Below, in pieces: positions 1 through 64,000 of a DNA stretch of 64,000 nt (its first letter is position 1; every line of letters starts with the position of its first letter). The DNA is from an uncultured Bacteroidota bacterium (GTDB lineage: Bacteria > Bacteroidota > Bacteroidia > Chitinophagales > Chitinophagaceae). Below the pieces are notes generated by a model, which searched no databases, had not been told where the DNA came from, and saw only the letters and a program-made list of their open reading frames with translations. The position numbers and the translations under genes are program-made. Location: positions 1 through 64,000 of the forward strand of contig CAIVEH010000039.1 of the NCBI GenBank assembly GCA_903904855.1, written 5' to 3'.

Positions 1-31
1 ACTCTTTCCCTACACGACGCTCTTCCGATCT
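1..31. other. Illumina TruSeq adapter contamination
   Basis: The first 31 bases match the 3' end of the Illumina TruSeq universal adapter; the stretch ends CGCTCTTCCGATCT. This is library sequence, not genomic DNA. The contig's left edge is therefore artificial, and genomic sequence begins at about base 32. The following 59 bases before the dinB stop codon hold no feature I can name. Confidence 0.97.
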
Positions 32-90
32 CAATCAACTCTCAATATTGTTAGACGATCCGACATTTGCAGGTAATTAATTGGATATCG

Positions 91-1182
91 TCAGAATAGC
101 TCCAGTTGCCCGGCAACCTTCCTGCCCGGCATACCAAATTCTGATACAGATACCCCCAGCAGCCTTATGGCTTTACCCTCAGGACTTGTAGCCGCAAGCA
201 GTTTCCTGGCTGTTTCCAATACGATAGATTTTTCGCTGACAGGCGATCTGAAAGAATGGTTGCGCGTGATGGTGCGAAAATCACTGTACTTGATTTTCAG
301 GGTAATGGTGCGGCCCGCAAGCTGATGTTTTTCGAGCCGGTGACACACAGTGGTGGTTATCTTTTCCAGTTCAGCCTCCATCTCCCATATATGGGTAAGG
401 TCTGCAGGGAAAGTGTCTTCTGCAGCCAGTGACTTTGTTTCCCGGTTTGGCTCTACATTACGCTCGTCAACACCCCTAACTACACGGTAATAAAACCTGC
501 CGGCCTTGCCAAAATGCTTTACAAGTGCAGCCTCGTCCAGCTTCGCAATGTCTACGCCAGTAAAAAGTCCCAGCTTCTTCATTTTATCGGCAGTAACCTT
601 ACCTACACCGAAAAATTTTTCTACCGGCAGCTGCTCCATGAAAGTGATCACATCCTGTGGTGCTATAAAAGTTAAGCCATCTGGTTTGTTCATGCCCGAG
701 GCTATCTTGGCCACAAATTTATTGATGCTTACTCCGGCAGATGCCGTCAGGTGCAGTTCATCGCTGATGGCTGCCTTTATCTCCCTGGCTATTTTTATGG
801 CTGAACCTGTGTTGCATTTGTCGTTAGTAACATCTAGGTAAGCCTCATCAAGCGATAGTGGCTCTATGAGTTCGGTATAGCGCCTGAAAATCTCCCGTAT
901 CCTGCCTGAGACTTCTTTATAGGCATCAAACCGTGGTCGTATAAAGATCACCTCAGGACAAAGCTCCAATGCCCGTTTTGAGGTCATTGCCGAGTGTATA
1001 CCAAACTTACGTGCCTCATAACTAGCTGTAGCCACTACACCTCCTCTGCCTTCAGGCCCGCCACCCACCACAATGGGCTTACCTCTCAGTTCCGGGTTAT
1101 CTCGCTGCTCTACCGATGCATAAAACGCATCCATATCTATATGGATGATCTTACGTTGCAGTATTGCAGGGTCCTTAAGCAT
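91..1182 (-). CDS. dinB: DNA polymerase IV (Y-family translesion polymerase)
   Basis: 363 residues, usual length for Pol IV, which copies past damaged template bases. The N-terminal IDMDAFYASVE motif carries catalytic Asp16 and the steric-gate Tyr21 region. SLDEAYLD carries the acidic pair Asp112-Glu113. A little-finger domain follows. The protein ends in QLELF, a textbook beta-clamp binding peptide at the extreme C-terminus, so it should dock on the DnaN encoded in this window at about 49 kb. The start is an ATG with no better upstream choice. No LexA box was recognised upstream. The gene stands alone and is followed by palindromic repeats. Confidence 0.96.
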   Translation of the reverse strand: MLKDPAILQRKIIHIDMDAFYASVEQRDNPELRGKPIVVGGGPEGRGGVVATASYEARKFGIHSAMTSKRALELCPEVIFIRPRFDAYKEVSGRIREIFRRYTELIEPLSLDEAYLDVTNDKCNTGSAIKIAREIKAAISDELHLTASAGVSINKFVAKIASGMNKPDGLTFIAPQDVITFMEQLPVEKFFGVGKVTADKMKKLGLFTGVDIAKLDEAALVKHFGKAGRFYYRVVRGVDERNVEPNRETKSLAAEDTFPADLTHIWEMEAELEKITTTVCHRLEKHQLAGRTITLKIKYSDFRTITRNHSFRSPVSEKSIVLETARKLLAATSPEGKAIRLLGVSVSEFGMPGRKVAGQLELF

Positions 1183-1289
1183 AGAAGTTGTTATAAAAGT
1201 AAACCAAAAAAGTGCTTTGCTGAAATTGGGTAATTGATTGTGTTCAAAATAAATCCCATTATGTCAGTTATACTTTTCAGGTATGGAAT

Positions 1290-1438
1290 TTAATTATAGC
1301 CCACGGTTTCAACCGTGGGCTATAATTAAGCCAATTGATTGAACCGTTTCAACGGTTTAATAAAGCACAAGTATATAAAAACAGGATACTGTTGTAACCT
1401 TGGATATAATGATAAACCCACGGCCGAAACCGTGGGTT
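1290..1438. repeat. Cluster of three REP-like inverted repeats
   Basis: Three hairpin sequences share an ACCGTGGG/CCCACGGT core. Bases 1290-1308 and 1311-1329 form a perfect 19-bp stem with a 2-base loop. Bases 1342-1348 and 1351-1357 form a 7-bp stem (AACCGTT). Bases 1415-1423 and 1430-1438 form a 9-bp stem with loop CCGAAA. They fill the gap between dinB and the DoxX-like gene, as repetitive extragenic palindromes do. The first could also act as a terminator or mRNA-stabilising hairpin. Confidence 0.85.
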
Positions 1439-1464
1439 ATGTAAATTTTGGTTCAGGTTGAGAT

Positions 1465-2595
1465 TTATTTCATATCCAATATCCCATTTGTTAGCGCCAT
1501 CTCAGATGGGTAATCGCGGTAGCTCCATTTGCTTTTTACAATGCCATCATTAAGCAGCATCAGGCCGGGGTTTGAGCGCATAGCAGTCTTGCTGGCAGTA
1601 TAATCGAGCGACATAAAGGTCATATCCGTAAGCCCTTGTTTCTTGATGAACTCCATGGAACTTTCATAATCAGCCGAACACAGGGTATAGAATGGAACAT
1701 GCAGTTCCTTTGCTTTGGCCGCAAGTTTCTTTAGCCTGTCTACATTACTTAAATCAGCTTTATTGAACTCACGGATAAACCAGAAGATGGCATATCCCTT
1801 GGCGGTAAGAATAGCCTGAGTCTGGTCGGTCTTATTGCTGTCCAGCAGTATGAAATCATGAATTTCTGGTTCACCGGTAGCTTCACTTATAATTTTATCC
1901 TTACGATCTACAAACTTCCAGGTCGAATCCTGCCAAGGATAATTATCTGCTGTAAACTCCTTCTTCTCACCGTTCTTTTCGTAAATAAAAATAGACTTAA
2001 TAACGGCAGGCTGATATTCCGGTCCAGGCTTCATTTTCTCCAGCAGATTGTTTCCTGGCTTGTAGGGCATACAGTCTACATAAGGCAGATGCTCAAGGTT
2101 CCACCACTGTATACCTGCAGAGAATATTACCGAAAGTATAATAATCGCAGTATTGATATGTCGTGTAAAAAGTCCGCTAACCCTGTTGCGGAAAATGAAC
2201 AGGATAACCGATAATACAGTAAGAACAATGTCCTTGTTGAAAGTAGCCTGGCTCGATATCTTGATACATGCGCCAAAACAACCACATTCCTTTACTTTTC
2301 CGGTCACAAGCGCATAGCCGGTAATGAACAGGAAAACCACATTGAGCAATACCAGCAGTATGGAGAAAAGCCGGAACGAATAACCAATTAATACTGCCAC
2401 CCCGCACACTATTTCGAAAGCTATCATGCTCAAGGAGAAGAGATAGGACCAGTGGCTCATAAAGGTCATATCGAGCGCCTGGAAAAATTCATCCATTTTG
2501 TATACAAGTCCCATCGGGTCGTTGGCCTTCACCACACCTGAGAATATGAATAAAACACCTACAACAATTCTGAGCAACCAAAGAAAATACTTCAT
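1465..2595 (-). CDS. DoxX-like membrane protein of the BT_3928 type
   Basis: 376 residues. The N-terminal about 140 residues are a four-helix DoxX/MauE-like membrane domain, beginning with a hydrophobic segment and containing an IFSGVVKANDP motif and a KECGCFGAC cysteine cluster. One more helix near residues 145-165 leads to a soluble C-terminal part of about 200 residues with a thioredoxin-like feel (LHVPFYTLCSADY), but without a clear CxxC active site. Bacteroidota genomes usually carry this family beside folP, as here, where it is divergent from folP. Its role is not established; membrane redox chemistry is a guess from the MauE/DoxX relationship. Confidence 0.8.
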   Translation of the reverse strand: MKYFLWLLRIVVGVLFIFSGVVKANDPMGLVYKMDEFFQALDMTFMSHWSYLFSLSMIAFEIVCGVAVLIGYSFRLFSILLVLLNVVFLFITGYALVTGKVKECGCFGACIKISSQATFNKDIVLTVLSVILFIFRNRVSGLFTRHINTAIIILSVIFSAGIQWWNLEHLPYVDCMPYKPGNNLLEKMKPGPEYQPAVIKSIFIYEKNGEKKEFTADNYPWQDSTWKFVDRKDKIISEATGEPEIHDFILLDSNKTDQTQAILTAKGYAIFWFIREFNKADLSNVDRLKKLAAKAKELHVPFYTLCSADYESSMEFIKKQGLTDMTFMSLDYTASKTAMRSNPGLMLLNDGIVKSKWSYRDYPSEMALTNGILDMK

Positions 2596-2664
2596 CTTGA
2601 ATCAATTAATTAGTTAAAAAGTAAAAAAGTAAATCAGTATTCTATTTATGGTAATTTTACCCTC

Positions 2665-2695
2665 CAAACTTACTATAAGCCGGAGAAAAAGCAAA
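2665..2695 (-). promoter_or_regulatory. Bacteroidota-type promoter for the DoxX-like gene
   Basis: On the minus strand TTTG (2695-2692) is followed after 19 bases by TAAGTTTG (2672-2665), fitting the Bacteroidota sigma-ABfr consensus TTTG-N17-23-TAnnTTTG. The -7 box lies about 70 bases upstream of the start codon at 2595. Confidence 0.6.
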
Positions 2696-2738
2696 GTTAC
2701 CCAAACAATTATAAAGGTTCATTCACAAATAATAAAAT

Positions 2739-3569
2739 TTGCAAATAGTACTGCACAGCCATTCCCGTACAATCGACTTGTCTCAACCCGTTGTTATGGG
2801 TATCCTCAATGCCACACCAGACAGTTTCTACAATAAAGGACAATCGAGTGATGTTATATCCCTACTCCGGAATGCTGAAAAAATGTTAAAAGATGGGGCG
2901 TCAATACTGGACATAGGGGCTGCCAGTACAAAACCGGGCCAGGAACTCATCTCATCCGGTGAAGAACTGGCAAGGGTTATGCCTGTGATTGATACAATAG
3001 TTAAGCATTTCCCGGATGCCTGGTTATCCATTGATACTTATAACGCTAAAGTGGCCGAAGCTGCAGTTGAGGCAGGTGTATCTATCATCAACGATGTGAG
3101 CAGCGGCCGGTTCGATCAGGAAATGTTGCTTACCACAGCCCGCCTCAAAGTGCCTTATATTGCCATGCATATGCAGGGAACTCCAAAAACAATGCAGGTA
3201 TCACCGGAGTATAATGATGTGGTAAAAGAAGTATATAATTACCTGGAGGGTGTTTGTACAGAATGCAAACAGGCGGGTATAAATGAAGTTATCATTGATC
3301 CCGGATTTGGTTTTGGGAAAACTGTAGAGCATAATTTCAGTTTACTCGGCTCCATGCTCGAATTTAAAAAGCTGGGCAGACCTATACTCGCCGGCCTCTC
3401 GCGTAAATCGATGATTTGCAAACCCCTGAAGGTTAATCCCGATCATGCTCTCAATGGCACAACTGCCCTTAATATGGTAGCTCTCCAGCAGGGTGCCAAT
3501 ATACTCAGGGTGCACGACGTAAAAGAAACAATGGAAGTGATTACTCTTTTCAGCTACCTGAATACCTGA
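2739..3569 (+). CDS. folP: Dihydropteroate synthase
   Basis: 276 residues, normal length. The enzyme joins p-aminobenzoate to hydroxymethyl-dihydropterin diphosphate in folate synthesis and is the sulfonamide target. Family motifs are all present: MGILNATPDSF near the start, DIGAASTKPG, a DVSSG loop, MHMQGTPKTMQ, DPGFGFGKT, and the SRKSM phosphate-binding segment near residue 225. The ATG start gives an N-terminus with a short leader strand, as in homologues. It is divergent from the DoxX-like gene and is followed by an 18-bp palindrome. Confidence 0.97.
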   Translation: MQIVLHSHSRTIDLSQPVVMGILNATPDSFYNKGQSSDVISLLRNAEKMLKDGASILDIGAASTKPGQELISSGEELARVMPVIDTIVKHFPDAWLSIDTYNAKVAEAAVEAGVSIINDVSSGRFDQEMLLTTARLKVPYIAMHMQGTPKTMQVSPEYNDVVKEVYNYLEGVCTECKQAGINEVIIDPGFGFGKTVEHNFSLLGSMLEFKKLGRPILAGLSRKSMICKPLKVNPDHALNGTTALNMVALQQGANILRVHDVKETMEVITLFSYLNT

Positions 3570-3576
3570 AATTATA

Positions 3577-3594
3577 TCAGGTTAATTAACCTGA
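3577..3594. repeat. 18-bp perfect palindrome after folP
   Basis: TCAGGTTAATTAACCTGA is a perfect palindrome starting 8 bases after the folP stop codon. It has no T-tract, so a classical intrinsic terminator is doubtful. It may act as a weak terminator or as a protein-binding site. Confidence 0.6.
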
Positions 3595-3635
3595 AAACAC
3601 TTCCGGTATCCGATTATTGACTTTAAATTTAACCT

Positions 3636-3947
3636 ATGATAGCAAAAACACCACCACCGCCTTATTACGCTGTTATATTCACCTCTTTACGCACAGACGG
3701 AGATAATGGCTATGCCGCAATGGCGAATAAACTCGATGAACTGGCAACCCACCAGCCAGGATACCTTGGAATCGAAAGTGCCCGTGAAGATCTGGGAATA
3801 ACTGTATCCTACTGGGATTCACTTGAATCAATACGTAACTGGAAGGCCAATGTGCAGCACCAGGAAGCCCAGCATTTGGGAAAGGAAAGCTGGTATTCCC
3901 GGTATAAAACGCGGATCTGCAAAGTAGAGCGGGATTATGAGTTTTAG
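3636..3947 (+). CDS. Antibiotic biosynthesis monooxygenase (ABM)-fold protein
   Basis: 103 residues with a single ferredoxin-like ABM domain. Features are an early strand YYAVIFTSLR, the helix-forming MANKLDELATHQPGYLGIES segment, then ITVSYWDSLESIRNWK and a C-terminal WYSRYKTRI strand. Similar small proteins in Bacteroidota are annotated as antibiotic biosynthesis monooxygenases or HmoA-like; some members degrade haem or oxidise quinones. I see no residue that fixes the substrate. It lies between folP and an unknown gene with short gaps. Confidence 0.8.
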   Translation: MIAKTPPPPYYAVIFTSLRTDGDNGYAAMANKLDELATHQPGYLGIESAREDLGITVSYWDSLESIRNWKANVQHQEAQHLGKESWYSRYKTRICKVERDYEF

Positions 3948-3986
3948 CTACATTTATAGCTGATTTGAAACTATACAACCAATTAT

Positions 3987-4613
3987 ATGGCAAAAGACAG
4001 CAACTTAGACCTTATCAGGGGAAATTATGCCCGGCAATCGGATCAGGAATTAATTAGGATCATCTCGCAGGAGGCCCATGGCCTGACCACTGAAGCGGTG
4101 CAGGTCATAAAAGAAGAACTTGCCAAACGCAACCTTGACGCGAAACTGACTCAGGTGGTGGAAGTGCAAAACAGGAATTTTTCTGGTGAGGAATTGGATG
4201 ATTTAGCGCGGTTTGTTGAAACACTTATTTGTCCTGTATGCCATAAATATACACAACCCCTTACCGCAGCTGTTATCAGCCAGACAATGAGTTTTGTAAT
4301 AATGACGCAATACAGCAATAAATTGCACATTGCCTGCCCCGACTGCCTGAAATCAGAATGCAATTCATCCATTGGCATAACATTGCTTCTGGGGTGGTGG
4401 GGATTCCCCTGGGGGCCAATAAGGTCCGTTCAATCATTGGTCAATAACTTTAAAGCCTATTCCGCCATCAATCACCATGGGCCCAACGATTATTTGCAGG
4501 GTTTTATTCTTGCCAATATCGGTTTGTTCGAATTGCATAAAAACAGCAGAGAAAATATACAGAATATCCTCCACAATCTTCATAAAAACCTGCCTTTAAA
4601 TACAGACATCTAA
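3987..4613 (+). CDS. Uncharacterised protein with a zinc-ribbon-like Cys pair
   Basis: 208 residues, not recognised as a named family. An N-terminal helical region with DLIRGNYARQSDQELIRI resembles the short helical repeat found ahead of many Bacteroidota membrane-associated proteins. CPVC (near residue 80) and CPDC (near residue 116) could bind one metal ion. A Trp/Gly-rich hydrophobic stretch (LLLGWWGFPWGP) may insert in a membrane. No signal peptide is evident. It sits 39 bases after the ABM gene on the same strand and could be co-transcribed. Confidence 0.6.
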   Translation: MAKDSNLDLIRGNYARQSDQELIRIISQEAHGLTTEAVQVIKEELAKRNLDAKLTQVVEVQNRNFSGEELDDLARFVETLICPVCHKYTQPLTAAVISQTMSFVIMTQYSNKLHIACPDCLKSECNSSIGITLLLGWWGFPWGPIRSVQSLVNNFKAYSAINHHGPNDYLQGFILANIGLFELHKNSRENIQNILHNLHKNLPLNTDI

Positions 4614-4760
4614 GTGATGACTGATTTTGTAAGTGCACGCGACTTTGCCAGAGGTAAAAGGCAAAATTTCAGTATTCCCGGTATTATTGGAAAATAATAT
4701 TGTTGAATGCCTAAACATTGTGAATTATTTACCACCACTTGACTGCAATGTTATGTAACT

Positions 4761-4781
4761 TCACTAAGTGAAATTTTCACT
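4761..4781. promoter_or_regulatory. Overlapping palindromes upstream of tamB
   Basis: TCACT-A-AGTGA (4761-4771) and AGTGAAA-T-TTTCACT (4767-4781) share the AGTGA arm, so one strand can pair in two exclusive ways. The element lies about 60 bases before the tamB start, where an operator or 5' UTR hairpin would be expected. No protein is assigned. The rest of the 229-base gap shows nothing else. Confidence 0.4.
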
Positions 4782-4842
4782 ATGCAAATTATATTATTTG
4801 GGTAAATAGGAAACAACACAGTTTCTCTAAGCTATTGGTTTA

Positions 4843-7800
4843 ATGCGAAAGGGCTTAAAGATCACACTGTATATATTTTGCAGCCTCCTTCTTCTTGTGC
4901 TGGGTTCACTTCTATTTCTTAATTCCCACTGGGGCCAAAATTTTGTAAGGGGCCGTGCCGAATCTTATCTCAGGAACAAACTGAAAACTGAGGTGCATTT
5001 AGGATACCTTGGTTACGGCTTTCCAAAATTTGTAGTACTCAAGGATGTTTTGCTGCTCGACCAGGTAAGAGATACCCTGCTGGCAGCCGGTGAAGTGAAA
5101 CTGGATCTGAACATGTTGGCTCTTTTCCACAAAGAGGTCATACTGCAGCAAATTTTACTCTCGTGTATCCATGCACATATCTACAGAAATCAGACCGATA
5201 CCAGCTATAACTTTTCCTACATAATACAAGCCTTTAGCAGCAGCCCGGCAACAGCCGGCACAGTAAAAGACACTACCACATCATCGTTTAAAATGGAAAT
5301 TGACCGGGTAAAGCTCAATGATATTCACTTCCGGTTTGATGACCATGCAGGAGGTATATTGTTTGCCCTTAATCTCCATCGCTCCGATATCTCTGTGAAA
5401 AAACTGGACCTCACCAAAATGTTCTTCCATATCAAAGACATGTCGGCGGAGGGTGTACAAACCACTATTTTCCAGGATAGTTCCTGGCTTCCAAAGAAAC
5501 TAAATGATACTGCTAAAGCAGACTTTCAGCTTGTAGCAGATAATGTAACCCTTAAGCGGATTGCGGTTCAATTTAAAAGTTCTTTGAGTAAAATAGAATT
5601 TGCCATGAATGCTGCCAATGTTCAACTGGCGCTGAACAGGTTCGGGCTTGAGAACAGCCTCATTGATGTAAAAAAACTGGCAGTTGACAACTCGGATATT
5701 CTACTGACATTAGGCAAACATAAAGGAGCCGTTGCCGACAGCGTCAAAGTTACTGATAACACAATCAGCTGGCTTGTTAAAGCAAACAATGTTGCAGGAT
5801 CCAACCTTAATTTCAGAATGGATGATAACAATTCTGCGCCAGTCGCGGCTGGCATTGACTATTCGCATCTCAACATCAAAAATGGTTCCATCGACGTCCA
5901 CAATTTCCTGTACAATGGTGATACTACAAGAGCCGTTGTAACTCACTTTAAAGGTCACGAACAATCAGGCATTGATGTAAAGGAATTAAAGACAGCTTTC
6001 AACTATAATCCTCAGGGAGCAGAACTGAATAATCTGTATTTCCAGACACCACAAACATTGCTGCAAAATCATATTGGTGTACACTACCCTTCATTAGCCG
6101 CACTCTATAAAAATATGCAATTACTGCAATTGAACATAAATCTGGTTAACAGCACAATTGGCATTAATGACCTGCTTGTATTTGCACCGGACCTGCAGAA
6201 GCAGGAGCAGTTCAGGAAAATAAAAGACAAGCAGTTTAAACTGGATGCTGATATCACCGGACAGCTGAATGATCTTCACATTGCACATTTCTATGGCGCC
6301 GGTCTCGGAAACACGGAGGTGCTGTTGAGTGGCAGGCTCACAGGCATTCCCGTAACCAACAAAATAGGCTACAACCTGAATATTACCAGATTCCAGTCAT
6401 CCAGAATTGATGTATCCATGTTCCTACCCGATTCCTTATTAGCATATGTTCGGATACCCGACAAATTTGGTGCCACAGGACAGGTAGCAGGAAACATGCA
6501 GGATGTAAAAACCGAAATGTACCTGGTGAGCAGCGATGGTATGGCCTATGCAAAGGGATCGGTTGCAACATCTCCCGGCAAGAACAAAGAAAAATATGAT
6601 GTACTGTTGCGGGCCACCGGGCTTAACCTTGGCCGAATACTGAAACAGGATTCACTTTTGGGGGTGGTTACTGCAACAATAGCTGCAAAAGGTACCAGCT
6701 TCGATCTGAAGACAATGGTTGCCGCTCTAGATGGAGTAATAACATCAGCAGAGGTAAAGGGCTACAGATACCACAACATCAAGTTATCGGGTAAGGTAGA
6801 TGCGCAGCACGGAAATATTGACTTTCTTTCAGTTGATACAAATCTTCAGGTACAATTTACCGGAGAGGCCGATTTTAGTGGGAAATATGCCAGCGCCAGA
6901 GGATATTTAAAGATTGACAGTATTGATTTCAGGGCATTGAAATTATATAGCTCCGAATTGCGTGCAAGAGCCATAATTCATTTCGATTTCCCGGTGCTCA
7001 ACCCCGACTACCCACAGGGAACATTCGTTTGGTGGAAGCCGGTTATTAATGCCGATGGCCGCCGCTATTACCTCGACAGTCTCTTTATTACTTCTAAGCC
7101 TGGCACTGATGCAAGTCAACATATATCCGCTAACCTGGATGTGCTAAATGCAACTGTAACCGGCAAAACACCGCTCACCAGTATCTTGCCCATTTTACAG
7201 GAGCATATAAACCGGCATTATAAATTTGGCAAGGTCGACACCATTGCAGCAGCACTGAAAAAATCACCTAAGACCGTAACCATACCTGCTGATTACGACC
7301 TGACAATAAATGCGCAGATTATCGATAAACCCATGCTACATGGATTGCTTCCGGGCCTAACTTCTTTCGATTCTATTCATGTAGATGGCTCCATGACACC
7401 AGGAAATTTATTGGTAAACATAAATGCCCCCGATATAATTTATGGCGCTACTACAATTGAAAATGCAGGCATAAAAATAAATGAGGTAGATTCCGCCTTT
7501 ACCTACAGAGCCACAGCAGACAAGATATCCCAGGGCAGCATGGTTGCTCGGTATGCCGATATCCATGGCAAATTGGATAATGACTTCATTACCACCAACC
7601 TCAGCCTGTCCGACGATCAGAAGAAGGAACGGTTTGCACTATCTGCTACAATGCAGATGCAGGGCGACTCGCAGACCATACAATTGCAGCCGGGCCTTAT
7701 TTTAAACTACAAAAATTGGGAGGTTGCACAACCCAACAAAATCGTTATTGGAAAAGGTGGCTGCTATGTGCAGAATTTTCAAATCAGTAATAATGGCCAG

Positions 7801-9870
7801 TACATAAAAGCCGGCAGCAATGAATCCCGGTTCAATACTCCATTGAAAATAGATATTGCCAATTTTATGCTCTCCAATATTACCGAAGCAATAAGCCGTG
7901 AAGATACCCTGCTTGCAGGGGGAGTATTGGGTGGCACTGTAACGATCAAGCAGATGACTCCGTCAGTTAAACTCACCAGTGATCTCTTAATACAGCAGTT
8001 ATCCATACTGGGAGATACCTTGGGCAACCTTTCAGCGCAGATCGACAATAAACAGGATAACATACTGGGTACTAAAATAACCCTTAAGGGTCATGGAAAT
8101 GATATAGCGATGAACGGCTCTTATTTTCTGAAACAAAACAACGGCAATGATTTCAATTTCAATATAGATGTCAATGCCCTTGCCCTGCATAGTTTCGAAT
8201 CTATAGCTCAGAACCAGGTGCACAACAGCAGCGGTTACCTCCGCGGCAGGCTGAATGCTGCGGGCACGCTTTCCGCGCCATTAATCACAGGCGAACTGAA
8301 GACGGATAACCTGGTTACAACCGTAAGCCAGCTGAACGCGGTTTTCAAAATGCCTTCCGAAAAAATTGAATTTACCAATTCAGGCCTTCAGTTCAGCAAT
8401 TTCACTATCCACGATAGCGCTGATAACAAAGCGGTATTTAATGGCAGCATTAATACTACCGACTTATCCAATATCAGCATGGATATGAAAGTAGCCGCCA
8501 GAAACTGGCGGGCGCTTAACTCCACCTCAAAAGACAATAAGACATTTTATGGCAATCTTTTGCTTACAGCCAATCTCGATATAAAAGGTACAGTCACTGC
8601 CCCAACAGTTGATGGAAACATTAAAGTGCTAAAGGGTACCAACATTACTTATGTTAACCCCGAAACCGCTCCAGAGCTGCAGGCCAGCAAGGGAGTAGTG
8701 GCATTTGTAAACATGAAGGATACAGGCAGAGGCAATTACCTGGCGCCTAAATCTGCCGATACTGTTAAACGTAAGATGAAGGTGGGCGCCGACTTTAATG
8801 TAAACATAGCCGTCGATAAATCAGCGATATTCAGTCTTGTTGTCGACCAGGCTTCCGGCGACTTTCTGAGTGTGAAAGGCGATGCTACACTAAATGCTGC
8901 AGTAACACCCGGCGGCACAATGAGCCTTACCGGAAACTATGAGATACACGAAGGCTCTTACCAGCTCAACTACAATTTTATCAAGCGGAAATTTGCTATA
9001 AAAGATGGCAGCGCCATAACCTTTGCAGGCGATCCCTTAACCGGTACCAACCTCGACATAACTGCAGCTTACGAAGCCCAGGTGGCCCCATTCGACCTCA
9101 TGCAACGGGAAATAACAGATGCAGCACAGCTCAACTTTTACAAGCAGCGCCTGCCTTTCCACGTCGATATGCATATGAAAGGCGAACTCATGAAGCCCCT
9201 GCTTACTTTTGATGTGGTACTGCCCGAGAATAAGGTATACCCCATTTCTGCCGATCTGGTTGAGATGATACAGGGCAAGCTCAACCAGGTGCGCCTCGAC
9301 ACATCCGAACTCAACAAGCAGGTATTCGCAGTACTCATTCTCAACAGGTTTGTTTCCGACAATCCGTTCAGCTCAGGCGCTTCCGGCAGCCCCGCTTTTA
9401 TGGCCCTCCAGAGCGCCAGCACCTTTATTGGCGAACAGCTCAACCAGGCCGCTGGTAAATTCATAAAAGGAGTCGATTTTTCTGTCGACCTCGCCTCCAC
9501 TGAAGACTACACATCAGGCAACATGCAGCAGCGCACAGATCTTAATCTGGCAGCATCAAAACAACTGCTCAACAATCGCCTCAAACTCACGGTAGGCAAC
9601 GACTTCGAACTCCAGGGTCCCCAGACCACCAGCAACCAGAACAGTATGATCCCCACCAACCTTGCAGCCGACTACCTGCTCACCGGCGATGGCAAATACT
9701 CCATGCGTGCATACCGCAAAGTATACGACGAAGGCATCCTCGAAGGCTTCGTCACCGAAACCGGCCTGAATTTCATAGTCAACCTCAACTACAATAATTT
9801 CAAAGAAATATTTATGAAAAAGAAGAAAAAGCAGGAAGACAGTATTCATACTAAAAAAACAATGAACTAA
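4843..9870 (+). CDS. tamB: Translocation and assembly module protein TamB
   Basis: 1675 residues, within the usual TamB range for Bacteroidota. One N-terminal membrane helix (about residues 7-25) anchors it in the inner membrane. A very long beta-rich periplasmic body follows, the groove-like AsmA/TamB fold thought to carry lipids or proteins across the periplasm. The C-terminal about 400 residues are the DUF490 (TamB) domain, with the IHEGSYQLNYNFIKRKFAI type signature near residue 1365. A Lys-rich tail closes it. Its partner TamL starts 8 bases downstream, which is strong operon evidence. The downstream T-poor junction suggests translational coupling. Confidence 0.93.
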   Translation: MRKGLKITLYIFCSLLLLVLGSLLFLNSHWGQNFVRGRAESYLRNKLKTEVHLGYLGYGFPKFVVLKDVLLLDQVRDTLLAAGEVKLDLNMLALFHKEVILQQILLSCIHAHIYRNQTDTSYNFSYIIQAFSSSPATAGTVKDTTTSSFKMEIDRVKLNDIHFRFDDHAGGILFALNLHRSDISVKKLDLTKMFFHIKDMSAEGVQTTIFQDSSWLPKKLNDTAKADFQLVADNVTLKRIAVQFKSSLSKIEFAMNAANVQLALNRFGLENSLIDVKKLAVDNSDILLTLGKHKGAVADSVKVTDNTISWLVKANNVAGSNLNFRMDDNNSAPVAAGIDYSHLNIKNGSIDVHNFLYNGDTTRAVVTHFKGHEQSGIDVKELKTAFNYNPQGAELNNLYFQTPQTLLQNHIGVHYPSLAALYKNMQLLQLNINLVNSTIGINDLLVFAPDLQKQEQFRKIKDKQFKLDADITGQLNDLHIAHFYGAGLGNTEVLLSGRLTGIPVTNKIGYNLNITRFQSSRIDVSMFLPDSLLAYVRIPDKFGATGQVAGNMQDVKTEMYLVSSDGMAYAKGSVATSPGKNKEKYDVLLRATGLNLGRILKQDSLLGVVTATIAAKGTSFDLKTMVAALDGVITSAEVKGYRYHNIKLSGKVDAQHGNIDFLSVDTNLQVQFTGEADFSGKYASARGYLKIDSIDFRALKLYSSELRARAIIHFDFPVLNPDYPQGTFVWWKPVINADGRRYYLDSLFITSKPGTDASQHISANLDVLNATVTGKTPLTSILPILQEHINRHYKFGKVDTIAAALKKSPKTVTIPADYDLTINAQIIDKPMLHGLLPGLTSFDSIHVDGSMTPGNLLVNINAPDIIYGATTIENAGIKINEVDSAFTYRATADKISQGSMVARYADIHGKLDNDFITTNLSLSDDQKKERFALSATMQMQGDSQTIQLQPGLILNYKNWEVAQPNKIVIGKGGCYVQNFQISNNGQYIKAGSNESRFNTPLKIDIANFMLSNITEAISREDTLLAGGVLGGTVTIKQMTPSVKLTSDLLIQQLSILGDTLGNLSAQIDNKQDNILGTKITLKGHGNDIAMNGSYFLKQNNGNDFNFNIDVNALALHSFESIAQNQVHNSSGYLRGRLNAAGTLSAPLITGELKTDNLVTTVSQLNAVFKMPSEKIEFTNSGLQFSNFTIHDSADNKAVFNGSINTTDLSNISMDMKVAARNWRALNSTSKDNKTFYGNLLLTANLDIKGTVTAPTVDGNIKVLKGTNITYVNPETAPELQASKGVVAFVNMKDTGRGNYLAPKSADTVKRKMKVGADFNVNIAVDKSAIFSLVVDQASGDFLSVKGDATLNAAVTPGGTMSLTGNYEIHEGSYQLNYNFIKRKFAIKDGSAITFAGDPLTGTNLDITAAYEAQVAPFDLMQREITDAAQLNFYKQRLPFHVDMHMKGELMKPLLTFDVVLPENKVYPISADLVEMIQGKLNQVRLDTSELNKQVFAVLILNRFVSDNPFSSGASGSPAFMALQSASTFIGEQLNQAAGKFIKGVDFSVDLASTEDYTSGNMQQRTDLNLAASKQLLNNRLKLTVGNDFELQGPQTTSNQNSMIPTNLAADYLLTGDGKYSMRAYRKVYDEGILEGFVTETGLNFIVNLNYNNFKEIFMKKKKKQEDSIHTKKTMN

Positions 9871-9878
9871 CCATCAGT

Positions 9879-12170
9879 ATGTTTTCACGAACCCCGATTA
9901 AAATTATGGCTTTGTTGCTGTTTATGATATTCATCATATCATGTAGCAACAGCCGCCACCTGCCCGCTGGCGACAGCCTGTTCAAAGGCAGCAAAGTACA
10001 TATCAATGATCGGGAAGCAAAAAAGAAAGACCGTAAGGTTCTTGCCACTAACCTGGTAGCGCAGGTTAGGCCAAAACCCAACAGCAAGTCGCTCGGTATC
10101 CGGCTCAAACTATCATTGTATAATATGGCCGGAAATACCAAAAAGAAAAAAGGATTGCGTCAGTGGTTCAGAAATAAAGTGGGGGAGCCACCTGTGTTAG
10201 CCAGTGCCGTCCGGCTCACAACTGATAAGGAATTAATGGTTAACCTGATGCAGAATATGGGCTACTTCAATGCCACAGTTTCTGGCAGCCTGAAAACTGA
10301 CAAACGAAAAAAATCAACAACCGTTTTCGAAGTAATCACCGGCCCCCAGTACACCATTCAAAAAACCATTTTCAAAAAAGACTCCTCACTTATCAGCCGG
10401 TATATAGACAGCGGATTTTCGAACACAATGCTTAAAATTGATGTGCCCTATAATCTGGAACTTATTAAAGCAGAACGGAACCGTATAGACCAGGAATTAA
10501 AAGAAAAAGGCTATTTCTTCTTCCGGCCCGATTACCTCATCATCATTGCAGATACATCCATTGGCAACCATAAAGTGAATCTGTATGTACAACTTAAAGA
10601 GAATGAAATAACTGATGAAGCCAGAACAAGGTATACCATCAATGACATCTTCATCTTTTCCGATTTTAAACTTCGCGGATCAAAAGAAGACACCAATAAA
10701 TCAGACAGAGTCGCAATAAAAGGCTACTATGTAATAGATAACACAAAGGCATTTAAGCCCAAACTGTTTTCAGAGATGATGATCTTTGAAAAAGGCGATG
10801 TCTACAACATAGAAGACCAGAATGCTTCACTGAGCAGGCTGGTGAATATAGGTAATTTCAAATTTGTTAAAAGCCGCTTTGAGCCGATCGGCGATTCGCT
10901 GCTTAATGTTTACTATTATCTCACACCATTTCCCAAAAAAGCGCTGAGCTTCCAGTCAGGTGTGCTCAGCCAGAATGATAACCGGGCAGGTGTTGATGGT
11001 AGCATTAGCTGGCGAAACCGGAATGCTTTCAAAAATGCCGAGATGCTCTTGTTTAAGATAGGCGGCGGCTTTAATGCCCAATACAGTGGCCCGGTTCGCC
11101 AACCCAATATTTATAACCTTTCAGCAGAATCCGATCTTACTTTTCCGCGTTTCGAGGTTCCATTTATAAATTTAAGTACCGACAGCCGTTATCTTCCCCG
11201 CACAGTGATCAAATTGAAATACAATTATGAATCAGAATCAAACCTGTTGCGCATCAATTCCTATACTGCATCTTATGGTTTCAGCTGGAAGCATGGATTA
11301 CATACAGAGCATCAGTTTTACCCGGTCAATTTCACTTACGTAAAAACAGATACGCTGGGCAATGCCGACCGATTTAATCAGCTGTATGGCAACCTCATTT
11401 TCAATGGTATCATTATCGGGTCTACCTATGAATTCAATTATCATTCACAAACCGGATTACCCAAAACGCACTCCTTTTATTTCGACGGGCTGATAGACCT
11501 TGCAGGTAATGCACTTGGATTGGCAGAAAATGCCAATTACGAGCATAATCCAAAAACGCTATTGGGCACAACCTATGCACAGTATATAAAGCTGCAACCG
11601 GATTTCAGGTATTACCTGCGTTTTTCACCTGGCAGTACGCTCGCCTCACGCATTATGGCAGGTATCGGTATTCCATTAGGAAACTCCGGCCAGCTCCCCA
11701 ATGTAAAAGAATTCTGGGCAGGCGGCAATAGCGACCTACGCGGATTTCCATCAAGGCTGGTTGGCCCTGGCACATTTAATGCCTATAGTAACGGCACTAA
11801 ATCCCGGTATATAGAAACATTGGGTGATCTTAAGTTGGAAAGCAATTTAGAACTCCGCCAGCGGCTGTATAAGTTTATCGGTTTAGGACTGTTTGTAGAT
11901 GCAGGCAATATCTGGCTCTACCATAATGACCCTTTATTGCCAGGTGGAGCATTTACATCAAATTTCTATAACCAGCTTGCAGCCGATGCAGGCTTCGGCC
12001 TCCGCTTCGACTTCAAAATACTGATACTCCGCCTGGACTTGGGTATGCCCATACGTGAACCCTGGGTGACTCAAAATGGTGGCTGGGTATTCAACCAAAT
12101 CAATTTCAGCAACAGCACCTGGAGAAAGGATAACCTTGTGTTTAATATAGCAATCGGGTATCCGTTTTAG
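9879..12170 (+). CDS. tamL: BamA/TamA-family outer-membrane protein, lipoprotein form TamL
   Basis: 763 residues. The N-terminus MFSRTPIKIM...FIISCSNS is a lipoprotein signal with lipobox Cys22, the feature that separates Bacteroidota TamL from proteobacterial TamA. POTRA-like repeats occupy about residues 35-370. A 16-strand-type barrel fills the rest, including the loop-6 motif NSDLRGF near residue 625 and a C-terminal phenylalanine (AIGYPF). It should form the outer-membrane end of the Tam complex with TamB, inserting or exporting outer-membrane components. It immediately follows tamB. Confidence 0.93.
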   Translation: MFSRTPIKIMALLLFMIFIISCSNSRHLPAGDSLFKGSKVHINDREAKKKDRKVLATNLVAQVRPKPNSKSLGIRLKLSLYNMAGNTKKKKGLRQWFRNKVGEPPVLASAVRLTTDKELMVNLMQNMGYFNATVSGSLKTDKRKKSTTVFEVITGPQYTIQKTIFKKDSSLISRYIDSGFSNTMLKIDVPYNLELIKAERNRIDQELKEKGYFFFRPDYLIIIADTSIGNHKVNLYVQLKENEITDEARTRYTINDIFIFSDFKLRGSKEDTNKSDRVAIKGYYVIDNTKAFKPKLFSEMMIFEKGDVYNIEDQNASLSRLVNIGNFKFVKSRFEPIGDSLLNVYYYLTPFPKKALSFQSGVLSQNDNRAGVDGSISWRNRNAFKNAEMLLFKIGGGFNAQYSGPVRQPNIYNLSAESDLTFPRFEVPFINLSTDSRYLPRTVIKLKYNYESESNLLRINSYTASYGFSWKHGLHTEHQFYPVNFTYVKTDTLGNADRFNQLYGNLIFNGIIIGSTYEFNYHSQTGLPKTHSFYFDGLIDLAGNALGLAENANYEHNPKTLLGTTYAQYIKLQPDFRYYLRFSPGSTLASRIMAGIGIPLGNSGQLPNVKEFWAGGNSDLRGFPSRLVGPGTFNAYSNGTKSRYIETLGDLKLESNLELRQRLYKFIGLGLFVDAGNIWLYHNDPLLPGGAFTSNFYNQLAADAGFGLRFDFKILILRLDLGMPIREPWVTQNGGWVFNQINFSNSTWRKDNLVFNIAIGYPF

Positions 12171-12216
12171 GGTAGAAATCTTCTATTCTTCTCTGTTACT
12201 TGCAGCAATTGAAATA

Positions 12217-12861
12217 TCATACCCCCCCGATTTCATCCATTACCACTTCCAGCTCGCTAAGCATCATTGCCGTTGCTCCCCATATTATAGTACCATCTTC
12301 CAGTTGATAGGCCTTTACCTTTCGGATAACATCCGGTATTGCGGGCGAGATAACATCAGTTACTGTCTTACGTTCATGATGAAACAGACTCGATAAAGGA
12401 ACCTCTATAGTATATGATACCTCGTTCTGGCTGAGGTTGTAATTCAGTCGATTTTCTGAAAAGGCTACAAACGGGTATACATGAAAATTGCTAACCGGTA
12501 TATACAAAGGTGAAAGTGCTCCAAGCACATCAATTTCTGATGAATCAATACCTACCTCTTCCCATGCCTCACGCAGGGCAGTGGCTTTCAGGTCTTCATC
12601 TTCTTCATCCTTACTCCCACCCGGAAAGCTAACCTGGCCGCTATGAGCAGTTTTATCTTCCCTCCTTTTCATAAGCAGCACATGCAGCTCATCATCTACC
12701 TTGAACAATAGGCAAAGCACGGCACTGAGCCTTGCATTATCAGGCACTTTGAGTGGCGCATTCACAACCCGGCCCATCATTCGCTCCTGAGCGGCGAACC
12801 CAGGCAGCGGTTGTTGCAATCGCTGCCTGAGCTTTTCTATTTTATGTTTATAATCACTCAA
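12217..12861 (-). CDS. CoA pyrophosphatase-type Nudix hydrolase
   Basis: 214 residues. The Nudix box GGSKDEEDEDLKATALREAW plus EEVG carries the metal-binding glutamates. The preceding LLMKRREDKTAHSGQVSFPGG matches the extra UPF0035 signature of CoA diphosphatases (NudL/PCD1 type), which cut CoA or its oxidised forms to phosphopantetheine and 3',5'-ADP. The only in-frame start that keeps the conserved N-terminal helix is TTG at 12861; an upstream stop lies 42 bases before it and no ATG intervenes. It follows pirin by 23 bases on the same strand and converges with tamL. Confidence 0.9.
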   Translation of the reverse strand: MSDYKHKIEKLRQRLQQPLPGFAAQERMMGRVVNAPLKVPDNARLSAVLCLLFKVDDELHVLLMKRREDKTAHSGQVSFPGGSKDEEDEDLKATALREAWEEVGIDSSEIDVLGALSPLYIPVSNFHVYPFVAFSENRLNYNLSQNEVSYTIEVPLSSLFHHERKTVTDVISPAIPDVIRKVKAYQLEDGTIIWGATAMMLSELEVVMDEIGGV

Positions 12862-12884
12862 ATCCTGTATATCCTGTTTATAAA

Positions 12885-13604
12885 TTAAAAAGTCATTGGC
12901 ACTTCAAAAATTATCACATCGCTATCCTTGAGGGCTTGTATTTCAAAACTATCTGTCTCGCTTATTCCTGTTGCATCCCGCTTGTTCAATACCTGTTCAC
13001 CCACTTTTATGCTACCCTCAATTACAAAGATATAGGCTCCATGATTTGCGCTATGCAAATTATGTGTTACACTTTTCCCAGTCTCCAGAACAGTACGATA
13101 AATCCATGCATCCTGATGGATTTTAAGGCCAGGATCGTTATTATTTATAGGCGAAACCAGGGTTTGCATTTTGTTCTGCCTGTCGTCAGCCGGAAAAGTT
13201 TTCTGATCATAACGAGGTGTTACCATTTTCTTATCCGGGAATATCCAGGTTTGCAGCAGGTTCACCTTTTTGTGCGGATCAGGGTTATACTCACTGTGGG
13301 TAACACCTGTCCCCGCACTCATTACCTGTACTTCGCCGGGTACAATCTGCTGGGTATGGCCCATGCTGTCTTTATGCTCCAGTGTGCCATCGAGCACAAT
13401 GGTAATGATCTCCATATTATCATGGGGATGTTTGCCGAAGCCTTCCCCTCCTGCAACAATATCATCATTCAGTACCCTTAAAGCTCCAAAATGAATCTTT
13501 GCAGGATCGTACCAGCCGGCAAAGCTGAAGGAATGATGGGCATCGAGCCAGCCGTGGTTGGCGTGGCCTCTTTTACCAGCTGCATGAAAAATTGTTTTTG
13601 CCAT
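12885..13604 (-). CDS. Pirin-family protein
   Basis: 239 residues from the ATG at 13604; an in-frame upstream ATG at 13643 would add a 13-residue tail not seen in pirins. The N-terminal cupin has GWYDPAKIHFGALRVLNDD, then HPHDNMEII and GTGVTHSEYN, giving the His/His/His/Glu-type iron site. A second, degenerate cupin follows. Bacterial pirins of this type include YhhW-like quercetin 2,3-dioxygenases. The physiological substrate here is unknown. Likely transcribed with the Nudix gene. Confidence 0.92.
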   Translation of the reverse strand: MAKTIFHAAGKRGHANHGWLDAHHSFSFAGWYDPAKIHFGALRVLNDDIVAGGEGFGKHPHDNMEIITIVLDGTLEHKDSMGHTQQIVPGEVQVMSAGTGVTHSEYNPDPHKKVNLLQTWIFPDKKMVTPRYDQKTFPADDRQNKMQTLVSPINNNDPGLKIHQDAWIYRTVLETGKSVTHNLHSANHGAYIFVIEGSIKVGEQVLNKRDATGISETDSFEIQALKDSDVIIFEVPMTF

Positions 13605-13802
13605 AATTATCGGTTTTGAAATTTTACGTGTATCTACATACATTGCAAACGCCCTGCCACATTAAATCTCTGCCAAAGTTGCAGAAATAATATGTTAAAT
13701 TGCCGTTTGATTCTGTAAATCAAAAAACTTTTTAAACGAATTTTCCTCGGTTTTGAATGATTTTTGAACAGAAGTACTTTTTGATTTTTTACTTTTTACA
13801 AC

Positions 13803-14966
13803 ATGCCACAAACTATACTTGTAATAGACGACGAAAGAGCAATACGCAAAGCGCTAGGGGAAATACTTTCTTTTGAAGGGTTTGTTATCGATGAAGCAGC
13901 CGATGGCGCTGAAGGTGCCAAAAAGTTAAAAGAAAACAATTACGATTGCATTCTCTGCGATATCAAGATGCCCAAAATGGATGGCATGGAGGTACTGCAA
14001 TATGCCAAGACAGAGAAACCTGATATACCTTTCATAGTAATCTCAGGCCATGGAAATATTGAAACCGCTGTTGATGCAGTTAAGAAAGGAGCCTACGACT
14101 ATATATCCAAACCACCAGACCTTAACCGCCTGCTTATTACGGTAAGAAATGCGATGGAGAAAAAATCGCTGGTAACTGAGACAAAGCTACTTAGGAAGAA
14201 AATAGCCCGAGGTAATGAAATGATAGGATCAGGAGAGGCAATGATGCGCATACAGGAAACAATTGCCAAGGTAGCGCCTACTGATGCCAGAGTACTTATT
14301 ACTGGTGAAAACGGTGTAGGTAAAGAACTGGTAGCCCGGCGGCTGCATGAACTGAGTCACAGGGCCGGCGGACCTATGATAGAAGTTAACTGTGCAGCTA
14401 TCCCATCCGAATTGATAGAAAGCGAATTGTTTGGTCATGAAAAAGGATCTTTTACATCCGCTATCAAGCAAAAACTGGGAAAATTTGAGCAGGCCAATGG
14501 TGGTACGCTTTTCCTCGACGAGATAGGCGATATGAGCCATGATGCACAGGCCAAAATGCTGCGTGCCCTTCAGGAAAGTAAAATAACGCGCGTGGGTGGC
14601 GAAAAGGATATAAAAGTTGATGTTCGCGTTGTGGCTGCTACCAATAAAAACCTGCTGGAAGAGGTGGAAGCAAAAAAATTCCGGCTCGATTTGTATCACA
14701 GAATCAGTGTGATACTGATACAGGTTCCATCACTAAATTCCCGCAGGGAGGATATTCCCGAACTAATACGTCATTTTCTTAAAGACATCTGCGATGATTA
14801 TAAACAACCTGTAAAAGAGATGGAGCAGGATGCTATTGATAAACTTCAGGGGCATAACTGGACAGGAAACATCCGGGAGCTACGCAATGTGGTTGAGCGG
14901 CTCATTATATTGTCAGATAAAATTATTACAAAGAAGGATGTGGAGACTTATATACTGGTAAAGTAA
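13803..14966 (+). CDS. NtrC-type response regulator lacking a DNA-binding domain
   Basis: 387 residues. The receiver domain (1-120) has phospho-acceptor Asp53 in CDIKMPKMDG and Lys103. The AAA+ domain (about 140-370) has Walker A GENGVGKE (168-175), Walker B LFLDE (236-240), and arginine-finger region FRLDLYHR. The sigma-54 contact loop reads GSFTSA (215-220) instead of GAFTGA. The protein stops soon after the AAA+ lid (NWTGNIRELRNVVERL), so the Fis-type helix-turn-helix is absent. No histidine kinase is adjacent. Either it activates sigma-54 from solution, or it uses the AAA+ domain for something else. Confidence 0.9.
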   Translation: MPQTILVIDDERAIRKALGEILSFEGFVIDEAADGAEGAKKLKENNYDCILCDIKMPKMDGMEVLQYAKTEKPDIPFIVISGHGNIETAVDAVKKGAYDYISKPPDLNRLLITVRNAMEKKSLVTETKLLRKKIARGNEMIGSGEAMMRIQETIAKVAPTDARVLITGENGVGKELVARRLHELSHRAGGPMIEVNCAAIPSELIESELFGHEKGSFTSAIKQKLGKFEQANGGTLFLDEIGDMSHDAQAKMLRALQESKITRVGGEKDIKVDVRVVAATNKNLLEEVEAKKFRLDLYHRISVILIQVPSLNSRREDIPELIRHFLKDICDDYKQPVKEMEQDAIDKLQGHNWTGNIRELRNVVERLIILSDKIITKKDVETYILVK

Positions 14967-15127
14967 GACAGCGCATTTTCTAACATGATTCTTTCCGTTT
15001 CCGGATACTTTGAGTTATTTCCAAATGGAATTGTTTCCTGCTGACTCTTAATGTACATAATTGAACCAGTCTATTCATCACTTTAAAGTGTGCGGGATAG
15101 ACTGGTGTAAAATTCAATTCTTCGATA

Positions 15128-16228
15128 TTAACGATGACCCCGGTCTCCGCCACCTTGTGGACGAGCCTGTTGGGGTTGTTGTTGCGGCTGTTGTCTTTGC
15201 TGCTGTGGCTGCTGCGGACGGGATTGTTGCTGCGGTTGCGGGCGTGCCTGTTGTGGCTGCTGATGTTGTTGTTGCGGTTGTTGTCTTTGCTGCGGCTGTG
15301 CCTGCGGTTGCTGCTGACGCGGTTGTTGTGGCTGCGGACGAGCTTGCTGTGGCTGCTGACGTTGCGGTTGAGGCTGTTGCCTTTGCTGCGGTTGTGGTTG
15401 CTGTGGACGTGATTGAGGTTGTGGTTGCGGACGAGCTTGTTGCGGTTGCTGGCGTTGTTGCTGCGGTTGCGGACGAGCCTGTTGTGGCTGCTCACGTTGT
15501 TGCTGTGGCTGCTGACCAGGCTGCCGGGCGGGAGGTGTAGTTTCCGGCCTTACAGCTCCGTTCCTTGTTGCATTTGCAGGTGTGCCATGATTAAAGTTTG
15601 CAAACTGGCCACGGTCTTTTCCGGCCGACTGCTGATGGGATACCTGAACGCCCGTGGGCTGAATATGATTCTCCCGCATAGCAGATTGCTCCTGCCCCGA
15701 TGGACGGGCTCCGGTTCCGCCCCGGCCATTATAACTGGTACCGCCGCCTCGGTTGCTACCCCCAGAATTGCTGACATAAGTATGCTGAATAACGGTTCTG
15801 TTTACGTTTGAAACTGCGGTATTGTACCTAAAATGGCGTCCCTCCCATCTGCCTCCACCATAGCCGTAACCACTATATCCATAACCATAGTTTACGCCGC
15901 CATAAAAACCTACATTTCTACCCCAATACCCTCTGTGAAAGCCATAGATACCGCCAGTATAACCCCAATAACAGGGTGTCCACAAATATCCAAATTGGGG
16001 AGGCATAACCCATGCCCCGGGCACCCAGTAGTAACCATCTATATTATCATATGCCCAATAGCCCGGCGTCCATATATATCCTTCAGCAGGGCATTCCGGT
16101 TGGATATAATCAGGAATCGGTGGTGGAGCAATATTGGCAGAGATGGAAATTTCTATCTGCGAGAATACTGGAACAGGTGATACCATTGCAATAACTGCCA
16201 GTAGTACAATTATACTTATCTTTTTCAT
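15128..16228 (-). CDS. Secreted YXWGXW-repeat protein with Gln/Pro/Arg-rich tail
   Basis: 366 residues from the ATG at 16228 (an upstream ATG at 16249 adds seven residues). A signal peptide (MKKISIIVLLAVIAMVSPVP) ends near FSQ. Four YXWxxxxW-type repeats follow (YIWTPGYW, YYWVPGAW, YLWTPCYW, YGFHRGYW), then a Gly/Tyr-rich stretch. From about residue 200 to the end it is almost entirely Q, P and R, with RPQPQQ and RQQPQQ motifs. YXWGXW proteins are common in Bacteroidota envelopes, function unknown. The tail makes long open frames on the other strands that are not genes. Confidence 0.85.
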   Translation of the reverse strand: MKKISIIVLLAVIAMVSPVPVFSQIEISISANIAPPPIPDYIQPECPAEGYIWTPGYWAYDNIDGYYWVPGAWVMPPQFGYLWTPCYWGYTGGIYGFHRGYWGRNVGFYGGVNYGYGYSGYGYGGGRWEGRHFRYNTAVSNVNRTVIQHTYVSNSGGSNRGGGTSYNGRGGTGARPSGQEQSAMRENHIQPTGVQVSHQQSAGKDRGQFANFNHGTPANATRNGAVRPETTPPARQPGQQPQQQREQPQQARPQPQQQRQQPQQARPQPQPQSRPQQPQPQQRQQPQPQRQQPQQARPQPQQPRQQQPQAQPQQRQQPQQQHQQPQQARPQPQQQSRPQQPQQQRQQPQQQPQQARPQGGGDRGHR

Positions 16229-16490
16229 AACCATATTATTGAAACTCATTCTTTAAGCGGAAAATACTTCAGCTTATTTCCCAGTTGGATATTGATACCA
16301 AAGGTGAGCAGTTTTACAAAGTGGGCTATTACAGAATTCATGAAAAAAGTTACATAGTTCGTATAGTGATTAGACGAACCAGTAAATTTTCTATGATATT
16401 TTGCAGCTGACATTAAACTATTTTATTCTGCCAAAGTCTCAATCGGGTAACTTTTATGGAAAAACCAATTCAACTAAAAAAACAAAAACT

Positions 16491-17369
16491 ATGCTTAAAT
16501 TGAAAACACTGCTTTATGTAAGCACTGCAGCAATCACAATGACTGCCTTCATTTTTGCAGCATCCTGCAAAAAAAATAAATCCACTTCTACTGTTGCCGA
16601 AACCACAGTATCAGCCGCTGATCAGTCCTTAGCTGAAAAATCATTTACCGATGCACAAACCATTTCTGAAAATGCAGCTGCCGGAGGTTCAATGAATTAC
16701 AGGGTTACTAAACTAACTGGCTTACCATGTGCCACAGTTACCCGCGACACTACAGGGACAAATACGGTAGTTACTATCAACTTTGGCCCCACCGATTGTA
16801 TTTGTCTCGATGGCCGTACCAGGAGAGGTGAGATTATCATTACCTACCCTAAAGGGCCATGGTATACTATAGGTGCCACACACACTATTACATTCAGTGG
16901 CTATTATCAGAACGATAACGCAATCACTGGCACAAAAACGGTTACCTATGCCGGACTCAATGGTTCTGGACAACCTTATTTCAATGTTACTATCAACGGT
17001 ACAGTTACCTATCCAAGCGGCAAAACGGTTACTGCAAGCTGGACAAGGGTACGTACATGGCTCAGTGGATTTACCCTTTCAGGTAGTACACCTGTGTGGT
17101 CTTCTGGCATAGTTTATTCTGTTTCTGGTACTGGTACTATGACAAACTCAGACGGCAAGGTGGTTGATATTACTATTCCTACTTCCACACCCCTTGTATT
17201 TACATGGGGTTGTAAATGGATTGAAGCAGGCACTATTTCTTACACTCTAGTATCAGATGGTAAAACACGTAGTATCAATTATGGCAGCAATACGCCTCCC
17301 TATTCCTGCGATGCTACGGCTGTTGTTACCCTCGCCAATGGCACACAGGTTACTATAACTAAACCTTAA
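16491..17369 (+). CDS. Uncharacterised lipoprotein
   Basis: 292 residues from the ATG at 16491, chosen because it opens a lipoprotein signal (MLKLKTLLYVSTAAITMTAF...FAASCKKN) with the lipobox cysteine near residue 25. The mature part is Thr/Ser/Gly-rich beta structure with a CICLDGRTRRGEI segment. Similar secreted proteins occur in Chitinophagaceae, but I know no function. It is monocistronic: a strong intrinsic terminator begins 22 bases after the stop codon. Confidence 0.75.
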   Translation: MLKLKTLLYVSTAAITMTAFIFAASCKKNKSTSTVAETTVSAADQSLAEKSFTDAQTISENAAAGGSMNYRVTKLTGLPCATVTRDTTGTNTVVTINFGPTDCICLDGRTRRGEIIITYPKGPWYTIGATHTITFSGYYQNDNAITGTKTVTYAGLNGSGQPYFNVTINGTVTYPSGKTVTASWTRVRTWLSGFTLSGSTPVWSSGIVYSVSGTGTMTNSDGKVVDITIPTSTPLVFTWGCKWIEAGTISYTLVSDGKTRSINYGSNTPPYSCDATAVVTLANGTQVTITKP

Positions 17370-17390
17370 TTTTCAGTCATGATATTTTAT

Positions 17391-17419
17391 AAAAGGCGGA
17401 TCACCTCTCCGCCTTTTTT
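17391..17419 (+). terminator. Intrinsic terminator of the lipoprotein gene
   Basis: A 10-bp perfect stem (AAAAGGCGGA / TCCGCCTTTT, 17391-17400 and 17408-17417) with a 7-base loop, running into a T-tract. It ends 28 bases before the next gene. Confidence 0.85.
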
Positions 17420-17446
17420 CATTTTCATTTTCCCTATTTTTGTTTC

Positions 17447-17872
17447 ATGGAAAATCGCTTCAATCTACGTGTATATGGTTTGTGGGTTCACGACAACAAA
17501 ATACTCATCAACGAGGAAATGATAAGGGGTAAATCCATCATCAAATTCCCCGGTGGCGGTCTGGACATGGGAGAAGGAACAATTGATGGGCTCAGACGCG
17601 AATGGATGGAAGAGCTTTCTATAAAAATTGAAGTTCTCAGCCATTTCTACACTACCGATTTTTTCCAGGCCTCAGCTTACGACAATTCCCAGGTTATCAG
17701 CATTTATTATTGGATCAATGCACAGATGCCTGAAAAAATTGTAAACCATATGCCAAACGAGCGTACCTTCTGGCACAGTATCTGGGATATTTCTGCCGAC
17801 ACTTTCACGCTGCCAATTGATAAAAAAGTAGGCTGCCTTCTTTATGAGCATTTTCATGCTATTCCTTATTAA
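17447..17872 (+). CDS. Nudix hydrolase
   Basis: 141 residues. The Nudix box is near residues 35-57: GGGLDMGEGTIDGLRREWM followed by EEL. Catalytic Glu residues and the REW-EE core are present, but the usual Gly after EE-x is Ser (EELSI). Substrate cannot be read from sequence. A TATTTTTG -7-like box (17435-17442) ends four bases before the ATG, which would make the mRNA leaderless or nearly so. Confidence 0.88.
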   Translation: MENRFNLRVYGLWVHDNKILINEEMIRGKSIIKFPGGGLDMGEGTIDGLRREWMEELSIKIEVLSHFYTTDFFQASAYDNSQVISIYYWINAQMPEKIVNHMPNERTFWHSIWDISADTFTLPIDKKVGCLLYEHFHAIPY

Positions 17873-17951
17873 TTTCCATAGCATTATCTCAACGATCATT
17901 ACCTATAAAAATAAAGAAACAGGCAATAAATTTCGGTGAAATTTCTGAATT

Positions 17952-18887
17952 TCATGACCCGGTTTTTATAGCCTTTATATTCCTCATTATACCCTTCCAC
18001 TTCGTGCGCTTAAGCGGAGAGTTTTTAAAGGTACTGTTGAATGCCTCTTCGCTCATATCTTCCCATTCTTTTAAGGAAAGATTGAGTACCTGGCGTATCG
18101 GGGTAAAAGCAGTCTCTTTTGTTTCATGGGCAAAGCGGTTCCACGGGCATACATCCTGGCAAATATCGCAGCCAAACATCCAGCCATTCATTTTATCATG
18201 AAACTCACCAGGTATCAGCGCATCTTTAAGCTCTATAGTTAAGTAAGAAATACATTTGCTGCCATCTACCAATGATGGCGAAACAATAGCCTGGGTAGGG
18301 CATGCATCTATACATCGGGTGCAGCTACCGCAATGGTCGGTGGCAAAAGGTGCATCCGACACAAGGTCCAGGTCGGTAATCAGAGTAGCAATAAAAAACC
18401 ACGACCCTGAATTACGTGTAATCAGATTGCCGTTTTTACCAACCCAGCCCAGCCCGCTACGCACTGCCCAGCTACGCTCCAGCACCGGAGCGCTGTCCAC
18501 AAATCCACGCCCATCCACAGCTCCTATATTGGTCTGAATAAAATCCAGCAATTCATTTAGCTTATCCCTTATTACAAAATGGTAATCGGTTCCGTAGGCA
18601 TATTTGGCAATTTTTGGTGCATCAGCCTGCTGTTGTTCTGCCGGAAAATAATTTAGCAGTAAAGTTATTACCGACCTGGCTCCCGGCACCAGTTTGCGGG
18701 GGTCAGTACGCAGGTCAAAATACCGTTCCATATATTGCATTCCACCCTGGTAGCCGTTTTTGAGCCATTGCTCCAGCCGCACTGCATCTTCATCCAGGTG
18801 TGTAGCCATGGCTATACCACAACTCATAAACCCGAGGCGACTTGCTTCTGATTTGATTAAGCTGGTATTTTTATTGGCTGTGGGCAA
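17952..18887 (-). CDS. queG: Epoxyqueuosine reductase
   Basis: 311 residues, full length. QueG performs the last step of queuosine synthesis in tRNA, reducing epoxyqueuosine with cobalamin and two 4Fe-4S clusters. Cluster motifs are [12 protein letters not shown] and [10 protein letters not shown] in the C-terminal half; the RDYH-like N-terminal region includes [12 protein letters not shown] and [11 protein letters not shown]. The start is TTG at 18887: an in-frame TAG lies four codons upstream, and the next ATG would delete the conserved first helix. It follows yigZ by 15 bases, likely one transcript. Confidence 0.95.
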
Positions 18888-18902
18888 GTTCAGTTTCTAT
18901 GT

Positions 18903-19514
18903 TTACTGTTCAGATACTTTAACAGATACTCCACGAATTTCTGAAAGCTTTTTCACAATACCTTCATAATTCACTTTAGGTATACCTGAGGTTACAATAC
19001 AAAACAATTGCAGGTCCTGCTTATAAATGGTTGCTTCTGCCTGTTTCAGCAGGTACAGCACCTCACCCATCACAGGATAATCGAAGCTGATATCAGCCAC
19101 TATCTCTATCCATTTTTCCACTGTCGGCACATTTTCCATGGCCAGGGCTGAGGCTGTTTTATAGGCATTGATAAGGCCAGGCACACCAAGTAATGTGCCG
19201 CCAAAATACCGCACCACCACTACAAGTACATTGGTCAGCCCCAGGCTGTCTATTTGCCCAAGTATGGGTTTCCCTGCGCTGCCCGATGGTTCGCCATCAT
19301 CTACCGCCCGATATTGCGTGCCATCAGTCCCGATTCTATATGCATAACAATGATGCACAGCCTTTGGGTGCTCCTTCTTAAGTGCATGGATTTTTTCTTT
19401 CACATCTGCTGCAGAAACAACAGGATAAGAATAAGCCAAAAATTTACTGCCCCTGTCCTTGAAGTCGCCGGTTGATGAGGCTGCTATCGTTTTAAATTTT
19501 GTGGTTTCTTGCAT
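18903..19514 (-). CDS. YigZ/IMPACT-family protein
   Basis: 203 residues. The N-terminal IMPACT domain has RGSKFLAYSYPV and the family signature HHCYAYRIGTDG then VDDGEPSGSAGKPILGQI. A C-terminal DUF1949 domain follows. Bacterial members are broadly conserved and may bind RNA or affect translation or proline metabolism; the role is not settled. Just upstream of queG on the same strand. Confidence 0.93.
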   Translation of the reverse strand: MQETTKFKTIAASSTGDFKDRGSKFLAYSYPVVSAADVKEKIHALKKEHPKAVHHCYAYRIGTDGTQYRAVDDGEPSGSAGKPILGQIDSLGLTNVLVVVVRYFGGTLLGVPGLINAYKTASALAMENVPTVEKWIEIVADISFDYPVMGEVLYLLKQAEATIYKQDLQLFCIVTSGIPKVNYEGIVKKLSEIRGVSVKVSEQ

Positions 19515-19603
19515 TAGGAACTATGATAAAATAAAGCAATCTTCTTAACTGTACATAAAGACATGCATTTTACACTAAATAACTCTTTCAGTATTATTAT
19601 TGC

Positions 19604-20287
19604 TTACTTCGACAAAATCTTATCTATCCTGCTTTTCTCCTGATGGCTGTCTGGTCTGGTATTTATAAATGTGGTTATAAAAATAGTCAGGCCAATAAGA
19701 AACAGGCAGATTCCGGAAAATCGCTGCACATATACCATGCGCTTGATGGTAAGAAACCGTTTAATTTTCTCTGCCAGAAAAACTTTTGAAAAGTCCACGC
19801 TAAGTATAATTATCAGGCACGTCGTGAATAATACGATCCGGTACGAAATTGCGGTATGGGCTACAAGGGTAGCAGCCCCCAGCCAGGTAATCAGCGCCCC
19901 CGGGTTCAGGCTGTTGACCAGAAAACCGGATAACCATATTTTAAAATATTGTCCGCTTGTAACAATTGCTGGCCCTGCCTTTTCCTTATCCTGCGAATAT
20001 TTTTTCAGCAGGCTGGTTAATCCCATTATCATCAGCAAGGCTGATCCGCCAAATGCTATGTATTTTTCATAGGGTCTCAGATATTCCAGCCACACAGCGG
20101 CTACATTGGCCAGAACTACAAATAATAAATCGCTTACCGACACCCCAAGCACAAATGCCAGGCCCGCTTTGTAACTGAAGTTAAGGCTGTATTTGATAAC
20201 GGCAAATAAGGTCGGCCCCACTGATATCGCCATGAACAGTCCTACCAGTAACCCTTTTAATACAGCATCTAATATATTTAACTCCAT
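19604..20287 (-). CDS. LysE/RhtB-family exporter
   Basis: 227 residues from the ATG at 20287 (a TTG two codons earlier is possible). Six hydrophobic segments are spread over the length. The N-terminal LVGLFMAISVGPTLFAVIKY carries the conserved Gly-Pro of the family, and SLNPGALITWLG matches the central NPK-like motif. Members export amino acids or related metabolites. Substrate unknown. Confidence 0.88.
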   Translation of the reverse strand: MELNILDAVLKGLLVGLFMAISVGPTLFAVIKYSLNFSYKAGLAFVLGVSVSDLLFVVLANVAAVWLEYLRPYEKYIAFGGSALLMIMGLTSLLKKYSQDKEKAGPAIVTSGQYFKIWLSGFLVNSLNPGALITWLGAATLVAHTAISYRIVLFTTCLIIILSVDFSKVFLAEKIKRFLTIKRMVYVQRFSGICLFLIGLTIFITTFINTRPDSHQEKSRIDKILSK

Positions 20288-20494
20288 ATCCAATCTGCCC
20301 CGGAATAGCTTTCTGCATGAACTAAAAAACCACTTCTTAACCCTACAAAGATACTAAAGGTTAACAAGTAAAACATTTTACAAAGAGCAAACCATGGGTG
20401 TTATTCCACGCTGCAATTTGCGAAACTGCTGCATTACCAAATGAGCCAGGTTGGCTTGCTTTGCCTTATAATGTACTGCAATCCATTTTCTTTA

Positions 20495-20534
20495 TAATAG
20501 AATGGCCAACTTTAAAAAGTTGGCCATTCTATTA
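20495..20534. terminator. Strong hairpin after cphA
   Basis: A 19-bp perfect stem (20495-20513 and 20516-20534, core AATGGCCAACTTT) with a two-base loop lies 32 bases past the cphA stop codon. A/T runs flank it, so it could terminate on either strand. The surrounding 20288-20566 gap holds nothing else I recognise. Confidence 0.75.
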
Positions 20535-20566
20535 AATCCGATTACTAAAGGCCTACAAAAAACGAG

Positions 20567-23188
20567 CTACACATTAGCCCCATCCTCTCTGGCCTTATAG
20601 TTTTTTACATATTCCAGTGCATCCAGTATCATATCGCTGGTTATCACAATAAAGCTGTCTTTCACAGCATTTTTGAATGCATAATCTATTGCTTCACTTT
20701 CGTTCTCAATCACAGTTATTTTCTTGTCCGGATCAATATTGCGAATGCCCTGGGTTACGAGATCTATAATCTCCTGCCCGTCGCGGCCTCTGAACGATTT
20801 ATCCTGCCTTATGATCAGCTCATCAAATATCCTGGCTGCCTCTTCGCCCAGTGCTATGATGTCTTCATTTCTCCTGTCGCCGGTGCCTGCTATAATACCC
20901 ACCTTTAGTGATGCATTCACCGTTGCAAGGAACTTACCAATAGCCCTGAACCCATGAGGGTTATGTGCAAAATCGAGCATTGCAGAGAAGTCGTGGAAGT
21001 GGAAGATATTCATTCGGCCTGGAGTAAGTCCTGGTGAAGGCACAAATGTCTGCAGAGCCTGCCTTATATCCTCTGTCCTGAAATCCTGCACATACGCCGC
21101 AAGCGTAGCAGCCAGCACATTAGCTATATTGAACTCCGCCATGCCCGAGAAGGTAAGCGGAATATTGGTTACTTTCTCTACCCTTATTTTCCAGCTTCCC
21201 TTCTGTATGGTTACATAGCCATTTTCCAGTATTGCCGCAATGCCTCCCTTGGCGCAATGTCTTTTAATTCGGCCGTTATTTTCATTCAGCGAAAAATAGG
21301 CCACCTTGCATTCCAGTTCTTTGTGCATGTTATACACCAGGTCGTCATCTGCATTCAGCACCGCATAGCCCTTGGGGAATACCGTATGCGCTGCCACCGA
21401 TTTCAGCCTTGCCAGTTTTTCCAGCGTATCAATGCCACCCAGGTCCATATGGTCTTCTGCCACATTGGTAACCACAGCCACATCGCAATGATGAAAGCCC
21501 AGACCGGCACGCAGTATGCCACCTCTTGCACATTCCAGCACAGCATAGTTTACTGTAGGATCGCGCAGCACAAACTCAGCCGATACAGGCCCAGTGCAGT
21601 CGCCTTTCCGCATCTGCTGGTTCTGTATATACACACCATCGCTGGTTGTATAACCCACACGGTAGCCCAGTTGTTTTACTATATGCGCTATAAGCCTTGT
21701 TGTAGTGGTTTTACCGTTAGTACCCGAGATTGCCACAATCGGTATGCGTGCCGAAGATCCCGGAGGATAAAGCATATCAATAACCGGCTCTGCTACATTG
21801 CGGGGCAAGCCCTCAGTCGGGTCTAGGTGCATCCTGAAACCCGGAGCTGCATTCACTTCCAGCACACTGCCACCATTCTCCGTTATAGATGTAGTAAGGT
21901 CTTCAGCCATAATATCTATACCACAGATGTTAAGGCCAATGATGCGGGCTATGCGCTCACACATGATTATATTGTTGGGATGCACAAAGTCTGTAACGTC
22001 TGTAGCAGTGCCACCTGTGCTCAGGTTGGCGGTAGGCTTCAACCATAGTTCCTCACCTTCTGCTATTACTGTTTCAAGGGTATATCCCTTTTTATCCAGC
22101 ATACCCATCGTGAAATGGTCCACCTTAATGGCCGTAAGCACTTTTTCATGCCCGTAGCCCCTTCTCGGGTCGCTGTTTACTATATCTATAAGCTGCTGCA
22201 CAGTATGCACACCATCGCCCGTTACGGCTGCAGGAGTACGCAATGCCGCAGCCACAAATTTGTAATTGATTACCAGTACCCTGAAATCAAAACCGGTAAT
22301 AAATTTCTCACAGATCACTGCCCGGCTGTGCTCCTTGGCTGCCTTAAGGCCTATAACCGCATCTTCCCAGTTACGTATATTAGTAGTAGCGCCACGACCA
22401 TGGTTGCCATCCACTGGCTTGGTAACTACCGGATATCCAATACTGTCAATACAGTCCTTAAGTTCTTTTTCATTATATACTATCCGGCCCCGAGGGACAG
22501 GTATTTCAGATGCCTCAAGCAGGTTTTTGGTTTCTTCCTTATCACAGGCCAGGTCCACAGCTATACTGCTGGTGGTGCTGGCCACAGTAGCCTGTATACG
22601 GCACTGATTGGCTCCATATCCCAGTTGCACCAGACTATGACGGTTTAACCTTATGTAGGGTATCTTCCGGCGGATAGCCTCTTCCACAATAGCCCCTGTA
22701 CTTGGGCCCAGGCGGTCATGTTCTCTTATTTCCCGCAGCTCCTGTATATCTACCTCTATGTCATACGGATGGCCATCTACAATTGCCTGTGCAATCCGCA
22801 CAGCCGCCCTCGCAGCATACATACCTGCCTTTGCCTCCATATACGAGAACACAACATGGTAAATGCCCTTATTTTTTGTTTCACGCGTACGCCCGAAGCC
22901 TGTATCCATACCCGCCATAGTCTGTAGCTCCAGGGCTATATGCTCCACCACATGTCCCATCCAGGTGCCTTCCTCTACTCTCAGAAAGAAGCCGCCAGCC
23001 ACACCCTCGCTGCATCTGTGTTCATACAGGCCGGGCAACAAATGCCTCATCCTTGGCAGAAAATCCGGGATCTTGTCAGTAGGCCGTTGTTCCAGGTCTT
23101 GCAGGTCCAGCAGCATCACAATCAATTTGTGCCGGGAGGCGCTCCAATAGTTGGGGCCATTCATCGCCTTAATATCCAATATTTTCAT
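20567..23188 (-). CDS. cphA: Cyanophycin synthetase
   Basis: 873 residues, the normal length. It makes the storage polymer cyanophycin (poly-aspartate with arginine side chains) from Asp, Arg and ATP. The N-terminal domain (1-160) includes GTWMGHVVEHIALELQ. The ATP-grasp domain (about 220-480) has GNHGRG (261-266) and EVNAAPGFRMHL. The Mur-ligase-like domain begins with the P-loop GTNGKTTT (489-496) and has NVAEDHMDLGG. No cyanophycinase (cphB) or isoaspartyl dipeptidase gene is next to it. It is transcribed alone and ends at a strong hairpin. Confidence 0.96.
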   Translation of the reverse strand: MKILDIKAMNGPNYWSASRHKLIVMLLDLQDLEQRPTDKIPDFLPRMRHLLPGLYEHRCSEGVAGGFFLRVEEGTWMGHVVEHIALELQTMAGMDTGFGRTRETKNKGIYHVVFSYMEAKAGMYAARAAVRIAQAIVDGHPYDIEVDIQELREIREHDRLGPSTGAIVEEAIRRKIPYIRLNRHSLVQLGYGANQCRIQATVASTTSSIAVDLACDKEETKNLLEASEIPVPRGRIVYNEKELKDCIDSIGYPVVTKPVDGNHGRGATTNIRNWEDAVIGLKAAKEHSRAVICEKFITGFDFRVLVINYKFVAAALRTPAAVTGDGVHTVQQLIDIVNSDPRRGYGHEKVLTAIKVDHFTMGMLDKKGYTLETVIAEGEELWLKPTANLSTGGTATDVTDFVHPNNIIMCERIARIIGLNICGIDIMAEDLTTSITENGGSVLEVNAAPGFRMHLDPTEGLPRNVAEPVIDMLYPPGSSARIPIVAISGTNGKTTTTRLIAHIVKQLGYRVGYTTSDGVYIQNQQMRKGDCTGPVSAEFVLRDPTVNYAVLECARGGILRAGLGFHHCDVAVVTNVAEDHMDLGGIDTLEKLARLKSVAAHTVFPKGYAVLNADDDLVYNMHKELECKVAYFSLNENNGRIKRHCAKGGIAAILENGYVTIQKGSWKIRVEKVTNIPLTFSGMAEFNIANVLAATLAAYVQDFRTEDIRQALQTFVPSPGLTPGRMNIFHFHDFSAMLDFAHNPHGFRAIGKFLATVNASLKVGIIAGTGDRRNEDIIALGEEAARIFDELIIRQDKSFRGRDGQEIIDLVTQGIRNIDPDKKITVIENESEAIDYAFKNAVKDSFIVITSDMILDALEYVKNYKAREDGANV

Positions 23189-23542
23189 TCAGCAGAGAAT
23201 TTGGGTATAAGGTAAATAAAATTACCCGATACAAAAAAAGGTTTCTGGAAAATTCATTTTGCACTGTCAGTTATCCTTAATCAACCCGGTATGTCTTATG
23301 TACCCGATGTTCTGAATAAGCTTTTACTAAAAACGACAACTGAACAGATAAATTTTGAAAAACAGAGATTGGTAATGTCGCAATAAAAATATCTTAGCGT
23401 AAACACCAGGATACAAAAATAATAACAACATTGGCCGGATACTATCTCCCGGCTTGCAAACGGACTATCCTCATTCTATCAAGAAGTCATTCTCCTTTGA
23501 ATTATCCAAAAAATTAACTTCTGATGATTTTATAGAGTTGCA
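23189..23542. other. 354-base intergenic stretch, nothing clear
   Basis: Upstream region of cphA and downstream of the MORN gene start-to-stop layout. A 31-codon open frame exists on the plus strand (23291-23386), but it has no motif and no convincing ribosome site. No hairpin terminator or RNA gene was recognised. The cphA promoter presumably lies here. Confidence 0.5.
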
Positions 23543-25666
23543 TTATTTGCCGGGATACGGGTCTAAAGGCTTGTTGTCCAGAAACCGGCCTTCGTAAATC
23601 TTCTTTCCGGTTATATCATAACAAGTGCCTTTCCCGCTTCTCAGGCCATCTTTCCAATTGCCTTTATAAACCTCGCACAGCGGGCAGTTTTCTATCTCAT
23701 ATTTATCCTTATCTTTTATTTCATAAACGCCGTAACCATTTTCTTTATCCTCCTTCCATTCCCCATCATAAATATCACCATAGGGATTAATAAAAACGCC
23801 ATGCCCCCACTTCTTACCGTCTTCCCACCCACCTGTATATTTTGATCCGGTTATATAGGTAAAAGTCCCCTCACCCCATTGTTTATAATCCTTCCAGTTG
23901 CCATCATATTTACTTCCATCAGCCTGGTAATATACCCCATGACCGCTACACACATTTTTTTCCCAATGCCCAACATATTTATCGCCGGTAGCTGATTTAT
24001 AAGTTCCCTCGCCCTCATGCATGCCATCTTTCCAGTCGCCTTCATAAGTATCGCCGTTCGGCCATGTTCTGGTGCCCTTGCCGTTGGCATTATCATTATC
24101 AAAATTGCCGGTATAGGTACCATCACCGGGGATGGTAACAGTTCCCTGTCCTGACTTCATATTATCCTTCCAACCGCCAGTGTAAGTAAGCCCGTCATTT
24201 AAATAGATTGTTCCCTGCCCGTTGGGCAAATCGTCTTTCCATTCGCCTGTATATTTAGTGCCGTCGGCCCATATCTCGGTACCCTTGCCATTAAAGTTGC
24301 CATCCTCGAAATGGCCGGTGTATTTATCGCCGTTCTTCCATACAAAAACCCCTTCTCCGCTTTGCTCATCATCTTTCCAGTCGCCCTCGTATTTATTGCC
24401 GTTTTTCCAGTATTTAATCCCTTTACCATTAAAGTTGCCATCCTCGAAATGGCCGGTATATTTATCGCCGTTCTTCGAGGTGAATGTGCCTTCACCCGAT
24501 TTCATATCATCCTTCCAGTTACCTTCATATTTGTTGCCATCACTATAGAAATAAGTACCTTTTCCGTTGAAATTGCCATTTTCAAAATGACCGGTATATT
24601 TATTGCCATTCTTCCAGGTAAACGTGCCTTCTCCCCATTTCTTATCATCTTTCCAGTTGCCTGTGTATTTGCTGCCATCATCATAAAAATATGTGCCATT
24701 CCCGTTGAAGTTGCCATTTTTAAAATGGCCGGTGTATTTATTGCCATCACTCCAGCTGATGGTGCCTTCACCCGATAGAAGATCGTCTTTCCACTCTCCG
24801 GTATACTTAGTGCCACTGGCAGAAATTTTATATCCCTTGCCATTGAATTTGCCATACTCGAAATGCCCCGTATATAAAGTGCCATCGGTTGCATGGTAAG
24901 TTACTTCAACGGGTGGCGCCCCGTCTTTCCAGCTTCCCGTATACCAATCTCCGTTTGCCAGGTATAAGGTGCCGTTGCCGTTAGCAGCACCGTTTTTTGT
25001 ATGCCCAATATATTTATCACCGTTTTTATAGGGTATTACATCTATATCAGGGACTTTTATGTTTGAGAATTTTGATGAGAATTTATCAGATGGATGCCGT
25101 GTATCATATTGCGCAATGAATTCCTTTATATCATCATAGTGTACCCAGAAAAGGGTTTGCGGCAACGGGTAACTGGTGACATGCCTGCCTGCTTGTTCCC
25201 AAATATCCTGTTTCCTTACAGGACCTGCGCCAAGTATCTGAATGTTTTGTTTTCCTCCGGCTGCAGGAGTAGCACTACCTGCAAGGATATTAATAAATGG
25301 ATTAAGGAACAGGTCGAAATCGTATTTAATAATAATGACAATCTCCGTACCAGAGCTGTCTTCAATAGCGGCAAGGGTATCTTGTGGCGCCTTGTTATTT
25401 ACAATCACATTGAATTCCGGAACAGACAATTGCCGGGTAAAATTGGAATCGGCAAAGGCAGCAATCTTTCCTGATTTTACGTTGTTAACGATAGATACCA
25501 TCAGCGATGAGTCTTGCAAACGGGCATTGGCGCCGGGTTTCAGTCTGAGATCGATTATCGTGGAGAATATTTTAGTCTTTGGTTCAGTCTTGTTTTGGTT
25601 CTGGCCATAGAGGTGAAGGCTGGTTAGCAATAATACTGACAGCAGATATTTGCACAGGGAATTCAT
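23543..25666 (-). CDS. Secreted MORN-repeat protein
   Basis: 707 residues. A signal peptide (MNSLCKYLLSVLLLTSLHLY) precedes a beta-rich N-terminal domain of about 200 residues. From about residue 215 to the end there are some 20 MORN repeats (Y-x-G-x-W/F-K-D/N-G... about 23 residues each). They alternate between a YTGHFENGNFNGKGT form and a YEGNWKDDMKSGEGTF form, so the true unit of duplication is about 46 residues (about 138 bp). A CPLC pair lies near residue 660. MORN arrays act as scaffolds or lipid-binding surfaces; the partner here is unknown. Confidence 0.88.
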   Translation of the reverse strand: MNSLCKYLLSVLLLTSLHLYGQNQNKTEPKTKIFSTIIDLRLKPGANARLQDSSLMVSIVNNVKSGKIAAFADSNFTRQLSVPEFNVIVNNKAPQDTLAAIEDSSGTEIVIIIKYDFDLFLNPFINILAGSATPAAGGKQNIQILGAGPVRKQDIWEQAGRHVTSYPLPQTLFWVHYDDIKEFIAQYDTRHPSDKFSSKFSNIKVPDIDVIPYKNGDKYIGHTKNGAANGNGTLYLANGDWYTGSWKDGAPPVEVTYHATDGTLYTGHFEYGKFNGKGYKISASGTKYTGEWKDDLLSGEGTISWSDGNKYTGHFKNGNFNGNGTYFYDDGSKYTGNWKDDKKWGEGTFTWKNGNKYTGHFENGNFNGKGTYFYSDGNKYEGNWKDDMKSGEGTFTSKNGDKYTGHFEDGNFNGKGIKYWKNGNKYEGDWKDDEQSGEGVFVWKNGDKYTGHFEDGNFNGKGTEIWADGTKYTGEWKDDLPNGQGTIYLNDGLTYTGGWKDNMKSGQGTVTIPGDGTYTGNFDNDNANGKGTRTWPNGDTYEGDWKDGMHEGEGTYKSATGDKYVGHWEKNVCSGHGVYYQADGSKYDGNWKDYKQWGEGTFTYITGSKYTGGWEDGKKWGHGVFINPYGDIYDGEWKEDKENGYGVYEIKDKDKYEIENCPLCEVYKGNWKDGLRSGKGTCYDITGKKIYEGRFLDNKPLDPYPGK

Positions 25667-25772
25667 AGCCCAAAACTACGTTTATTATTATATATAGGTG
25701 AAGTCAGATATTGTACACGTCTGGGCCTCCACCTCTGCATTTCCCTGCTTTTAGGTGCCCTTCCAGTAAAAT

Positions 25773-27066
<1,294 letters not shown>

Positions 27067-27274
27067 GGTTAAGTCCTTCCGTATATCGCGGGTACCCATC
27101 TTCAGAATTCCCCTCGATTTCCTTAAACCATACGGAAGTGAACCGGATGTTTTCTAAAGGCTGTAAGCAATATACAAGTGATTATATCTGTTTCAGCAAT
27201 TTGTAAACTTTGCCCTCGTCTGCTCATATATAATGGTCCCGGCACAGTATCACTGTTTTTCATGAAGAGGATGC

Positions 27275-29566
27275 CTATACCCGCACCCCTATCACCAGCA
27301 CATCATCCACTTGCTCATTATCATGCTTCCAGTTTTCAAAATGGTTTTTGAGGTAGTTTTCCTGCTCCCTCATACTTTTATCCTGTATGGCCAACAGCAT
27401 TTCTTTAAATTTTGCAGTCATCATTTTTTTACCGTTCTGCCCGCCAAACTGGTCTGCATAGCCATCGGTGAAAATATAAAGAGTATCGTTTTTAGTCAGT
27501 TGTATTACATGATTGGTGAAGCTCCTGTCTTTAGCTGCCTGCAGGCCACCTATCGGGAATTTATCAGGCCGGTAAACCTCAATTTTATGATCCCTTATAA
27601 GCCATAGGGGGCGGTTGGCGCCGGCATACTGCAGTTCGTATTTATTCAGGTCAAAGGAGCAGATCGATATATCCATCCCGTCATTCGATTCGTTCTCGCC
27701 TTGCTTCAGAGCCTCTATTACAAGCCTGTTCAGCAGTGTAAGTATAAGCGCAGGCTCATCTATTCCCTTCTCGTTGATGATCTGGTTCAGCAGAGAGCTT
27801 CCTATCATACTCATAAATGCCCCCGATACACCATGGCCTGTGCAATCGCCCGCAATTATGAGTACCCGGCCATTCCTTTCGGCAAACGAATAGAAATCAC
27901 CACTTACAATATCCTTGGGCATAAACAGTATAAACGATTGCTCCAGGGCTTTATAAATCAGCTTTATATCCGGCAGTATTGCCGACTGTATACGTTGCGC
28001 ATAATTGATATTGTCGGTAATCGATTTATTCTTGATCTCAATTTCCTTCTTGCTTATTTCCAGTTCCTCCTTTTGCCTTATGATGTCCCGCGTTCTTTCC
28101 TCCACCTTATTTTCCAGTTCAGTATTCTGAGACTCCAGCAGCAGTTGTTTTTCCTTTTCCTTTTCCAGGTTTTCTTCCGAAAGCTGTCTGATAGAATGCA
28201 CCTGGTCAAGCAGCTTTTTCTGGTTCAGCCTGTTGGTTCTTCCCAATACTATTACAGCACTTAATGGGTAGAGATATATACCAATATCACTTAACTTTTC
28301 TATAAATACTGAATTTTTGAGGCCTGGTATCCACCTCGTAATCATTGGCAGCAAAATGGATATAAACAATGCAAATGAACAGACAATAACTATAGTTTTG
28401 GCTTCCCATCTTTTCTGCCGGAAGCCTTTTATAAGGTAATATATTGACGAAGAAAACGAAATCGAAAACAATACAGTGAATATAATCAGTATCAGGACTG
28501 GTGCTGGCAGATTCTCAATGTTGCCTGTATTAATCAAACCTAAAAATTTAAAATTATAGAGTATCGCAGGATGGAAACAGACAGCTGCAATAATGAGACG
28601 GATAAACAGAGAAATTTTAGACTTGTTCTTATTTCTCAGCACTTTGGCCAGGAAAAACGACATAAACTCAAAACTGAATACCAGGCAGAAAAGATATATT
28701 ACAGTGGATAGAAACGTAGATTGGGTGTCACTCAGAAAAGTGACAGATGTAAACAAACAAAACAGGCTGAAGTACAGGTTCTCAGTCTTATCTCTGGAGA
28801 ATATAAATACAAGGATAAATACTATGCCAAAAGCAAGGTAATAAAAACCTAGTGAATAGTTGTCATATTCATTGGTCAGAGATTCCTCATTTAGTTTTTC
28901 CGCAACTGCCAGTTCCCTGAGTTTAAATTTCAATGACATCAGGTGTAAACTTTGATCTGGAACAAACGTTATAATAACTTGTTCAGTACTGTCAATTAGA
29001 GGCAGGTTTGCAAATCCCTTTAATTCCTTTTTACTCAGCTTCTTATCCGCCGAATGATTAAACAATCCGGTACTTAAAATGCTATTCCCGTTACAATTGA
29101 TATCAACGGAGCCGTTAATTTTATAGCTAAGTGCTATGGTCTTATTTCTAAGTTTCGGTCCAAGCCATAACCTGGCAACCATAATTACTGTATCTATGTT
29201 TACCAGATGCAGGGTGTCTGGTTTCCTGGTTTCCAATTTAATACTTTGCCCATTTTTCTTCACTAAACTGACCGACCAGGTGAACCTATCAAATGGGTCC
29301 ACAAAACTCATCGATTGCTCTAACTCCTTCGAAAAATTTGTGGTGTCAATAGGTGTATATTTATTGATTATCGCTTTTGCCGAATCCAGTTTGGCCTCTT
29401 GTTCTAAAAAACTGCTTAAGGTAAGCAGTGTATCTTGTTTTGGAATTTGTGCCTTTGCCTGTTCCGGTGTTGTCAGTACTATAAATAAAAAGGGTATGGC
29501 TGCCAACAAACTATAAATCCGTTTGAGCTGCTGTAGCTTATCAGTAAAATACCTGTATACTCTCAT
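27275..29566 (-). CDS. Membrane-bound SpoIIE-type PP2C phosphatase (SiaA-like)
   Basis: 763 residues. The order is: a signal peptide (about 1-40); a periplasmic sensor of the 7TMR-DISM type (about 45-235); six or seven membrane helices (about 240-440); a coiled coil rich in E/K/Q (about 445-525) ending in NINYAQRIQSAILP; and a PP2C/SpoIIE phosphatase (about 530-763). Metal-site motifs are SGDFYSF, GDCTGHGVSGAFMS and FTDGYADQFGG. It is divergent from siaB-siaC, so it most likely dephosphorylates SiaC in response to an envelope signal. Confidence 0.9.
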   Translation of the reverse strand: MRVYRYFTDKLQQLKRIYSLLAAIPFLFIVLTTPEQAKAQIPKQDTLLTLSSFLEQEAKLDSAKAIINKYTPIDTTNFSKELEQSMSFVDPFDRFTWSVSLVKKNGQSIKLETRKPDTLHLVNIDTVIMVARLWLGPKLRNKTIALSYKINGSVDINCNGNSILSTGLFNHSADKKLSKKELKGFANLPLIDSTEQVIITFVPDQSLHLMSLKFKLRELAVAEKLNEESLTNEYDNYSLGFYYLAFGIVFILVFIFSRDKTENLYFSLFCLFTSVTFLSDTQSTFLSTVIYLFCLVFSFEFMSFFLAKVLRNKNKSKISLFIRLIIAAVCFHPAILYNFKFLGLINTGNIENLPAPVLILIIFTVLFSISFSSSIYYLIKGFRQKRWEAKTIVIVCSFALFISILLPMITRWIPGLKNSVFIEKLSDIGIYLYPLSAVIVLGRTNRLNQKKLLDQVHSIRQLSEENLEKEKEKQLLLESQNTELENKVEERTRDIIRQKEELEISKKEIEIKNKSITDNINYAQRIQSAILPDIKLIYKALEQSFILFMPKDIVSGDFYSFAERNGRVLIIAGDCTGHGVSGAFMSMIGSSLLNQIINEKGIDEPALILTLLNRLVIEALKQGENESNDGMDISICSFDLNKYELQYAGANRPLWLIRDHKIEVYRPDKFPIGGLQAAKDRSFTNHVIQLTKNDTLYIFTDGYADQFGGQNGKKMMTAKFKEMLLAIQDKSMREQENYLKNHFENWKHDNEQVDDVLVIGVRV

Positions 29567-29736
29567 TTATTAACTTTTCAGGTTTAAGACTAAACATCCA
29601 CTTGGGATATTCATTACTTGATAAAGTGAAAGTATAAATTGTATGGCTCATTTCTTATTTTTTCTGAAATAACTTTCTGCGAAACAACTTTTCAGTAACC
29701 ATAATCTGATTTTTATGAAAGGATGAAATTAATCTT

Positions 29737-29744
29737 TACTTTTG
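29737..29744 (+). promoter_or_regulatory. -7 promoter box of siaB-siaC
   Basis: TACTTTTG matches TAnnTTTG and lies 22 bases before the siaB ATG. No clear -33 TTTG was found at the right distance. The 200-base divergent gap also serves the phosphatase gene on the other strand. Confidence 0.5.
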
Positions 29745-29766
29745 AGTGTAAACAGCAATTATCCTG

Positions 29767-30324
29767 ATGGCACAATTGGATCTCTACAATATCTACCTGA
29801 ATATGGAGAAGGAGGATATCATTTTGTCCTTTAAAGGAGATATTACCAAGGAACTGTTGTCGTCTGTTTACCAAATAGTTGAGGCAAGAATAGAAAGCGG
29901 GAATGAAGACCCGAAAAAAAAGAAGAAGTTTTTTCATGTACTTGTAGAATGCCTTCAGAATATGTACAACCATATGGAGACAATGCAGGGAATGGATAAT
30001 GATTTACCTGAAAATAGCGGCAGTGGTATTTTTATGATTGGCAAGGGCGAAGAGGGTGGCTACCGTATCATTACCGGAAACTTTATACTCACTGAAAATG
30101 CCGGTATCCTTAAAGAAAGAATTGATCAGATCAATGCAATGAACCCTCAGGAACTGAAAGCTTATTACCTTGAAAAACTGGGCTCAACCGAACTATCTGA
30201 TAAGGGCGGTGCTGGTTTAGGCATTATAGATATAGCCCGCAAATCGGGCAATAAGATAGAATATGATTTTCAATACCCATCATCAAAATATTCCTTTTTT
30301 ACCTTATCGGCTACCATAAACTAA
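29767..30324 (+). CDS. siaB: SiaB-family protein kinase
   Basis: 185 residues, full length. It has a GHKL-like fold: an N-box-like helix HVLVECLQNMYNH (near residue 60) and a glycine loop DKGGAGLGIIDIARKSG (near residue 150). In Pseudomonas, SiaB phosphorylates SiaC and the PP2C phosphatase SiaA reverses this. Here siaC follows after 17 bases and a SpoIIE phosphatase gene diverges from siaB, which supports the same chemistry. Confidence 0.9.
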   Translation: MAQLDLYNIYLNMEKEDIILSFKGDITKELLSSVYQIVEARIESGNEDPKKKKKFFHVLVECLQNMYNHMETMQGMDNDLPENSGSGIFMIGKGEEGGYRIITGNFILTENAGILKERIDQINAMNPQELKAYYLEKLGSTELSDKGGAGLGIIDIARKSGNKIEYDFQYPSSKYSFFTLSATIN

Positions 30325-30341
30325 ATAAAAACATTAGAAGG

Positions 30342-30719
30342 ATGGATAACCTTATTCTTGAAGGCAGCAATAAAACCCCGGCAATCAACTTCAAAGCAGA
30401 TACCGGAATTCTTGAAATTGCAGGAAAATCGATACCAGAAAATTCATTTGGTTTTTATCAACCCTTATTCGCCTGGATTGATAATTATGTTCTTAATCCT
30501 GTGGCTAAAACTGAAATAAAGATTTCGCTTGAATACTTTAACACCAGCTCATCCAAATGCCTGCTTGATATTTTACGGAAGCTGGAAGCACTTAAAAAGT
30601 CGGAAAAAAGCGATGTAAGTGTTTCCTGGTATTATGAATCCGATGATGAAGATATGATGGAGGCAGGCCAGGATTACGATTCGCTTGTAGATCTTACTTT
30701 TAATATCATTAAGATCTGA
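30342..30719 (+). CDS. siaC: SiaC-family regulatory phosphoprotein (DUF1987)
   Basis: 125 residues. The family motif ISLEYFNTSSSKCLLDIL is present, with Thr68 in NTSSSK. Thr68 is also, as I recall, the residue phosphorylated by SiaB in Pseudomonas aeruginosa SiaC. There SiaC binds and activates the diguanylate cyclase SiaD; no GGDEF protein is present here. The gene converges with the ABC transporter gene, and the two reading frames overlap by 11 bases. Confidence 0.92.
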   Translation: MDNLILEGSNKTPAINFKADTGILEIAGKSIPENSFGFYQPLFAWIDNYVLNPVAKTEIKISLEYFNTSSSKCLLDILRKLEALKKSEKSDVSVSWYYESDDEDMMEAGQDYDSLVDLTFNIIKI

Positions 30720-33700
30720 TTTTCTTCTCCAGTAGTTTCCTGAGCAGATCAAAATACAATACCAGGTATAGAACCCCTGTCATAAGCCAGATGATTATCA
30801 GGTTGTACCAGAGCGTTTCCACAGGCATTCCGAAAAAGGATTTTGAGTGGGTATAAAATGGAGATGTAATCTTTCCGTCGTTTTCAGCTCCGATGAAAAC
30901 CGGTTCGTACTTCCGGATAATATGGTTTCCGGAAATAACTGTTTTCTCCCTTACAGCAGTGTTCAAAACCATTTCTTCCAGCTGCTCATTACAATACCTG
31001 TTCTTGAATTCCCTGGCGCCTTCTGTACTTAATCTTTCATTCAACTTCAGTAGCAAGTCTTGCTTTTTAGTAAGCACTTCATTCTTCTTTCTGATAAAAT
31101 GCCTTTCGATACTGTCGGTATTTTTTTTGCAGGCATCAATAAAGGGTACCATCGCGATATTTATTTCAGGTAGTGGGGTATACGCTATATTTTCATGCGG
31201 GTTAGATTCTTTTATTAAACTGATTTCGTCTTTTAATAGCAGTGCCTCTGCTATCAAAGAATCTGTTGAACTTGACTTGGCAGTTGTCAAATTTTCGAGA
31301 AGAGAGGTTTGTTTCTGCATCTGTTCAGCCCAGTAGTCAGCAATGTAGCCCGCATTACTTATCTGCCTGTCTAATTCAAAAAAGGGTGCTTCATATTGAT
31401 TATTCTTAAACCGGTCTACAGCCAATGATTCGAATGCCCAGCGCGATGCCATAACATTACCAATAAGCGGTACTTTGCTTTGATTGCTCAGCTCTGGGCA
31501 CAGGTCTTCAAACTTTACCATCACTCCGCTCAGCATTATCTGGGGTATTACCAGGAAGGGTATCAGAATATATACTGCTACCCGGGTTTTTAAACCGGAA
31601 GAAATATTAAGCCCCAACAGGTTGGCAAAGCACGACACCGAAAAAAGCACCAGCCAGTGATTAAACAACAACCCACTGAAACCCAGGATGGAATTACCAA
31701 TAAGTAAAAACAGGAGGCTCTGCACAGCTGAAACAAGGAATAAAAATGCAATCTTTGAAAACAGATAACTGTTCCGGCTTAGCCTGAGGAAGGACTCTCT
31801 TTTCAGTATTTTTTTATCCTGTATTATTTCATCTGCACTTACTATGAGTCCCAGAAATAGCGAGACAATGGTACTGATAAACAGGTAAACAGGTATGTTG
31901 GGGTTCAATCCAAAATGATAGGGTTTGCCTACACCATGCGACCGTAGGGCAAACCCGAGTATCAATGCCAATACTGGTCCTTCGAATAAAGTAATAGCCA
32001 GATATTGCTTGTTATTCAGTTTTGCCAAAAAATTTCGCTGGAAATAAACCTTTAACTGACGGAAAGTATTAGCTACTTTAACATCTCTCAGCGCCTGTTT
32101 GTTACACTCAACATTGTTGCTGGCAGAATCTTGATTTATAAAGTTAGCATTGTACAGTTTATACCACTCTTCCGGATACATCTTCCTGTGGCTAGTGGCT
32201 TTGCCATATTCATCTACTGTCTTTGCTTCAATAATCCGGAACAACTCCTCTGGGTTTATGTTGCCACATTCAGGGCACTCACAATTCTCAAAATCCACAA
32301 AATGCATCTGCTGTTTAAAATATCTCACCGAATCAACCGGATTACCAAAATAAACCGGAAAACCACCAGTATCCAGGATCAACATCTGGTCGAACAACTT
32401 GAAAATTTCAGACGAAGGCTGATGAATGACCACAAATATCAGCTTACCTGTCATGGTCAGTTGTTTCAGCAGGTCCATTACATTCTCCGCATCATTGGAT
32501 GACAAGCCTGAGGTGGGCTCATCAACGAACAATATTTCCGGTTCGCGGATAAGTTCAAGCGCTATATTTAATCTTTTGCGCTGGCCACCACTTATAAACT
32601 TATTTAAAGGGTCTCCTACCTGAAGGTCTTTGATATCATATAATCCAAGCGACTGCAGGCAATAGTTTACCTTTTCAAGAATCTCATTATCATTCAGACT
32701 GCCAAAATATAGTTTCGAACTGAAAAAAAGATTTTGAAAAACACTCAATTCTTCCACCAGCAAGTCATCCTGCGGAATGTTGCCGGTTAAACCATGTAAG
32801 CCATGTTCGTGAAGCTCTTTGCCATTAATCAATATACGGCCAGAAGAGGGTTTCACACTTCCGTTCAGCAGGTTAAGCATAGTTGTTTTCCCTGCCCCGC
32901 TGTTTCCCATTATGCCTACAAGGTTTTTAGAGGTAGTAGAGAAACTAAGTTCATGCAGCCCGATCTTATTTTTACTGAACGAATAACAAAGCCGATCAAC
33001 TTCAAAAGCCAGGTTATGGTTTACATTAAGTTCTTCGTATTTATGGATAATGTCGTTGTAATAGAGAGCATTCATTTTCGATCCCCTTATTACCGAACCC
33101 TGCTCGAAAACCTGCACTACACCAGGGGCGATCAACCTTCCATCAAGCAATAACTGGTCCTGACCCAGGTATTTAAACAAAAATATCAGCGGGTTGCTTA
33201 TCCTCAGGAACACTATGTTTCCAGAAAGATTTTCTTTCTTTATTTGTTTAAATGCTGCCTCACTTTCTTCTGTTTTGCTGATAATCAGAAATTCACCATC
33301 CTTACCGTGATAAACATCTGCTTCATTTACCAGCTTAAAACTGTTTTCAAAATCAGCCTTGCTGATTGTAAATGTATCGGCAACCGTTTGTATAAATTCC
33401 AGGTGCTGCTCTGTAAGTGTAGATATTGCTGAATGCAAAAATTCGAGCAACCTTATCAAAACAATTACTTTCTGTTTTTGCTCCAGTTCCCTATTGATAT
33501 CCGTACATATCCTTAATACCTTAACGGAATTGACAGAAGTTCTTTTTCTTATTTTGCCCTCAACAATCCTATCCTTTAAACTTTCGAGGAAGTCATCATA
33601 AACTTTGAGGTATACGGGTACTAGGTTGTTACCTAATTGTCTTCTGAGGAAACGTTCAACAACTTCACGCCCCCGTAAACCAACTTCATCAGTGTTGGCT

Positions 33701-33747
33701 ATGATAGCGAATAATTGCATTAGTGCCCTTAATATCTTATCACTCAT
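30709..33747 (-). CDS. ABCG-like half transporter with N-terminal regulatory region
   Basis: 1012 residues. Residues 1-250 have no transporter motif and begin with a TerB-like helical pattern (LMQLFAIIANTDEVGLRGRE). The ATPase has Walker A GNSGAGKT (near residue 285), signature SGGQRKR and Walker B ILFVDEPTSGL, typical of ABCG/Wht proteins. A CECPECGN cluster follows near residue 500. The permease has about six helices (about 600-760 and a last one near 985). A large soluble, coiled-coil-like insert (about 790-960) separates the last helix from the rest. Substrate unknown. It follows a lipoprotein gene by 45 bases. Confidence 0.9.
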   Translation of the reverse strand: MSDKILRALMQLFAIIANTDEVGLRGREVVERFLRRQLGNNLVPVYLKVYDDFLESLKDRIVEGKIRKRTSVNSVKVLRICTDINRELEQKQKVIVLIRLLEFLHSAISTLTEQHLEFIQTVADTFTISKADFENSFKLVNEADVYHGKDGEFLIISKTEESEAAFKQIKKENLSGNIVFLRISNPLIFLFKYLGQDQLLLDGRLIAPGVVQVFEQGSVIRGSKMNALYYNDIIHKYEELNVNHNLAFEVDRLCYSFSKNKIGLHELSFSTTSKNLVGIMGNSGAGKTTMLNLLNGSVKPSSGRILINGKELHEHGLHGLTGNIPQDDLLVEELSVFQNLFFSSKLYFGSLNDNEILEKVNYCLQSLGLYDIKDLQVGDPLNKFISGGQRKRLNIALELIREPEILFVDEPTSGLSSNDAENVMDLLKQLTMTGKLIFVVIHQPSSEIFKLFDQMLILDTGGFPVYFGNPVDSVRYFKQQMHFVDFENCECPECGNINPEELFRIIEAKTVDEYGKATSHRKMYPEEWYKLYNANFINQDSASNNVECNKQALRDVKVANTFRQLKVYFQRNFLAKLNNKQYLAITLFEGPVLALILGFALRSHGVGKPYHFGLNPNIPVYLFISTIVSLFLGLIVSADEIIQDKKILKRESFLRLSRNSYLFSKIAFLFLVSAVQSLLFLLIGNSILGFSGLLFNHWLVLFSVSCFANLLGLNISSGLKTRVAVYILIPFLVIPQIMLSGVMVKFEDLCPELSNQSKVPLIGNVMASRWAFESLAVDRFKNNQYEAPFFELDRQISNAGYIADYWAEQMQKQTSLLENLTTAKSSSTDSLIAEALLLKDEISLIKESNPHENIAYTPLPEINIAMVPFIDACKKNTDSIERHFIRKKNEVLTKKQDLLLKLNERLSTEGAREFKNRYCNEQLEEMVLNTAVREKTVISGNHIIRKYEPVFIGAENDGKITSPFYTHSKSFFGMPVETLWYNLIIIWLMTGVLYLVLYFDLLRKLLEKKIRS

Positions 33748-33792
33748 AAATGAGGAACATTAAAAGCGTAATGAAATTTAGTTATCCGCTGT

Positions 33793-34665
33793 CTATTTTT
33801 TGGTGAGGTTATTCCTAAGTGTAGTTATAAGACCAGATGCCTTACCGATATTCTCAGGCGTAAGGTCTGTTGCCGATTTTATTTTACTATCGTACTCTTT
33901 ACTATAGTTTTTCAGTTCAGCCAGAAGGGCTTTACTATCAGCATCTTTGTATTCTTCAAGCAGCTTCATCAGGTGATAGATGTAGAGATTCTCCTGATAT
34001 ACCTTTTCAAAAAACTTCGCATTGTCCGGCGTTCTTTTGGTGTCTTTCAGCAAATTAAGACTTAAATAATTGATTTCTATAAGCGCACCTGCCATAATAT
34101 GGCTTGCCGACTGGATCTTGTCATTTTTCTTAAGATAAGCATCAGAAGATTGAAATACATTATCAACTATCCTTACTATGGAATCTTTGTTACCTGAATT
34201 GTTTTTAAACCTGTCTGAATAATCATCAAAAACTTTATCAAAACTCAGGTCTTTTGCCAGTTTCTGAATGGTAACAAAATAATGAAGCAATTCCTGGTTC
34301 TGGCCATAAAAGTTCACATAGGCCAGGTCAATACCATAAATACCCATATTCACTTCCTTCTTAAAAGTGGATACATAGTTATCGGCATTGGTGTTGAGAT
34401 TCAACAAATCTGGCTTGTATCCAGCCTGGTATCCGGTAATATCTCTTACAACCTCAAATGGTGCGGGCAGATTAGCTTCGGCTGTAGCAAACTTAAACTC
34501 TATTTCACTTTTTTTCTGGGTTGCAGCAGCATCTTGTTTTATTACAGCACTCCCAGTGGTATCTTTCGATCCTGATGTTTTATCTCCGGTACCATTCTGG
34601 CACGAACATAAAAACAGTAAAGGCGTAACAATGAGTGTCGATACAATAGAATTTAGTTTATTCAT
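33793..34665 (-). CDS. Uncharacterised lipoprotein, DUF3829-like
   Basis: 290 residues from the ATG at 34665, which gives a lipoprotein signal MNKLNSIVSTLIVTPLLFLC with lipobox LLFLCSC. An upstream ATG at 34761 would bury the signal and is rejected. The mature protein is helical with many Lys and Asp, and a low-complexity linker after the cysteine. It resembles the YiiG/DUF3829 style of helical lipoprotein, but that is only an impression. The position just upstream of the ABC gene suggests an envelope partner. Confidence 0.65.
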   Translation of the reverse strand: MNKLNSIVSTLIVTPLLFLCSCQNGTGDKTSGSKDTTGSAVIKQDAAATQKKSEIEFKFATAEANLPAPFEVVRDITGYQAGYKPDLLNLNTNADNYVSTFKKEVNMGIYGIDLAYVNFYGQNQELLHYFVTIQKLAKDLSFDKVFDDYSDRFKNNSGNKDSIVRIVDNVFQSSDAYLKKNDKIQSASHIMAGALIEINYLSLNLLKDTKRTPDNAKFFEKVYQENLYIYHLMKLLEEYKDADSKALLAELKNYSKEYDSKIKSATDLTPENIGKASGLITTLRNNLTKK

Positions 34666-34775
34666 CTGAATTGGTTTTTTACAAAATAGCCGGGGTATTT
34701 TATCAGATGCCATTTGTAAAATGGTAAGAATAAATGGCCCCGGCAAAAAGAATTTTTTCAAAAATCTCTTGAAAA

Positions 34776-36194
34776 TTAAGGGAAAGTTACTCCCTTATAC
34801 TGGTTTATATCAACAGAAGGTATATTAGACTTATAGAATGAATTAATAGTTCTTATTATCTCATTTGCAATAAGTGCATAACCCCTCTGCGTTGGATGTA
34901 CACCATCTAATGAAAATGCACCGCCAGTAACAAATGCAGGACTATAATGAATACCATCATAAGTTATTCCTGATGCTAATTTTGTGAAATAACTGTTCAT
35001 ATCCACATAAGCCAGATGATGGATGTTTGCCTCATATTTAATATACGCATTAAAATTAGTGGTAGCTGTTCTAATATTCTGAATCTCATCAGTGGTCAAA
35101 ACATAATTATTAGGAATAGGCATTGGCACTCCGGCAGCATTTACACTTCCCCAGCCATGGCATTTAATTGAAGTGTCCGGAACAGACAATAATATCAACT
35201 CACCTGGAACAGCCTGCCTGGTCTTGCCTGCATTATCCTGAATCATAAAGTAATTAGCACCAACATTAAAAGAAGCAGTTATGCCATGGCTTGCATAAAT
35301 TGCTGTAAGTGTATCTGCCTGACCCTGCCTTGTAAGTTTTAAGCCGTTTGCAGGCACAGTGGTAAAAAATGGTATGCTTGTAATATCTGGGATATTTATA
35401 AGTGCACCGCTGGCGCCTGTGCTTATTGCCGTATTAAGAGCCAGGTCGTAGCAGGAATCAAATGCTACTAAAGGGCTGATATCTGAACCACCATAAAAAT
35501 AGGGTAGTAAAGCTGGCGTTGCATTTCCGGTGCCATCACCCTGTCCGCCAGCCAAAGCGTAACCTAATACATCATTTGCCCCAAGCCACATTGTAAAGAA
35601 AGTTGGGTGTAGATTGCCTACCACATGAACAAGTTCGTCATTAGGTGAGCCATACACATTATTATAAAATCGGGCGGCATATGGGGCGCGACTAGTCAAT
35701 GCATAAAGTGCATAACCTGCCACTTTGTAATCTACTGCCCTTATACCTGGTACTCCTACATTATTGATCTGGTTATTGTTTATCCCGGATACGAAATGAT
35801 AATCACCGTTCACTGAATCGGAAGCACCAGTATTTGGAATTGGTGCAAGCGAAGAATCAGCCGGATTACATGGATTGTAGGTCATCCCAAGGATATACTT
35901 TGGACCAGGGTAACCCCAATCGCCTTTTAACAGTGGCTGAATAAATGGCCCTACAGCGCCATGTGGTGGCGGAATTAATGCAAACTGGCCGAAAAGCATT
36001 GCAGGATAAGAATGCAACTGGCCTGATACTGTAAGACTTCCATCAGTATAACCAGCAGTTAGTGAGTTACCTATTGCAAGATAATTTGAGAAGTCAGCAG
36101 TAGGTCCTGCTGATGGATTCTGATTAACCTGAATATTGGGCCTGCACGCAGTAAAAATCATTGCCACTGCGCCAATTATAAATATTTTCTTCAT
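34776..36194 (-). CDS. SGNH/GDSL-family lipoprotein hydrolase
   Basis: 472 residues. Lipoprotein signal MKKIFIIGAVAMIFTACRPN. SGNH blocks are visible: IGNSLTAGYTDG (nucleophile Ser, block I), MWLGANDVLGYA (block III Asn), and DGVHPTQRGYALIANEI (block V Asp and His). It should be an esterase or lipase facing the periplasm or surface. It follows an OmpP1/FadL porin gene by 19 bases, a pairing that suggests hydrolysis of a lipid or ester followed by uptake. Confidence 0.9.
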   Translation of the reverse strand: MKKIFIIGAVAMIFTACRPNIQVNQNPSAGPTADFSNYLAIGNSLTAGYTDGSLTVSGQLHSYPAMLFGQFALIPPPHGAVGPFIQPLLKGDWGYPGPKYILGMTYNPCNPADSSLAPIPNTGASDSVNGDYHFVSGINNNQINNVGVPGIRAVDYKVAGYALYALTSRAPYAARFYNNVYGSPNDELVHVVGNLHPTFFTMWLGANDVLGYALAGGQGDGTGNATPALLPYFYGGSDISPLVAFDSCYDLALNTAISTGASGALINIPDITSIPFFTTVPANGLKLTRQGQADTLTAIYASHGITASFNVGANYFMIQDNAGKTRQAVPGELILLSVPDTSIKCHGWGSVNAAGVPMPIPNNYVLTTDEIQNIRTATTNFNAYIKYEANIHHLAYVDMNSYFTKLASGITYDGIHYSPAFVTGGAFSLDGVHPTQRGYALIANEIIRTINSFYKSNIPSVDINQYKGVTFP

Positions 36195-36213
36195 TTTTTT
36201 CTATTGAGTAAAA

Positions 36214-37461
36214 TTAAAAATTATAATAAACTCCAAGTCCCAGTGTTATTGCCTGAGTCTTATATGTTCCGCTGAATCCACCAAAATCATAAGATGCGTT
36301 ACGTGTGAGAGTAGTTATGCCTTCACAAGCAGTAAGGATAGTAAATCTTGGAAAAGGCTTAATTGTAACACCTACTGATCCTACCACCCTGTCAGCATCT
36401 GGTAAATCAGGAGATACAAAACCATTGGTAACCGGAGTTGGCTCAAAAGCCGCACCAGCCATCAGTGATACTACTTTACCCAATTTATAATTTGCACCTG
36501 CTCTTGGAGTAAGTGTATTCCTGTAATGCCTTGGCGCGTGGTTATCCTGCAAGGATGATGTATGCGTAGAAAAATTTATTCTCAGTGAATCATATGAATT
36601 CCAACCTGTATAATTCAGATCGAATTGTAAAGTAAGACGGTCTTCCAGGGTACGGTAAGCAACTCCTGCTGTTGCCACCTGAGGTAAGGGCAACTGTGTA
36701 TCGAAGTTTGTATTTGGAAATGATGTTGCCAATGATTGAGGCACATTGAAAGTAGCGGTGCCATTACTAACACCCATATTGATCTGCGAACGGTAAGTAA
36801 AACCAAACTGCAGATTATCTGAAGGTTTAAGCTGAACACCTGCATTAAATCCAAGGCCGCTGGCGCTGCCATGCAGATGCAATGTACCATCATCATCTGC
36901 AGAGCCGCCCGGACCATTTTGTCCATGAACAGGTAATGCCTGTCTGATGTCCATAGACCCTGTGGCATAAACAAATCCTGCACCTACCGAAATCAATTCA
37001 TTTACTCTGTAGGCCACAGTAGGTTGAAAACAAACTGCACTGAGATTTATTGACTGCACCATATACCTGCCAATCCATTGGTCATCCCATTTAAGGCCAA
37101 TTCCCGCAACTGTATATATACCTAGACCCAGGGCAAACTTGCTGTCCTGCTGTATTGGGCCACCAACATAAAAATTAAACGGAGTAAACGTTTGGCGCTG
37201 GGTTACAGCAGAAGAATTTACTATTGTATTGCCGAAAGCAGTAGATGGCGATATTGTAAGCCCGCTGGCATATACCTGAATGTTTTTCATCCTGCCCAGA
37301 CCTCCCGGATTATAAAAAATTGTTGAGGCATCCCATGTCCAGGCTGCCCCTGTGCCGCCCATTGCCAGCTGCCTTATACCTTGCAGATTAAGCTGATAGC
37401 CCGCACCAAATGTGGTAATTGCCGACAATAAAAATGCTGCTGCTAATACTTGTTTCTTCAT
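36214..37461 (-). CDS. OmpP1/FadL/TodX-family outer-membrane transporter
   Basis: 415 residues. Signal peptide ending near TTFGAG. The mature start GYQLNLQGIRQLAMGGTGAA is the FadL-type N-terminal plug that includes the signature Asn-Pro-Ala-like hatch region (FYNPGGLGRM). A 14-strand barrel follows, ending in LGLGVYYNF. Members import long-chain fatty acids or other hydrophobic compounds. Transcribed with the downstream SGNH hydrolase. Confidence 0.92.
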   Translation of the reverse strand: MKKQVLAAAFLLSAITTFGAGYQLNLQGIRQLAMGGTGAAWTWDASTIFYNPGGLGRMKNIQVYASGLTISPSTAFGNTIVNSSAVTQRQTFTPFNFYVGGPIQQDSKFALGLGIYTVAGIGLKWDDQWIGRYMVQSINLSAVCFQPTVAYRVNELISVGAGFVYATGSMDIRQALPVHGQNGPGGSADDDGTLHLHGSASGLGFNAGVQLKPSDNLQFGFTYRSQINMGVSNGTATFNVPQSLATSFPNTNFDTQLPLPQVATAGVAYRTLEDRLTLQFDLNYTGWNSYDSLRINFSTHTSSLQDNHAPRHYRNTLTPRAGANYKLGKVVSLMAGAAFEPTPVTNGFVSPDLPDADRVVGSVGVTIKPFPRFTILTACEGITTLTRNASYDFGGFSGTYKTQAITLGLGVYYNF

Positions 37462-37567
37462 AAACTAAAGTTGTTAAATTATCTGTTTTACCAAACCAGC
37501 GGTATCATTTAATCGGTTAAGGTATGGCGAAATAATTATAAAACCAATACCAACGATAAAAACTGTG

Positions 37568-37599
37568 CAAATATAGTGGTTAGGAAGATGCAATTCCAA
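37568..37599 (-). promoter_or_regulatory. Candidate promoter for ompP1-SGNH
   Basis: TTG (37599-37597), 21 bases, TATATTTG (37575-37568) on the minus strand. It overlaps the last codons of comF and sits about 107 bases before the porin start. Confidence 0.4.
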
Positions 37600-38287
37600 T
37601 GGTTGCAACACTTATTTTTATGCCTTCGATCTTCATCAAGGCAAGTGCGCAGGCTTCCAGAGTTGCCCCTGTTGTGAGTACATCATCACATATTAAAATA
37701 TGTTTTCCCTTTAGGTGCCTGTTATTATTTATTGTAAAAGCCTCCTCCATATTCCTGAGCCTTTCTACCCTCGTTTTATGTGTCTGGCTTTCTGTGTCTC
37801 TTAACCGCTCCAGTATATGAGCATCTGCCGGTATATGAAGCGCTTCGCTTAATCCCTGTGCTATAAGTAAACTCTGGTTATATCCCCGTTTTGCCTGCTT
37901 TTCCCTATGAAGTGGCACGGGAACTATAATATCTATCTCCTTCCACCAATCTGTTTCCTTTAGTCTTTCACCAAACCTTCTACCCAGGTATATCCCGGTT
38001 TCTTTTTTGTTCCTGTATTTCAAACCATGAACAAGGTGCTGTATCAGGCTGTCATTATTAAACCATGCAAATGTAGTAGCATTTATAAAAGGAATCCTTC
38101 CTGCAAACCGCAGCGCAGTTTCATTATCTTCAATATGGTGATAATTTGTTTCTGGAATTTCCAGGCTGCAACTGATACATAATACTTCTTCACCCAATAC
38201 AAGCGGCTTATTGCACCCTTCGCATAGGCGAGGATAAAACAAGTGGAGCAGGCTTTCTTTTATTTCATTAAGCTTCCGGATATTCAT
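37580..38287 (-). CDS. ComF-family amidophosphoribosyltransferase-like protein
   Basis: 235 residues, full length. An N-terminal zinc finger (CEGCNKPL and CISCSLEI) precedes a phosphoribosyltransferase domain with the PRPP loop ILICDDVLTTGATLE near residue 195. ComF proteins take part in DNA uptake and recombination in competent bacteria. The gene is followed by the porin gene on the same strand. Confidence 0.93.
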   Translation of the reverse strand: MNIRKLNEIKESLLHLFYPRLCEGCNKPLVLGEEVLCISCSLEIPETNYHHIEDNETALRFAGRIPFINATTFAWFNNDSLIQHLVHGLKYRNKKETGIYLGRRFGERLKETDWWKEIDIIVPVPLHREKQAKRGYNQSLLIAQGLSEALHIPADAHILERLRDTESQTHKTRVERLRNMEEAFTINNNRHLKGKHILICDDVLTTGATLEACALALMKIEGIKISVATIGIASS

Positions 38288-38324
38288 TTTTCAATTTCAG
38301 GTTGCCAATAAAGTAATAGCTGGT

Positions 38325-38870
38325 TTATAATGGCTGAATTAAAAAAGCCAAAAGAATTAATAACAGATAACCCAAAAGGCCCAACGACCCAAATATCAAA
38401 CCAAAAATGGCAAATCCATTCTGCTTGTCGCTACGTAATCCTTTAATACCAAATATAACCGCAGCCAGGAAGGATAAAAAACCAAGTGTAAGTACTATAA
38501 ATACCCCTGACACAGTAAGAAAAGCGCCCGCTATTTCGGCTATTCCAAACAGCAAATATGGCGCAAAACCAAGAATAAATGATGTAAGACCATAATGAGT
38601 ATTTCCAGATTTTTGATTCTTGTATTTATGAAGTTGCTTAAGCAATTTCACTTTCTGCAAAATTGTAAGGTGGTTTTTATTAATATCAGAAAGGTGCTTT
38701 TCCTCAGTCGTAGCTTTTACAGGTACCTTAAAAGTGTCACTGATCTGTTCTATATGAAATAATACACTTTTTACCGGCAAAGCTGAAATGCCTCTTGATG
38801 GATTCAACAGGATCAGACTAATAATCAGGGTGAAAATTATTTTGAATTTTCTGATTCTTTGGGGCTTCAT
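38325..38870 (-). CDS. Small membrane protein, DUF4190-like
   Basis: 181 residues. A probable signal peptide or helix (FKIIFTLIISLILLNPS) is followed by a charged stretch with LTILQKVKLLKQLHKYKNQK. Three hydrophobic segments with an FGIKGLRSDKQNGFAIFGLI motif follow, typical of small Bacteroidota proteins of the DUF4190 style. Function unknown. Confidence 0.65.
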   Translation of the reverse strand: MKPQRIRKFKIIFTLIISLILLNPSRGISALPVKSVLFHIEQISDTFKVPVKATTEEKHLSDINKNHLTILQKVKLLKQLHKYKNQKSGNTHYGLTSFILGFAPYLLFGIAEIAGAFLTVSGVFIVLTLGFLSFLAAVIFGIKGLRSDKQNGFAIFGLIFGSLGLLGYLLLILLAFLIQPL

Positions 38871-38987
38871 ATTATAGAGTTAGAACAGTTTCATTTGATT
38901 ATCAAATATATACTAATAAATTCCAACTACAAACTAGAAACTACAAATTCCTAATTCCCCCAAACACTCTTATATTTACCTTCTGTT

Positions 38988-39488
38988 ATGGACATCCAGA
39001 AATTCAGGGCAACGGCAGCCCGCAAAAAGAAATCACTTACTGCGTTTATAATTAAGATGGATGAAATCATCCCGCACGACCTTCCTGAACTGGTGGAAAG
39101 GCTGGATGCTGAAGTTTGGAAAGAGGTGGACTGCACTACGTGCGCCAACTGCTGCAAAACAATGACACCCACCTTTACAGCAGCAGATGTGAAACGCATT
39201 GCCACACATCTACACATGTCGCCCAAATCATTCCGCGAAAAATGGCTCAAAAAAGAAGATGGATCCAAAGACTGGGTCAATACTACCCAGCCCTGCCAGT
39301 TTCTGGCAGACAATAAATGTTCCATCTATGAAGTGCGCCCAGCCGACTGTGCCGAATTTCCTCACCACAACAAAACACCTTTCGACGCCTATAACGAAAC
39401 CTTCAAGAACAATCTTGTTCATTGCCCTGCAACACTGATGCTGATAGACAAAATGAAGAAGGTTGTAGAAAAAGAATATGAATGGTAA
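38988..39488 (+). CDS. YkgJ-family cysteine-cluster protein
   Basis: 166 residues. The YkgJ/CxxCxxCC motif CTTCANCCKTM (near residue 46) and the later CQFLADNKCSIYEVRPADC form the expected zinc or iron-sulfur site. Found in many bacteria; function unclear. Starts with a helical lead-in typical of the Bacteroidota version. Confidence 0.92.
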   Translation: MDIQKFRATAARKKKSLTAFIIKMDEIIPHDLPELVERLDAEVWKEVDCTTCANCCKTMTPTFTAADVKRIATHLHMSPKSFREKWLKKEDGSKDWVNTTQPCQFLADNKCSIYEVRPADCAEFPHHNKTPFDAYNETFKNNLVHCPATLMLIDKMKKVVEKEYEW

Positions 39489-39652
39489 AATATCAGGTGT
39501 CTTGTATCTTTAAATGATGTGGGACACCTTTATAGATTAACCAATAATTGGCTACTCAATCCCACTATACTAAATCCAAAATTCCTCAATCTCTTTTACA
39601 TTGCTTCTCTTTGCGCTACTTTAGCGTACTTTGTGGTTAAGAATTTCACCCG

Positions 39653-40588
39653 ATGGCATCCTGGTTACGAAACATATATGATACCCTCGTCGAAACCACC
39701 AATGAGTTTATCGATGATCATGCCACAAAACACAGTGCATCTCTGGCATATTATACCATCTTTTCTGCCGGCCCCCTACTGATGGTTATTATCACATTGC
39801 TGGGCTTTTTTTATAAAAAGCCTTATGTTACCAACCAGGTTTTTGATCAGCTTGGCGGAATCATTGGTATTGCACCAGCCAGACAACTGCAAAACATGCT
39901 CGAAACGATCAGTCATCAGAATCACAGTACTTTATTCGGCGTGATTGGAGTGCTGGTGCTGATTTTCAGCGCTACAGGTATTTTCACCGAAATGCAAAGC
40001 TCTATTAATTACCTCTGGTCAATCAGAGCCAAGCCTAAAAGAAGCTGGCTGAAGTATATTACCGACAGGTTGCTTTCCTTATTACTTATTCTCGGTATGG
40101 GCCTGATTATGTTCCTGGCCTTGCTTATCAATATTGTATTCGATCTCCTGTCGGGCAGGCTACACTATTTATTTGGCGATGCCACAATTATTCTGCTTAA
40201 AGGCGCCAATTTCAGCCTGCTGCTTCTGGTTGTAGTGTTCCTGTTCTGGATTATTTACAAAATACTGCCCGATGCCAGTATACACTGGAATGATGCGCTT
40301 GTTGGGGCTACATTTACAGGTGTTTTATTCGTTATAGGCAAATACATTATTACCTACTACCTTAGTTTTGCAAAGGGTTTGAGCGCCTACGGCGCCGCTG
40401 CATCAGTTGTACTGCTGTTATCGTGGATTTATTATTCAGCCCTTATCGTGTATTACGGCGCTGAGTTCACAGAGGTATATGCCCGAAAATGGGGACGGGG
40501 TATTACCGTCACAAACAATGCCGTTTTCATTATCAAGCGTGAAGAAAAAGAATTGCCAAAACTAAAGCATCCGGTGCAGGAAAACTGA
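39653..40588 (+). CDS. YihY/BrkB-family membrane protein
   Basis: 311 residues. Six hydrophobic segments. Conserved parts are HSASLAYYTIFSAGPLLMV near the N-terminus and the C-terminal GLSAYGAAASVVLLLSWIYY. Once called ribonuclease BN by mistake; the family is of uncertain, probably transport, function. Its 3' end abuts the Mu-like gene block, which may mark an integration boundary. Confidence 0.93.
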   Translation: MASWLRNIYDTLVETTNEFIDDHATKHSASLAYYTIFSAGPLLMVIITLLGFFYKKPYVTNQVFDQLGGIIGIAPARQLQNMLETISHQNHSTLFGVIGVLVLIFSATGIFTEMQSSINYLWSIRAKPKRSWLKYITDRLLSLLLILGMGLIMFLALLINIVFDLLSGRLHYLFGDATIILLKGANFSLLLLVVVFLFWIIYKILPDASIHWNDALVGATFTGVLFVIGKYIITYYLSFAKGLSAYGAAASVVLLLSWIYYSALIVYYGAEFTEVYARKWGRGITVTNNAVFIIKREEKELPKLKHPVQEN

Positions 40589-40605
40589 GGCAAGGAAAAC
40601 AACCA

Positions 40606-40755
40606 TCACACAAACAACGACAATATAGTCCTCAGAAATCTGGGTTTACCTCTTGCTGTTCTTGAGTGTTTCTGGTAACTGCGGGCATTGGCCATAAAAG
40701 TGAGCATCATTTCGTGCTTCTGTTCTTTGCGGGTTGTGGCGTATCCTTTTTTCAT
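40606..40755 (-). CDS. 49-residue basic protein at the end of the Mu-like block
   Basis: ATG at 40755, TGA at 40606-40608. The product is very basic (MKKGYATTRKEQKHEMM..., with RTARGKPRFLRT). It lies 36 bases downstream of gam on the same strand. No family recognised. It is the last gene of the minus-strand block and ends 17 bases from brkB. It is kept because of its operon position and a plausible frame. Confidence 0.45.
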   Translation of the reverse strand: MKKGYATTRKEQKHEMMLTFMANARSYQKHSRTARGKPRFLRTILSLFV

Positions 40756-40791
40756 TACTTGAATTTTCAGGTTCAGAAATATAGTTAAAGT

Positions 40792-41304
40792 TTAAGCAGC
40801 CTTGCCGGCTTCAATGTAAAATAATTCGTCCTGCACCACTTCTATTCCCAGGGCTATCAACCTGGTTGCTATTTGCTCTTTATGCCTGTCGGCAAGCAAC
40901 ATATCTTTTGCAGGTTCTTCAATAGTGCGTACGTATGCTGGTAGTGAGGTTTTCAGTTCTGCCAATACCTTTTTCCAGTTATTACCCTTTGCTGTTTTCA
41001 GCCTGGGCGTTCCCAGTCTGAAGCCTGCTTTGCCATGCAGTGTACCTATACTGCGGGTTTTAGCAAAGAGTTTTTCTTTGTTATTGATGCAATAGGCCTG
41101 AACAATACCGAATGCCAGATTTTTTCCCTGAGCAAGGCAAGTGAGTTCTTCTTCATATTCTGTCATCAATTCGTTTACACTGTTCTCAATATTCCTGTTT
41201 ATTTCTGCTTCTCTTTGCTCTGCTTCAGCATAGCGGGCCATGGCCTCTTCAAACTGTGCAGTGTTGATAATTATTGCCGTTTTTTTCTGATTTCTTGTTT
41301 TCAT
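40792..41304 (-). CDS. gam: Host-nuclease inhibitor Gam (Mu type)
   Basis: 170 residues. The family's N-terminal coiled coil (EEAMARYAEAEQREAEINRN) and the C-terminal FRLGTPRLKTAKGNNWKKVL segment are clear. Mu Gam binds DNA ends like Ku and blocks RecBCD-type exonucleases. It is part of the early block 43057-40606 and is unusual in having no nearby transposase. Confidence 0.88.
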   Translation of the reverse strand: MKTRNQKKTAIIINTAQFEEAMARYAEAEQREAEINRNIENSVNELMTEYEEELTCLAQGKNLAFGIVQAYCINNKEKLFAKTRSIGTLHGKAGFRLGTPRLKTAKGNNWKKVLAELKTSLPAYVRTIEEPAKDMLLADRHKEQIATRLIALGIEVVQDELFYIEAGKAA

Positions 41305-41383
41305 TTTACATTTTGTTTGGGGTGTAGCGGCCTAATTGTTTATTAATAGACAGCTAAAAAATTAAAAAGGTAAAGTTTCATGC

Positions 41384-41695
41384 CTAAATAGTACTCATTT
41401 TCCCTAAAATCCCGTTTACAATCAGGGTTGCGTATTTATCACGGCTTATATCCATCATATTCCAGAGCTGGTAAAAGGCTATGGCCTCCGTTCCACACAG
41501 TATCAGTGTATATAATTCCTGCCTGCGGCCAATCATTGCTTTGAGCTTGTGTTTCAGCTCAGCCATATACTCCTGCAATAACCGCTGGTGTTCATTCACT
41601 GGCTTGAATTCTTCCAGCATTTCATCGCATATTTCCTGCAGCGCTTCCACACGCTGGTGGCTTAAGCGCAACCTGATACCTCTTTTTGCAGCCAT
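41384..41695 (-). CDS. Phage-type hypothetical protein
   Basis: 103 residues, helical, with a basic N-terminus (MAAKRGIRLRLSHQRVEALQ). No family recognised. It overlaps the 3' end of the DnaA-like gene by 34 bases, which supports coordinated translation in the early block. Confidence 0.6.
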   Translation of the reverse strand: MAAKRGIRLRLSHQRVEALQEICDEMLEEFKPVNEHQRLLQEYMAELKHKLKAMIGRRQELYTLILCGTEAIAFYQLWNMMDISRDKYATLIVNGILGKMSTI

Positions 41696-42108
41696 AAGTT
41701 TACAGAATTTAATGCTTTGTTGTACTTGTTCATAAATTTAGTATCACCGGTATTGATCAGCTCATAAGCCCTGGTTATACCATTGATTACTGTGGTATGG
41801 TCTTGCCCCCCAAAAAGCGTTGCTATCTGGTAGAGTGTCATCATCGGGAAGTTTCTTCTCAGAAAAATCGCCCCTATGTAGCGCAATTCAGATATTTCCC
41901 TCGCCCTCGATTTCAGCCTGAAACATTCCGGGCTCATTTCAAGGGCTATTGCAATAATCCTCAGCATTCTTTCCGGTGTTTTGGCAATATCATTTTCTCC
42001 ATAGAGCAGCAATTCAATTTTCAGTCCGGTTTTGTTCAGTATCTGCTGCTGGGCTGCTCGGGCTATATGCCGTGCTGTATTCATTTGTCTGGTTGGTGCG
42101 TAATTCAT
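41662..42108 (-). CDS. DnaA domain IV-like DNA-binding protein
   Basis: 148 residues from the ATG at 42108. The C-terminal half has the DnaA-box recognition signature FGGQDHTTVINGITRAY and a preceding helix LRRNFPMMTLYQIATLF. The DnaA ATPase part is absent. An in-frame start at 42186 exists, but those extra codons are encoded by a palindromic repeat (42157-42184), so the internal start is more likely. Proteins of this kind occur in Bacteroidota Mu-like phages. Confidence 0.75.
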   Translation of the reverse strand: MNYAPTRQMNTARHIARAAQQQILNKTGLKIELLLYGENDIAKTPERMLRIIAIALEMSPECFRLKSRAREISELRYIGAIFLRRNFPMMTLYQIATLFGGQDHTTVINGITRAYELINTGDTKFMNKYNKALNSVNLWLQKEVSGCA

Positions 42109-42156
42109 ATCAATCTGTTTTAGCCTTTTATTAATCTGTTCATTGTTTTCTGTTTG

Positions 42157-42184
42157 GTGTGCCACACCTTCGTGTGTGGCACAC
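42157..42184. repeat. REP-like hairpin GTGTGCCACAC
   Basis: 11-bp stem (42157-42167 and 42174-42184) with a six-base loop. It shares the 16-base core GGTGTGCCACACCTTC with the repeat at 55524-55556 (opposite strand). It lies between the MuB-like and DnaA-like genes. Confidence 0.8.
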
Positions 42185-42199
42185 ATTTTATAATGCTAT

Positions 42200-43057
42200 T
42201 TAAGCTGCTATCTTCATTTGGCGGTACTCATGAATCAGTTTTGTTACTATATGCAGATTATTGTCTGCTTCCTCATTGATGTGGTGTATAGTATCCTCAT
42301 CAAAAACCCCGTTGGCACAGCAAACCAGTTCCACATCTTTCGGGCCAAGAGTTCCCAGGGTTATAAACCGGCGGCCTATACTTTTGAAAATATCATCGTA
42401 CCCTATTTTCTTCAGCCTTACTCCTTCTATAATTCTCATCCGCAAGGTTTCACCGCCTAGTATTATTATGCCTGCACTGCCTGCAAGGCTGTTAGCGAGT
42501 ATTACCAGTAAATGCAGTACTCTGTCTTTTAATTTGTGTGCATCGTCTATTATTATCAGCGGCTCTTCGAGGCTCGAAATATCTGCTGCAAACTGCTGCA
42601 TCATTTCCGGCACTGTACCTTTGGGTTCAATGCCTGCGGCACACATCAATGCAGTCAGAAAAGATTTACGGTTATACTGCTCAAGGCCTGCCACATAAAA
42701 GGTATCCTCATGTTCTTTTGTGTATCGGGTTGCTGCAAATGTTTTACCCAGTCCATCGCCAATTGCTATACCATAGGTCATGGCATAATGCTGGGCATCG
42801 CTGAACAGAATGCGCAGCAGCAGATAACAACTTGTATCAGCTGGCAGCTGATTGCCCGTGCCGCAGTAAAATCCTACCTGCCTGGCTATGTTTTGCCAGA
42901 GGCGTTCGCTTACAAGCTCCCAGTTATTATTCTTAACCAGTGAAATGGTTGATCCTGTTATCCCTTCAAGACTTTCTGCTGCAAGGGTCTGGGTATCGAA
43001 ATTACTTACATAGCGCACCAGCGCTTCTTTAACCTGCTTCTTTTGTTCGTTTGTCAT
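42200..43057 (-). CDS. MuB/TniB-like AAA+ ATPase
   Basis: 285 residues. An N-terminal helix-turn-helix-like part (SLEGITGSTISLVKNNNWEL) precedes an AAA_22 ATPase with Walker B PLIIIDDAHKLKD and an ILGGETLRMRI sensor region. The P-loop reads IGDGLGKT: only three residues separate Gly from GKT, one fewer than the usual four. MuB-type proteins choose target DNA and activate the transposase; no MuA is encoded here. First gene of the minus-strand block, driven by the divergent promoter at 43183-43215. Confidence 0.8.
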   Translation of the reverse strand: MTNEQKKQVKEALVRYVSNFDTQTLAAESLEGITGSTISLVKNNNWELVSERLWQNIARQVGFYCGTGNQLPADTSCYLLLRILFSDAQHYAMTYGIAIGDGLGKTFAATRYTKEHEDTFYVAGLEQYNRKSFLTALMCAAGIEPKGTVPEMMQQFAADISSLEEPLIIIDDAHKLKDRVLHLLVILANSLAGSAGIIILGGETLRMRIIEGVRLKKIGYDDIFKSIGRRFITLGTLGPKDVELVCCANGVFDEDTIHHINEEADNNLHIVTKLIHEYRQMKIAA

Positions 43058-43125
43058 ATATTTAGTTTTAAAGGTTACAGAGTATCATGGGTTAGCAGAT
43101 CTCTTTCCAGAATTTTTAGATTTTA

Positions 43126-43158
43126 TTTGGATAATTAAATTTAAATTTCGTATTTTTG
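43126..43158 (+). promoter_or_regulatory. Candidate promoter for the LexA-like repressor
   Basis: TTTG (43126-43129), 21 bases, TATTTTTG (43151-43158), a full match to TTTG-N17-23-TAnnTTTG, about 88 bases before the repressor ATG. A second TAAATTTG (43234-43241) ends four bases before the ATG but lacks a well-spaced -33 box. Confidence 0.5.
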
Positions 43159-43182
43159 TCATCAAAATCGTCTAGCACGTCA

Positions 43183-43215
43183 CAAAGATAAGACATTATT
43201 TTTGGAAAATACAAA
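43183..43215 (-). promoter_or_regulatory. Early promoter of the Mu-like block
   Basis: On the minus strand TTTG (43215-43212), 21 bases, TATCTTTG (43190-43183), about 126 bases before the MuB-like start. An ACAAA-T-TTTGT palindrome at 43211-43221 covers the -33 box and is a candidate operator for the divergent repressor. Confidence 0.55.
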
Positions 43216-43245
43216 TTTTGTGGAAAACTTTTTTAAATTTGCATT

Positions 43246-44085
43246 ATGTACTTAGCAAAAAATCTCAAATTTCTCAGAAAGAAATCAGGCAAAACGCAGG
43301 ATACGCTTAGCTCTGAGGTCGGTATTGGGCGCACAACAATCGCCAATTACGAAGCCGCAATCAGCGAACCAAACATCGAGACATTGTTGATGTTCTCCAG
43401 ATTATATGGAGTATCGCTGGATTTACTCATGTCAAAAAACGTGGAGGAAATCTACAAATCAGGCGAAAAAGATACACTGCTCAAGAATGTGTTTGCAGAT
43501 GGAGCCGGTGGCTATATGAGTATTCCACGCATTATCACAGTTGATAATAAAGGCAACGATAATATTGTGTATGTACCTGTAAAAGCCAGGGCCGGCTACC
43601 TTTCGGGATATGGCGATATAGAGTTTATGGAATCGCTGCCTACCTTCCGCCTGCCGGGCCTGAGCAATGCAACCTACCGGATGTTTGAAGTAGATGGCCC
43701 GTCAATGGCGCCAAACGTACTGCATGGCGATCGCATAATAGGCGAGTGGGTCGACGGGCTGGATAAAATACGCGACAATAGGGTATATGTAGTAGTGCAT
43801 AAAGGTGGTGTGGCAGTAAAGCGTGTCATCAATCGCCTGGCTGAGCGCGGTAAAATTTACCTGAAATCAGATACCATTGCCCACAGGCATGAGTTCCCTA
43901 CAATGGAGGTTGACCCCGAAGACATAATGGAGATATGGTATGGCCGCATGAAAATAAGCAGCGACTTCAGCGAACCTGCCGAAGTATACCACCGCCTCGC
44001 CGACCTGGAAACAGACGTAATGGAACTGAAAGAAATGCTGAAAGGCCGGAAAGAAAGCACCGGGCCGGTATCAGAACAACTGTGA
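43246..44085 (+). CDS. LexA/CI-like phage repressor (XRE HTH plus S24 peptidase)
   Basis: 279 residues. Helix-turn-helix (about 8-60): KTQDTLSSEVGIGRTTIANY. S24 autopeptidase domain (about 110-235): Ser153 in DGPSMAP and Lys192 in GVAVKRV form the dyad, and Ala116-Gly117 (KARAGYLSG) is the likely self-cleavage site. The C-terminus is a coiled coil (RLADLETDVMELKEML). It is divergent from the MuB-like gene, the classic lysogeny-switch layout. Induction would be via RecA after DNA damage if the dyad is active. Confidence 0.9.
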   Translation: MYLAKNLKFLRKKSGKTQDTLSSEVGIGRTTIANYEAAISEPNIETLLMFSRLYGVSLDLLMSKNVEEIYKSGEKDTLLKNVFADGAGGYMSIPRIITVDNKGNDNIVYVPVKARAGYLSGYGDIEFMESLPTFRLPGLSNATYRMFEVDGPSMAPNVLHGDRIIGEWVDGLDKIRDNRVYVVVHKGGVAVKRVINRLAERGKIYLKSDTIAHRHEFPTMEVDPEDIMEIWYGRMKISSDFSEPAEVYHRLADLETDVMELKEMLKGRKESTGPVSEQL

Positions 44086-44112
44086 CCTCAGCTTAAATTT
44101 TCTTTTTATTTT

Positions 44113-44166
44113 CCCCGGTATGAACTGCAGATCCTGATCACAGCTCATACCGGGGTTTTGTTTTTA
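44113..44166 (+). terminator. Intrinsic terminator of the repressor gene
   Basis: 11-bp stem CCCCGGTATGA / TCATACCGGGG (44113-44123 and 44145-44155) with a 21-base loop, followed by TTTTGTTTTT. It lies 27 bases after the repressor stop codon. Confidence 0.85.
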
Positions 44167-44245
44167 AAAACTCCTGATAAATTTTACATCACATACCAGT
44201 CGGTACAAGCAGAGCGTTATACAATAGTAAACAGCAGATTTATCA

Positions 44246-45259
44246 ATGAAATACCTTTCTCTGCTTATTGCATTTATATTATCCTCTGTTTGTTCAGAAG
44301 GGCAGGGAGTTTTTGACAATACCCTGCAAAACCTGAACCTGGCAGGTAAGGTTAAAACTGTAAAAACCATTATAGACAATTCATTAATTGAATACTCTAT
44401 TGATTCATTTGATAGCAATGGCTACAAGCTGAAGAGTGAACATTTCAGCCGGGAAGATTTGTACAACAATGATATAACGCCGGTGGAGCAGCATCCTTTT
44501 ATTCTACACTATTGGGAATTGTGGTTTTACGATATTAGTCATCACCTTATAAAAGAAATGTCCGGCTCTTATAATGATACAGTTTTAAGGACTACACAAT
44601 ATAAATATGATGCGATGGGCAGGGTAATTGAGATACAATTTTTCAACAATAACGATTCCGCCAATGGAAGAATCCATTATCATTATGATGAAAAAGACAG
44701 TGTAATTATTAAATCATCAACATTTTACACAAAAGATGATTCCGGAATTAATCAGGTTGAAAAGACTCTGGATACGATTAAACAAAAGAATAAAACAGAA
44801 AACCTTATTGAGGAAAGAGATGCAACGTTAAAGAGCTTTATAATTTTCAGCCATCCAGAAACCGGAGATAATATGAATTACGACATTGCTTGTATGAATA
44901 ACTCTGATGCAAGAAAAAGAAAGTTTAATAAGAATTATATCCTGAAAAAAACAGACTATGATAAGGAAGGAGAAATTGCCAGTAAAATAACTGCAACCTA
45001 TGACAGATGGTTCAACATTAATTCCATTAAGTCGTTATTTTTGATGGTGGAAATATCTGTTGGCGGATCAATAACTGAAGATTTGAATGGCCGGCATGTA
45101 CACTCTCCTCCTCCTCCTAAGCATGAGTATTCAAAATTCAGATACAAAGAACATACCCGCTACCTGAAATATGACCCAATGCACAACTGGATACTGAAAA
45201 GGAAAAGGGATAATCGTCATAGTCTTGAGGTTACTGAACGGGTGATCAGTTATTATTGA
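44246..45259 (+). CDS. Secreted protein with YD/RHS-like repeats
   Basis: 337 residues. A signal peptide (MKYLSLLIAFILSSVCSEGQ) is followed by beta-hairpin repeats of the YD kind, such as YKYDAMGRVIEIQFF, IHYHYDEKDSVII and YDKEGEIASKITATYD. These resemble sugar-binding or RHS-core repeats, but there are too few for a full RHS shell. Function unknown; probably periplasmic or surface. Confidence 0.65.
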   Translation: MKYLSLLIAFILSSVCSEGQGVFDNTLQNLNLAGKVKTVKTIIDNSLIEYSIDSFDSNGYKLKSEHFSREDLYNNDITPVEQHPFILHYWELWFYDISHHLIKEMSGSYNDTVLRTTQYKYDAMGRVIEIQFFNNNDSANGRIHYHYDEKDSVIIKSSTFYTKDDSGINQVEKTLDTIKQKNKTENLIEERDATLKSFIIFSHPETGDNMNYDIACMNNSDARKRKFNKNYILKKTDYDKEGEIASKITATYDRWFNINSIKSLFLMVEISVGGSITEDLNGRHVHSPPPPKHEYSKFRYKEHTRYLKYDPMHNWILKRKRDNRHSLEVTERVISYY

Positions 45260-45304
45260 TCAAATATGCCGGAGCCTAAACTTTTTATCAGTTACCCGTT
45301 TCAA

Positions 45305-46075
45305 CTATTCAGCTATCCTTCTGTATAAACGCAGATACGTGTCACCTGTTACCGGATCAGTAACTTCCATGGTATCATACCCCGGCAGATAAACAGGCCT
45401 TTTAAACGGCCCGGGCCCTGCATCTGTAATTGTCAGTTCCATGGGTTTAAATATTCTTGGTTCGGGTTCACAGGTTTTACCCCAAACGTCAGTAAATATA
45501 ACCTTGTCGCTGTCAATCACCTCGTTGCTGAAAAAATCATCAGTCAGTGAGTCAATGCTCGGATCAAGCCCGGGGCCTGAAATGGTATGGCGAAATATTT
45601 CCACTCCTTTTCTTTGTACTACAATAGTATAACGCAGGAGATGAACCCTTGGAATCTGCATATCATGACAGCTCCAATAAGCGCTTAACCTGCTCTCGCT
45701 CCTTAACATTACCTTACTGATATTACCACCAAAACTTCCTCCGAATTGAAGTGATTGCAGGCCGTATGGCTTTACGGCATAAGTTTCCTGCCTGAGTGTT
45801 CTAAATCCTTTCGCTGATTTTTGTTTAACAATAATGGTCGCTTTCCCTTCATGAAAGGGCCTTATCTCATACAGGCAATCAGACTTTTTTTCAACTTTAC
45901 CATTATCTGTACTTACAAAAAGCTTTGAGCAATCAACTTCAGATGCAACAATAGTTAAGGGGTTGTTTACACAGGTAAAAAGCACACTTGTTCTATACAA
46001 CTCAATAGCCACTAACTGCGATCTGGCAGTTAGTGATAGCACAAACAGAAGCATTATAGAAAGGAGTGTTTTCAA
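45305..46075 (-). CDS. Secreted GldM C-terminal-like protein A
   Basis: 256 residues. The start is TTG at 46075 (it gives the full signal peptide KTLLSIMLLFVLSLTARSQ; an internal ATG at 46054 leaves too short a signal). The mature part has an NPLTI motif, a FVSTDNGKVEKKSD strand pair and a TYAVKPYGLQSL linker, the pattern of the GldM D3/D4 periplasmic domains. It lacks the GldM inner-membrane helix and coiled region. Paralogue of the product of 46615-47283. Confidence 0.65.
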   Translation of the reverse strand: MKTLLSIMLLFVLSLTARSQLVAIELYRTSVLFTCVNNPLTIVASEVDCSKLFVSTDNGKVEKKSDCLYEIRPFHEGKATIIVKQKSAKGFRTLRQETYAVKPYGLQSLQFGGSFGGNISKVMLRSESRLSAYWSCHDMQIPRVHLLRYTIVVQRKGVEIFRHTISGPGLDPSIDSLTDDFFSNEVIDSDKVIFTDVWGKTCEPEPRIFKPMELTITDAGPGPFKRPVYLPGYDTMEVTDPVTGDTYLRLYRRIAE

Positions 46076-46251
46076 TATCCCAGAATAGCTATAGTAAATA
46101 TAGTATTTCTTCTCCTTTGAAAATAATTCCGGTTATACCCGTGTATAAAATTGATAGACTAATGCCAATGAGTTTGTTGTCTCATGAATAGATTGAACGG
46201 CCGGTATTCCAGATATGAAGTTAGCATCACTTAGTTATTTTACAAGCTTGT

Positions 46252-46539
46252 TTAGGCAGACTTTGCATGATGTTCCAAATGATAAGGTACGAAGGCAATA
46301 AAAGTTCCGTTCTGTAGTGGATCAATATTATTGATTTGTTCTTTTAATTTTCCGGGTTGAGGTATATTTTCACCCATTTCCACCAGTTCTTCAATATAAA
46401 GTTCAATAGCCTCCTGCATATGCCCTCTTGTTTGCTCTACAGTTTTGCCAACAGTAATGCAACCAGATAAATCAGGACTATACGCTGAATAACCTATTTT
46501 AGTTGGTTCTATAATAATTAAATACTGTTGTGTATTCAT
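46252..46539 (-). CDS. HicB-family antitoxin-like protein, no HicA partner
   Basis: 95 residues. HicB fold: YLIIIEPTKIGYSAYSPDL then SGCITVGKT and EAIELYIEELVEMGENIPQP. The C-terminal DNA-binding part is not obvious. No HicA gene is adjacent on either side. Either an orphan antitoxin or a regulator of another system. Flanked by two GldM-C-like secreted-protein genes. Confidence 0.82.
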   Translation of the reverse strand: MNTQQYLIIIEPTKIGYSAYSPDLSGCITVGKTVEQTRGHMQEAIELYIEELVEMGENIPQPGKLKEQINNIDPLQNGTFIAFVPYHLEHHAKSA

Positions 46540-46614
46540 AGAATAAAGTTACAAAAATTCGGAGGTTTATTTTAGCAGGTTATTATAACAATGATCTCCT
46601 GAATTATATTCGAC

Positions 46615-47283
46615 TTATTCCTCCTTATCAGTAATTAAAAACTCAGCTGGCTGTAAATGCCGTTCAATACCATCTGGCATCATTGCAGTTATTCCTGAAA
46701 AAAGCAATTTATCTCCGGGGTTGAGTGATTCGATTGCCTTGCCAACATCAGGATCATCATTAAATTTTACACCCGATGACGCATTATGAATTGTGCGCAT
46801 CAAAAGCAATTGATTGTCTCTTATAATCTGAATAGTAAAACCAGTAATCTTGGCATGCGCGCATACACCATAAGATTCCGTCCATGTTGCAATTGGACAA
46901 ACCTGAACTCGTGCAATGGAGCAATATAATTTGCCTCCTGTTCGCCTATTCAATTCAAGCACCGGATCAGGAAATTTTTTAACCCTAAAACGGGTAACTC
47001 CGATCCTTTTCAAACCTTTAGATGTTTTCTTACAAATTTCTATTTCCGCAAACCCAATACTATCTGGAACAATAATAAAATGTCCATTTTCGCCTGTTAC
47101 TTTACCATTATTGGTTCTCAAAGTTATTTCAGATTGCTTGCAATCGTAAGTGGCAACTGTTAGTGGATTCTGGAATCCTTTCAAAAGCAAATTTATATTA
47201 TCAGCTGAAACCGCCGATCCTTGCTGGCAATAGCTTTGTTGTACAAACAAACAAAGAAATATTATGCTTATTATACGTTTCAT
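46615..47283 (-). CDS. Secreted GldM C-terminal-like protein B
   Basis: 222 residues. Signal peptide MKRIISIIFLCLFVQQSYCQ. The body shows QNPLTVATYDC, LRTNNGKVTGENGHFIIVP and the very GldM-like FRVKKFPDPVLEL linker, then a second domain with AKITGFTIQIIRDNQLLL and a LNPGDKLLFSGITA strand. It corresponds to the last two periplasmic domains of GldM without the motor part. Paired with gene 45305-46075. Confidence 0.7.
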   Translation of the reverse strand: MKRIISIIFLCLFVQQSYCQQGSAVSADNINLLLKGFQNPLTVATYDCKQSEITLRTNNGKVTGENGHFIIVPDSIGFAEIEICKKTSKGLKRIGVTRFRVKKFPDPVLELNRRTGGKLYCSIARVQVCPIATWTESYGVCAHAKITGFTIQIIRDNQLLLMRTIHNASSGVKFNDDPDVGKAIESLNPGDKLLFSGITAMMPDGIERHLQPAEFLITDKEE

Positions 47284-47341
47284 TTTTCAACTATTAGCTT
47301 TAGTAAATATACTTTATCTATTTGGATATTATTAAACGCAT

Positions 47342-47367
47342 AGAAGCCCCTTTAGGGGTTTGGGGTT
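47342..47367. repeat. CCCCTTTAGGGG-type REP, left of mqnC
   Basis: Core CCCC-TTTA-GGGG (47347-47358) followed by TTTGGGG. The same element occurs in the opposite orientation at 48526-48550, and a variant lies at 48702-48724. Confidence 0.75.
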
Positions 47368-47402
47368 AAAAATCCGTAATTTTACACCCTAAATACTGAT
47401 TG

Positions 47403-48527
47403 ATGCAATTATCCGGGTTATACGAGCGGGCGATGAATTTTGAATTTCTGAGCGCTGAGGAAGGTATTTTCCTTTTTGAACATGCACCGCTTACCGAGCT
47501 GATGTTTGTGGCAAATGAACTGCGCAAAATTCAGGTGCCGCATGGCAAAGTAACCTGGATCATCGACCGCAACATGAATACCACCAATGTATGCGTGGCC
47601 AACTGCAAGTTCTGCAACTTTTACCGCATACCCGGTCATGCAGAATCTTACATTACCGATATCGAAACCTATAAGCGCAAAATAGATGAAACCTTTAAGT
47701 ATGGCGGCGAACAACTGCTGCTGCAGGGCGGTCATCACCCCGAACTGGGCCTTGCCTACTATGTTGATCTTTTTAAAACACTGAAACAACTTTACCCTAA
47801 TCTTAAGCTCCATGCCCTGGGCCCGCCGGAAATAGCCCACATCACCAAGCTCGAAAAAAGTAATCATCATGATGTATTGAAAGCGCTGATAGAAGCTGGT
47901 CTCGACAGCCTTCCGGGTGCCGGCGCCGAGATACTCAACGACAGGGTGCGTAAACTGGTAAGCAATGGCAAGTGCAGCGCGCAGGAATGGCTCGATATTA
48001 TGCACGAAGCCCATCTGCAGGGGCTTACCACCAGCGCTACCATGATGTTCGGTCATGTGGAGACACTGGAGGAACGCTTTGAGCATTTTGTAAAGATCCG
48101 CGAGGTGCAGGCACAAAAACCAGAAGGCGCCAAAGGCTTCCTTGCGTTCATACCCTGGACCTTTCAGGATGTGGATACATTGCTGTTGAAAATACGCGGC
48201 ACCAAAAACCTGACCACCGCTGAAGAATACATACGTATGATAGCCCTTAGCCGCATCATGCTGCCCAATGTGAAAAACATTCAGGCATCTTGGCTCACTG
48301 TAGGCAAGCAGGTTGCTCAGATCTGCCTCAATGCCGGCGCCAACGATTTCGGGTCGATTATGATAGAGGAGAATGTGGTAAGCGCTGCAGGAGCCCCACA
48401 CCGCTTCACCGCACAGAGCATCCAGCAATCCATTCGCGAAGCCGGTTTTGAGCCCCAGCTCCGCAACCAGCAATATGAATTCCGTAAAATGCCAGAGGTG
48501 ATGGAGGAGCAGGTGATTACTTACTAA
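47403..48527 (+). CDS. mqnC: Cyclic dehypoxanthinyl futalosine synthase
   Basis: 374 residues from the ATG at 47403. A radical-SAM enzyme of the futalosine menaquinone pathway: it cyclises dehypoxanthine futalosine. The CxxxCxxC motif is CVANCKFC (near residue 63). The family core KFCNFYRIPGHAESY and the LLQGGHHPELGLAYYVDLF segment are present. The gene stands alone between two inverted REP copies. The long open frame on the opposite strand is a shadow. Confidence 0.95.
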   Translation: MQLSGLYERAMNFEFLSAEEGIFLFEHAPLTELMFVANELRKIQVPHGKVTWIIDRNMNTTNVCVANCKFCNFYRIPGHAESYITDIETYKRKIDETFKYGGEQLLLQGGHHPELGLAYYVDLFKTLKQLYPNLKLHALGPPEIAHITKLEKSNHHDVLKALIEAGLDSLPGAGAEILNDRVRKLVSNGKCSAQEWLDIMHEAHLQGLTTSATMMFGHVETLEERFEHFVKIREVQAQKPEGAKGFLAFIPWTFQDVDTLLLKIRGTKNLTTAEEYIRMIALSRIMLPNVKNIQASWLTVGKQVAQICLNAGANDFGSIMIEENVVSAAGAPHRFTAQSIQQSIREAGFEPQLRNQQYEFRKMPEVMEEQVITY

Positions 48528-48550
48528 ACCCCAAACCCCTGAAGGGGCTT
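48526..48550. repeat. CCCCTTTAGGGG-type REP, right of mqnC
   Basis: AACCCCAAACCCCTGAAGGGG-type element, inverted relative to the copy at 47342-47367. It begins at the mqnC stop codon and can fold into a hairpin (CCCCTGAAGGGG). Confidence 0.75.
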
Positions 48551-48605
48551 CGCCGGAGAACATATTTTCAGCAGTAGTCGTTAATTAAACACTTTGCCTT
48601 GTTAA

Positions 48606-48639
48606 TAAAAAAAGATCAGAACTTTTTTAGTCCTGATCT
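48606..48639 (-). terminator. Intrinsic terminator of dnaN
   Basis: On the minus strand AGATCAGGAC / GTTCTGATCT form a 10-bp stem with one G-T pair (48639-48613), followed by a run of T (48613-48606). It lies about 94 bases past the dnaN stop codon. Confidence 0.75.
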
Positions 48640-48701
48640 CAAATAATATTGCTCAATTTATATCCTAAACTCTACCCCTTATCAAAGCCAAATCCATGAC
48701 T

Positions 48702-48724
48702 CCCCTTTAGGGGGCGGGGGTGTT
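48702..48724. repeat. CCCCTTTAGGGG REP variant
   Basis: CCCCTTTAGGGGGCGGGGGT, a G-rich variant of the two mqnC-flanking repeats, just beyond the dnaN stop codon. Confidence 0.6.
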
Positions 48725-48732
48725 TGATGGTC

Positions 48733-49854
48733 CTAAACGCCCACCATCAGTGGCATCAGCAGCATCAGCACATCTTCATTTTCCACTTTATCAATTGAGC
48801 GGAAGATACCTGCGCGTGTAGGTGTACTCAGTTCCACCACCACTTCGTTGCCATCTATATTGTTTACCATTTCCACCATCAGCTTGGCGTTGAAGGCTAT
48901 TTTCATATCCTCTCCACTGTACTGACAGCTCAGCATTTCCTTTCCTTCATAACTGAAGTCGATATCCTGTGCGCTTATCTGCAGGGAGTTTCCGTTAATG
49001 TCCAGAACAACCTGGTTGGTAGTCTTGTTGGCGAATATACTTACGCGTTTCAGGGCGCTTACAAAATCACCTCGGTTGATGGTGAGCTTGTAAGGGTTAT
49101 CTACCGGTATCACAGCTTTATAATCAGGGAAACGGGCATCTATAAGGCGGCAGCTGAGGCTCAGGTGCGGACCAGTTACAAACAGGTGGCTGCCGTTGTA
49201 AGCAAGCTGGAGTTGTGTTTCATCGGCCGAGAGTGTGGAGCGCAACTGCTGCAATGGTTTCTTTGGTACCACGAAGCCATCTTTGGCAGGGCAGTTCACA
49301 TCATTGCGGCGAAACTGTACCAGCCGATGGGCATCGGTTGAAACAAGTGTAATACTATCTACTTCCAGCTCAAAGAAAACACCGGTCATTGCAGGCCTCA
49401 GTGTATCGGCGCTCACTGCAAAAATGGTTTTATTGATACACTCCAGTAAACCAATGGACGACATGGTAAACTGTGTAGTATCGCCTGGGGCCGGCTCTTT
49501 GGGGAAGTCATCGGCCTTTTCACCACCTATGCGGTACTTACCCACATCACTGGCCATCTCAATAGAGAGGTCGTGCTCATTGATAATAAATGTTATTGGC
49601 TGCTCCGGCAGGTTTTTAAGATATTCAGTCAGTATTTTTGAAGGAATACAGATCCGGCCATCTCCCTCTGCATCGTTTACCTCCATTTGCACCCGCATCA
49701 TGGTCTCCAGGTCGGTTGCAGTAAGGGTAAGCGTGTTGCCACGTAATTCAAACAAAAAATCTTCCAGCACTGAAAGGACAGTGTTGGCACTGATCACGCC
49801 ACTGATCTGTTGCAGATTTTTGAGCAGGGATGTTGATGTAACTATGAAACGCAT
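48733..49854 (-). CDS. dnaN: DNA polymerase III sliding clamp (beta subunit)
   Basis: 373 residues, full length, three repeated clamp domains. It opens MRFIVTSTSLLKNLQQISGV and has the family segment PAMTGVFFELEVDS and LVSTDAHRLVQF in domain 2. The ring tethers DNA polymerases to DNA and is the docking site for the QLELF tail of the DinB encoded at the window start. It is not beside dnaA; it is alone, with a promoter-like box 41 bases upstream. Confidence 0.97.
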   Translation of the reverse strand: MRFIVTSTSLLKNLQQISGVISANTVLSVLEDFLFELRGNTLTLTATDLETMMRVQMEVNDAEGDGRICIPSKILTEYLKNLPEQPITFIINEHDLSIEMASDVGKYRIGGEKADDFPKEPAPGDTTQFTMSSIGLLECINKTIFAVSADTLRPAMTGVFFELEVDSITLVSTDAHRLVQFRRNDVNCPAKDGFVVPKKPLQQLRSTLSADETQLQLAYNGSHLFVTGPHLSLSCRLIDARFPDYKAVIPVDNPYKLTINRGDFVSALKRVSIFANKTTNQVVLDINGNSLQISAQDIDFSYEGKEMLSCQYSGEDMKIAFNAKLMVEMVNNIDGNEVVVELSTPTRAGIFRSIDKVENEDVLMLLMPLMVGV

Positions 49855-49894
49855 TTCTCTTGTTGGTTTTTAACCCGCCTACCGGCAGGCAGAC

Positions 49895-49902
49895 AAAGAT
49901 AT
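49895..49902 (-). promoter_or_regulatory. -7 box of dnaN
   Basis: TATCTTTG on the minus strand, 41 bases before the ATG, matching TAnnTTTG. No -33 TTTG at an acceptable spacing. Confidence 0.45.
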
Positions 49903-50057
49903 TTTAAATAAAGCCAAAATTAAAAGCCCGTGAATTAAAACGGTAAAATGTGGATAAATAAGGCTGGAGGGTGAATTGAGATAGTAAAAAATCAAAACTG
50001 GCCAATTGCTATTTTCATTTGGAATTGCCTGGTTATATGCCAAAACAAAAAATCATA

Positions 50058-50231
50058 TCAATCAATCTGATCCTTGCCAGGCTTACGGGTTAAGGCCAGA
50101 ATCAGAGATATAACCGCCAGCACCAATAAAATATGCTTTACATTATTTTCATGTGGCCAGGCAAAAACTACTAATCCCCAGCCCATTATGAGCATAATTG
50201 CAATAAAAAAAAGTAGATTCCTGAGTATCAT
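50058..50231 (-). CDS. 57-residue two-helix membrane protein (lmo0937/DUF5670-like)
   Basis: ATG at 50231, TGA at 50058-50060. MILRNLLFFIAIMLIMGWGL and then HILLVLAVISLILAL are two membrane helices separated by a short polar loop (WPHENNVK), with a charged tail (TRKPGKDQID). This resembles the lmo0937/DUF5670 small membrane proteins seen across Bacteroidota, often stress-related. It is shorter than 60 codons and easily missed. Confidence 0.65.
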   Translation of the reverse strand: MILRNLLFFIAIMLIMGWGLVVFAWPHENNVKHILLVLAVISLILALTRKPGKDQID

Positions 50232-50285
50232 AGCTATTTGGCAGTAAATATAAGAAATCCAATGAAAAAAGCTACTGATATTAAC

Positions 50286-50369
50286 TTATAGAGCTATTTT
50301 CATTTGAGCCGAATAAACTTCTTCAGGAATTGCCTCGCCACATTCCAACCTGGCTTCAATGTGCAATTT
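50286..50369 (-). pseudogene. Fossil C-terminal tail of a hicB gene
   Basis: 27 codons in a frame shifted from hicB2 read KLHIEARLECGEAIPEEVYS then AQMKIAL-stop. This closely parallels the end of the intact upstream HicB (KLHIESRIDNGEPIPEDVYS...). No start exists. It is the remnant of a duplicated hicB of the first type, overlapped by the end of hicB2. Confidence 0.8.
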
Positions 50370-50553
50370 TAAATTTCCCCTTCGGTTTCGAAATAGTTCT
50401 CCCCATTGATTTTGCTCTATCTATCCACTTCTGCATTATTATCTGTGCTTTGTCCAATGCTCCATTTTGTGTAACACCGTCTGCCATACAGCCAGGTAAT
50501 TCCGGGACTTCAGCAATAAACGATTTATCCTCATCACTCCAGAAAATAATCAC
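50356..50553 (-). CDS. hicB: HicB antitoxin-like protein (second copy)
   Basis: 65 residues from GTG at 50553, preceded by an AAAGG element and an in-frame stop. IIFWSDEDKSFIAEVPELPG and GCMADGVTQNGAL are the canonical short-HicB core, and the end RTISKPKGKFKIAH matches the normal C-terminus, so it is complete. It starts 22 bases after hicA. Confidence 0.82.
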   Translation of the reverse strand: MIIFWSDEDKSFIAEVPELPGCMADGVTQNGALDKAQIIMQKWIDRAKSMGRTISKPKGKFKIAH

Positions 50554-50575
50554 CTGATGTTTTGTCTGAACCTTT

Positions 50576-50803
50576 TTATATTAACTTTTTCAGCTCATCA
50601 AAAGTGATTTGAGCATCATCCAATATTTGCCTTATGGTGCCGGGTGGCAAATCTTTTTTACCGTGGACAGGCACTGTAACGCGGAGATAATTTTCTTTAA
50701 TAAAAATAGCATGGCTACCTGTTTGCCTGTCCAATCTAAAGCCCAATTTCTTAAGTGCTTTTATAATTTGCTTCGCATTAACTACAGGCTGTCTTGGACT
50801 CAT
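50576..50803 (-). CDS. hicA: HicA mRNA interferase toxin
   Basis: 75 residues. The dsRBD-like fold has the catalytic motif TGSHAIF with His31, and VTVPVHGKKDLPPGTIRQI. HicA cleaves mRNA or tmRNA until bound by HicB. Its ATG overlaps the end of the upstream hicB by four bases, and a second hicB follows, so one toxin lies between two antitoxin genes. Confidence 0.9.
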   Translation of the reverse strand: MSPRQPVVNAKQIIKALKKLGFRLDRQTGSHAIFIKENYLRVTVPVHGKKDLPPGTIRQILDDAQITFDELKKLI

Positions 50804-51021
50804 ACAGCAATTTTTAGTTGCGAAGAATAAACATCCTCAGGAATCGGTTCTCCATTATCTATTCTTGATTCAATATGTAATTTAATAGCATCCTGAATCA
50901 TTAATAATGCTTCGTCTAAAGTTTCACCATACGTATAGCATCCTTGTAGAGCTGGACAGACTGCTATGAAATTCCCATCCTCGTCTTTTTCTATAAAAAC
51001 AGTCAGATTATATATTTTCAT
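50800..51021 (-). CDS. hicB: HicB antitoxin (first copy)
   Basis: 73 residues. LTVFIEKDEDGNFIAVCPAL and QGCYTYGETLDEALLMIQDA, with C-terminus KLHIESRIDNGEPIPEDVYS. It overlaps hicA by four bases (ATGA-type coupling) and follows alaS by 18 bases. A fossil of a near relative lies downstream at 50286-50369. Confidence 0.88.
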   Translation of the reverse strand: MKIYNLTVFIEKDEDGNFIAVCPALQGCYTYGETLDEALLMIQDAIKLHIESRIDNGEPIPEDVYSSQLKIAV

Positions 51022-51039
51022 AAAAATCTTTTATTAAAG

Positions 51040-53667
51040 TTACAACAAACTTTTCACTTTCTCTATCACCGCCTGTAGTCCCCCCACATCCTGTCCGCCC
51101 GCTGTGGCCATGGTCTTTTGTCCGCCGCCGCCGCCTTTTATCAATGGTGCTACATGCTCTTTTATGATCTTACCGGCATCAAGGCCACGGGCTGCATTTA
51201 CCTTTTCATCTACACCTACTGCCACAAATGGCTTGCCATCTATATTAGCGCACAGCACTATCACATGATCATGAAGGTGTGTTTTCAGGTCTAGGCACAG
51301 TTTTTTCAATGCATCGGCAGTGCTTACTGTTACCATCTGCCCAATGAAACTGATTTCATTGATGATCTCATCTTTTGTGAGCAGTTCATTCCTGATGCCT
51401 ACCAGTTGCCGGGCTTCAAGGTTTTCAACATGCTTCTCCAGCTGGCTTCTTTCTTCCTGCAGTTTTTCTATGGCTTTCAGCGGGTCTTTTGCATTCTTCA
51501 ATTGTGCTGAAATTGAAGCTATCAGCTGCAACTGTTCATTTATAAAATCCTCAGCAGCCTTGCCGCTCACAGCTTCCATTCTCCTTACCCCTGCAGCCAC
51601 AGCGCCCTCGCTGGTAATTTTGATATAACCCAATTGCCCGGTAGCCCCAACATGTGTACCACCGCAAAGTTCTATGGAGTAGTTAGCATCCATAATCACC
51701 ACCCGCACTTCATTGCCATACTTTTCACCAAACAATGCCATTGCTCCCAGTGCCACCGCTTCGTCTTTAAGCATGGTTTTAATAATCACTGGCACATTCT
51801 CCCTTATTTTTTCATTCACTATAGCTTCTATCCTTGTTATTTCCTCATCAGTTACTTTTGCAAAATGCGAGAAGTCGAAGCGCAGATGCTCTTCATTTAC
51901 CAGCGAACCCTTCTGCGCAACATGGGTACCCAATACCTGCCGCAGTGCTGCATGAAGCAAATGTGTGGCACTATGGTGTACCGCAGTATGTATCCGTTTC
52001 TCAGCATTCACCTTTGCATGAACCGGTGCATAAACATTTTCCGGCAACACCTCTGCAAAATGAATAGTCAATCCATCTTCTTTTTTGGTATCCACTATCT
52101 TCACAATCTCATTCGGGAAAATCAGTTCACCCGTATCGCCCACCTGTCCGCCGCTTTCGGCATAGAATGGTGTAGTATCCAGTACCAGTTGATAATACTC
52201 TTTTCCTTTTGAGGTCACTCTCCTGTATTTGAGAATGGAAGCCTCTGCCTCCAGCATATCATAGCCTACAAAATTTGTGGCATTGATTTCTTTCACTATC
52301 ACCCAGTCGTCAGTATCCAGCGAGGTTGCTGCACGACTGCGGGTTTTCTGTTGCAGCATTTCTGCTTGAAAAGCAGGTTCATCCACATGCAGTCCGTTCT
52401 CCCCACCTATCAACCTGGTCAGGTCTATCGGGAAACCAAAAGTATCGTATAATTCAAAAGCGGCTTTACCGTTAATAACTGTTGTATTCTGGCGCTTGGT
52501 CTCAGTAATGATCTCATCAATCTTCCTTAGCCCTTTTTCAAGAGTCCGCAAAAATGCTTCTTCCTCTTCCTTAACCACCCTGCTAACCAGGTCTATCTGC
52601 TGATGCAATTCAGAAAACACATGTTCAAATTGCTTAGCCAATACCGGCATCAACCTGTATAGCAATGGTTGCTTATGATCAAGGTAGGAATAGTAATACC
52701 GCACAGCCCTTCTCAATATTCTGCGTATTACATAGCCTGCACCTGTATTGGATGGCAACTGTCCATCAGCTATAGTAAAACCTATTGCACGTATATGATC
52801 ACTTAATACACGGAATGCTACATCTTTCTTAGAATCAGTATTGGTATACTGGCGGTGGGTCATATGCTCAATGGCAGTTATGGTGCCGGTAAACAGGTCG
52901 GTATCATAGTTGCTCTGCTTACCTTGCAACACTCTTACTAAACGCTCCAGCCCCATTCCGGTATCCACATGCTTTGCAGGAAGGGGTACGAGACTGCCAT
53001 CCTTTTGCCGGTTGAACTGCATGAACACATTGTTCCATATTTCTATCACCTGCGGATGGTCGGCATTCACCAGTGTTTTACCATCCACTTGTTTTTTCTC
53101 CTCCTCACTCCTGCAGTCTACATGTATCTCAGAGCATGGGCCGCATGGGCCGGTATCGCCCATCTCCCAAAAGTTATCTTTCTTATTGCCCAGCAGTATC
53201 CGGTCTTCTGCAATATGCTGTTTCCAGAAATTGTAGGCTTCTTCATCCTTTGGCAGATTCTCTGCCGGATCTCCCTGGAAAACGGTTACATAGAGTTTGT
53301 CTTTCGGAATTCCATACACTTCAGTAAGCAGTTCCCAGCTCCATGCAATTGCTTCCTCTTTGAAATAATCACCAAAGCTCCAGTTACCCAGCATCTCAAA
53401 CATGGTATGGTGGTAAGTATCTACACCCACCTCTTCCAGGTCATTATGCTTGCCACTTACGCGCAGGCATTTCTGTGTATCAGCTATACGGGTATTTGAT
53501 GGCACTGCATTGCCCAGGAAAAAGTCCTTAAACTGGTTCATACCCGCATTGGTAAACAACAGGGTAGGGTCGTTCTTTATCACAATAGGGGCAGAGGGAA
53601 CAATAGAATGTCCCTTACTCCTGAAAAAATCTAAAAACTGCTGGCGTATCTCGTTTCCGGTAAGCAT
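51040..53667 (-). CDS. alaS: Alanyl-tRNA synthetase
   Basis: 875 residues, complete. It charges tRNA-Ala and edits mischarged Ser and Gly. The aminoacylation domain starts FLDFFRSKGHSIVPSAPI. The editing domain has HTAVHHSATHLLHAAL and CGGTHVGATGQL (zinc-binding His/Cys). The C-terminal DHHA1 domain has KGGGGGQKTMATAGG. The -7-like box TACTTTTG (53694-53687) is 20 bases before the ATG. The first 11 codons recur as a fossil at 54298-54330. Confidence 0.97.
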   Translation of the reverse strand: MLTGNEIRQQFLDFFRSKGHSIVPSAPIVIKNDPTLLFTNAGMNQFKDFFLGNAVPSNTRIADTQKCLRVSGKHNDLEEVGVDTYHHTMFEMLGNWSFGDYFKEEAIAWSWELLTEVYGIPKDKLYVTVFQGDPAENLPKDEEAYNFWKQHIAEDRILLGNKKDNFWEMGDTGPCGPCSEIHVDCRSEEEKKQVDGKTLVNADHPQVIEIWNNVFMQFNRQKDGSLVPLPAKHVDTGMGLERLVRVLQGKQSNYDTDLFTGTITAIEHMTHRQYTNTDSKKDVAFRVLSDHIRAIGFTIADGQLPSNTGAGYVIRRILRRAVRYYYSYLDHKQPLLYRLMPVLAKQFEHVFSELHQQIDLVSRVVKEEEEAFLRTLEKGLRKIDEIITETKRQNTTVINGKAAFELYDTFGFPIDLTRLIGGENGLHVDEPAFQAEMLQQKTRSRAATSLDTDDWVIVKEINATNFVGYDMLEAEASILKYRRVTSKGKEYYQLVLDTTPFYAESGGQVGDTGELIFPNEIVKIVDTKKEDGLTIHFAEVLPENVYAPVHAKVNAEKRIHTAVHHSATHLLHAALRQVLGTHVAQKGSLVNEEHLRFDFSHFAKVTDEEITRIEAIVNEKIRENVPVIIKTMLKDEAVALGAMALFGEKYGNEVRVVIMDANYSIELCGGTHVGATGQLGYIKITSEGAVAAGVRRMEAVSGKAAEDFINEQLQLIASISAQLKNAKDPLKAIEKLQEERSQLEKHVENLEARQLVGIRNELLTKDEIINEISFIGQMVTVSTADALKKLCLDLKTHLHDHVIVLCANIDGKPFVAVGVDEKVNAARGLDAGKIIKEHVAPLIKGGGGGQKTMATAGGQDVGGLQAVIEKVKSLL

Positions 53668-53686
53668 TGTAGAATAAATAAGGTTG

Positions 53687-53694
53687 CAAAAGTA
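53687..53694 (-). promoter_or_regulatory. -7 box of alaS
   Basis: TACTTTTG on the minus strand, 20 bases before the alaS ATG. A related TAACTTTG box occurs in the duplicated leader at about 54362-54369. Confidence 0.4.
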
Positions 53695-53934
53695 AGTTAA
53701 AAGTCAAAAGGGTGTAAGCGCGTGGTTTGCGGATATTTAAAATAAAACTGACTATGCAATAGCGTTTCTTCATTTTGAACTGTAAACACTTCCATAACAA
53801 GTTCCAACAGAAGTATCAAGAATGAATACTGTTATATTTAGTTTTATCTTTGCATGATGGATAAAAAAGACCATTAAAATTACTGACAAAATACTTACGG
53901 AAGAATACCTCAACAAAATAGACCTGATAAAACA

Positions 53935-54249
53935 ATGTTTAAGAAAGAACTTGCAATAAAATACACCGCAGATTTCCTCAATGCCTGTAAAGCTTTGCCT
54001 ATCAAAATAGATAAGGCTATTCTTTTTGGTTCTGTCCTTACCGGGATGGCCAATGAAGACTCTGATATAGACCTTGCATTGTTCTCCGCAAATTTCACGG
54101 ACAACACCCTTCAAAACCTTGATCTCATTGCAATGGCCAACATCCGTTTTCCTGATCTTGACATACACACCTATCCAACAATAGCTTTCGCTGGTAGAGG
54201 CATGTTATTGGACGAGATAAAAAGAACAAGACTGGAGATTCAGTTATGA
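53935..54249 (+). CDS. MNT-type nucleotidyltransferase
   Basis: 104 residues. FGSVLTGMANEDSDIDLALF carries the minimal nucleotidyltransferase motif GS...DxD (Gly32-Ser33, Asp44, Asp46). Proteins of this kind usually pair with a HEPN toxin and may AMPylate it, but no HEPN gene is adjacent. The gene sits inside a segment bounded by alaS and a duplicated alaS 5' end, which suggests insertion. Short plus-strand codons just upstream (53858-53959) may be a decayed partner frame. Confidence 0.8.
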   Translation: MFKKELAIKYTADFLNACKALPIKIDKAILFGSVLTGMANEDSDIDLALFSANFTDNTLQNLDLIAMANIRFPDLDIHTYPTIAFAGRGMLLDEIKRTRLEIQL

Positions 54250-54297
54250 TTGCTATAAAAATGTACTGCGACTACCCGACAACATTTAGGTAATGTT

Positions 54298-54382
54298 AAA
54301 CTGCTGGCGTATCTCGTTTCCGGTAAGCATAGTATAATTATATTGTAATTAGGGGGCAAAACAAAGTTAAAAGTCAAAAGGG
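54298..54382 (-). pseudogene. Fossil copy of the alaS 5' end and leader
   Basis: Bases 54298-54330 are identical to the first 11 codons of alaS (53635-53667), same orientation. After a diverged stretch, AAGTTAAAAGTCAAAAGGG (54364-54382) repeats 53694-53712 of the alaS leader. The spacing differs by seven bases. No gene can be expressed from it. Confidence 0.9.
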
Positions 54383-54519
54383 GATAGCCAAAAATTTGGA
54401 AAACTGGTCCTCTGATACCAGTTATCGCCCTGTTCGCCGATTTCCAGCCCCCATCTCACCGATTTTTGCTGTTTGGTTAACTACAATTCCCTTTTTTTTG
54501 TGCTGTAATCTTATTTTAA

Positions 54520-55506
54520 ATGCCACAAATACAACCAGCGCAAAAAATTGGTAAAATTTACCAGAATCCCATACCCACCAGCCAGAAGCTGGAAGGCAGC
54601 GTTCTTAAATTACTCTGGCAAACATTTACTTCTAAAAATGAGCGGACACCTGTTCAGCCACTAGGCCCTTTTCATACCGATGCCAGTATTTACAATACAC
54701 CCCCTGCTTCAGGCCTGCGCATTACCTGGATGGGGCATTCTTCCTTGCTCATAGAAATAGATGGCAAACGTATCCTTACTGATCCGGTGTGGGGTCCCCG
54801 GGCTTCATTCGCTTCCTTTGCCGGACCAAAAAGGTTTTTCCCTGCACCTCTTGCTTTGGCACATTTGCCGGTATTAGATGCCATTATCCTTTCCCACGAC
54901 CATTACGACCACCTTGATTACCCCACTATAAAACAACTTGCCTCAGGTAATGTTCCCATTGTTTGTTCCCTGGGTGTAGGACCGATAATTGAAAAATGGG
55001 GTGTGAGTAAAAGTCGAATTACCGAAATGGATTGGGGTAATACTACACCTATTGACAACCTGACCCTTACAGCTACTCCAGCCCGCCACTTTTCAGGCAG
55101 GGGTCTGCACAACCGGAATCAAACCCTTTGGTCGTCATGGGTTATTAAGGGCAGTAGTCACAATATATTCTTTGGTGCCGATTCAGGCTGGTTCCCGGGT
55201 TTTAAAGACATTGGCGATGCATATGGCCCATTCGACCTTACAATGCTCGAAATAGGCGCTTATGGCGATGGCTGGCCCAATATTCATATGGGCCCCGATC
55301 ACGCCACCAATGCCCACCTGGCACTGCGTGGCACGGTTATGATGCCCATACACTGGGGCACATTCAACCTGGCCTTGCATCCCTGGCGCGAACCGGTTGA
55401 GCGTTTCTTAAAATTTGCTGAACAAAAAAAGATAACCGGGTTTCTTCCCAGGCCCGGACTACCAACCGAAGTTGTTGGTAGTCATAATTCAGAATGGTGG
55501 GTTTAG
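54520..55506 (+). CDS. Metallo-beta-lactamase-fold hydrolase (NAPE-PLD/UlaG-like)
   Basis: 328 residues. The zinc motif SHDHYDHLD (near residue 127) and later His (PARHFSGRG), Asp (FGADSGW) and His (PIHWGTF) complete a dinuclear site. The sequence around TWMGHSSLLIEIDGKRILTD matches the NAPE-PLD-like and UlaG-like group, which cleave phosphodiesters or lactones. Substrate unknown. Confidence 0.9.
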   Translation: MPQIQPAQKIGKIYQNPIPTSQKLEGSVLKLLWQTFTSKNERTPVQPLGPFHTDASIYNTPPASGLRITWMGHSSLLIEIDGKRILTDPVWGPRASFASFAGPKRFFPAPLALAHLPVLDAIILSHDHYDHLDYPTIKQLASGNVPIVCSLGVGPIIEKWGVSKSRITEMDWGNTTPIDNLTLTATPARHFSGRGLHNRNQTLWSSWVIKGSSHNIFFGADSGWFPGFKDIGDAYGPFDLTMLEIGAYGDGWPNIHMGPDHATNAHLALRGTVMMPIHWGTFNLALHPWREPVERFLKFAEQKKITGFLPRPGLPTEVVGSHNSEWWV

Positions 55507-55523
55507 TAATATCTCCGGAGGTG

Positions 55524-55556
55524 AGGTGTGCCATACTTTGAAGGTGTGGCACACCT
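55524..55556. repeat. REP-like hairpin AGGTGTGCCA
   Basis: 10-bp stem (55524-55533 and 55547-55556) between the hydrolase and the CDF gene. Its reverse complement shares 16 identical bases (GGTGTGCCACACCTTC) with the hairpin at 42157-42184. Confidence 0.8.
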
Positions 55557-55602
55557 ATGGTGCACAATATATTTTATGTAGCTTGCACCTGTTTTTACAG
55601 CA

Positions 55603-56565
55603 ATGCATAATCACGACCACGATCATAGTAGCGACCACGGCCATTCTCATGGCCACGACCATGGCGGCCACCATCATCACCATACAGTTACCGCTGCCGA
55701 TGTTGCCAACAAGGCTTTCATCTTTGGTATCATTCTAAATGGCGCCTATGTAGTTATCCAGGTTATCGCTGGTTTCATTACTCATTCCATGGCATTGCTT
55801 TCAGATGCCGGGCATAACCTCAGCGATGTTGCCAGCCTTGCGCTCTCTTTGCTTGCCTTCCGTCTGGCAAAAGCAAAACCAACCGGTGCTTATACCTACG
55901 GCTATAAGAAAACAACTATTCTGGCAGCGCTTACCAATGCAGTTGTTCTCCTTATCACTATTGGTATGCTTGGGTATGAATCAGTCAACCGGCTGTTACA
56001 CCCTCAACCTGTAGAAGGGGGCACGGTAGCAATTGTTGCAGGTATCGGTATTGCAATAAATCTTGCCTCTGCTTTCCTTTTCTTCCGCAATAAAGACCAT
56101 GATCTTAATACCAGGGGTGCTTATCTGCACCTGCTCACAGATGCTATGGTTTCGCTTGGCGTGGTTGTCTCAGGACTCATCATCCGTTTCACCAACTGGT
56201 TCTGGCTTGATGGTGCTGTAAGTATCATTGTACTTATTGTAATATTGATTGGTACCTGGTCTTTGCTCAGGCAAAGCCTTCGCCTTTCTATGGATGCAGT
56301 ACCTGAAGGGGTGAATGTGGAAACAATTGAAAAAGTGATCATTACGATTGATGGAGTAGATGATTTACACCATACGCATATATGGGCTATGAGTACAACC
56401 GAGAATGCGCTCACAACCCATTTGGTGCTTAATGAACAGCTGAGTTTTGATGAAAAACTAAAACTCGTCCATAAAATCAAGCACGAGCTGTTCCACAACA
56501 ATATACACCACTCCACCATTGAGCTGGAATCAGCAGCTATGCCATGTAAGGATGAAACGTGTTAA
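55603..56565 (+). CDS. CDF-family zinc/cation exporter
   Basis: 320 residues. A His-rich N-terminus (MHNHDHDHSSDHGHSHGHDH) should bind zinc. Six membrane helices follow, with the metal site LLSDAGHNLSD in helix 2 (His71, Asp75) and HLLTDAMVSLG in helix 5. The C-terminal cytoplasmic domain ends CKDETC. CzcD/ZitB-like: moves Zn2+ out of the cytoplasm against protons. Confidence 0.95.
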   Translation: MHNHDHDHSSDHGHSHGHDHGGHHHHHTVTAADVANKAFIFGIILNGAYVVIQVIAGFITHSMALLSDAGHNLSDVASLALSLLAFRLAKAKPTGAYTYGYKKTTILAALTNAVVLLITIGMLGYESVNRLLHPQPVEGGTVAIVAGIGIAINLASAFLFFRNKDHDLNTRGAYLHLLTDAMVSLGVVVSGLIIRFTNWFWLDGAVSIIVLIVILIGTWSLLRQSLRLSMDAVPEGVNVETIEKVIITIDGVDDLHHTHIWAMSTTENALTTHLVLNEQLSFDEKLKLVHKIKHELFHNNIHHSTIELESAAMPCKDETC

Positions 56566-56621
56566 CGAGAGTTTGATAACTAGGTAAGCTTTTTGATGCT
56601 TGCTATATTTGGTTCGATGGC

Positions 56622-56685
56622 AATCCCGAAGGGATTATATGTTTATAGTAATCGAACCAGATTTTATGCCGATGCTGAAGGCATC
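56622..56685. repeat. Intergenic palindromic repeat
   Basis: AATCCC-GAA-GGGATT (56622-56636) and GATGC-TGAAG-GCATC (56671-56685) are two small hairpins separated by ATATGTTTATAGTAATCGAA-type sequence, a style of repeat seen between Bacteroidota genes. The 301-base gap holds these and the terminator below, and otherwise nothing. Confidence 0.6.
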
Positions 56686-56813
56686 ACATGTATCGATGGC
56701 TCAATAGATAATTGGCACCATTAATGGAAAATCAAATTATTCTGCTCCAGTCTCCCGTATTGTTAAACTCAATAAAGTTGTCTCACACATTTGGGTCCTG
56801 GTACAAATAATGC

Positions 56814-56840
56814 AAAAAAAGCCCCGCATTACTGCAGGGC
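56814..56840 (-). terminator. Intrinsic terminator of the 159-residue protein gene
   Basis: On the minus strand GCCC-GCA / TGC-GGGC stem (one mismatch) followed by seven T, 27 bases past the stop codon of the upstream gene. Confidence 0.75.
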
Positions 56841-56866
56841 CTGAATATTATTAAAGTTCTTGTTTA

Positions 56867-57346
56867 TTATGGGGCAACAGCAAATGAGATATTGCACTTA
56901 TCACCTTCATCTATCCTGATCAGTTTAAGAAAATTGGCGTCCACCATAGGAATGTTGTAAACTGCTGTCATTTTCGATTTATCTCTCTTAAGGGTAAGGA
57001 CTACATTACCTACATCATCGGTAGTAATAGCGTATTTCCCGGTTTCGTTGGGGCTCTCACTCAGATCTCTGTGGAATTCTTTGTATGTTCCGTAATTGAT
57101 ATTGTTTATATTACCCGGTGTAAGTCTCAATGTCATTGAGTAATGGATATAATGGGTTTCAGCGCCTATTTTATCCGGGCATTTTGTAGCTACAAAATAC
57201 CAGGTTTTATCCATCAGATCATACCTGTTTATGGGTTCGGTATTACTGGGCGGCCTGTTTTCCGCTCCTATTACCTGTGCAAATGTGCATGTTGGTAACG
57301 CCAATAGGCAAACTAATAGAATCTTATTGAACATATTTCTCAGCAT
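56867..57346 (-). CDS. Small secreted protein, lipocalin-like
   Basis: 159 residues (an internal ATG at 57334 is also possible). Signal peptide ending LPTCTFAQ. The mature protein has a WYFVATKCPDKIG opening and repeated beta strands (LTLKRDKSKMTAVYNI), the pattern of small lipocalin-like Bacteroidota proteins. Not assigned further. Confidence 0.6.
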   Translation of the reverse strand: MLRNMFNKILLVCLLALPTCTFAQVIGAENRPPSNTEPINRYDLMDKTWYFVATKCPDKIGAETHYIHYSMTLRLTPGNINNINYGTYKEFHRDLSESPNETGKYAITTDDVGNVVLTLKRDKSKMTAVYNIPMVDANFLKLIRIDEGDKCNISFAVAP

Positions 57347-57491
57347 AAAAATAATTTCTTCGGTGGTAAAAGTAATAATTCCTTTGATTAATTTTAATTA
57401 CAGCATTGCAAAATAATCAATAATATTTATTCCTGAAAACTTTCAGCAAAAATGAAGCAACTATTTTATACTAATGCAGCTCTTTTTATGT

Positions 57492-57519
57492 AAAAAGCCC
57501 CGTAAATCCGGGGCTTTTT
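57492..57519. terminator. Bidirectional terminator after the cold-shock gene
   Basis: 11-bp perfect stem AAAAAGCCCCG / CGGGGCTTTTT (57492-57502 and 57509-57519), with A and T runs on both sides. It lies 28 bases past the csp stop codon. Confidence 0.9.
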
Positions 57520-57546
57520 GGCAATCATCTTAAAACGATATAAAAA

Positions 57547-57738
57547 TCAGATTACTCTAACATTAGCAGCGTTCAAACCTTTTTTACCATTCTGTACATC
57601 AAATGTAACCTTATCGTGCTCGCGGATTTCATCCAGCAGGCCTGATACGTGTACAAAGATGTCTTGTCCGCCGTTTGACGGAGAAATGAAACCAAATCCT
57701 TTAGTTTCATTGAAAAATTTTACTGTTCCTTCTTGCAT
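57547..57738 (-). CDS. Cold-shock protein (CspA family)
   Basis: 63 residues from the ATG at 57738; an in-frame upstream start would add a non-homologous tail. RNP1 KGFGFI and RNP2 DIFVHV are intact. A single-domain RNA chaperone. A TATCTTTG box (57776-57769) lies 30 bases upstream and a strong terminator follows. Confidence 0.96.
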   Translation of the reverse strand: MQEGTVKFFNETKGFGFISPSNGGQDIFVHVSGLLDEIREHDKVTFDVQNGKKGLNAANVRVI

Positions 57739-57768
57739 TGTTTTGTAAATAAATTGATTAAGAAAGCA

Positions 57769-57776
57769 CAAAGATA
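57769..57776 (-). promoter_or_regulatory. -7 box of the cold-shock gene
   Basis: TATCTTTG on the minus strand, 30 bases before the ATG; the same octamer precedes dnaN and the MuB-like gene. Confidence 0.45.
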
Positions 57777-57846
57777 CAATAAATATTTGATAATCCTGAA
57801 TAAGTTTGTTAAGGAAACAATATTATTTCCAGAGTAGTAAATCTTG

Positions 57847-58542
57847 TTACTCTTCCGAATGTAATGTTTCAACTTTGGAGCCAAAGAAATTAAGAAACAA
57901 AACTATAAACGCTACCATTATTATAGCCTGGGTGCAAACCAATATTTTACCCATTGAGGAAACAGGGTGTATATCTCCGTATCCTATCGTAGTTGATGTA
58001 ACTATACTGAAGTAAACAAAATCGACTATGCTGTGGGCCTTTTCATCCAGTAAATGCAATCCGCCATAAACCACCGCAAAACTGAATGCAATCTCAAGGT
58101 AATTAAAGAACAGCATCAGAATGTTGCGCCGGTAAGAGCGTGGTTTTACAAACATATCAGACACAAAAATCAATGACGCAACATATACCACCGATTCGGT
58201 CAGTAGGTAGGAAGAAATAAACACAGTAGCCAGATGCCTGTATAATCCTGAATAAAGAAAAAATAAGGGCAGCATCGTTTTGAAAAACACATAGAACTCA
58301 ATGGCTACATTCCTTTTGATAACTCCGTATCTTCCGAAAATTTGCCTGTAATGGATACCCGGAAAAATGGGCTGTATACCAACCAACACAAGTCGCAGTA
58401 TTTTTTCAAACCCGATATCCTTATGAGTTTTATTATTCCAGATCTTCACCAGGTTGCTCCGGTATGCGAGGTAGGCTGAAACCTTTTGCCGGGTATTATA
58501 CTCCGGCTTACCGAATAACAGTTTGTAAAGGATTTTCTTCAT
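57847..58542 (-). CDS. Two-pore-type potassium channel
   Basis: 231 residues. Selectivity filter TIGYGD in VTSTTIGYGDIHPVSS (near residue 190), flanked by hydrophobic helices (NYLEIAFSFAVVYGG and IIMVAFIVLFLNFFG). Two more hydrophobic segments precede them. No RCK/TrkA-N regulatory domain is attached. Confidence 0.9.
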   Translation of the reverse strand: MKKILYKLLFGKPEYNTRQKVSAYLAYRSNLVKIWNNKTHKDIGFEKILRLVLVGIQPIFPGIHYRQIFGRYGVIKRNVAIEFYVFFKTMLPLFFLYSGLYRHLATVFISSYLLTESVVYVASLIFVSDMFVKPRSYRRNILMLFFNYLEIAFSFAVVYGGLHLLDEKAHSIVDFVYFSIVTSTTIGYGDIHPVSSMGKILVCTQAIIMVAFIVLFLNFFGSKVETLHSEE

Positions 58543-58641
58543 ACCGCTTATATCGCAAGTAATTTACGAAAATCTCATCAATTAATGGAATTCTGGCTTT
58601 GTGTGAAAAACCTTTTTATGAAAAAGAAGTACTGCTGTTGA

Positions 58642-59850
58642 CTATCTTTTTTCAAAAAGCAGGTGCTTATTGTTTCCTTCAGCGCCATTAATGTTCAGTA
58701 TATATGTTCCGGGAACAAGTATTGTTACTCCGACAAACTGATCACCTTGCTCAAGGCTGCCTTCCAGTAATTTTCTGCCGTTAAGGTCAGTCACAAAATA
58801 GTTGTTGTAGCAATCAAGATTGTCAACAAATATCCTGTCGTTTGCAGGATTAGGATAAATACTGCTCTCCGGTTGGATATTGCCCGCTTTTACCTGGGTA
58901 GTATTGAAATTTATATCACTGACAAACAATGATGCAGGTATTGGATCAGTTGTTTCACACGAAATAAATACACGGTTATCAGACAACCAGCATACACCTT
59001 CGGTCTGCCATTCCAGTCCGTTGCCAATCTCAATTCTCCTTTTGTTGCCCGAAAAGAACATGTCGCCCTGATAGTTGCTCAAATACCAGAGAAAAGAGTT
59101 GCTATGGCCGCTGAAATACCCTATCAATACTATTTCATGGGTATGGGCATTATAGTCTGCACCGGTAATCAATCCGTTCACATTGTAACTTGTATATGGG
59201 TCCAGTGCATAAGTTCCCGGTGTTTTGGGCATTTTATAAACCCTGGTTTTCAGGTCACCTCTGTCTTTAGTAAAGATATACAATGAGTCTTTTATCGATA
59301 TCAGCGCTTCGCAGTCATAATTATTTGTACCGCCTGATCCAAATACAGTCTGATCAGTATATCTGAAACTAATTGCCTGTGCATTTACATGAACCGTCGC
59401 TGCGCTGCCTATATCCGTTTTTGCTATCTTCAGCACTTTCAGGTCAGTCCGGTCGCTGCTGTTGTTGCCATGGTCACCTATGTAAATGTAGTTGCTGTCG
59501 GCGGTAATATCTTCCCAGTCCACATTGGGGTAGTTATCAATTACTACTGTCTGCAGGGTATGTCCGTCTGTAGTATCAATACTGTATATTTCAGCGGGGT
59601 TTCCACTGTCGTTATGAGTCCATAGTTTGCCATCAGTTAATACCAGACCAGACGATTCTGTGATTATCGGATTCATTGCGCCCCTCAGCACTGGCGACTT
59701 ATGGGTTACCGGGTAAGTGCAGGATCCGTCATTGATCGTTGCTCCCGGATTGAAATTAGTTGCGGCAGGGTCAGTGCATCCGCTCTGGGCAAAAGAACTT
59801 TGAATTCCCTGAAAAGCAATAAACAGAACAATTGATTTAATAAAATTCAT
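58642..59850 (-). CDS. T9SS-exported beta-propeller-like protein
   Basis: 402 residues. A signal peptide is followed by the short GCTDPAATNFNPGATINDGS module common in Bacteroidota surface proteins. A beta-rich body of about 250 residues (NYDCEALISIKDSLYIFTKD) looks like a propeller. The last about 80 residues (YPNPANDRIFVDNL ... GTYILNINGAEG) are a type A T9SS C-terminal sorting domain, so it should be secreted and possibly anchored to the surface. Confidence 0.88.
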   Translation of the reverse strand: MNFIKSIVLFIAFQGIQSSFAQSGCTDPAATNFNPGATINDGSCTYPVTHKSPVLRGAMNPIITESSGLVLTDGKLWTHNDSGNPAEIYSIDTTDGHTLQTVVIDNYPNVDWEDITADSNYIYIGDHGNNSSDRTDLKVLKIAKTDIGSAATVHVNAQAISFRYTDQTVFGSGGTNNYDCEALISIKDSLYIFTKDRGDLKTRVYKMPKTPGTYALDPYTSYNVNGLITGADYNAHTHEIVLIGYFSGHSNSFLWYLSNYQGDMFFSGNKRRIEIGNGLEWQTEGVCWLSDNRVFISCETTDPIPASLFVSDINFNTTQVKAGNIQPESSIYPNPANDRIFVDNLDCYNNYFVTDLNGRKLLEGSLEQGDQFVGVTILVPGTYILNINGAEGNNKHLLFEKR

Positions 59851-59931
59851 AATTTTGAATTAGCGTGCAAAGGTATCAGCTATATCAAAAATGCAATATG
59901 AATTAAACATTATCTAATTGTTACGCCAGCA

Positions 59932-60609
59932 TTATCTCACAATGTGATATCGCTGCAACTCAAGCACCCTGTGAACTGATGTTGTGGGGTGGTCAAAAAC
60001 AAGTTTAATAATTCCTGCATTCTGGTTGACGTAGAAACAGTCATTATATACCATGCTTGTGTCCCTGCCGGTTAGTGGCTTATGAGCCGACCGTGCAGCA
60101 TTGCCATATGCCTGGCCATTGAGCGAAACTTCTGGTATAATATCCGTTACTGCGCCACTGTCAAGGCCAGGTACACAGCCCGAACCATTCTGTGCCGGAC
60201 TTACTGCCAGTGGCCATGTAAACAGGTTGAATCCTACGTTCGATTCCACCTTATCATTATTATTGGTAAACCCGATATTGAAATCCTTCTCCCTCATACT
60301 GAAAAACCAATGTTCCGAATCTGATGCATTACCATCCGATACAGTCAAACTAATGCTCAGCAATTCTATTTTGGGCTCATTTGGCTCTAGTAGGCAGCCG
60401 CCCGCAAGGTAAAAGGTTTGTTGGTTGGCCGTTACATAGGCACTGTCAATGGCACCGGTCAGCGAATCTTTATAGATCCAGTAACTACCTGGTTTGTAAT
60501 CGAAAGCTGTCTTCAATCCGGCATCGACCGAATAAATGGTTGTTCCGGTTTTTTTACAAGCCTGTAACACTATCATTAGCGCAACAAGAGAAATGATTGC
60601 ATATTTCAT
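59932..60609 (-). CDS. Uncharacterised lipoprotein
   Basis: 225 residues. Lipoprotein signal MKYAIISLVALMIVLQACKK. The body begins KPGSYWIYKDSLTGAIDSAY, a pattern common in Chitinophagaceae lipoproteins of unknown function. No catalytic motif. Confidence 0.75.
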   Translation of the reverse strand: MKYAIISLVALMIVLQACKKTGTTIYSVDAGLKTAFDYKPGSYWIYKDSLTGAIDSAYVTANQQTFYLAGGCLLEPNEPKIELLSISLTVSDGNASDSEHWFFSMREKDFNIGFTNNNDKVESNVGFNLFTWPLAVSPAQNGSGCVPGLDSGAVTDIIPEVSLNGQAYGNAARSAHKPLTGRDTSMVYNDCFYVNQNAGIIKLVFDHPTTSVHRVLELQRYHIVR

Positions 60610-60685
60610 AGAGAATTAATTTTTAGAATGAATAAACGCCTTTTTATACAAAATATTGTGTGACAAATTTAAGAATAATATTTTA

Positions 60686-62179
60686 TTAACCCTTGGTTGC
60701 ATTTACTACACCTTTCAGAATATCATTGCATATCTCATCCAGCTTTTCATCTTTATAGATCCGTTCTATCTGTTCTTTAACCTTTATATCGCCGAGCTCA
60801 AGCATTATTGCAGGAGCTGTATTATGGTTCAAAACGTAGATTCCTTTTATATCATCCCATTGGTGCAGTAATAATAATCCTTTCAAGGGCAAAATTGCCA
60901 ATAATACCTTACTACTCAATTTAGAACTTGGCCCTTCATGGTCGGGCCCATGAAGGCTTGCAGAAGAAATTCCTATAAAAAAATCACCTTTTTTCGCCAT
61001 TGTTGGCTGACTGTCATCTAAATGAACTGAGATGAAAAAGTCTGGCTTCAATTTATTTGAAATAGCTACACGGTCCACCAACGACAGATCTTCATCTTTA
61101 TCCCTTGTCAATTGAGCTTCGATATTGTATCCGGGAGCCAATTCCTTCATCCGGTTAACTATCCTCAGTGTGATATCTTTTTCCTTAAATCCATTATAAG
61201 CAGCCCCGATATCAGCACCACCGTGCCCGGCATCCAGAAGCAAAACAATTTTCTTATCAGCCGGATTTAGTGCCGGATTCGCAATTTTGCGAGTGGAAAA
61301 TGAAAATAGAATTACAACTCCTGCCATTAATGGCAATACCGCAATTCTCCTGAGTGTGTTGTGCTTTGGTTTAATTGTTGTTTGTAGCATAGTCAATCGT
61401 CTTTTTATGGGTGAAGAAAAAAATTGGTGTTCCGGTACTAAATAGCTGCCACTGTTATGCGCCTGTAGCAGCATTCGGGCAAAGGCTTCTGTATCATTTT
61501 CTTTGATGGTTGCTCCATCAGCAATAAATTCATGAATCATCATCAGCTCTTTCTGAATAAACCAGTAAAATGGGTTCATCCAGAAAATACAGGTAAGCGC
61601 CTGGCACGCCAGTTTATCATAGGTGTGCTTCTGCCTGATATGGGTCAGCTCATGCTGGTATATCAATTGCCCGTTCTCCGAGTCCAACAGAATAGAATCG
61701 TTCCAGAACAAATAATTGAGAAATGAAAACGGGGCTTTGGGATGATTCGTTAGTATTAATTTTATCCCATCAACTTCTGAAATTTTTTGTCTGCTGGCTA
61801 ATCTGAAGATCCACATTATCCTTACCAATAAAACAGCCAGCAGCACTATACTGATTATAACTGAAATGCACTCAATAACAGTATACCAATTGATTGCCGG
61901 AGCCAATACCTTAGCTGCAACAATGGGTTCTTCAGCGCTAGTGCTACTTATAGCCTGTATCAGATAATTGGCCGGTGATGCAAATGTTGGATGCGCCTGC
62001 TGCATGGTAAAGAAGTTAAAGTGAAGCAAAGGAACCGTTAGGCTTATTACCAACGCAAACAGCAGAAAAAAACGGTTGTACTGATGCAGCCTTTTATTCC
62101 TTAGCCCAATGCAATACCATGTGGTAAGCAGCCCACTTATCAATATAATTTTAAAGAGAAATAGTATCATGCTATCCAT
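60686..62179 (-). CDS. BlaR1-like M56 protease fused to N-acetylmuramoyl-L-alanine amidase
   Basis: 497 residues. N-terminal membrane helices (about 4-26, 36-52, 98-125), then the cytoplasmic M56 metalloprotease: HELTH at 176-180 and Glu217 in MIHEFIADG. A fourth helix (about 280-297) leads out to an Amidase_3 domain (about 308-497): LLLDAGHGGADIG (His319), KEKDI (Glu333), SVHLDDS (His386) and MLELGD (Glu461), the full zinc and catalytic set. In ordinary BlaR1 the outer domain is a penicillin-binding sensor. It follows blaI by 10 bases. Confidence 0.9.
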   Translation of the reverse strand: MDSMILFLFKIILISGLLTTWYCIGLRNKRLHQYNRFFLLFALVISLTVPLLHFNFFTMQQAHPTFASPANYLIQAISSTSAEEPIVAAKVLAPAINWYTVIECISVIISIVLLAVLLVRIMWIFRLASRQKISEVDGIKLILTNHPKAPFSFLNYLFWNDSILLDSENGQLIYQHELTHIRQKHTYDKLACQALTCIFWMNPFYWFIQKELMMIHEFIADGATIKENDTEAFARMLLQAHNSGSYLVPEHQFFSSPIKRRLTMLQTTIKPKHNTLRRIAVLPLMAGVVILFSFSTRKIANPALNPADKKIVLLLDAGHGGADIGAAYNGFKEKDITLRIVNRMKELAPGYNIEAQLTRDKDEDLSLVDRVAISNKLKPDFFISVHLDDSQPTMAKKGDFFIGISSASLHGPDHEGPSSKLSSKVLLAILPLKGLLLLHQWDDIKGIYVLNHNTAPAIMLELGDIKVKEQIERIYKDEKLDEICNDILKGVVNATKG

Positions 62180-62189
62180 AAAACAGTTT

Positions 62190-62582
62190 TTAGATTTTTA
62201 CATCCCCCTCTCCTTTGGAGGATCGGGGTGAGGCCTTCAATTGCTTCAATAATAATTCAAGGTCCTTCACTGAAAGTTTCTTTTCATCAACAAGGAAAGA
62301 AACCACATTGCTGAATGATCCCTCAAAGTATCCTTTAGCCACATTGGTCAATGTCCTTTTTGAATATTCTTCCTTCGTGAGTAATGGATGGTATCTGTGT
62401 ATCCTGCCTACATTTTCTATACTCACAAATTCCTTGTCCACAAGTGTCTTCAGTATTGTGGCCACTGTGTTCTTGTGTGGTTGCGGCTCAGGCATATTTT
62501 CAACCACTTCCATCAGCAATCCGTTGCCCAGTTTCCAGAGCACTTTCATCACTGTTTCTTCTGCACGCGTTAATGTTTTCAT
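62190..62582 (-). CDS. BlaI/MecI-family repressor
   Basis: 130 residues from the ATG at 62582 (an upstream ATG adds eight residues not in the family). Winged helix: LTRAEETVMKVLWKLGNGLL, then PHKNTVATILKTLVDKEFV. The dimerisation and cleavage region follows (VVSFLVDEKKLSVKDLELLL). The BlaR1 protease would cleave it on activation. Its promoter carries two inverted repeats, and its last 15 codons are encoded by a REP-like sequence. Confidence 0.93.
   Translation of the reverse strand: MKTLTRAEETVMKVLWKLGNGLLMEVVENMPEPQPHKNTVATILKTLVDKEFVSIENVGRIHRYHPLLTKEEYSKRTLTNVAKGYFEGSFSNVVSFLVDEKKLSVKDLELLLKQLKASPRSSKGEGDVKI
62205..62235. repeat. REP-like sequence inside the 3' end of blaI
   Basis: CCCCTCTCCTTTGGAGGATC followed by GGGGTGAGGC. 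This is a common Bacteroidota intergenic repeat style, here lying inside the last codons of blaI (residues KASPRSSKGEG), so the repressor tail has been made from repeat DNA. Confidence 0.6.
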
Positions 62583-62587
62583 TCTAA

Positions 62588-62636
62588 AACTATCTTTGTA
62601 GTTCAAATGTAAAACTATTTTTTTAGTTTAAGCAAA
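62588..62636 (-). promoter_or_regulatory. blaI promoter with two BlaI operator-like inverted repeats
   Basis: On the minus strand TTTG (62636-62633), 21 bases, TACATTTG (62611-62604) is a full Bacteroidota promoter. Two inverted repeats of the form AACTA-N6-TAGTT flank the -7 box: 62588-62603 and 62613-62628. The ACTA-N6-TAGT spacing equals that of the MecI/BlaI operator. Binding at both would block the polymerase, giving autorepression. Confidence 0.7.
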
Positions 62637-62809
62637 TTTTCTCAGAGAAAATTTTATTTAATCATCTTTACCTGTCTCCGGCAATACAAGTGTAGATTAT
62701 TGTACCAGCTGTCTATTTTATTTATGAACATAGCGACAATTACACAATTCCAAACAATTCCTTTCCCGGTATACACAGTGATGAGAGAGGAATTCCGTAT
62801 TTTTAGCTC

Positions 62810-64000
62810 ATGTCCGTCAACACCCAGCCAACTGACCAGATAGACCCGGGAAATACTATTTTTACTAAAGCTGTCGCATTGGTAAAAGAAACTACTCAAA
62901 ACCTGTTTCTTACTGGTAAGGCCGGCACTGGTAAAACTACTTTCCTCAAATACATAAAGAACAATGTTGCTAAACAATGTGCCATTGTTGCGCCTACTGG
63001 TGTTGCTGCTATAAATGCCGGAGGCGAAACCATACATTCCTTCCTGCAGTTGCCTTTCGGGCCTTTTGTGCCTGGGTCTGCAGGTGGCTATGGCAGGCAG
63101 GGAGAGGCCACTCAGGACAAGCACTCTGTACTGGCCAATCTACGCCTCAGAGAAACAAAGATAAAACTGCTGCGCAAGCTCGAACTGCTGATTATAGACG
63201 AAGTAAGCATGGTGCGTTGCGACCTGCTCGATAGTATGGACCTTGTGCTGCGCCATGTGCGCAAAAGCAGGGAACCCTTTGGTGGCCTGCAGATGGTCTT
63301 CATCGGCGACCTGTTCCAATTGCCTCCTGTAGCTAAAGATGAAGATTGGGAAATTCTCAGAAACTATTACAACAGCCCCTACTTTTTCGATTCGGTTGTG
63401 CTAAGGCAGAACCCTCCGTTGTATATAGAACTCCGGAAAATTTACAGGCAGAAAGAACAATCGTTTATTGATATTCTCAACCGCATCAGAACCGGCCTTG
63501 TTGAGTACCAGGATATACAACAGCTCAACAACCTTTATAATCCCGAGACTCAGAAAGATGGTGGCTACATTATACTATGCACACACAACCGAATTGCAGA
63601 TAACATCAACCAGGAAGAGTTGAATAAATTGCCTTCACCAGCTCACAGTTTCAAGGGTACAATAACCAATGAATTCAATCCGAAAAATCTGCCCACTGAT
63701 GAAGTGCTAATCGTTAAAAAGGGAGCCCAGGTAATGTTCGTTAAAAACGATCTGCAAACGCCAAGACGGTATTACAATGGTAAGATTGCTTTGGTAGATA
63801 AAATAGACCCCGAAGGAATATGGATCAGTTTCCCAGAAGATAACAATAAGGAAAAATTGTTGCTGGAACTGGAAACCTGGAAAAATATGCGGTATACTCT
63901 CAATCAGCAAAAGGGCGAAATTGAAGAAGAAGAAAGCGGCAGTTTTACCCAATACCCTATAAGGCTTGCATGGGCCATAACAGTGCATAAAAGCCAGGGG
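62810..64000 (+). CDS. Pif1-like helicase, N-terminal part, cut by the window end
   Basis: 397 codons from the ATG at 62810 to the edge. Walker A GKAGTGKT (36-43), APTGVAAINAGG, Walker B LLIIDEVSM (Asp130-Glu131), GDLFQLPPV and a late ITVHKSQG motif place it in the Pif1/RecD-like superfamily 1 group of Bacteroidota. The frame stays open to the last base. Possibly the longer HRDC-containing type, but that end is not visible. Confidence 0.9.
   Translation, partial: MSVNTQPTDQIDPGNTIFTKAVALVKETTQNLFLTGKAGTGKTTFLKYIKNNVAKQCAIVAPTGVAAINAGGETIHSFLQLPFGPFVPGSAGGYGRQGEATQDKHSVLANLRLRETKIKLLRKLELLIIDEVSMVRCDLLDSMDLVLRHVRKSREPFGGLQMVFIGDLFQLPPVAKDEDWEILRNYYNSPYFFDSVVLRQNPPLYIELRKIYRQKEQSFIDILNRIRTGLVEYQDIQQLNNLYNPETQKDGGYIILCTHNRIADNINQEELNKLPSPAHSFKGTITNEFNPKNLPTDEVLIVKKGAQVMFVKNDLQTPRRYYNGKIALVDKIDPEGIWISFPEDNNKEKLLLELETWKNMRYTLNQQKGEIEEEESGSFTQYPIRLAWAITVHKSQG

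Follow-up and report, generated by a model that had tools for sequence, protein, structure and literature searches.

A Sia-type partner switch that likely has an ABC exporter as its output in an uncultured Bacteroidota bacterium

What does a Sia-type partner switch act on when the gene beside it encodes an ABC exporter and not the cyclase SiaD? The question is raised by a locus in the window, the 64,000-nucleotide stretch of DNA from an uncultured Bacteroidota bacterium that was analyzed here. Partner switches act on sigma-factor regulators and cyclases. In Pseudomonas, the Sia switch activates an enzyme of biofilm signalling, the cyclase SiaD (PMC7647112, PMC8457831). A sequence-only reading of the window had placed ORFs for a SiaA-role phosphatase, SiaB, SiaC and an ABC transporter in this locus, with the last two genes converging in an 11-base overlap, and had inferred that SiaC may control export rather than c-di-GMP. 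Both the placement and the overlap held (Table 1), and the list of four genes had missed a fifth, encoding a lipoprotein beside the ABC gene. The inference was supported by gene comparisons, with binding, dependence on phosphorylation and a change in export still inferred. We consider a Sia-type partner switch with an ABC exporter as its output to be the likely explanation of the locus. Its basis consists of gene content, co-occurrence, adjacency, the type of SiaC, one fusion and the predicted fold of the exporter head; polarity and cargo, like binding and export control, are inferred or open.

Table 1. Features of the locus, in positions of the window.
Feature	Coordinates	Strand	Basis
SiaA-role phosphatase, 763 aa	27275..29566	-	ORF; signal peptide, extracytoplasmic region, multi-pass membrane part, SpoIIE/PP2C domain
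SiaB-family kinase, 185 aa, Glu61 in ECLQN	29767..30324	+	PF19788, NF038262
SiaC, 125 aa, phosphosite Thr68, ABC-type signature 9/9	30342..30719	+	PF09345
TerB/FHA-like/ABCG exporter, 1012 aa	30709..33747	-	ORF, profiles, motifs
TerB-like helical domain (predicted), ABC residues 1-147	33307..33747	-	family matches to PF05099; structural matches 2h5n, 2ou3
FHA-like beta domain (predicted), ABC residues 150-240	33028..33300	-	structural matches mostly FHA; GR/SxxH signature not visible
Long ABC insert, residues 744-982, presumably extracytoplasmic	30802..31518	-	hydropathy; ABC2_membrane end at 751
Lipoprotein, 290 aa, lipobox ending at Cys22	33793..34665	-	accompanies ABC
Convergent siaC/ABC gene overlap, 11 bases	30709..30719	.	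ORF coordinates

The switch proteins resembled those of the SiaABCD system of Pseudomonas aeruginosa (PMC7647112, PMC8457831), which likewise comprises a PP2C phosphatase, a SiaB kinase with Glu61 and a SiaC with N67-T68-S69. The SpoIIE/PP2C domain of the phosphatase spanned residues 565-763 (Pfam E 2.3e-20) and contained the motifs GDF556, GDC573, TDG700 and DDV754 with the metal-binding aspartates present, and the NCBIfam SiaA equivalog matched residues 479-763 below the family cut-off. Seven hydrophobic segments followed the signal peptide at a permissive cut and five at a stricter one. The 7TMR-DISM sensor that had been assigned to this protein was the only weak label of the earlier reading; PF07695 matched with an E of 0.97, below its cut-off, and the label rests on layout only. 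SiaB was identified by PF19788 (E 3.7e-40) as well as by the NCBIfam SiaB-family kinase profile, and its Glu at position 61 is the predicted catalytic residue of P. aeruginosa SiaB (PMC7647112). SiaC matched PF09345 with an E of 1.7e-42 and, as had been claimed, keeps the threonine at exactly position 68 within N67-T68-S69. By homology, SiaA with its membrane sensor would remove the phosphate at Thr68 and SiaB would add it.

Unlike SiaABCD, the window lacks SiaD or any GGDEF protein, and the partner gene encodes an ABC exporter. The claim that the locus has no GGDEF held and could be extended, since no GGDEF domain was matched in the whole source genome (97% complete) or in any of the 19 searched genomes of the window's class. 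A single SiaC was found in the source genome, along with a single full-length copy of the ABC.

The ABC protein met the criteria for an ABCG-type transporter, with an ATPase preceding an ABC2 membrane domain in a single chain and with Walker and signature motifs. The ATPase motifs were intact (Walker A at 281, signature at 386, Walker B at 405), the core matched ABC_tran (PF00005) and ABC2_membrane (PF01061, ending at residue 751), and the human ABCG2 chain matched with an E of 3.4e-40; TIGR00955 matched at 1.4e-67, which is below its cut-off. Hydropathy gave hydrophobic segments within residues 583-743 and a last one at 983-1001, so that the long extra-membrane insert, which had been described together with an N-terminal region and was confirmed along with it, lies at about 744-982 between the last two segments, i.e. 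the fifth and sixth. The lipoprotein gene was located within three genes of the ABC gene in 54 of 80 named ABC loci, in addition to the window and 16 further ABC loci from genome searches, and its Cys22 was invariant across 55 sequences. Its structure model was all-helical (pLDDT 87, predicted). Foldseek allowed no fold assignment (best E 0.21), VIA-align scores of up to Z 7.5 with long-helix proteins were uninformative, and no Pfam family holding across its members was found. We infer that the exporter probably works with this lipoprotein via the large insert.

ABC and SiaC were found to co-occur. Among 60 relatives, both were found in the same seven genomes. Of the 376 genomes of the window's order, 12 had SiaC; the ABC head occurred in 11 genomes, all of them among these 12, and at genus level the seven ABC-head genera were all among the eight SiaC genera (n=160), with hypergeometric p values of 2.6e-20 for genomes and 1.7e-11 for genera that were not corrected for kinship. 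When genomes were selected for an ABC without siaC seen nearby, 49/50 had SiaC at another place, compared with 22/395 genomes of the phylum sample. The ABC gene directly adjoined siaC or siaB in 13 of 17 sampled genomes holding both, in three relative orientations (convergent, co-directional and divergent), and in 22 of the 80 named ABC loci; in 53 of these 80 no siaC was seen in the fetched flank, partly owing to contig ends. An ABC gene not conserved next to siaBC had been named beforehand as refuting; linkage, given these adjacencies and the retained SiaCs, is thus common but not universal. Exceptions were G405 and G811, with the ABC and no SiaC match, and G485, with SiaC and no ABC match. 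The relatives, order and phylum samples overlap, and absence of the ABC is weaker evidence in one scoring that was limited to two candidates per genome. Long TerB-like/FHA-like/ABC proteins (1193-1309 aa) of G333, G341 and G399, from other classes, were excluded from the ABC counts because they match the core only and no SiaC scored in these genomes exceeds 4/9 of the signature described below.

Closer examination of the SiaC sequences revealed that those linked to the ABC form a recognizable type. In contrast to SiaABCD, the window SiaC carries this ABC-type residue set, defined in its numbering as T57, E64, D101, D104, M105, A108, D111, Y112 and I/L115. ABC-adjacent SiaCs (n=35) matched a mean of 8.5 of the nine positions, with 34 scoring at least 7 and one scoring 4, versus a mean of 1.9 and a maximum of 4 for the 20 SiaCs near genes for the docking-helix proteins treated below. 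The unlinked SiaCs of the ABC genomes G003, G524, G539 and G044 scored 8, 9, 8 and 9 (for G044, the best among three scored), and 47 of 48 further sequences distant from the ABC scored 7 or more. The SiaC of G485, which alone among the SiaC genomes of the class lacks the ABC, scored 3, and the best SiaC of G829 (L305) was not of the ABC type; where a genome had several SiaCs, the one with the best Pfam score was used. Several of the signature residues fall, by numbering, in the helix contacting SiaD. A single origin of the type was not shown because the SiaC tree (126 columns, 130 rows) left 55 of 126 inner branches open and the ABC type requires five changes; signature and co-occurrence are partly inherited together. 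Further support for a link between SiaC and the ABC came from one genome, in which a 367-aa ORF situated between siaC and an ABC gene joins an ABC-head-like stretch to a SiaC domain. The stretch was detected with an E of 1.2e-5 among 7594 frames and was collinear over about 140 residues, yet this is a single case with a diverged head (hhalign probability 29.5%).

In other classes of the phylum, unlike enzymes encoded near siaC (GGDEF, class III cyclase, histidine kinase and PP2C proteins) carry a common docking helix, LLxQxxKxTRI[GS]DxxQxKL, and their genes adjoin siaC or lie one gene away. The helix profile was built partly from loci in which the helix was then counted; leave-one-group-out scores were exceeded by only 0 to 8 of 429,668 background windows. 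For the window's class, the helix was absent from all frames of the loci fetched, a search that did not cover whole genomes. A second SiaD-like protein binding SiaC had also been named beforehand as refuting; within these loci, and in the GGDEF search of the 19 genomes, no candidate for it appeared. The ABC of the window differs from SiaD and from these other-class neighbours in lacking it, and docking of SiaC on the ABC just as on SiaD is not supported. Helix 4 of the ABC head appeared alike by eye (KVLKICTQIN versus K77 V78 x R80 I81 S82 D83 x x Q86) and was at background by profile. It ranked third in a BLOSUM scan of the window's head and joint fourth to fifth in the consensus, its profile score was reached or beaten by some window in 71% of 1152 background proteins, and it was the best-scoring window in only 21 of 102 ABC heads. 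A looser pattern matched 68 of these 102 heads and was discounted, having been shaped after seeing the ABC. Decay of helix 4 in SiaC-less homologues was likewise rejected as evidence: L076 and L204, from genomes without a SiaC match, and the second copies L073-L075 deviated most in this helix (9/12 positions versus 16/38 elsewhere in the head for L076, Fisher p 0.095), and were set aside because they are also among the most diverged in the rest of the head.

These results bear on an alternative in which SiaC acts on another, unlinked effector, and the ABC and lipoprotein travel with SiaBC through a common lifestyle. In its favour, the ABC lacks the helix common to other SiaC partners, many ABC loci are unlinked to siaC, and some ABC genomes have up to 21 SiaC matches and therefore presumably other SiaC partners. 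Against it stand the retention of the ABC in genomes with a single SiaC, adjacency in three orientations, the fusion of SiaC to a head copy, the ABC-specific SiaC type, and the absence both of GGDEF from 19/19 genomes and of docking-helix genes from the fetched loci of the class. We regard this alternative as unlikely, even though the missing helix, the unlinked loci, the exceptions G405, G811, G485 and G829, and the reliance on a single diverged fusion all count against the exporter reading.

The cytoplasmic head of the exporter is predicted to consist of a TerB-like domain and a degenerate FHA-like domain. PF05099 (TerB) matched 76 of the 81 heads of alignment A4 at E<=0.1 (best 7.1e-10), and the predicted fold matched 2h5n (Z 8.3) and 2ou3 (Z 7.5); the window's own head gave no match in the profile search at E<=0.1. 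The TerB assignment thus holds for the head family by profile and predicted fold, without a profile match for the window copy itself. For residues 150-240, FHA domains made up most rows of the structural list (Z 6.3-7.7, where values below 8 may reflect a common arrangement), and the best Foldseek match had an E of 3.1e-3 and a probability of 1.00. The phosphothreonine-binding GR and SxxH signature was not visible by eye in this stretch. We propose the TerB-like domain as the receptor for SiaC, an inference without binding data.

With two domains of interaction-module type in its head, the transporter might instead stand upstream and act as a sensor, informing SiaA/SiaB of flux or cargo through SiaC. 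SiaA inputs vary (a membrane part in the window, HAMP-GAF-PAS in L124, cNMP-binding in L130), so a further fixed input is conceivable. However, the SiaC ligand is the output in the characterized system (PMC7647112, PMC8457831) and the ATPase motifs are intact as in a working exporter, which does not exclude sensing; this alternative appears very unlikely.

In the preferred reading, with the exporter as output, the ABC-type SiaC would bind, or stop binding, the cytoplasmic head and thereby set exporter activity. Unphosphorylated SiaC would be the binding form by analogy with SiaD; whether binding turns export on or off is undecided. As a sub-case, phosphorylated SiaC could bind, with pThr68 read by the FHA-like domain. 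The fold itself speaks for this, as does the precedent of the Mycobacterium tuberculosis transporter Rv1747, whose FHA I recognizes a phosphothreonine protein (PMC5549992, PMC3908365). We nevertheless hold it to be very unlikely, since the signature is not visible in the window domain, yet is visible in the FHA-ABC proteins L080 and L081 of the same phylum.

Rv1747 is likewise an ABC transporter, thought to be an exporter, with FHA domains and a tie to Ser/Thr phosphorylation (PMC5549992, PMC3908365), but it has two FHA domains and shares its operon with the kinase gene pknF, whereas the window ABC is predicted to combine TerB with a signature-less FHA-like domain and stands beside a SiaB/SiaC/PP2C switch. 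The Bacteroidota FHA-ABC proteins L080-L083 share the ABC core (33-41% identity over the matched core) and, going by the predicted fold of the window's head, an FHA-like start, but are shorter (735-845 aa) and lack the TerB-like start in the 60 residues inspected. On a bolder reading, toward which we lean only slightly, an ABC exporter is under the direct control of a phospho-protein partner switch. The Sia switch would, in the window's class, have exchanged docking-helix cyclases and kinases for a TerB/FHA-like receptor carried by an ABCG exporter; SiaC would have changed type to match, and the FHA-like domain would no longer read phosphothreonine.

No paper linking SiaC or DUF1987 to an ABC transporter, or reporting it in Bacteroidota, was found in the open-access literature searched, a search that was incomplete. 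If the assignment is true, the Sia switch in many Bacteroidota would have an output of a new kind, the ABC exporter, a conclusion based on gene comparisons without bench data. The phylum offers a natural comparison within one SiaC family: in other classes one docking helix sits on several unlike enzymes, and in the window's class the candidate receptor is a different one. Candidate receptor domain and SiaC type are both defined and, like the natural fusion, open to testing. Direct control of the exporter would mean that export across the cell envelope can be switched on and off post-translationally, in bacteria for which no GGDEF domain was matched (0/19 genomes searched).

The positions that a sequence-only reading had given for four genes, encoding a SiaA-role phosphatase, SiaB, SiaC and an ABCG-like exporter of 1012 residues (hereafter the ABC), all held, as did its 11-base overlap of the ABC gene with siaC and its threonine at exactly position 68 of SiaC; the lipoprotein gene adjoining the ABC had been omitted (see table). 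N-terminal to its PP2C domain, the phosphatase carries a signal peptide, an extracytoplasmic region and hydrophobic segments (seven at a permissive cut, five at a stricter one). The 7TMR-DISM sensor claimed for this region held only in part, since the layout fits but the Pfam model was matched at only E 0.97. Glu61 of SiaB and Thr68 of SiaC coincide with the residues reported in P. aeruginosa (PMC7647112, PMC8457831), and the chemistry of SiaA and SiaB on Thr68 is assigned by homology. Elsewhere in the window (23543-25666), a 707-aa secreted-looking protein with MORN-like repeats was seen by eye, without a family search.

Features of the window locus and of the fusion gene in compared locus L252
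Feature	Position	Strand	Remarks
SiaA-role phosphatase	27275-29566	-	C-terminal SpoIIE/PP2C domain, four metal-site motifs present
SiaB	29767-30324	+	family match E 3.7e-40; Glu at 61
SiaC	30342-30719	+	family match E 1.7e-42; Thr at 68 within N-T-S
ABC gene	30709-33747	-	11-base overlap with siaC
Lipoprotein gene, next after ABC gene	33793-34665	-	lipobox LCSC
Head-like/SiaC fusion ORF	L252:3862-4962	-	367 residues

The absence of a GGDEF gene, claimed for the locus, was confirmed and extends to the whole genome (5.6 Mb, 97% complete), in which no GGDEF match was found at E 0.001. This genome has one SiaC and one full-length ABC, the remaining ABC matches being parts around the ATPase domain only. 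Among the 36 genomes searched for GGDEF, none of the 19 from the window's class, inferred to be Bacteroidia, had a match, while 16 of the 17 outside that class but within the phylum did.

The ABC and SiaC occur together. In 60 relatives both (ABC at E<=1e-40) were confined to the identical 7 genomes, and within the window's genus 3 of the 35 genomes in this sample had either one. Across 376 genomes of the order, a profile of the ABC head (the cytoplasmic N-terminal part, residues ~1-240) was matched in 11 and SiaC in 12, with all 11 common to both; the one SiaC genome without a head match (G485) is 85% complete and has its siaC on a 3,147-base contig. Hypergeometric values for this sharing were 2.6e-20 for genomes and 1.7e-11 for genera, which kinship makes optimistic. 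The phylum sample (395 genomes) contained SiaC in 22 genomes and ABC matches at E<=1e-40 in 13, six of them full-length. SiaC was present in five of these six; G405, which has a full-length ABC, gave no match to SiaC or SiaB.

Adjacency of the ABC to siaBC, a check proposed by the sequence-only reading, was examined in two sets. In 13 of the 17 distinct genomes carrying both across the three samples, the ABC directly adjoins siaC or siaB (convergent 9, co-directional 3, divergent 1); in G003, G044, G524 and G539 it lies elsewhere or on a separate contig from siaC. For the second set, selection rested solely on the ABC, the top 80 of 572 being taken as named loci; siaC or siaB directly adjoined in 22 (convergent 21, co-directional 1), siaC was in the flank at a greater distance in 5, and no siaC was seen in 53. 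The genomes of 50 of these 53 loci were searched (L207, L246 and L250 were dropped, as each shares a genome with another listed locus), and 49 of them still carry SiaC, the only one without a match being G811 (locus L204). Some genomes with the ABC (G814, G823, G826 and G830) had 16 to 21 SiaC matches, possibly reflecting many parallel switches. Plasmid-borne SiaA-SiaB-SiaC (L259, Persicobacter psychrovividus pPP7) and SiaB-SiaC (L258, a Bernardetia plasmid), both from the phylum Bacteroidota, were observed without the ABC alongside.

The genes found at siaC in other classes, either adjoining it or with one gene between, are diverse: GGDEF (L139, L140, L149, L164), histidine kinase (L137), class III adenylate/guanylate cyclase (L154), PP2C (L144, L148) and small ORFs (L142, L143, L147, L162). 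These unlike neighbours have in common a 19-residue stretch, LLxQxxKxTRI[GS]DxxQxKL, which fits the SiaD residues that contact SiaC (K77, V78, R80, I81, S82, D83 and Q86; PMC8457831). The small ORFs with this docking helix are frames of 85-101 aa and might be bare adaptors. With a docking-helix profile, 21 of the 26 SiaC loci fetched from other classes scored at least 20.9, covering 16 of 17 genomes, the sole exception being G167, whose fetched loci had none; everything else among the 257 loci and the window scored 13.9 or lower. No docking helix was found in the fetched loci of the window's class, nor in the loci fetched later for distant SiaCs of the ABC type (top score 14.4), where high scores came solely from Azospirillum genes that went into building the profile. 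Therefore, in the loci read from the window's class, siaC stands without its usual partner alongside and often has the ABC there instead.

SiaC itself differs between these settings. Comparison of 35 ABC-adjacent SiaCs with 20 SiaCs near docking-helix genes yielded nine signature positions (T57, E64, D101, D104, M105, A108, D111, Y112 and I/L115), with mean scores of 8.5/9 and 1.9/9, respectively, and one low scorer (4) among the 35. By numbering, several positions fall in the SiaC helix contacting SiaD, and N67-T68 is kept in 35/35. Outside the defining set, SiaCs from genomes with an unlinked ABC scored 8 (G003), 9 (G524), 8 (G539) and 9 (G044, best of three scored), while that of G485, the genome without an ABC match, scored 3. 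Where the ABC locus showed no siaC, the best Pfam-scoring SiaC reached at least 7 in 47 of 48 genomes, the exception being L305 (G829) with 4; matches of the 49th SiaC-bearing genome, G835, were missing from the listing, and in two of the 48 (L295 and L297) a second ABC copy was found within the fetched stretch. SiaC thus probably has a type that follows the ABC. Two caveats apply, namely kinship and the picking of the top-scoring SiaC in genomes with several.

The head fold is a model prediction, and a confident one (residues 1-240, 81 sequences; pLDDT 88, pTM 0.85). Structural alignment matched its helical part with TerB-type proteins (2h5n, Z 8.3; 2ou3, which carries a tellurite resistance annotation, Z 7.5) and residues ~150-240 mostly with FHA domains (Z 6.3-7.7), FHA-2 of Rv1747 among them; Z values under 8 are suggestive only. 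The TerB Pfam model matches 76 of 81 head family members at E<=0.1 but not the window's own copy, and a TerB-like helical part appears likely. By eye, the FHA-like part has no GR or SxxH, unlike FHA-ABC proteins of the same phylum (L080, L081), in which these are visible. The most densely conserved run is helix 4 (S74 to K93), a reasonable place to seek a SiaC contact, for which there are no binding data. Helix 4 was rejected as a copy of the known docking helix, the resemblance being no better than chance.

In one genome (G833, Bacteroidetes bacterium RIFCSPLOWO2_12_FULL_35_15, also the source of L245), an ABC-head-like stretch and a full SiaC domain occur in a single ORF, in the order PP2C, SiaB, SiaB, SiaC, fusion, ABC on the fusion's strand. 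The fusion matched the head profile at E 1.2e-5, collinear over ~140 residues, in a scan of 7594 frames from 257 loci that also returned 137 frames with an ABC core and two head-only frames (L173, and L024 at a locus end); next after the fusion came a 77-residue frame at 0.046. Within the fusion, Pfam recognises no domain other than SiaC, and profile-profile comparison with the head was weaker (probability 29.5%). The fusion is a single case, but it places SiaC and a copy of the proposed receptor domain in one chain. The head-only frame of L173 (from ~8001) is a free-standing TerB/FHA-like copy of 243 aa directly ahead of a full-length ABC gene. A 503-aa ORF (L251:1916-3424) combines a pair of SiaB kinase domains with a single SiaC domain.

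Of the 80 named loci, 54 have the lipoprotein gene no more than three genes from the ABC, and it stays with the ABC where siaC is elsewhere (L112, L125, L127, L133). Its product is predicted to be all-helical (pLDDT 87), and no family was recognised by family or structure comparisons. The insert of ~240 residues that precedes the last hydrophobic segment of the ABC is presumed to be extracytoplasmic; the lipoprotein might work with it. An ORF of ~140 aa often lies between the lipoprotein and ABC genes (L174, L178, L184 and other ABC loci) and is absent from the window. Ahead of PP2C, the window's phosphatase has a membrane part, that of L124 has HAMP-GAF-PAS and that of L130 has a cNMP-binding domain; the inputs are therefore variable, whereas the switch and the exporter are retained. 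In L130 this SiaA-type phosphatase (4515-5777) lies beside siaBC and the ABC.

The proposal that SiaC may control export rather than c-di-GMP is supported by the genomics. That SiaC would bind the head is inferred, without binding data; its phosphorylation state would set this binding, with polarity open, and export would change as a result. In the open-access literature searched, with partial coverage, no paper was found that connects SiaC/DUF1987 with an ABC transporter or with Bacteroidota. By layout, the nearest known system is Rv1747 of M. tuberculosis, an ABC transporter that contains FHA domains and is modulated by the kinase PknF (PMC5549992, PMC3908365); by signalling, it is SiaABCD. 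SiaD and the docking helix are both missing here, and the system is therefore Sia-like and not a SiaABCD member. In the absence of direct data on binding and export control, we infer that it represents a Sia switch whose output belongs to a new class.
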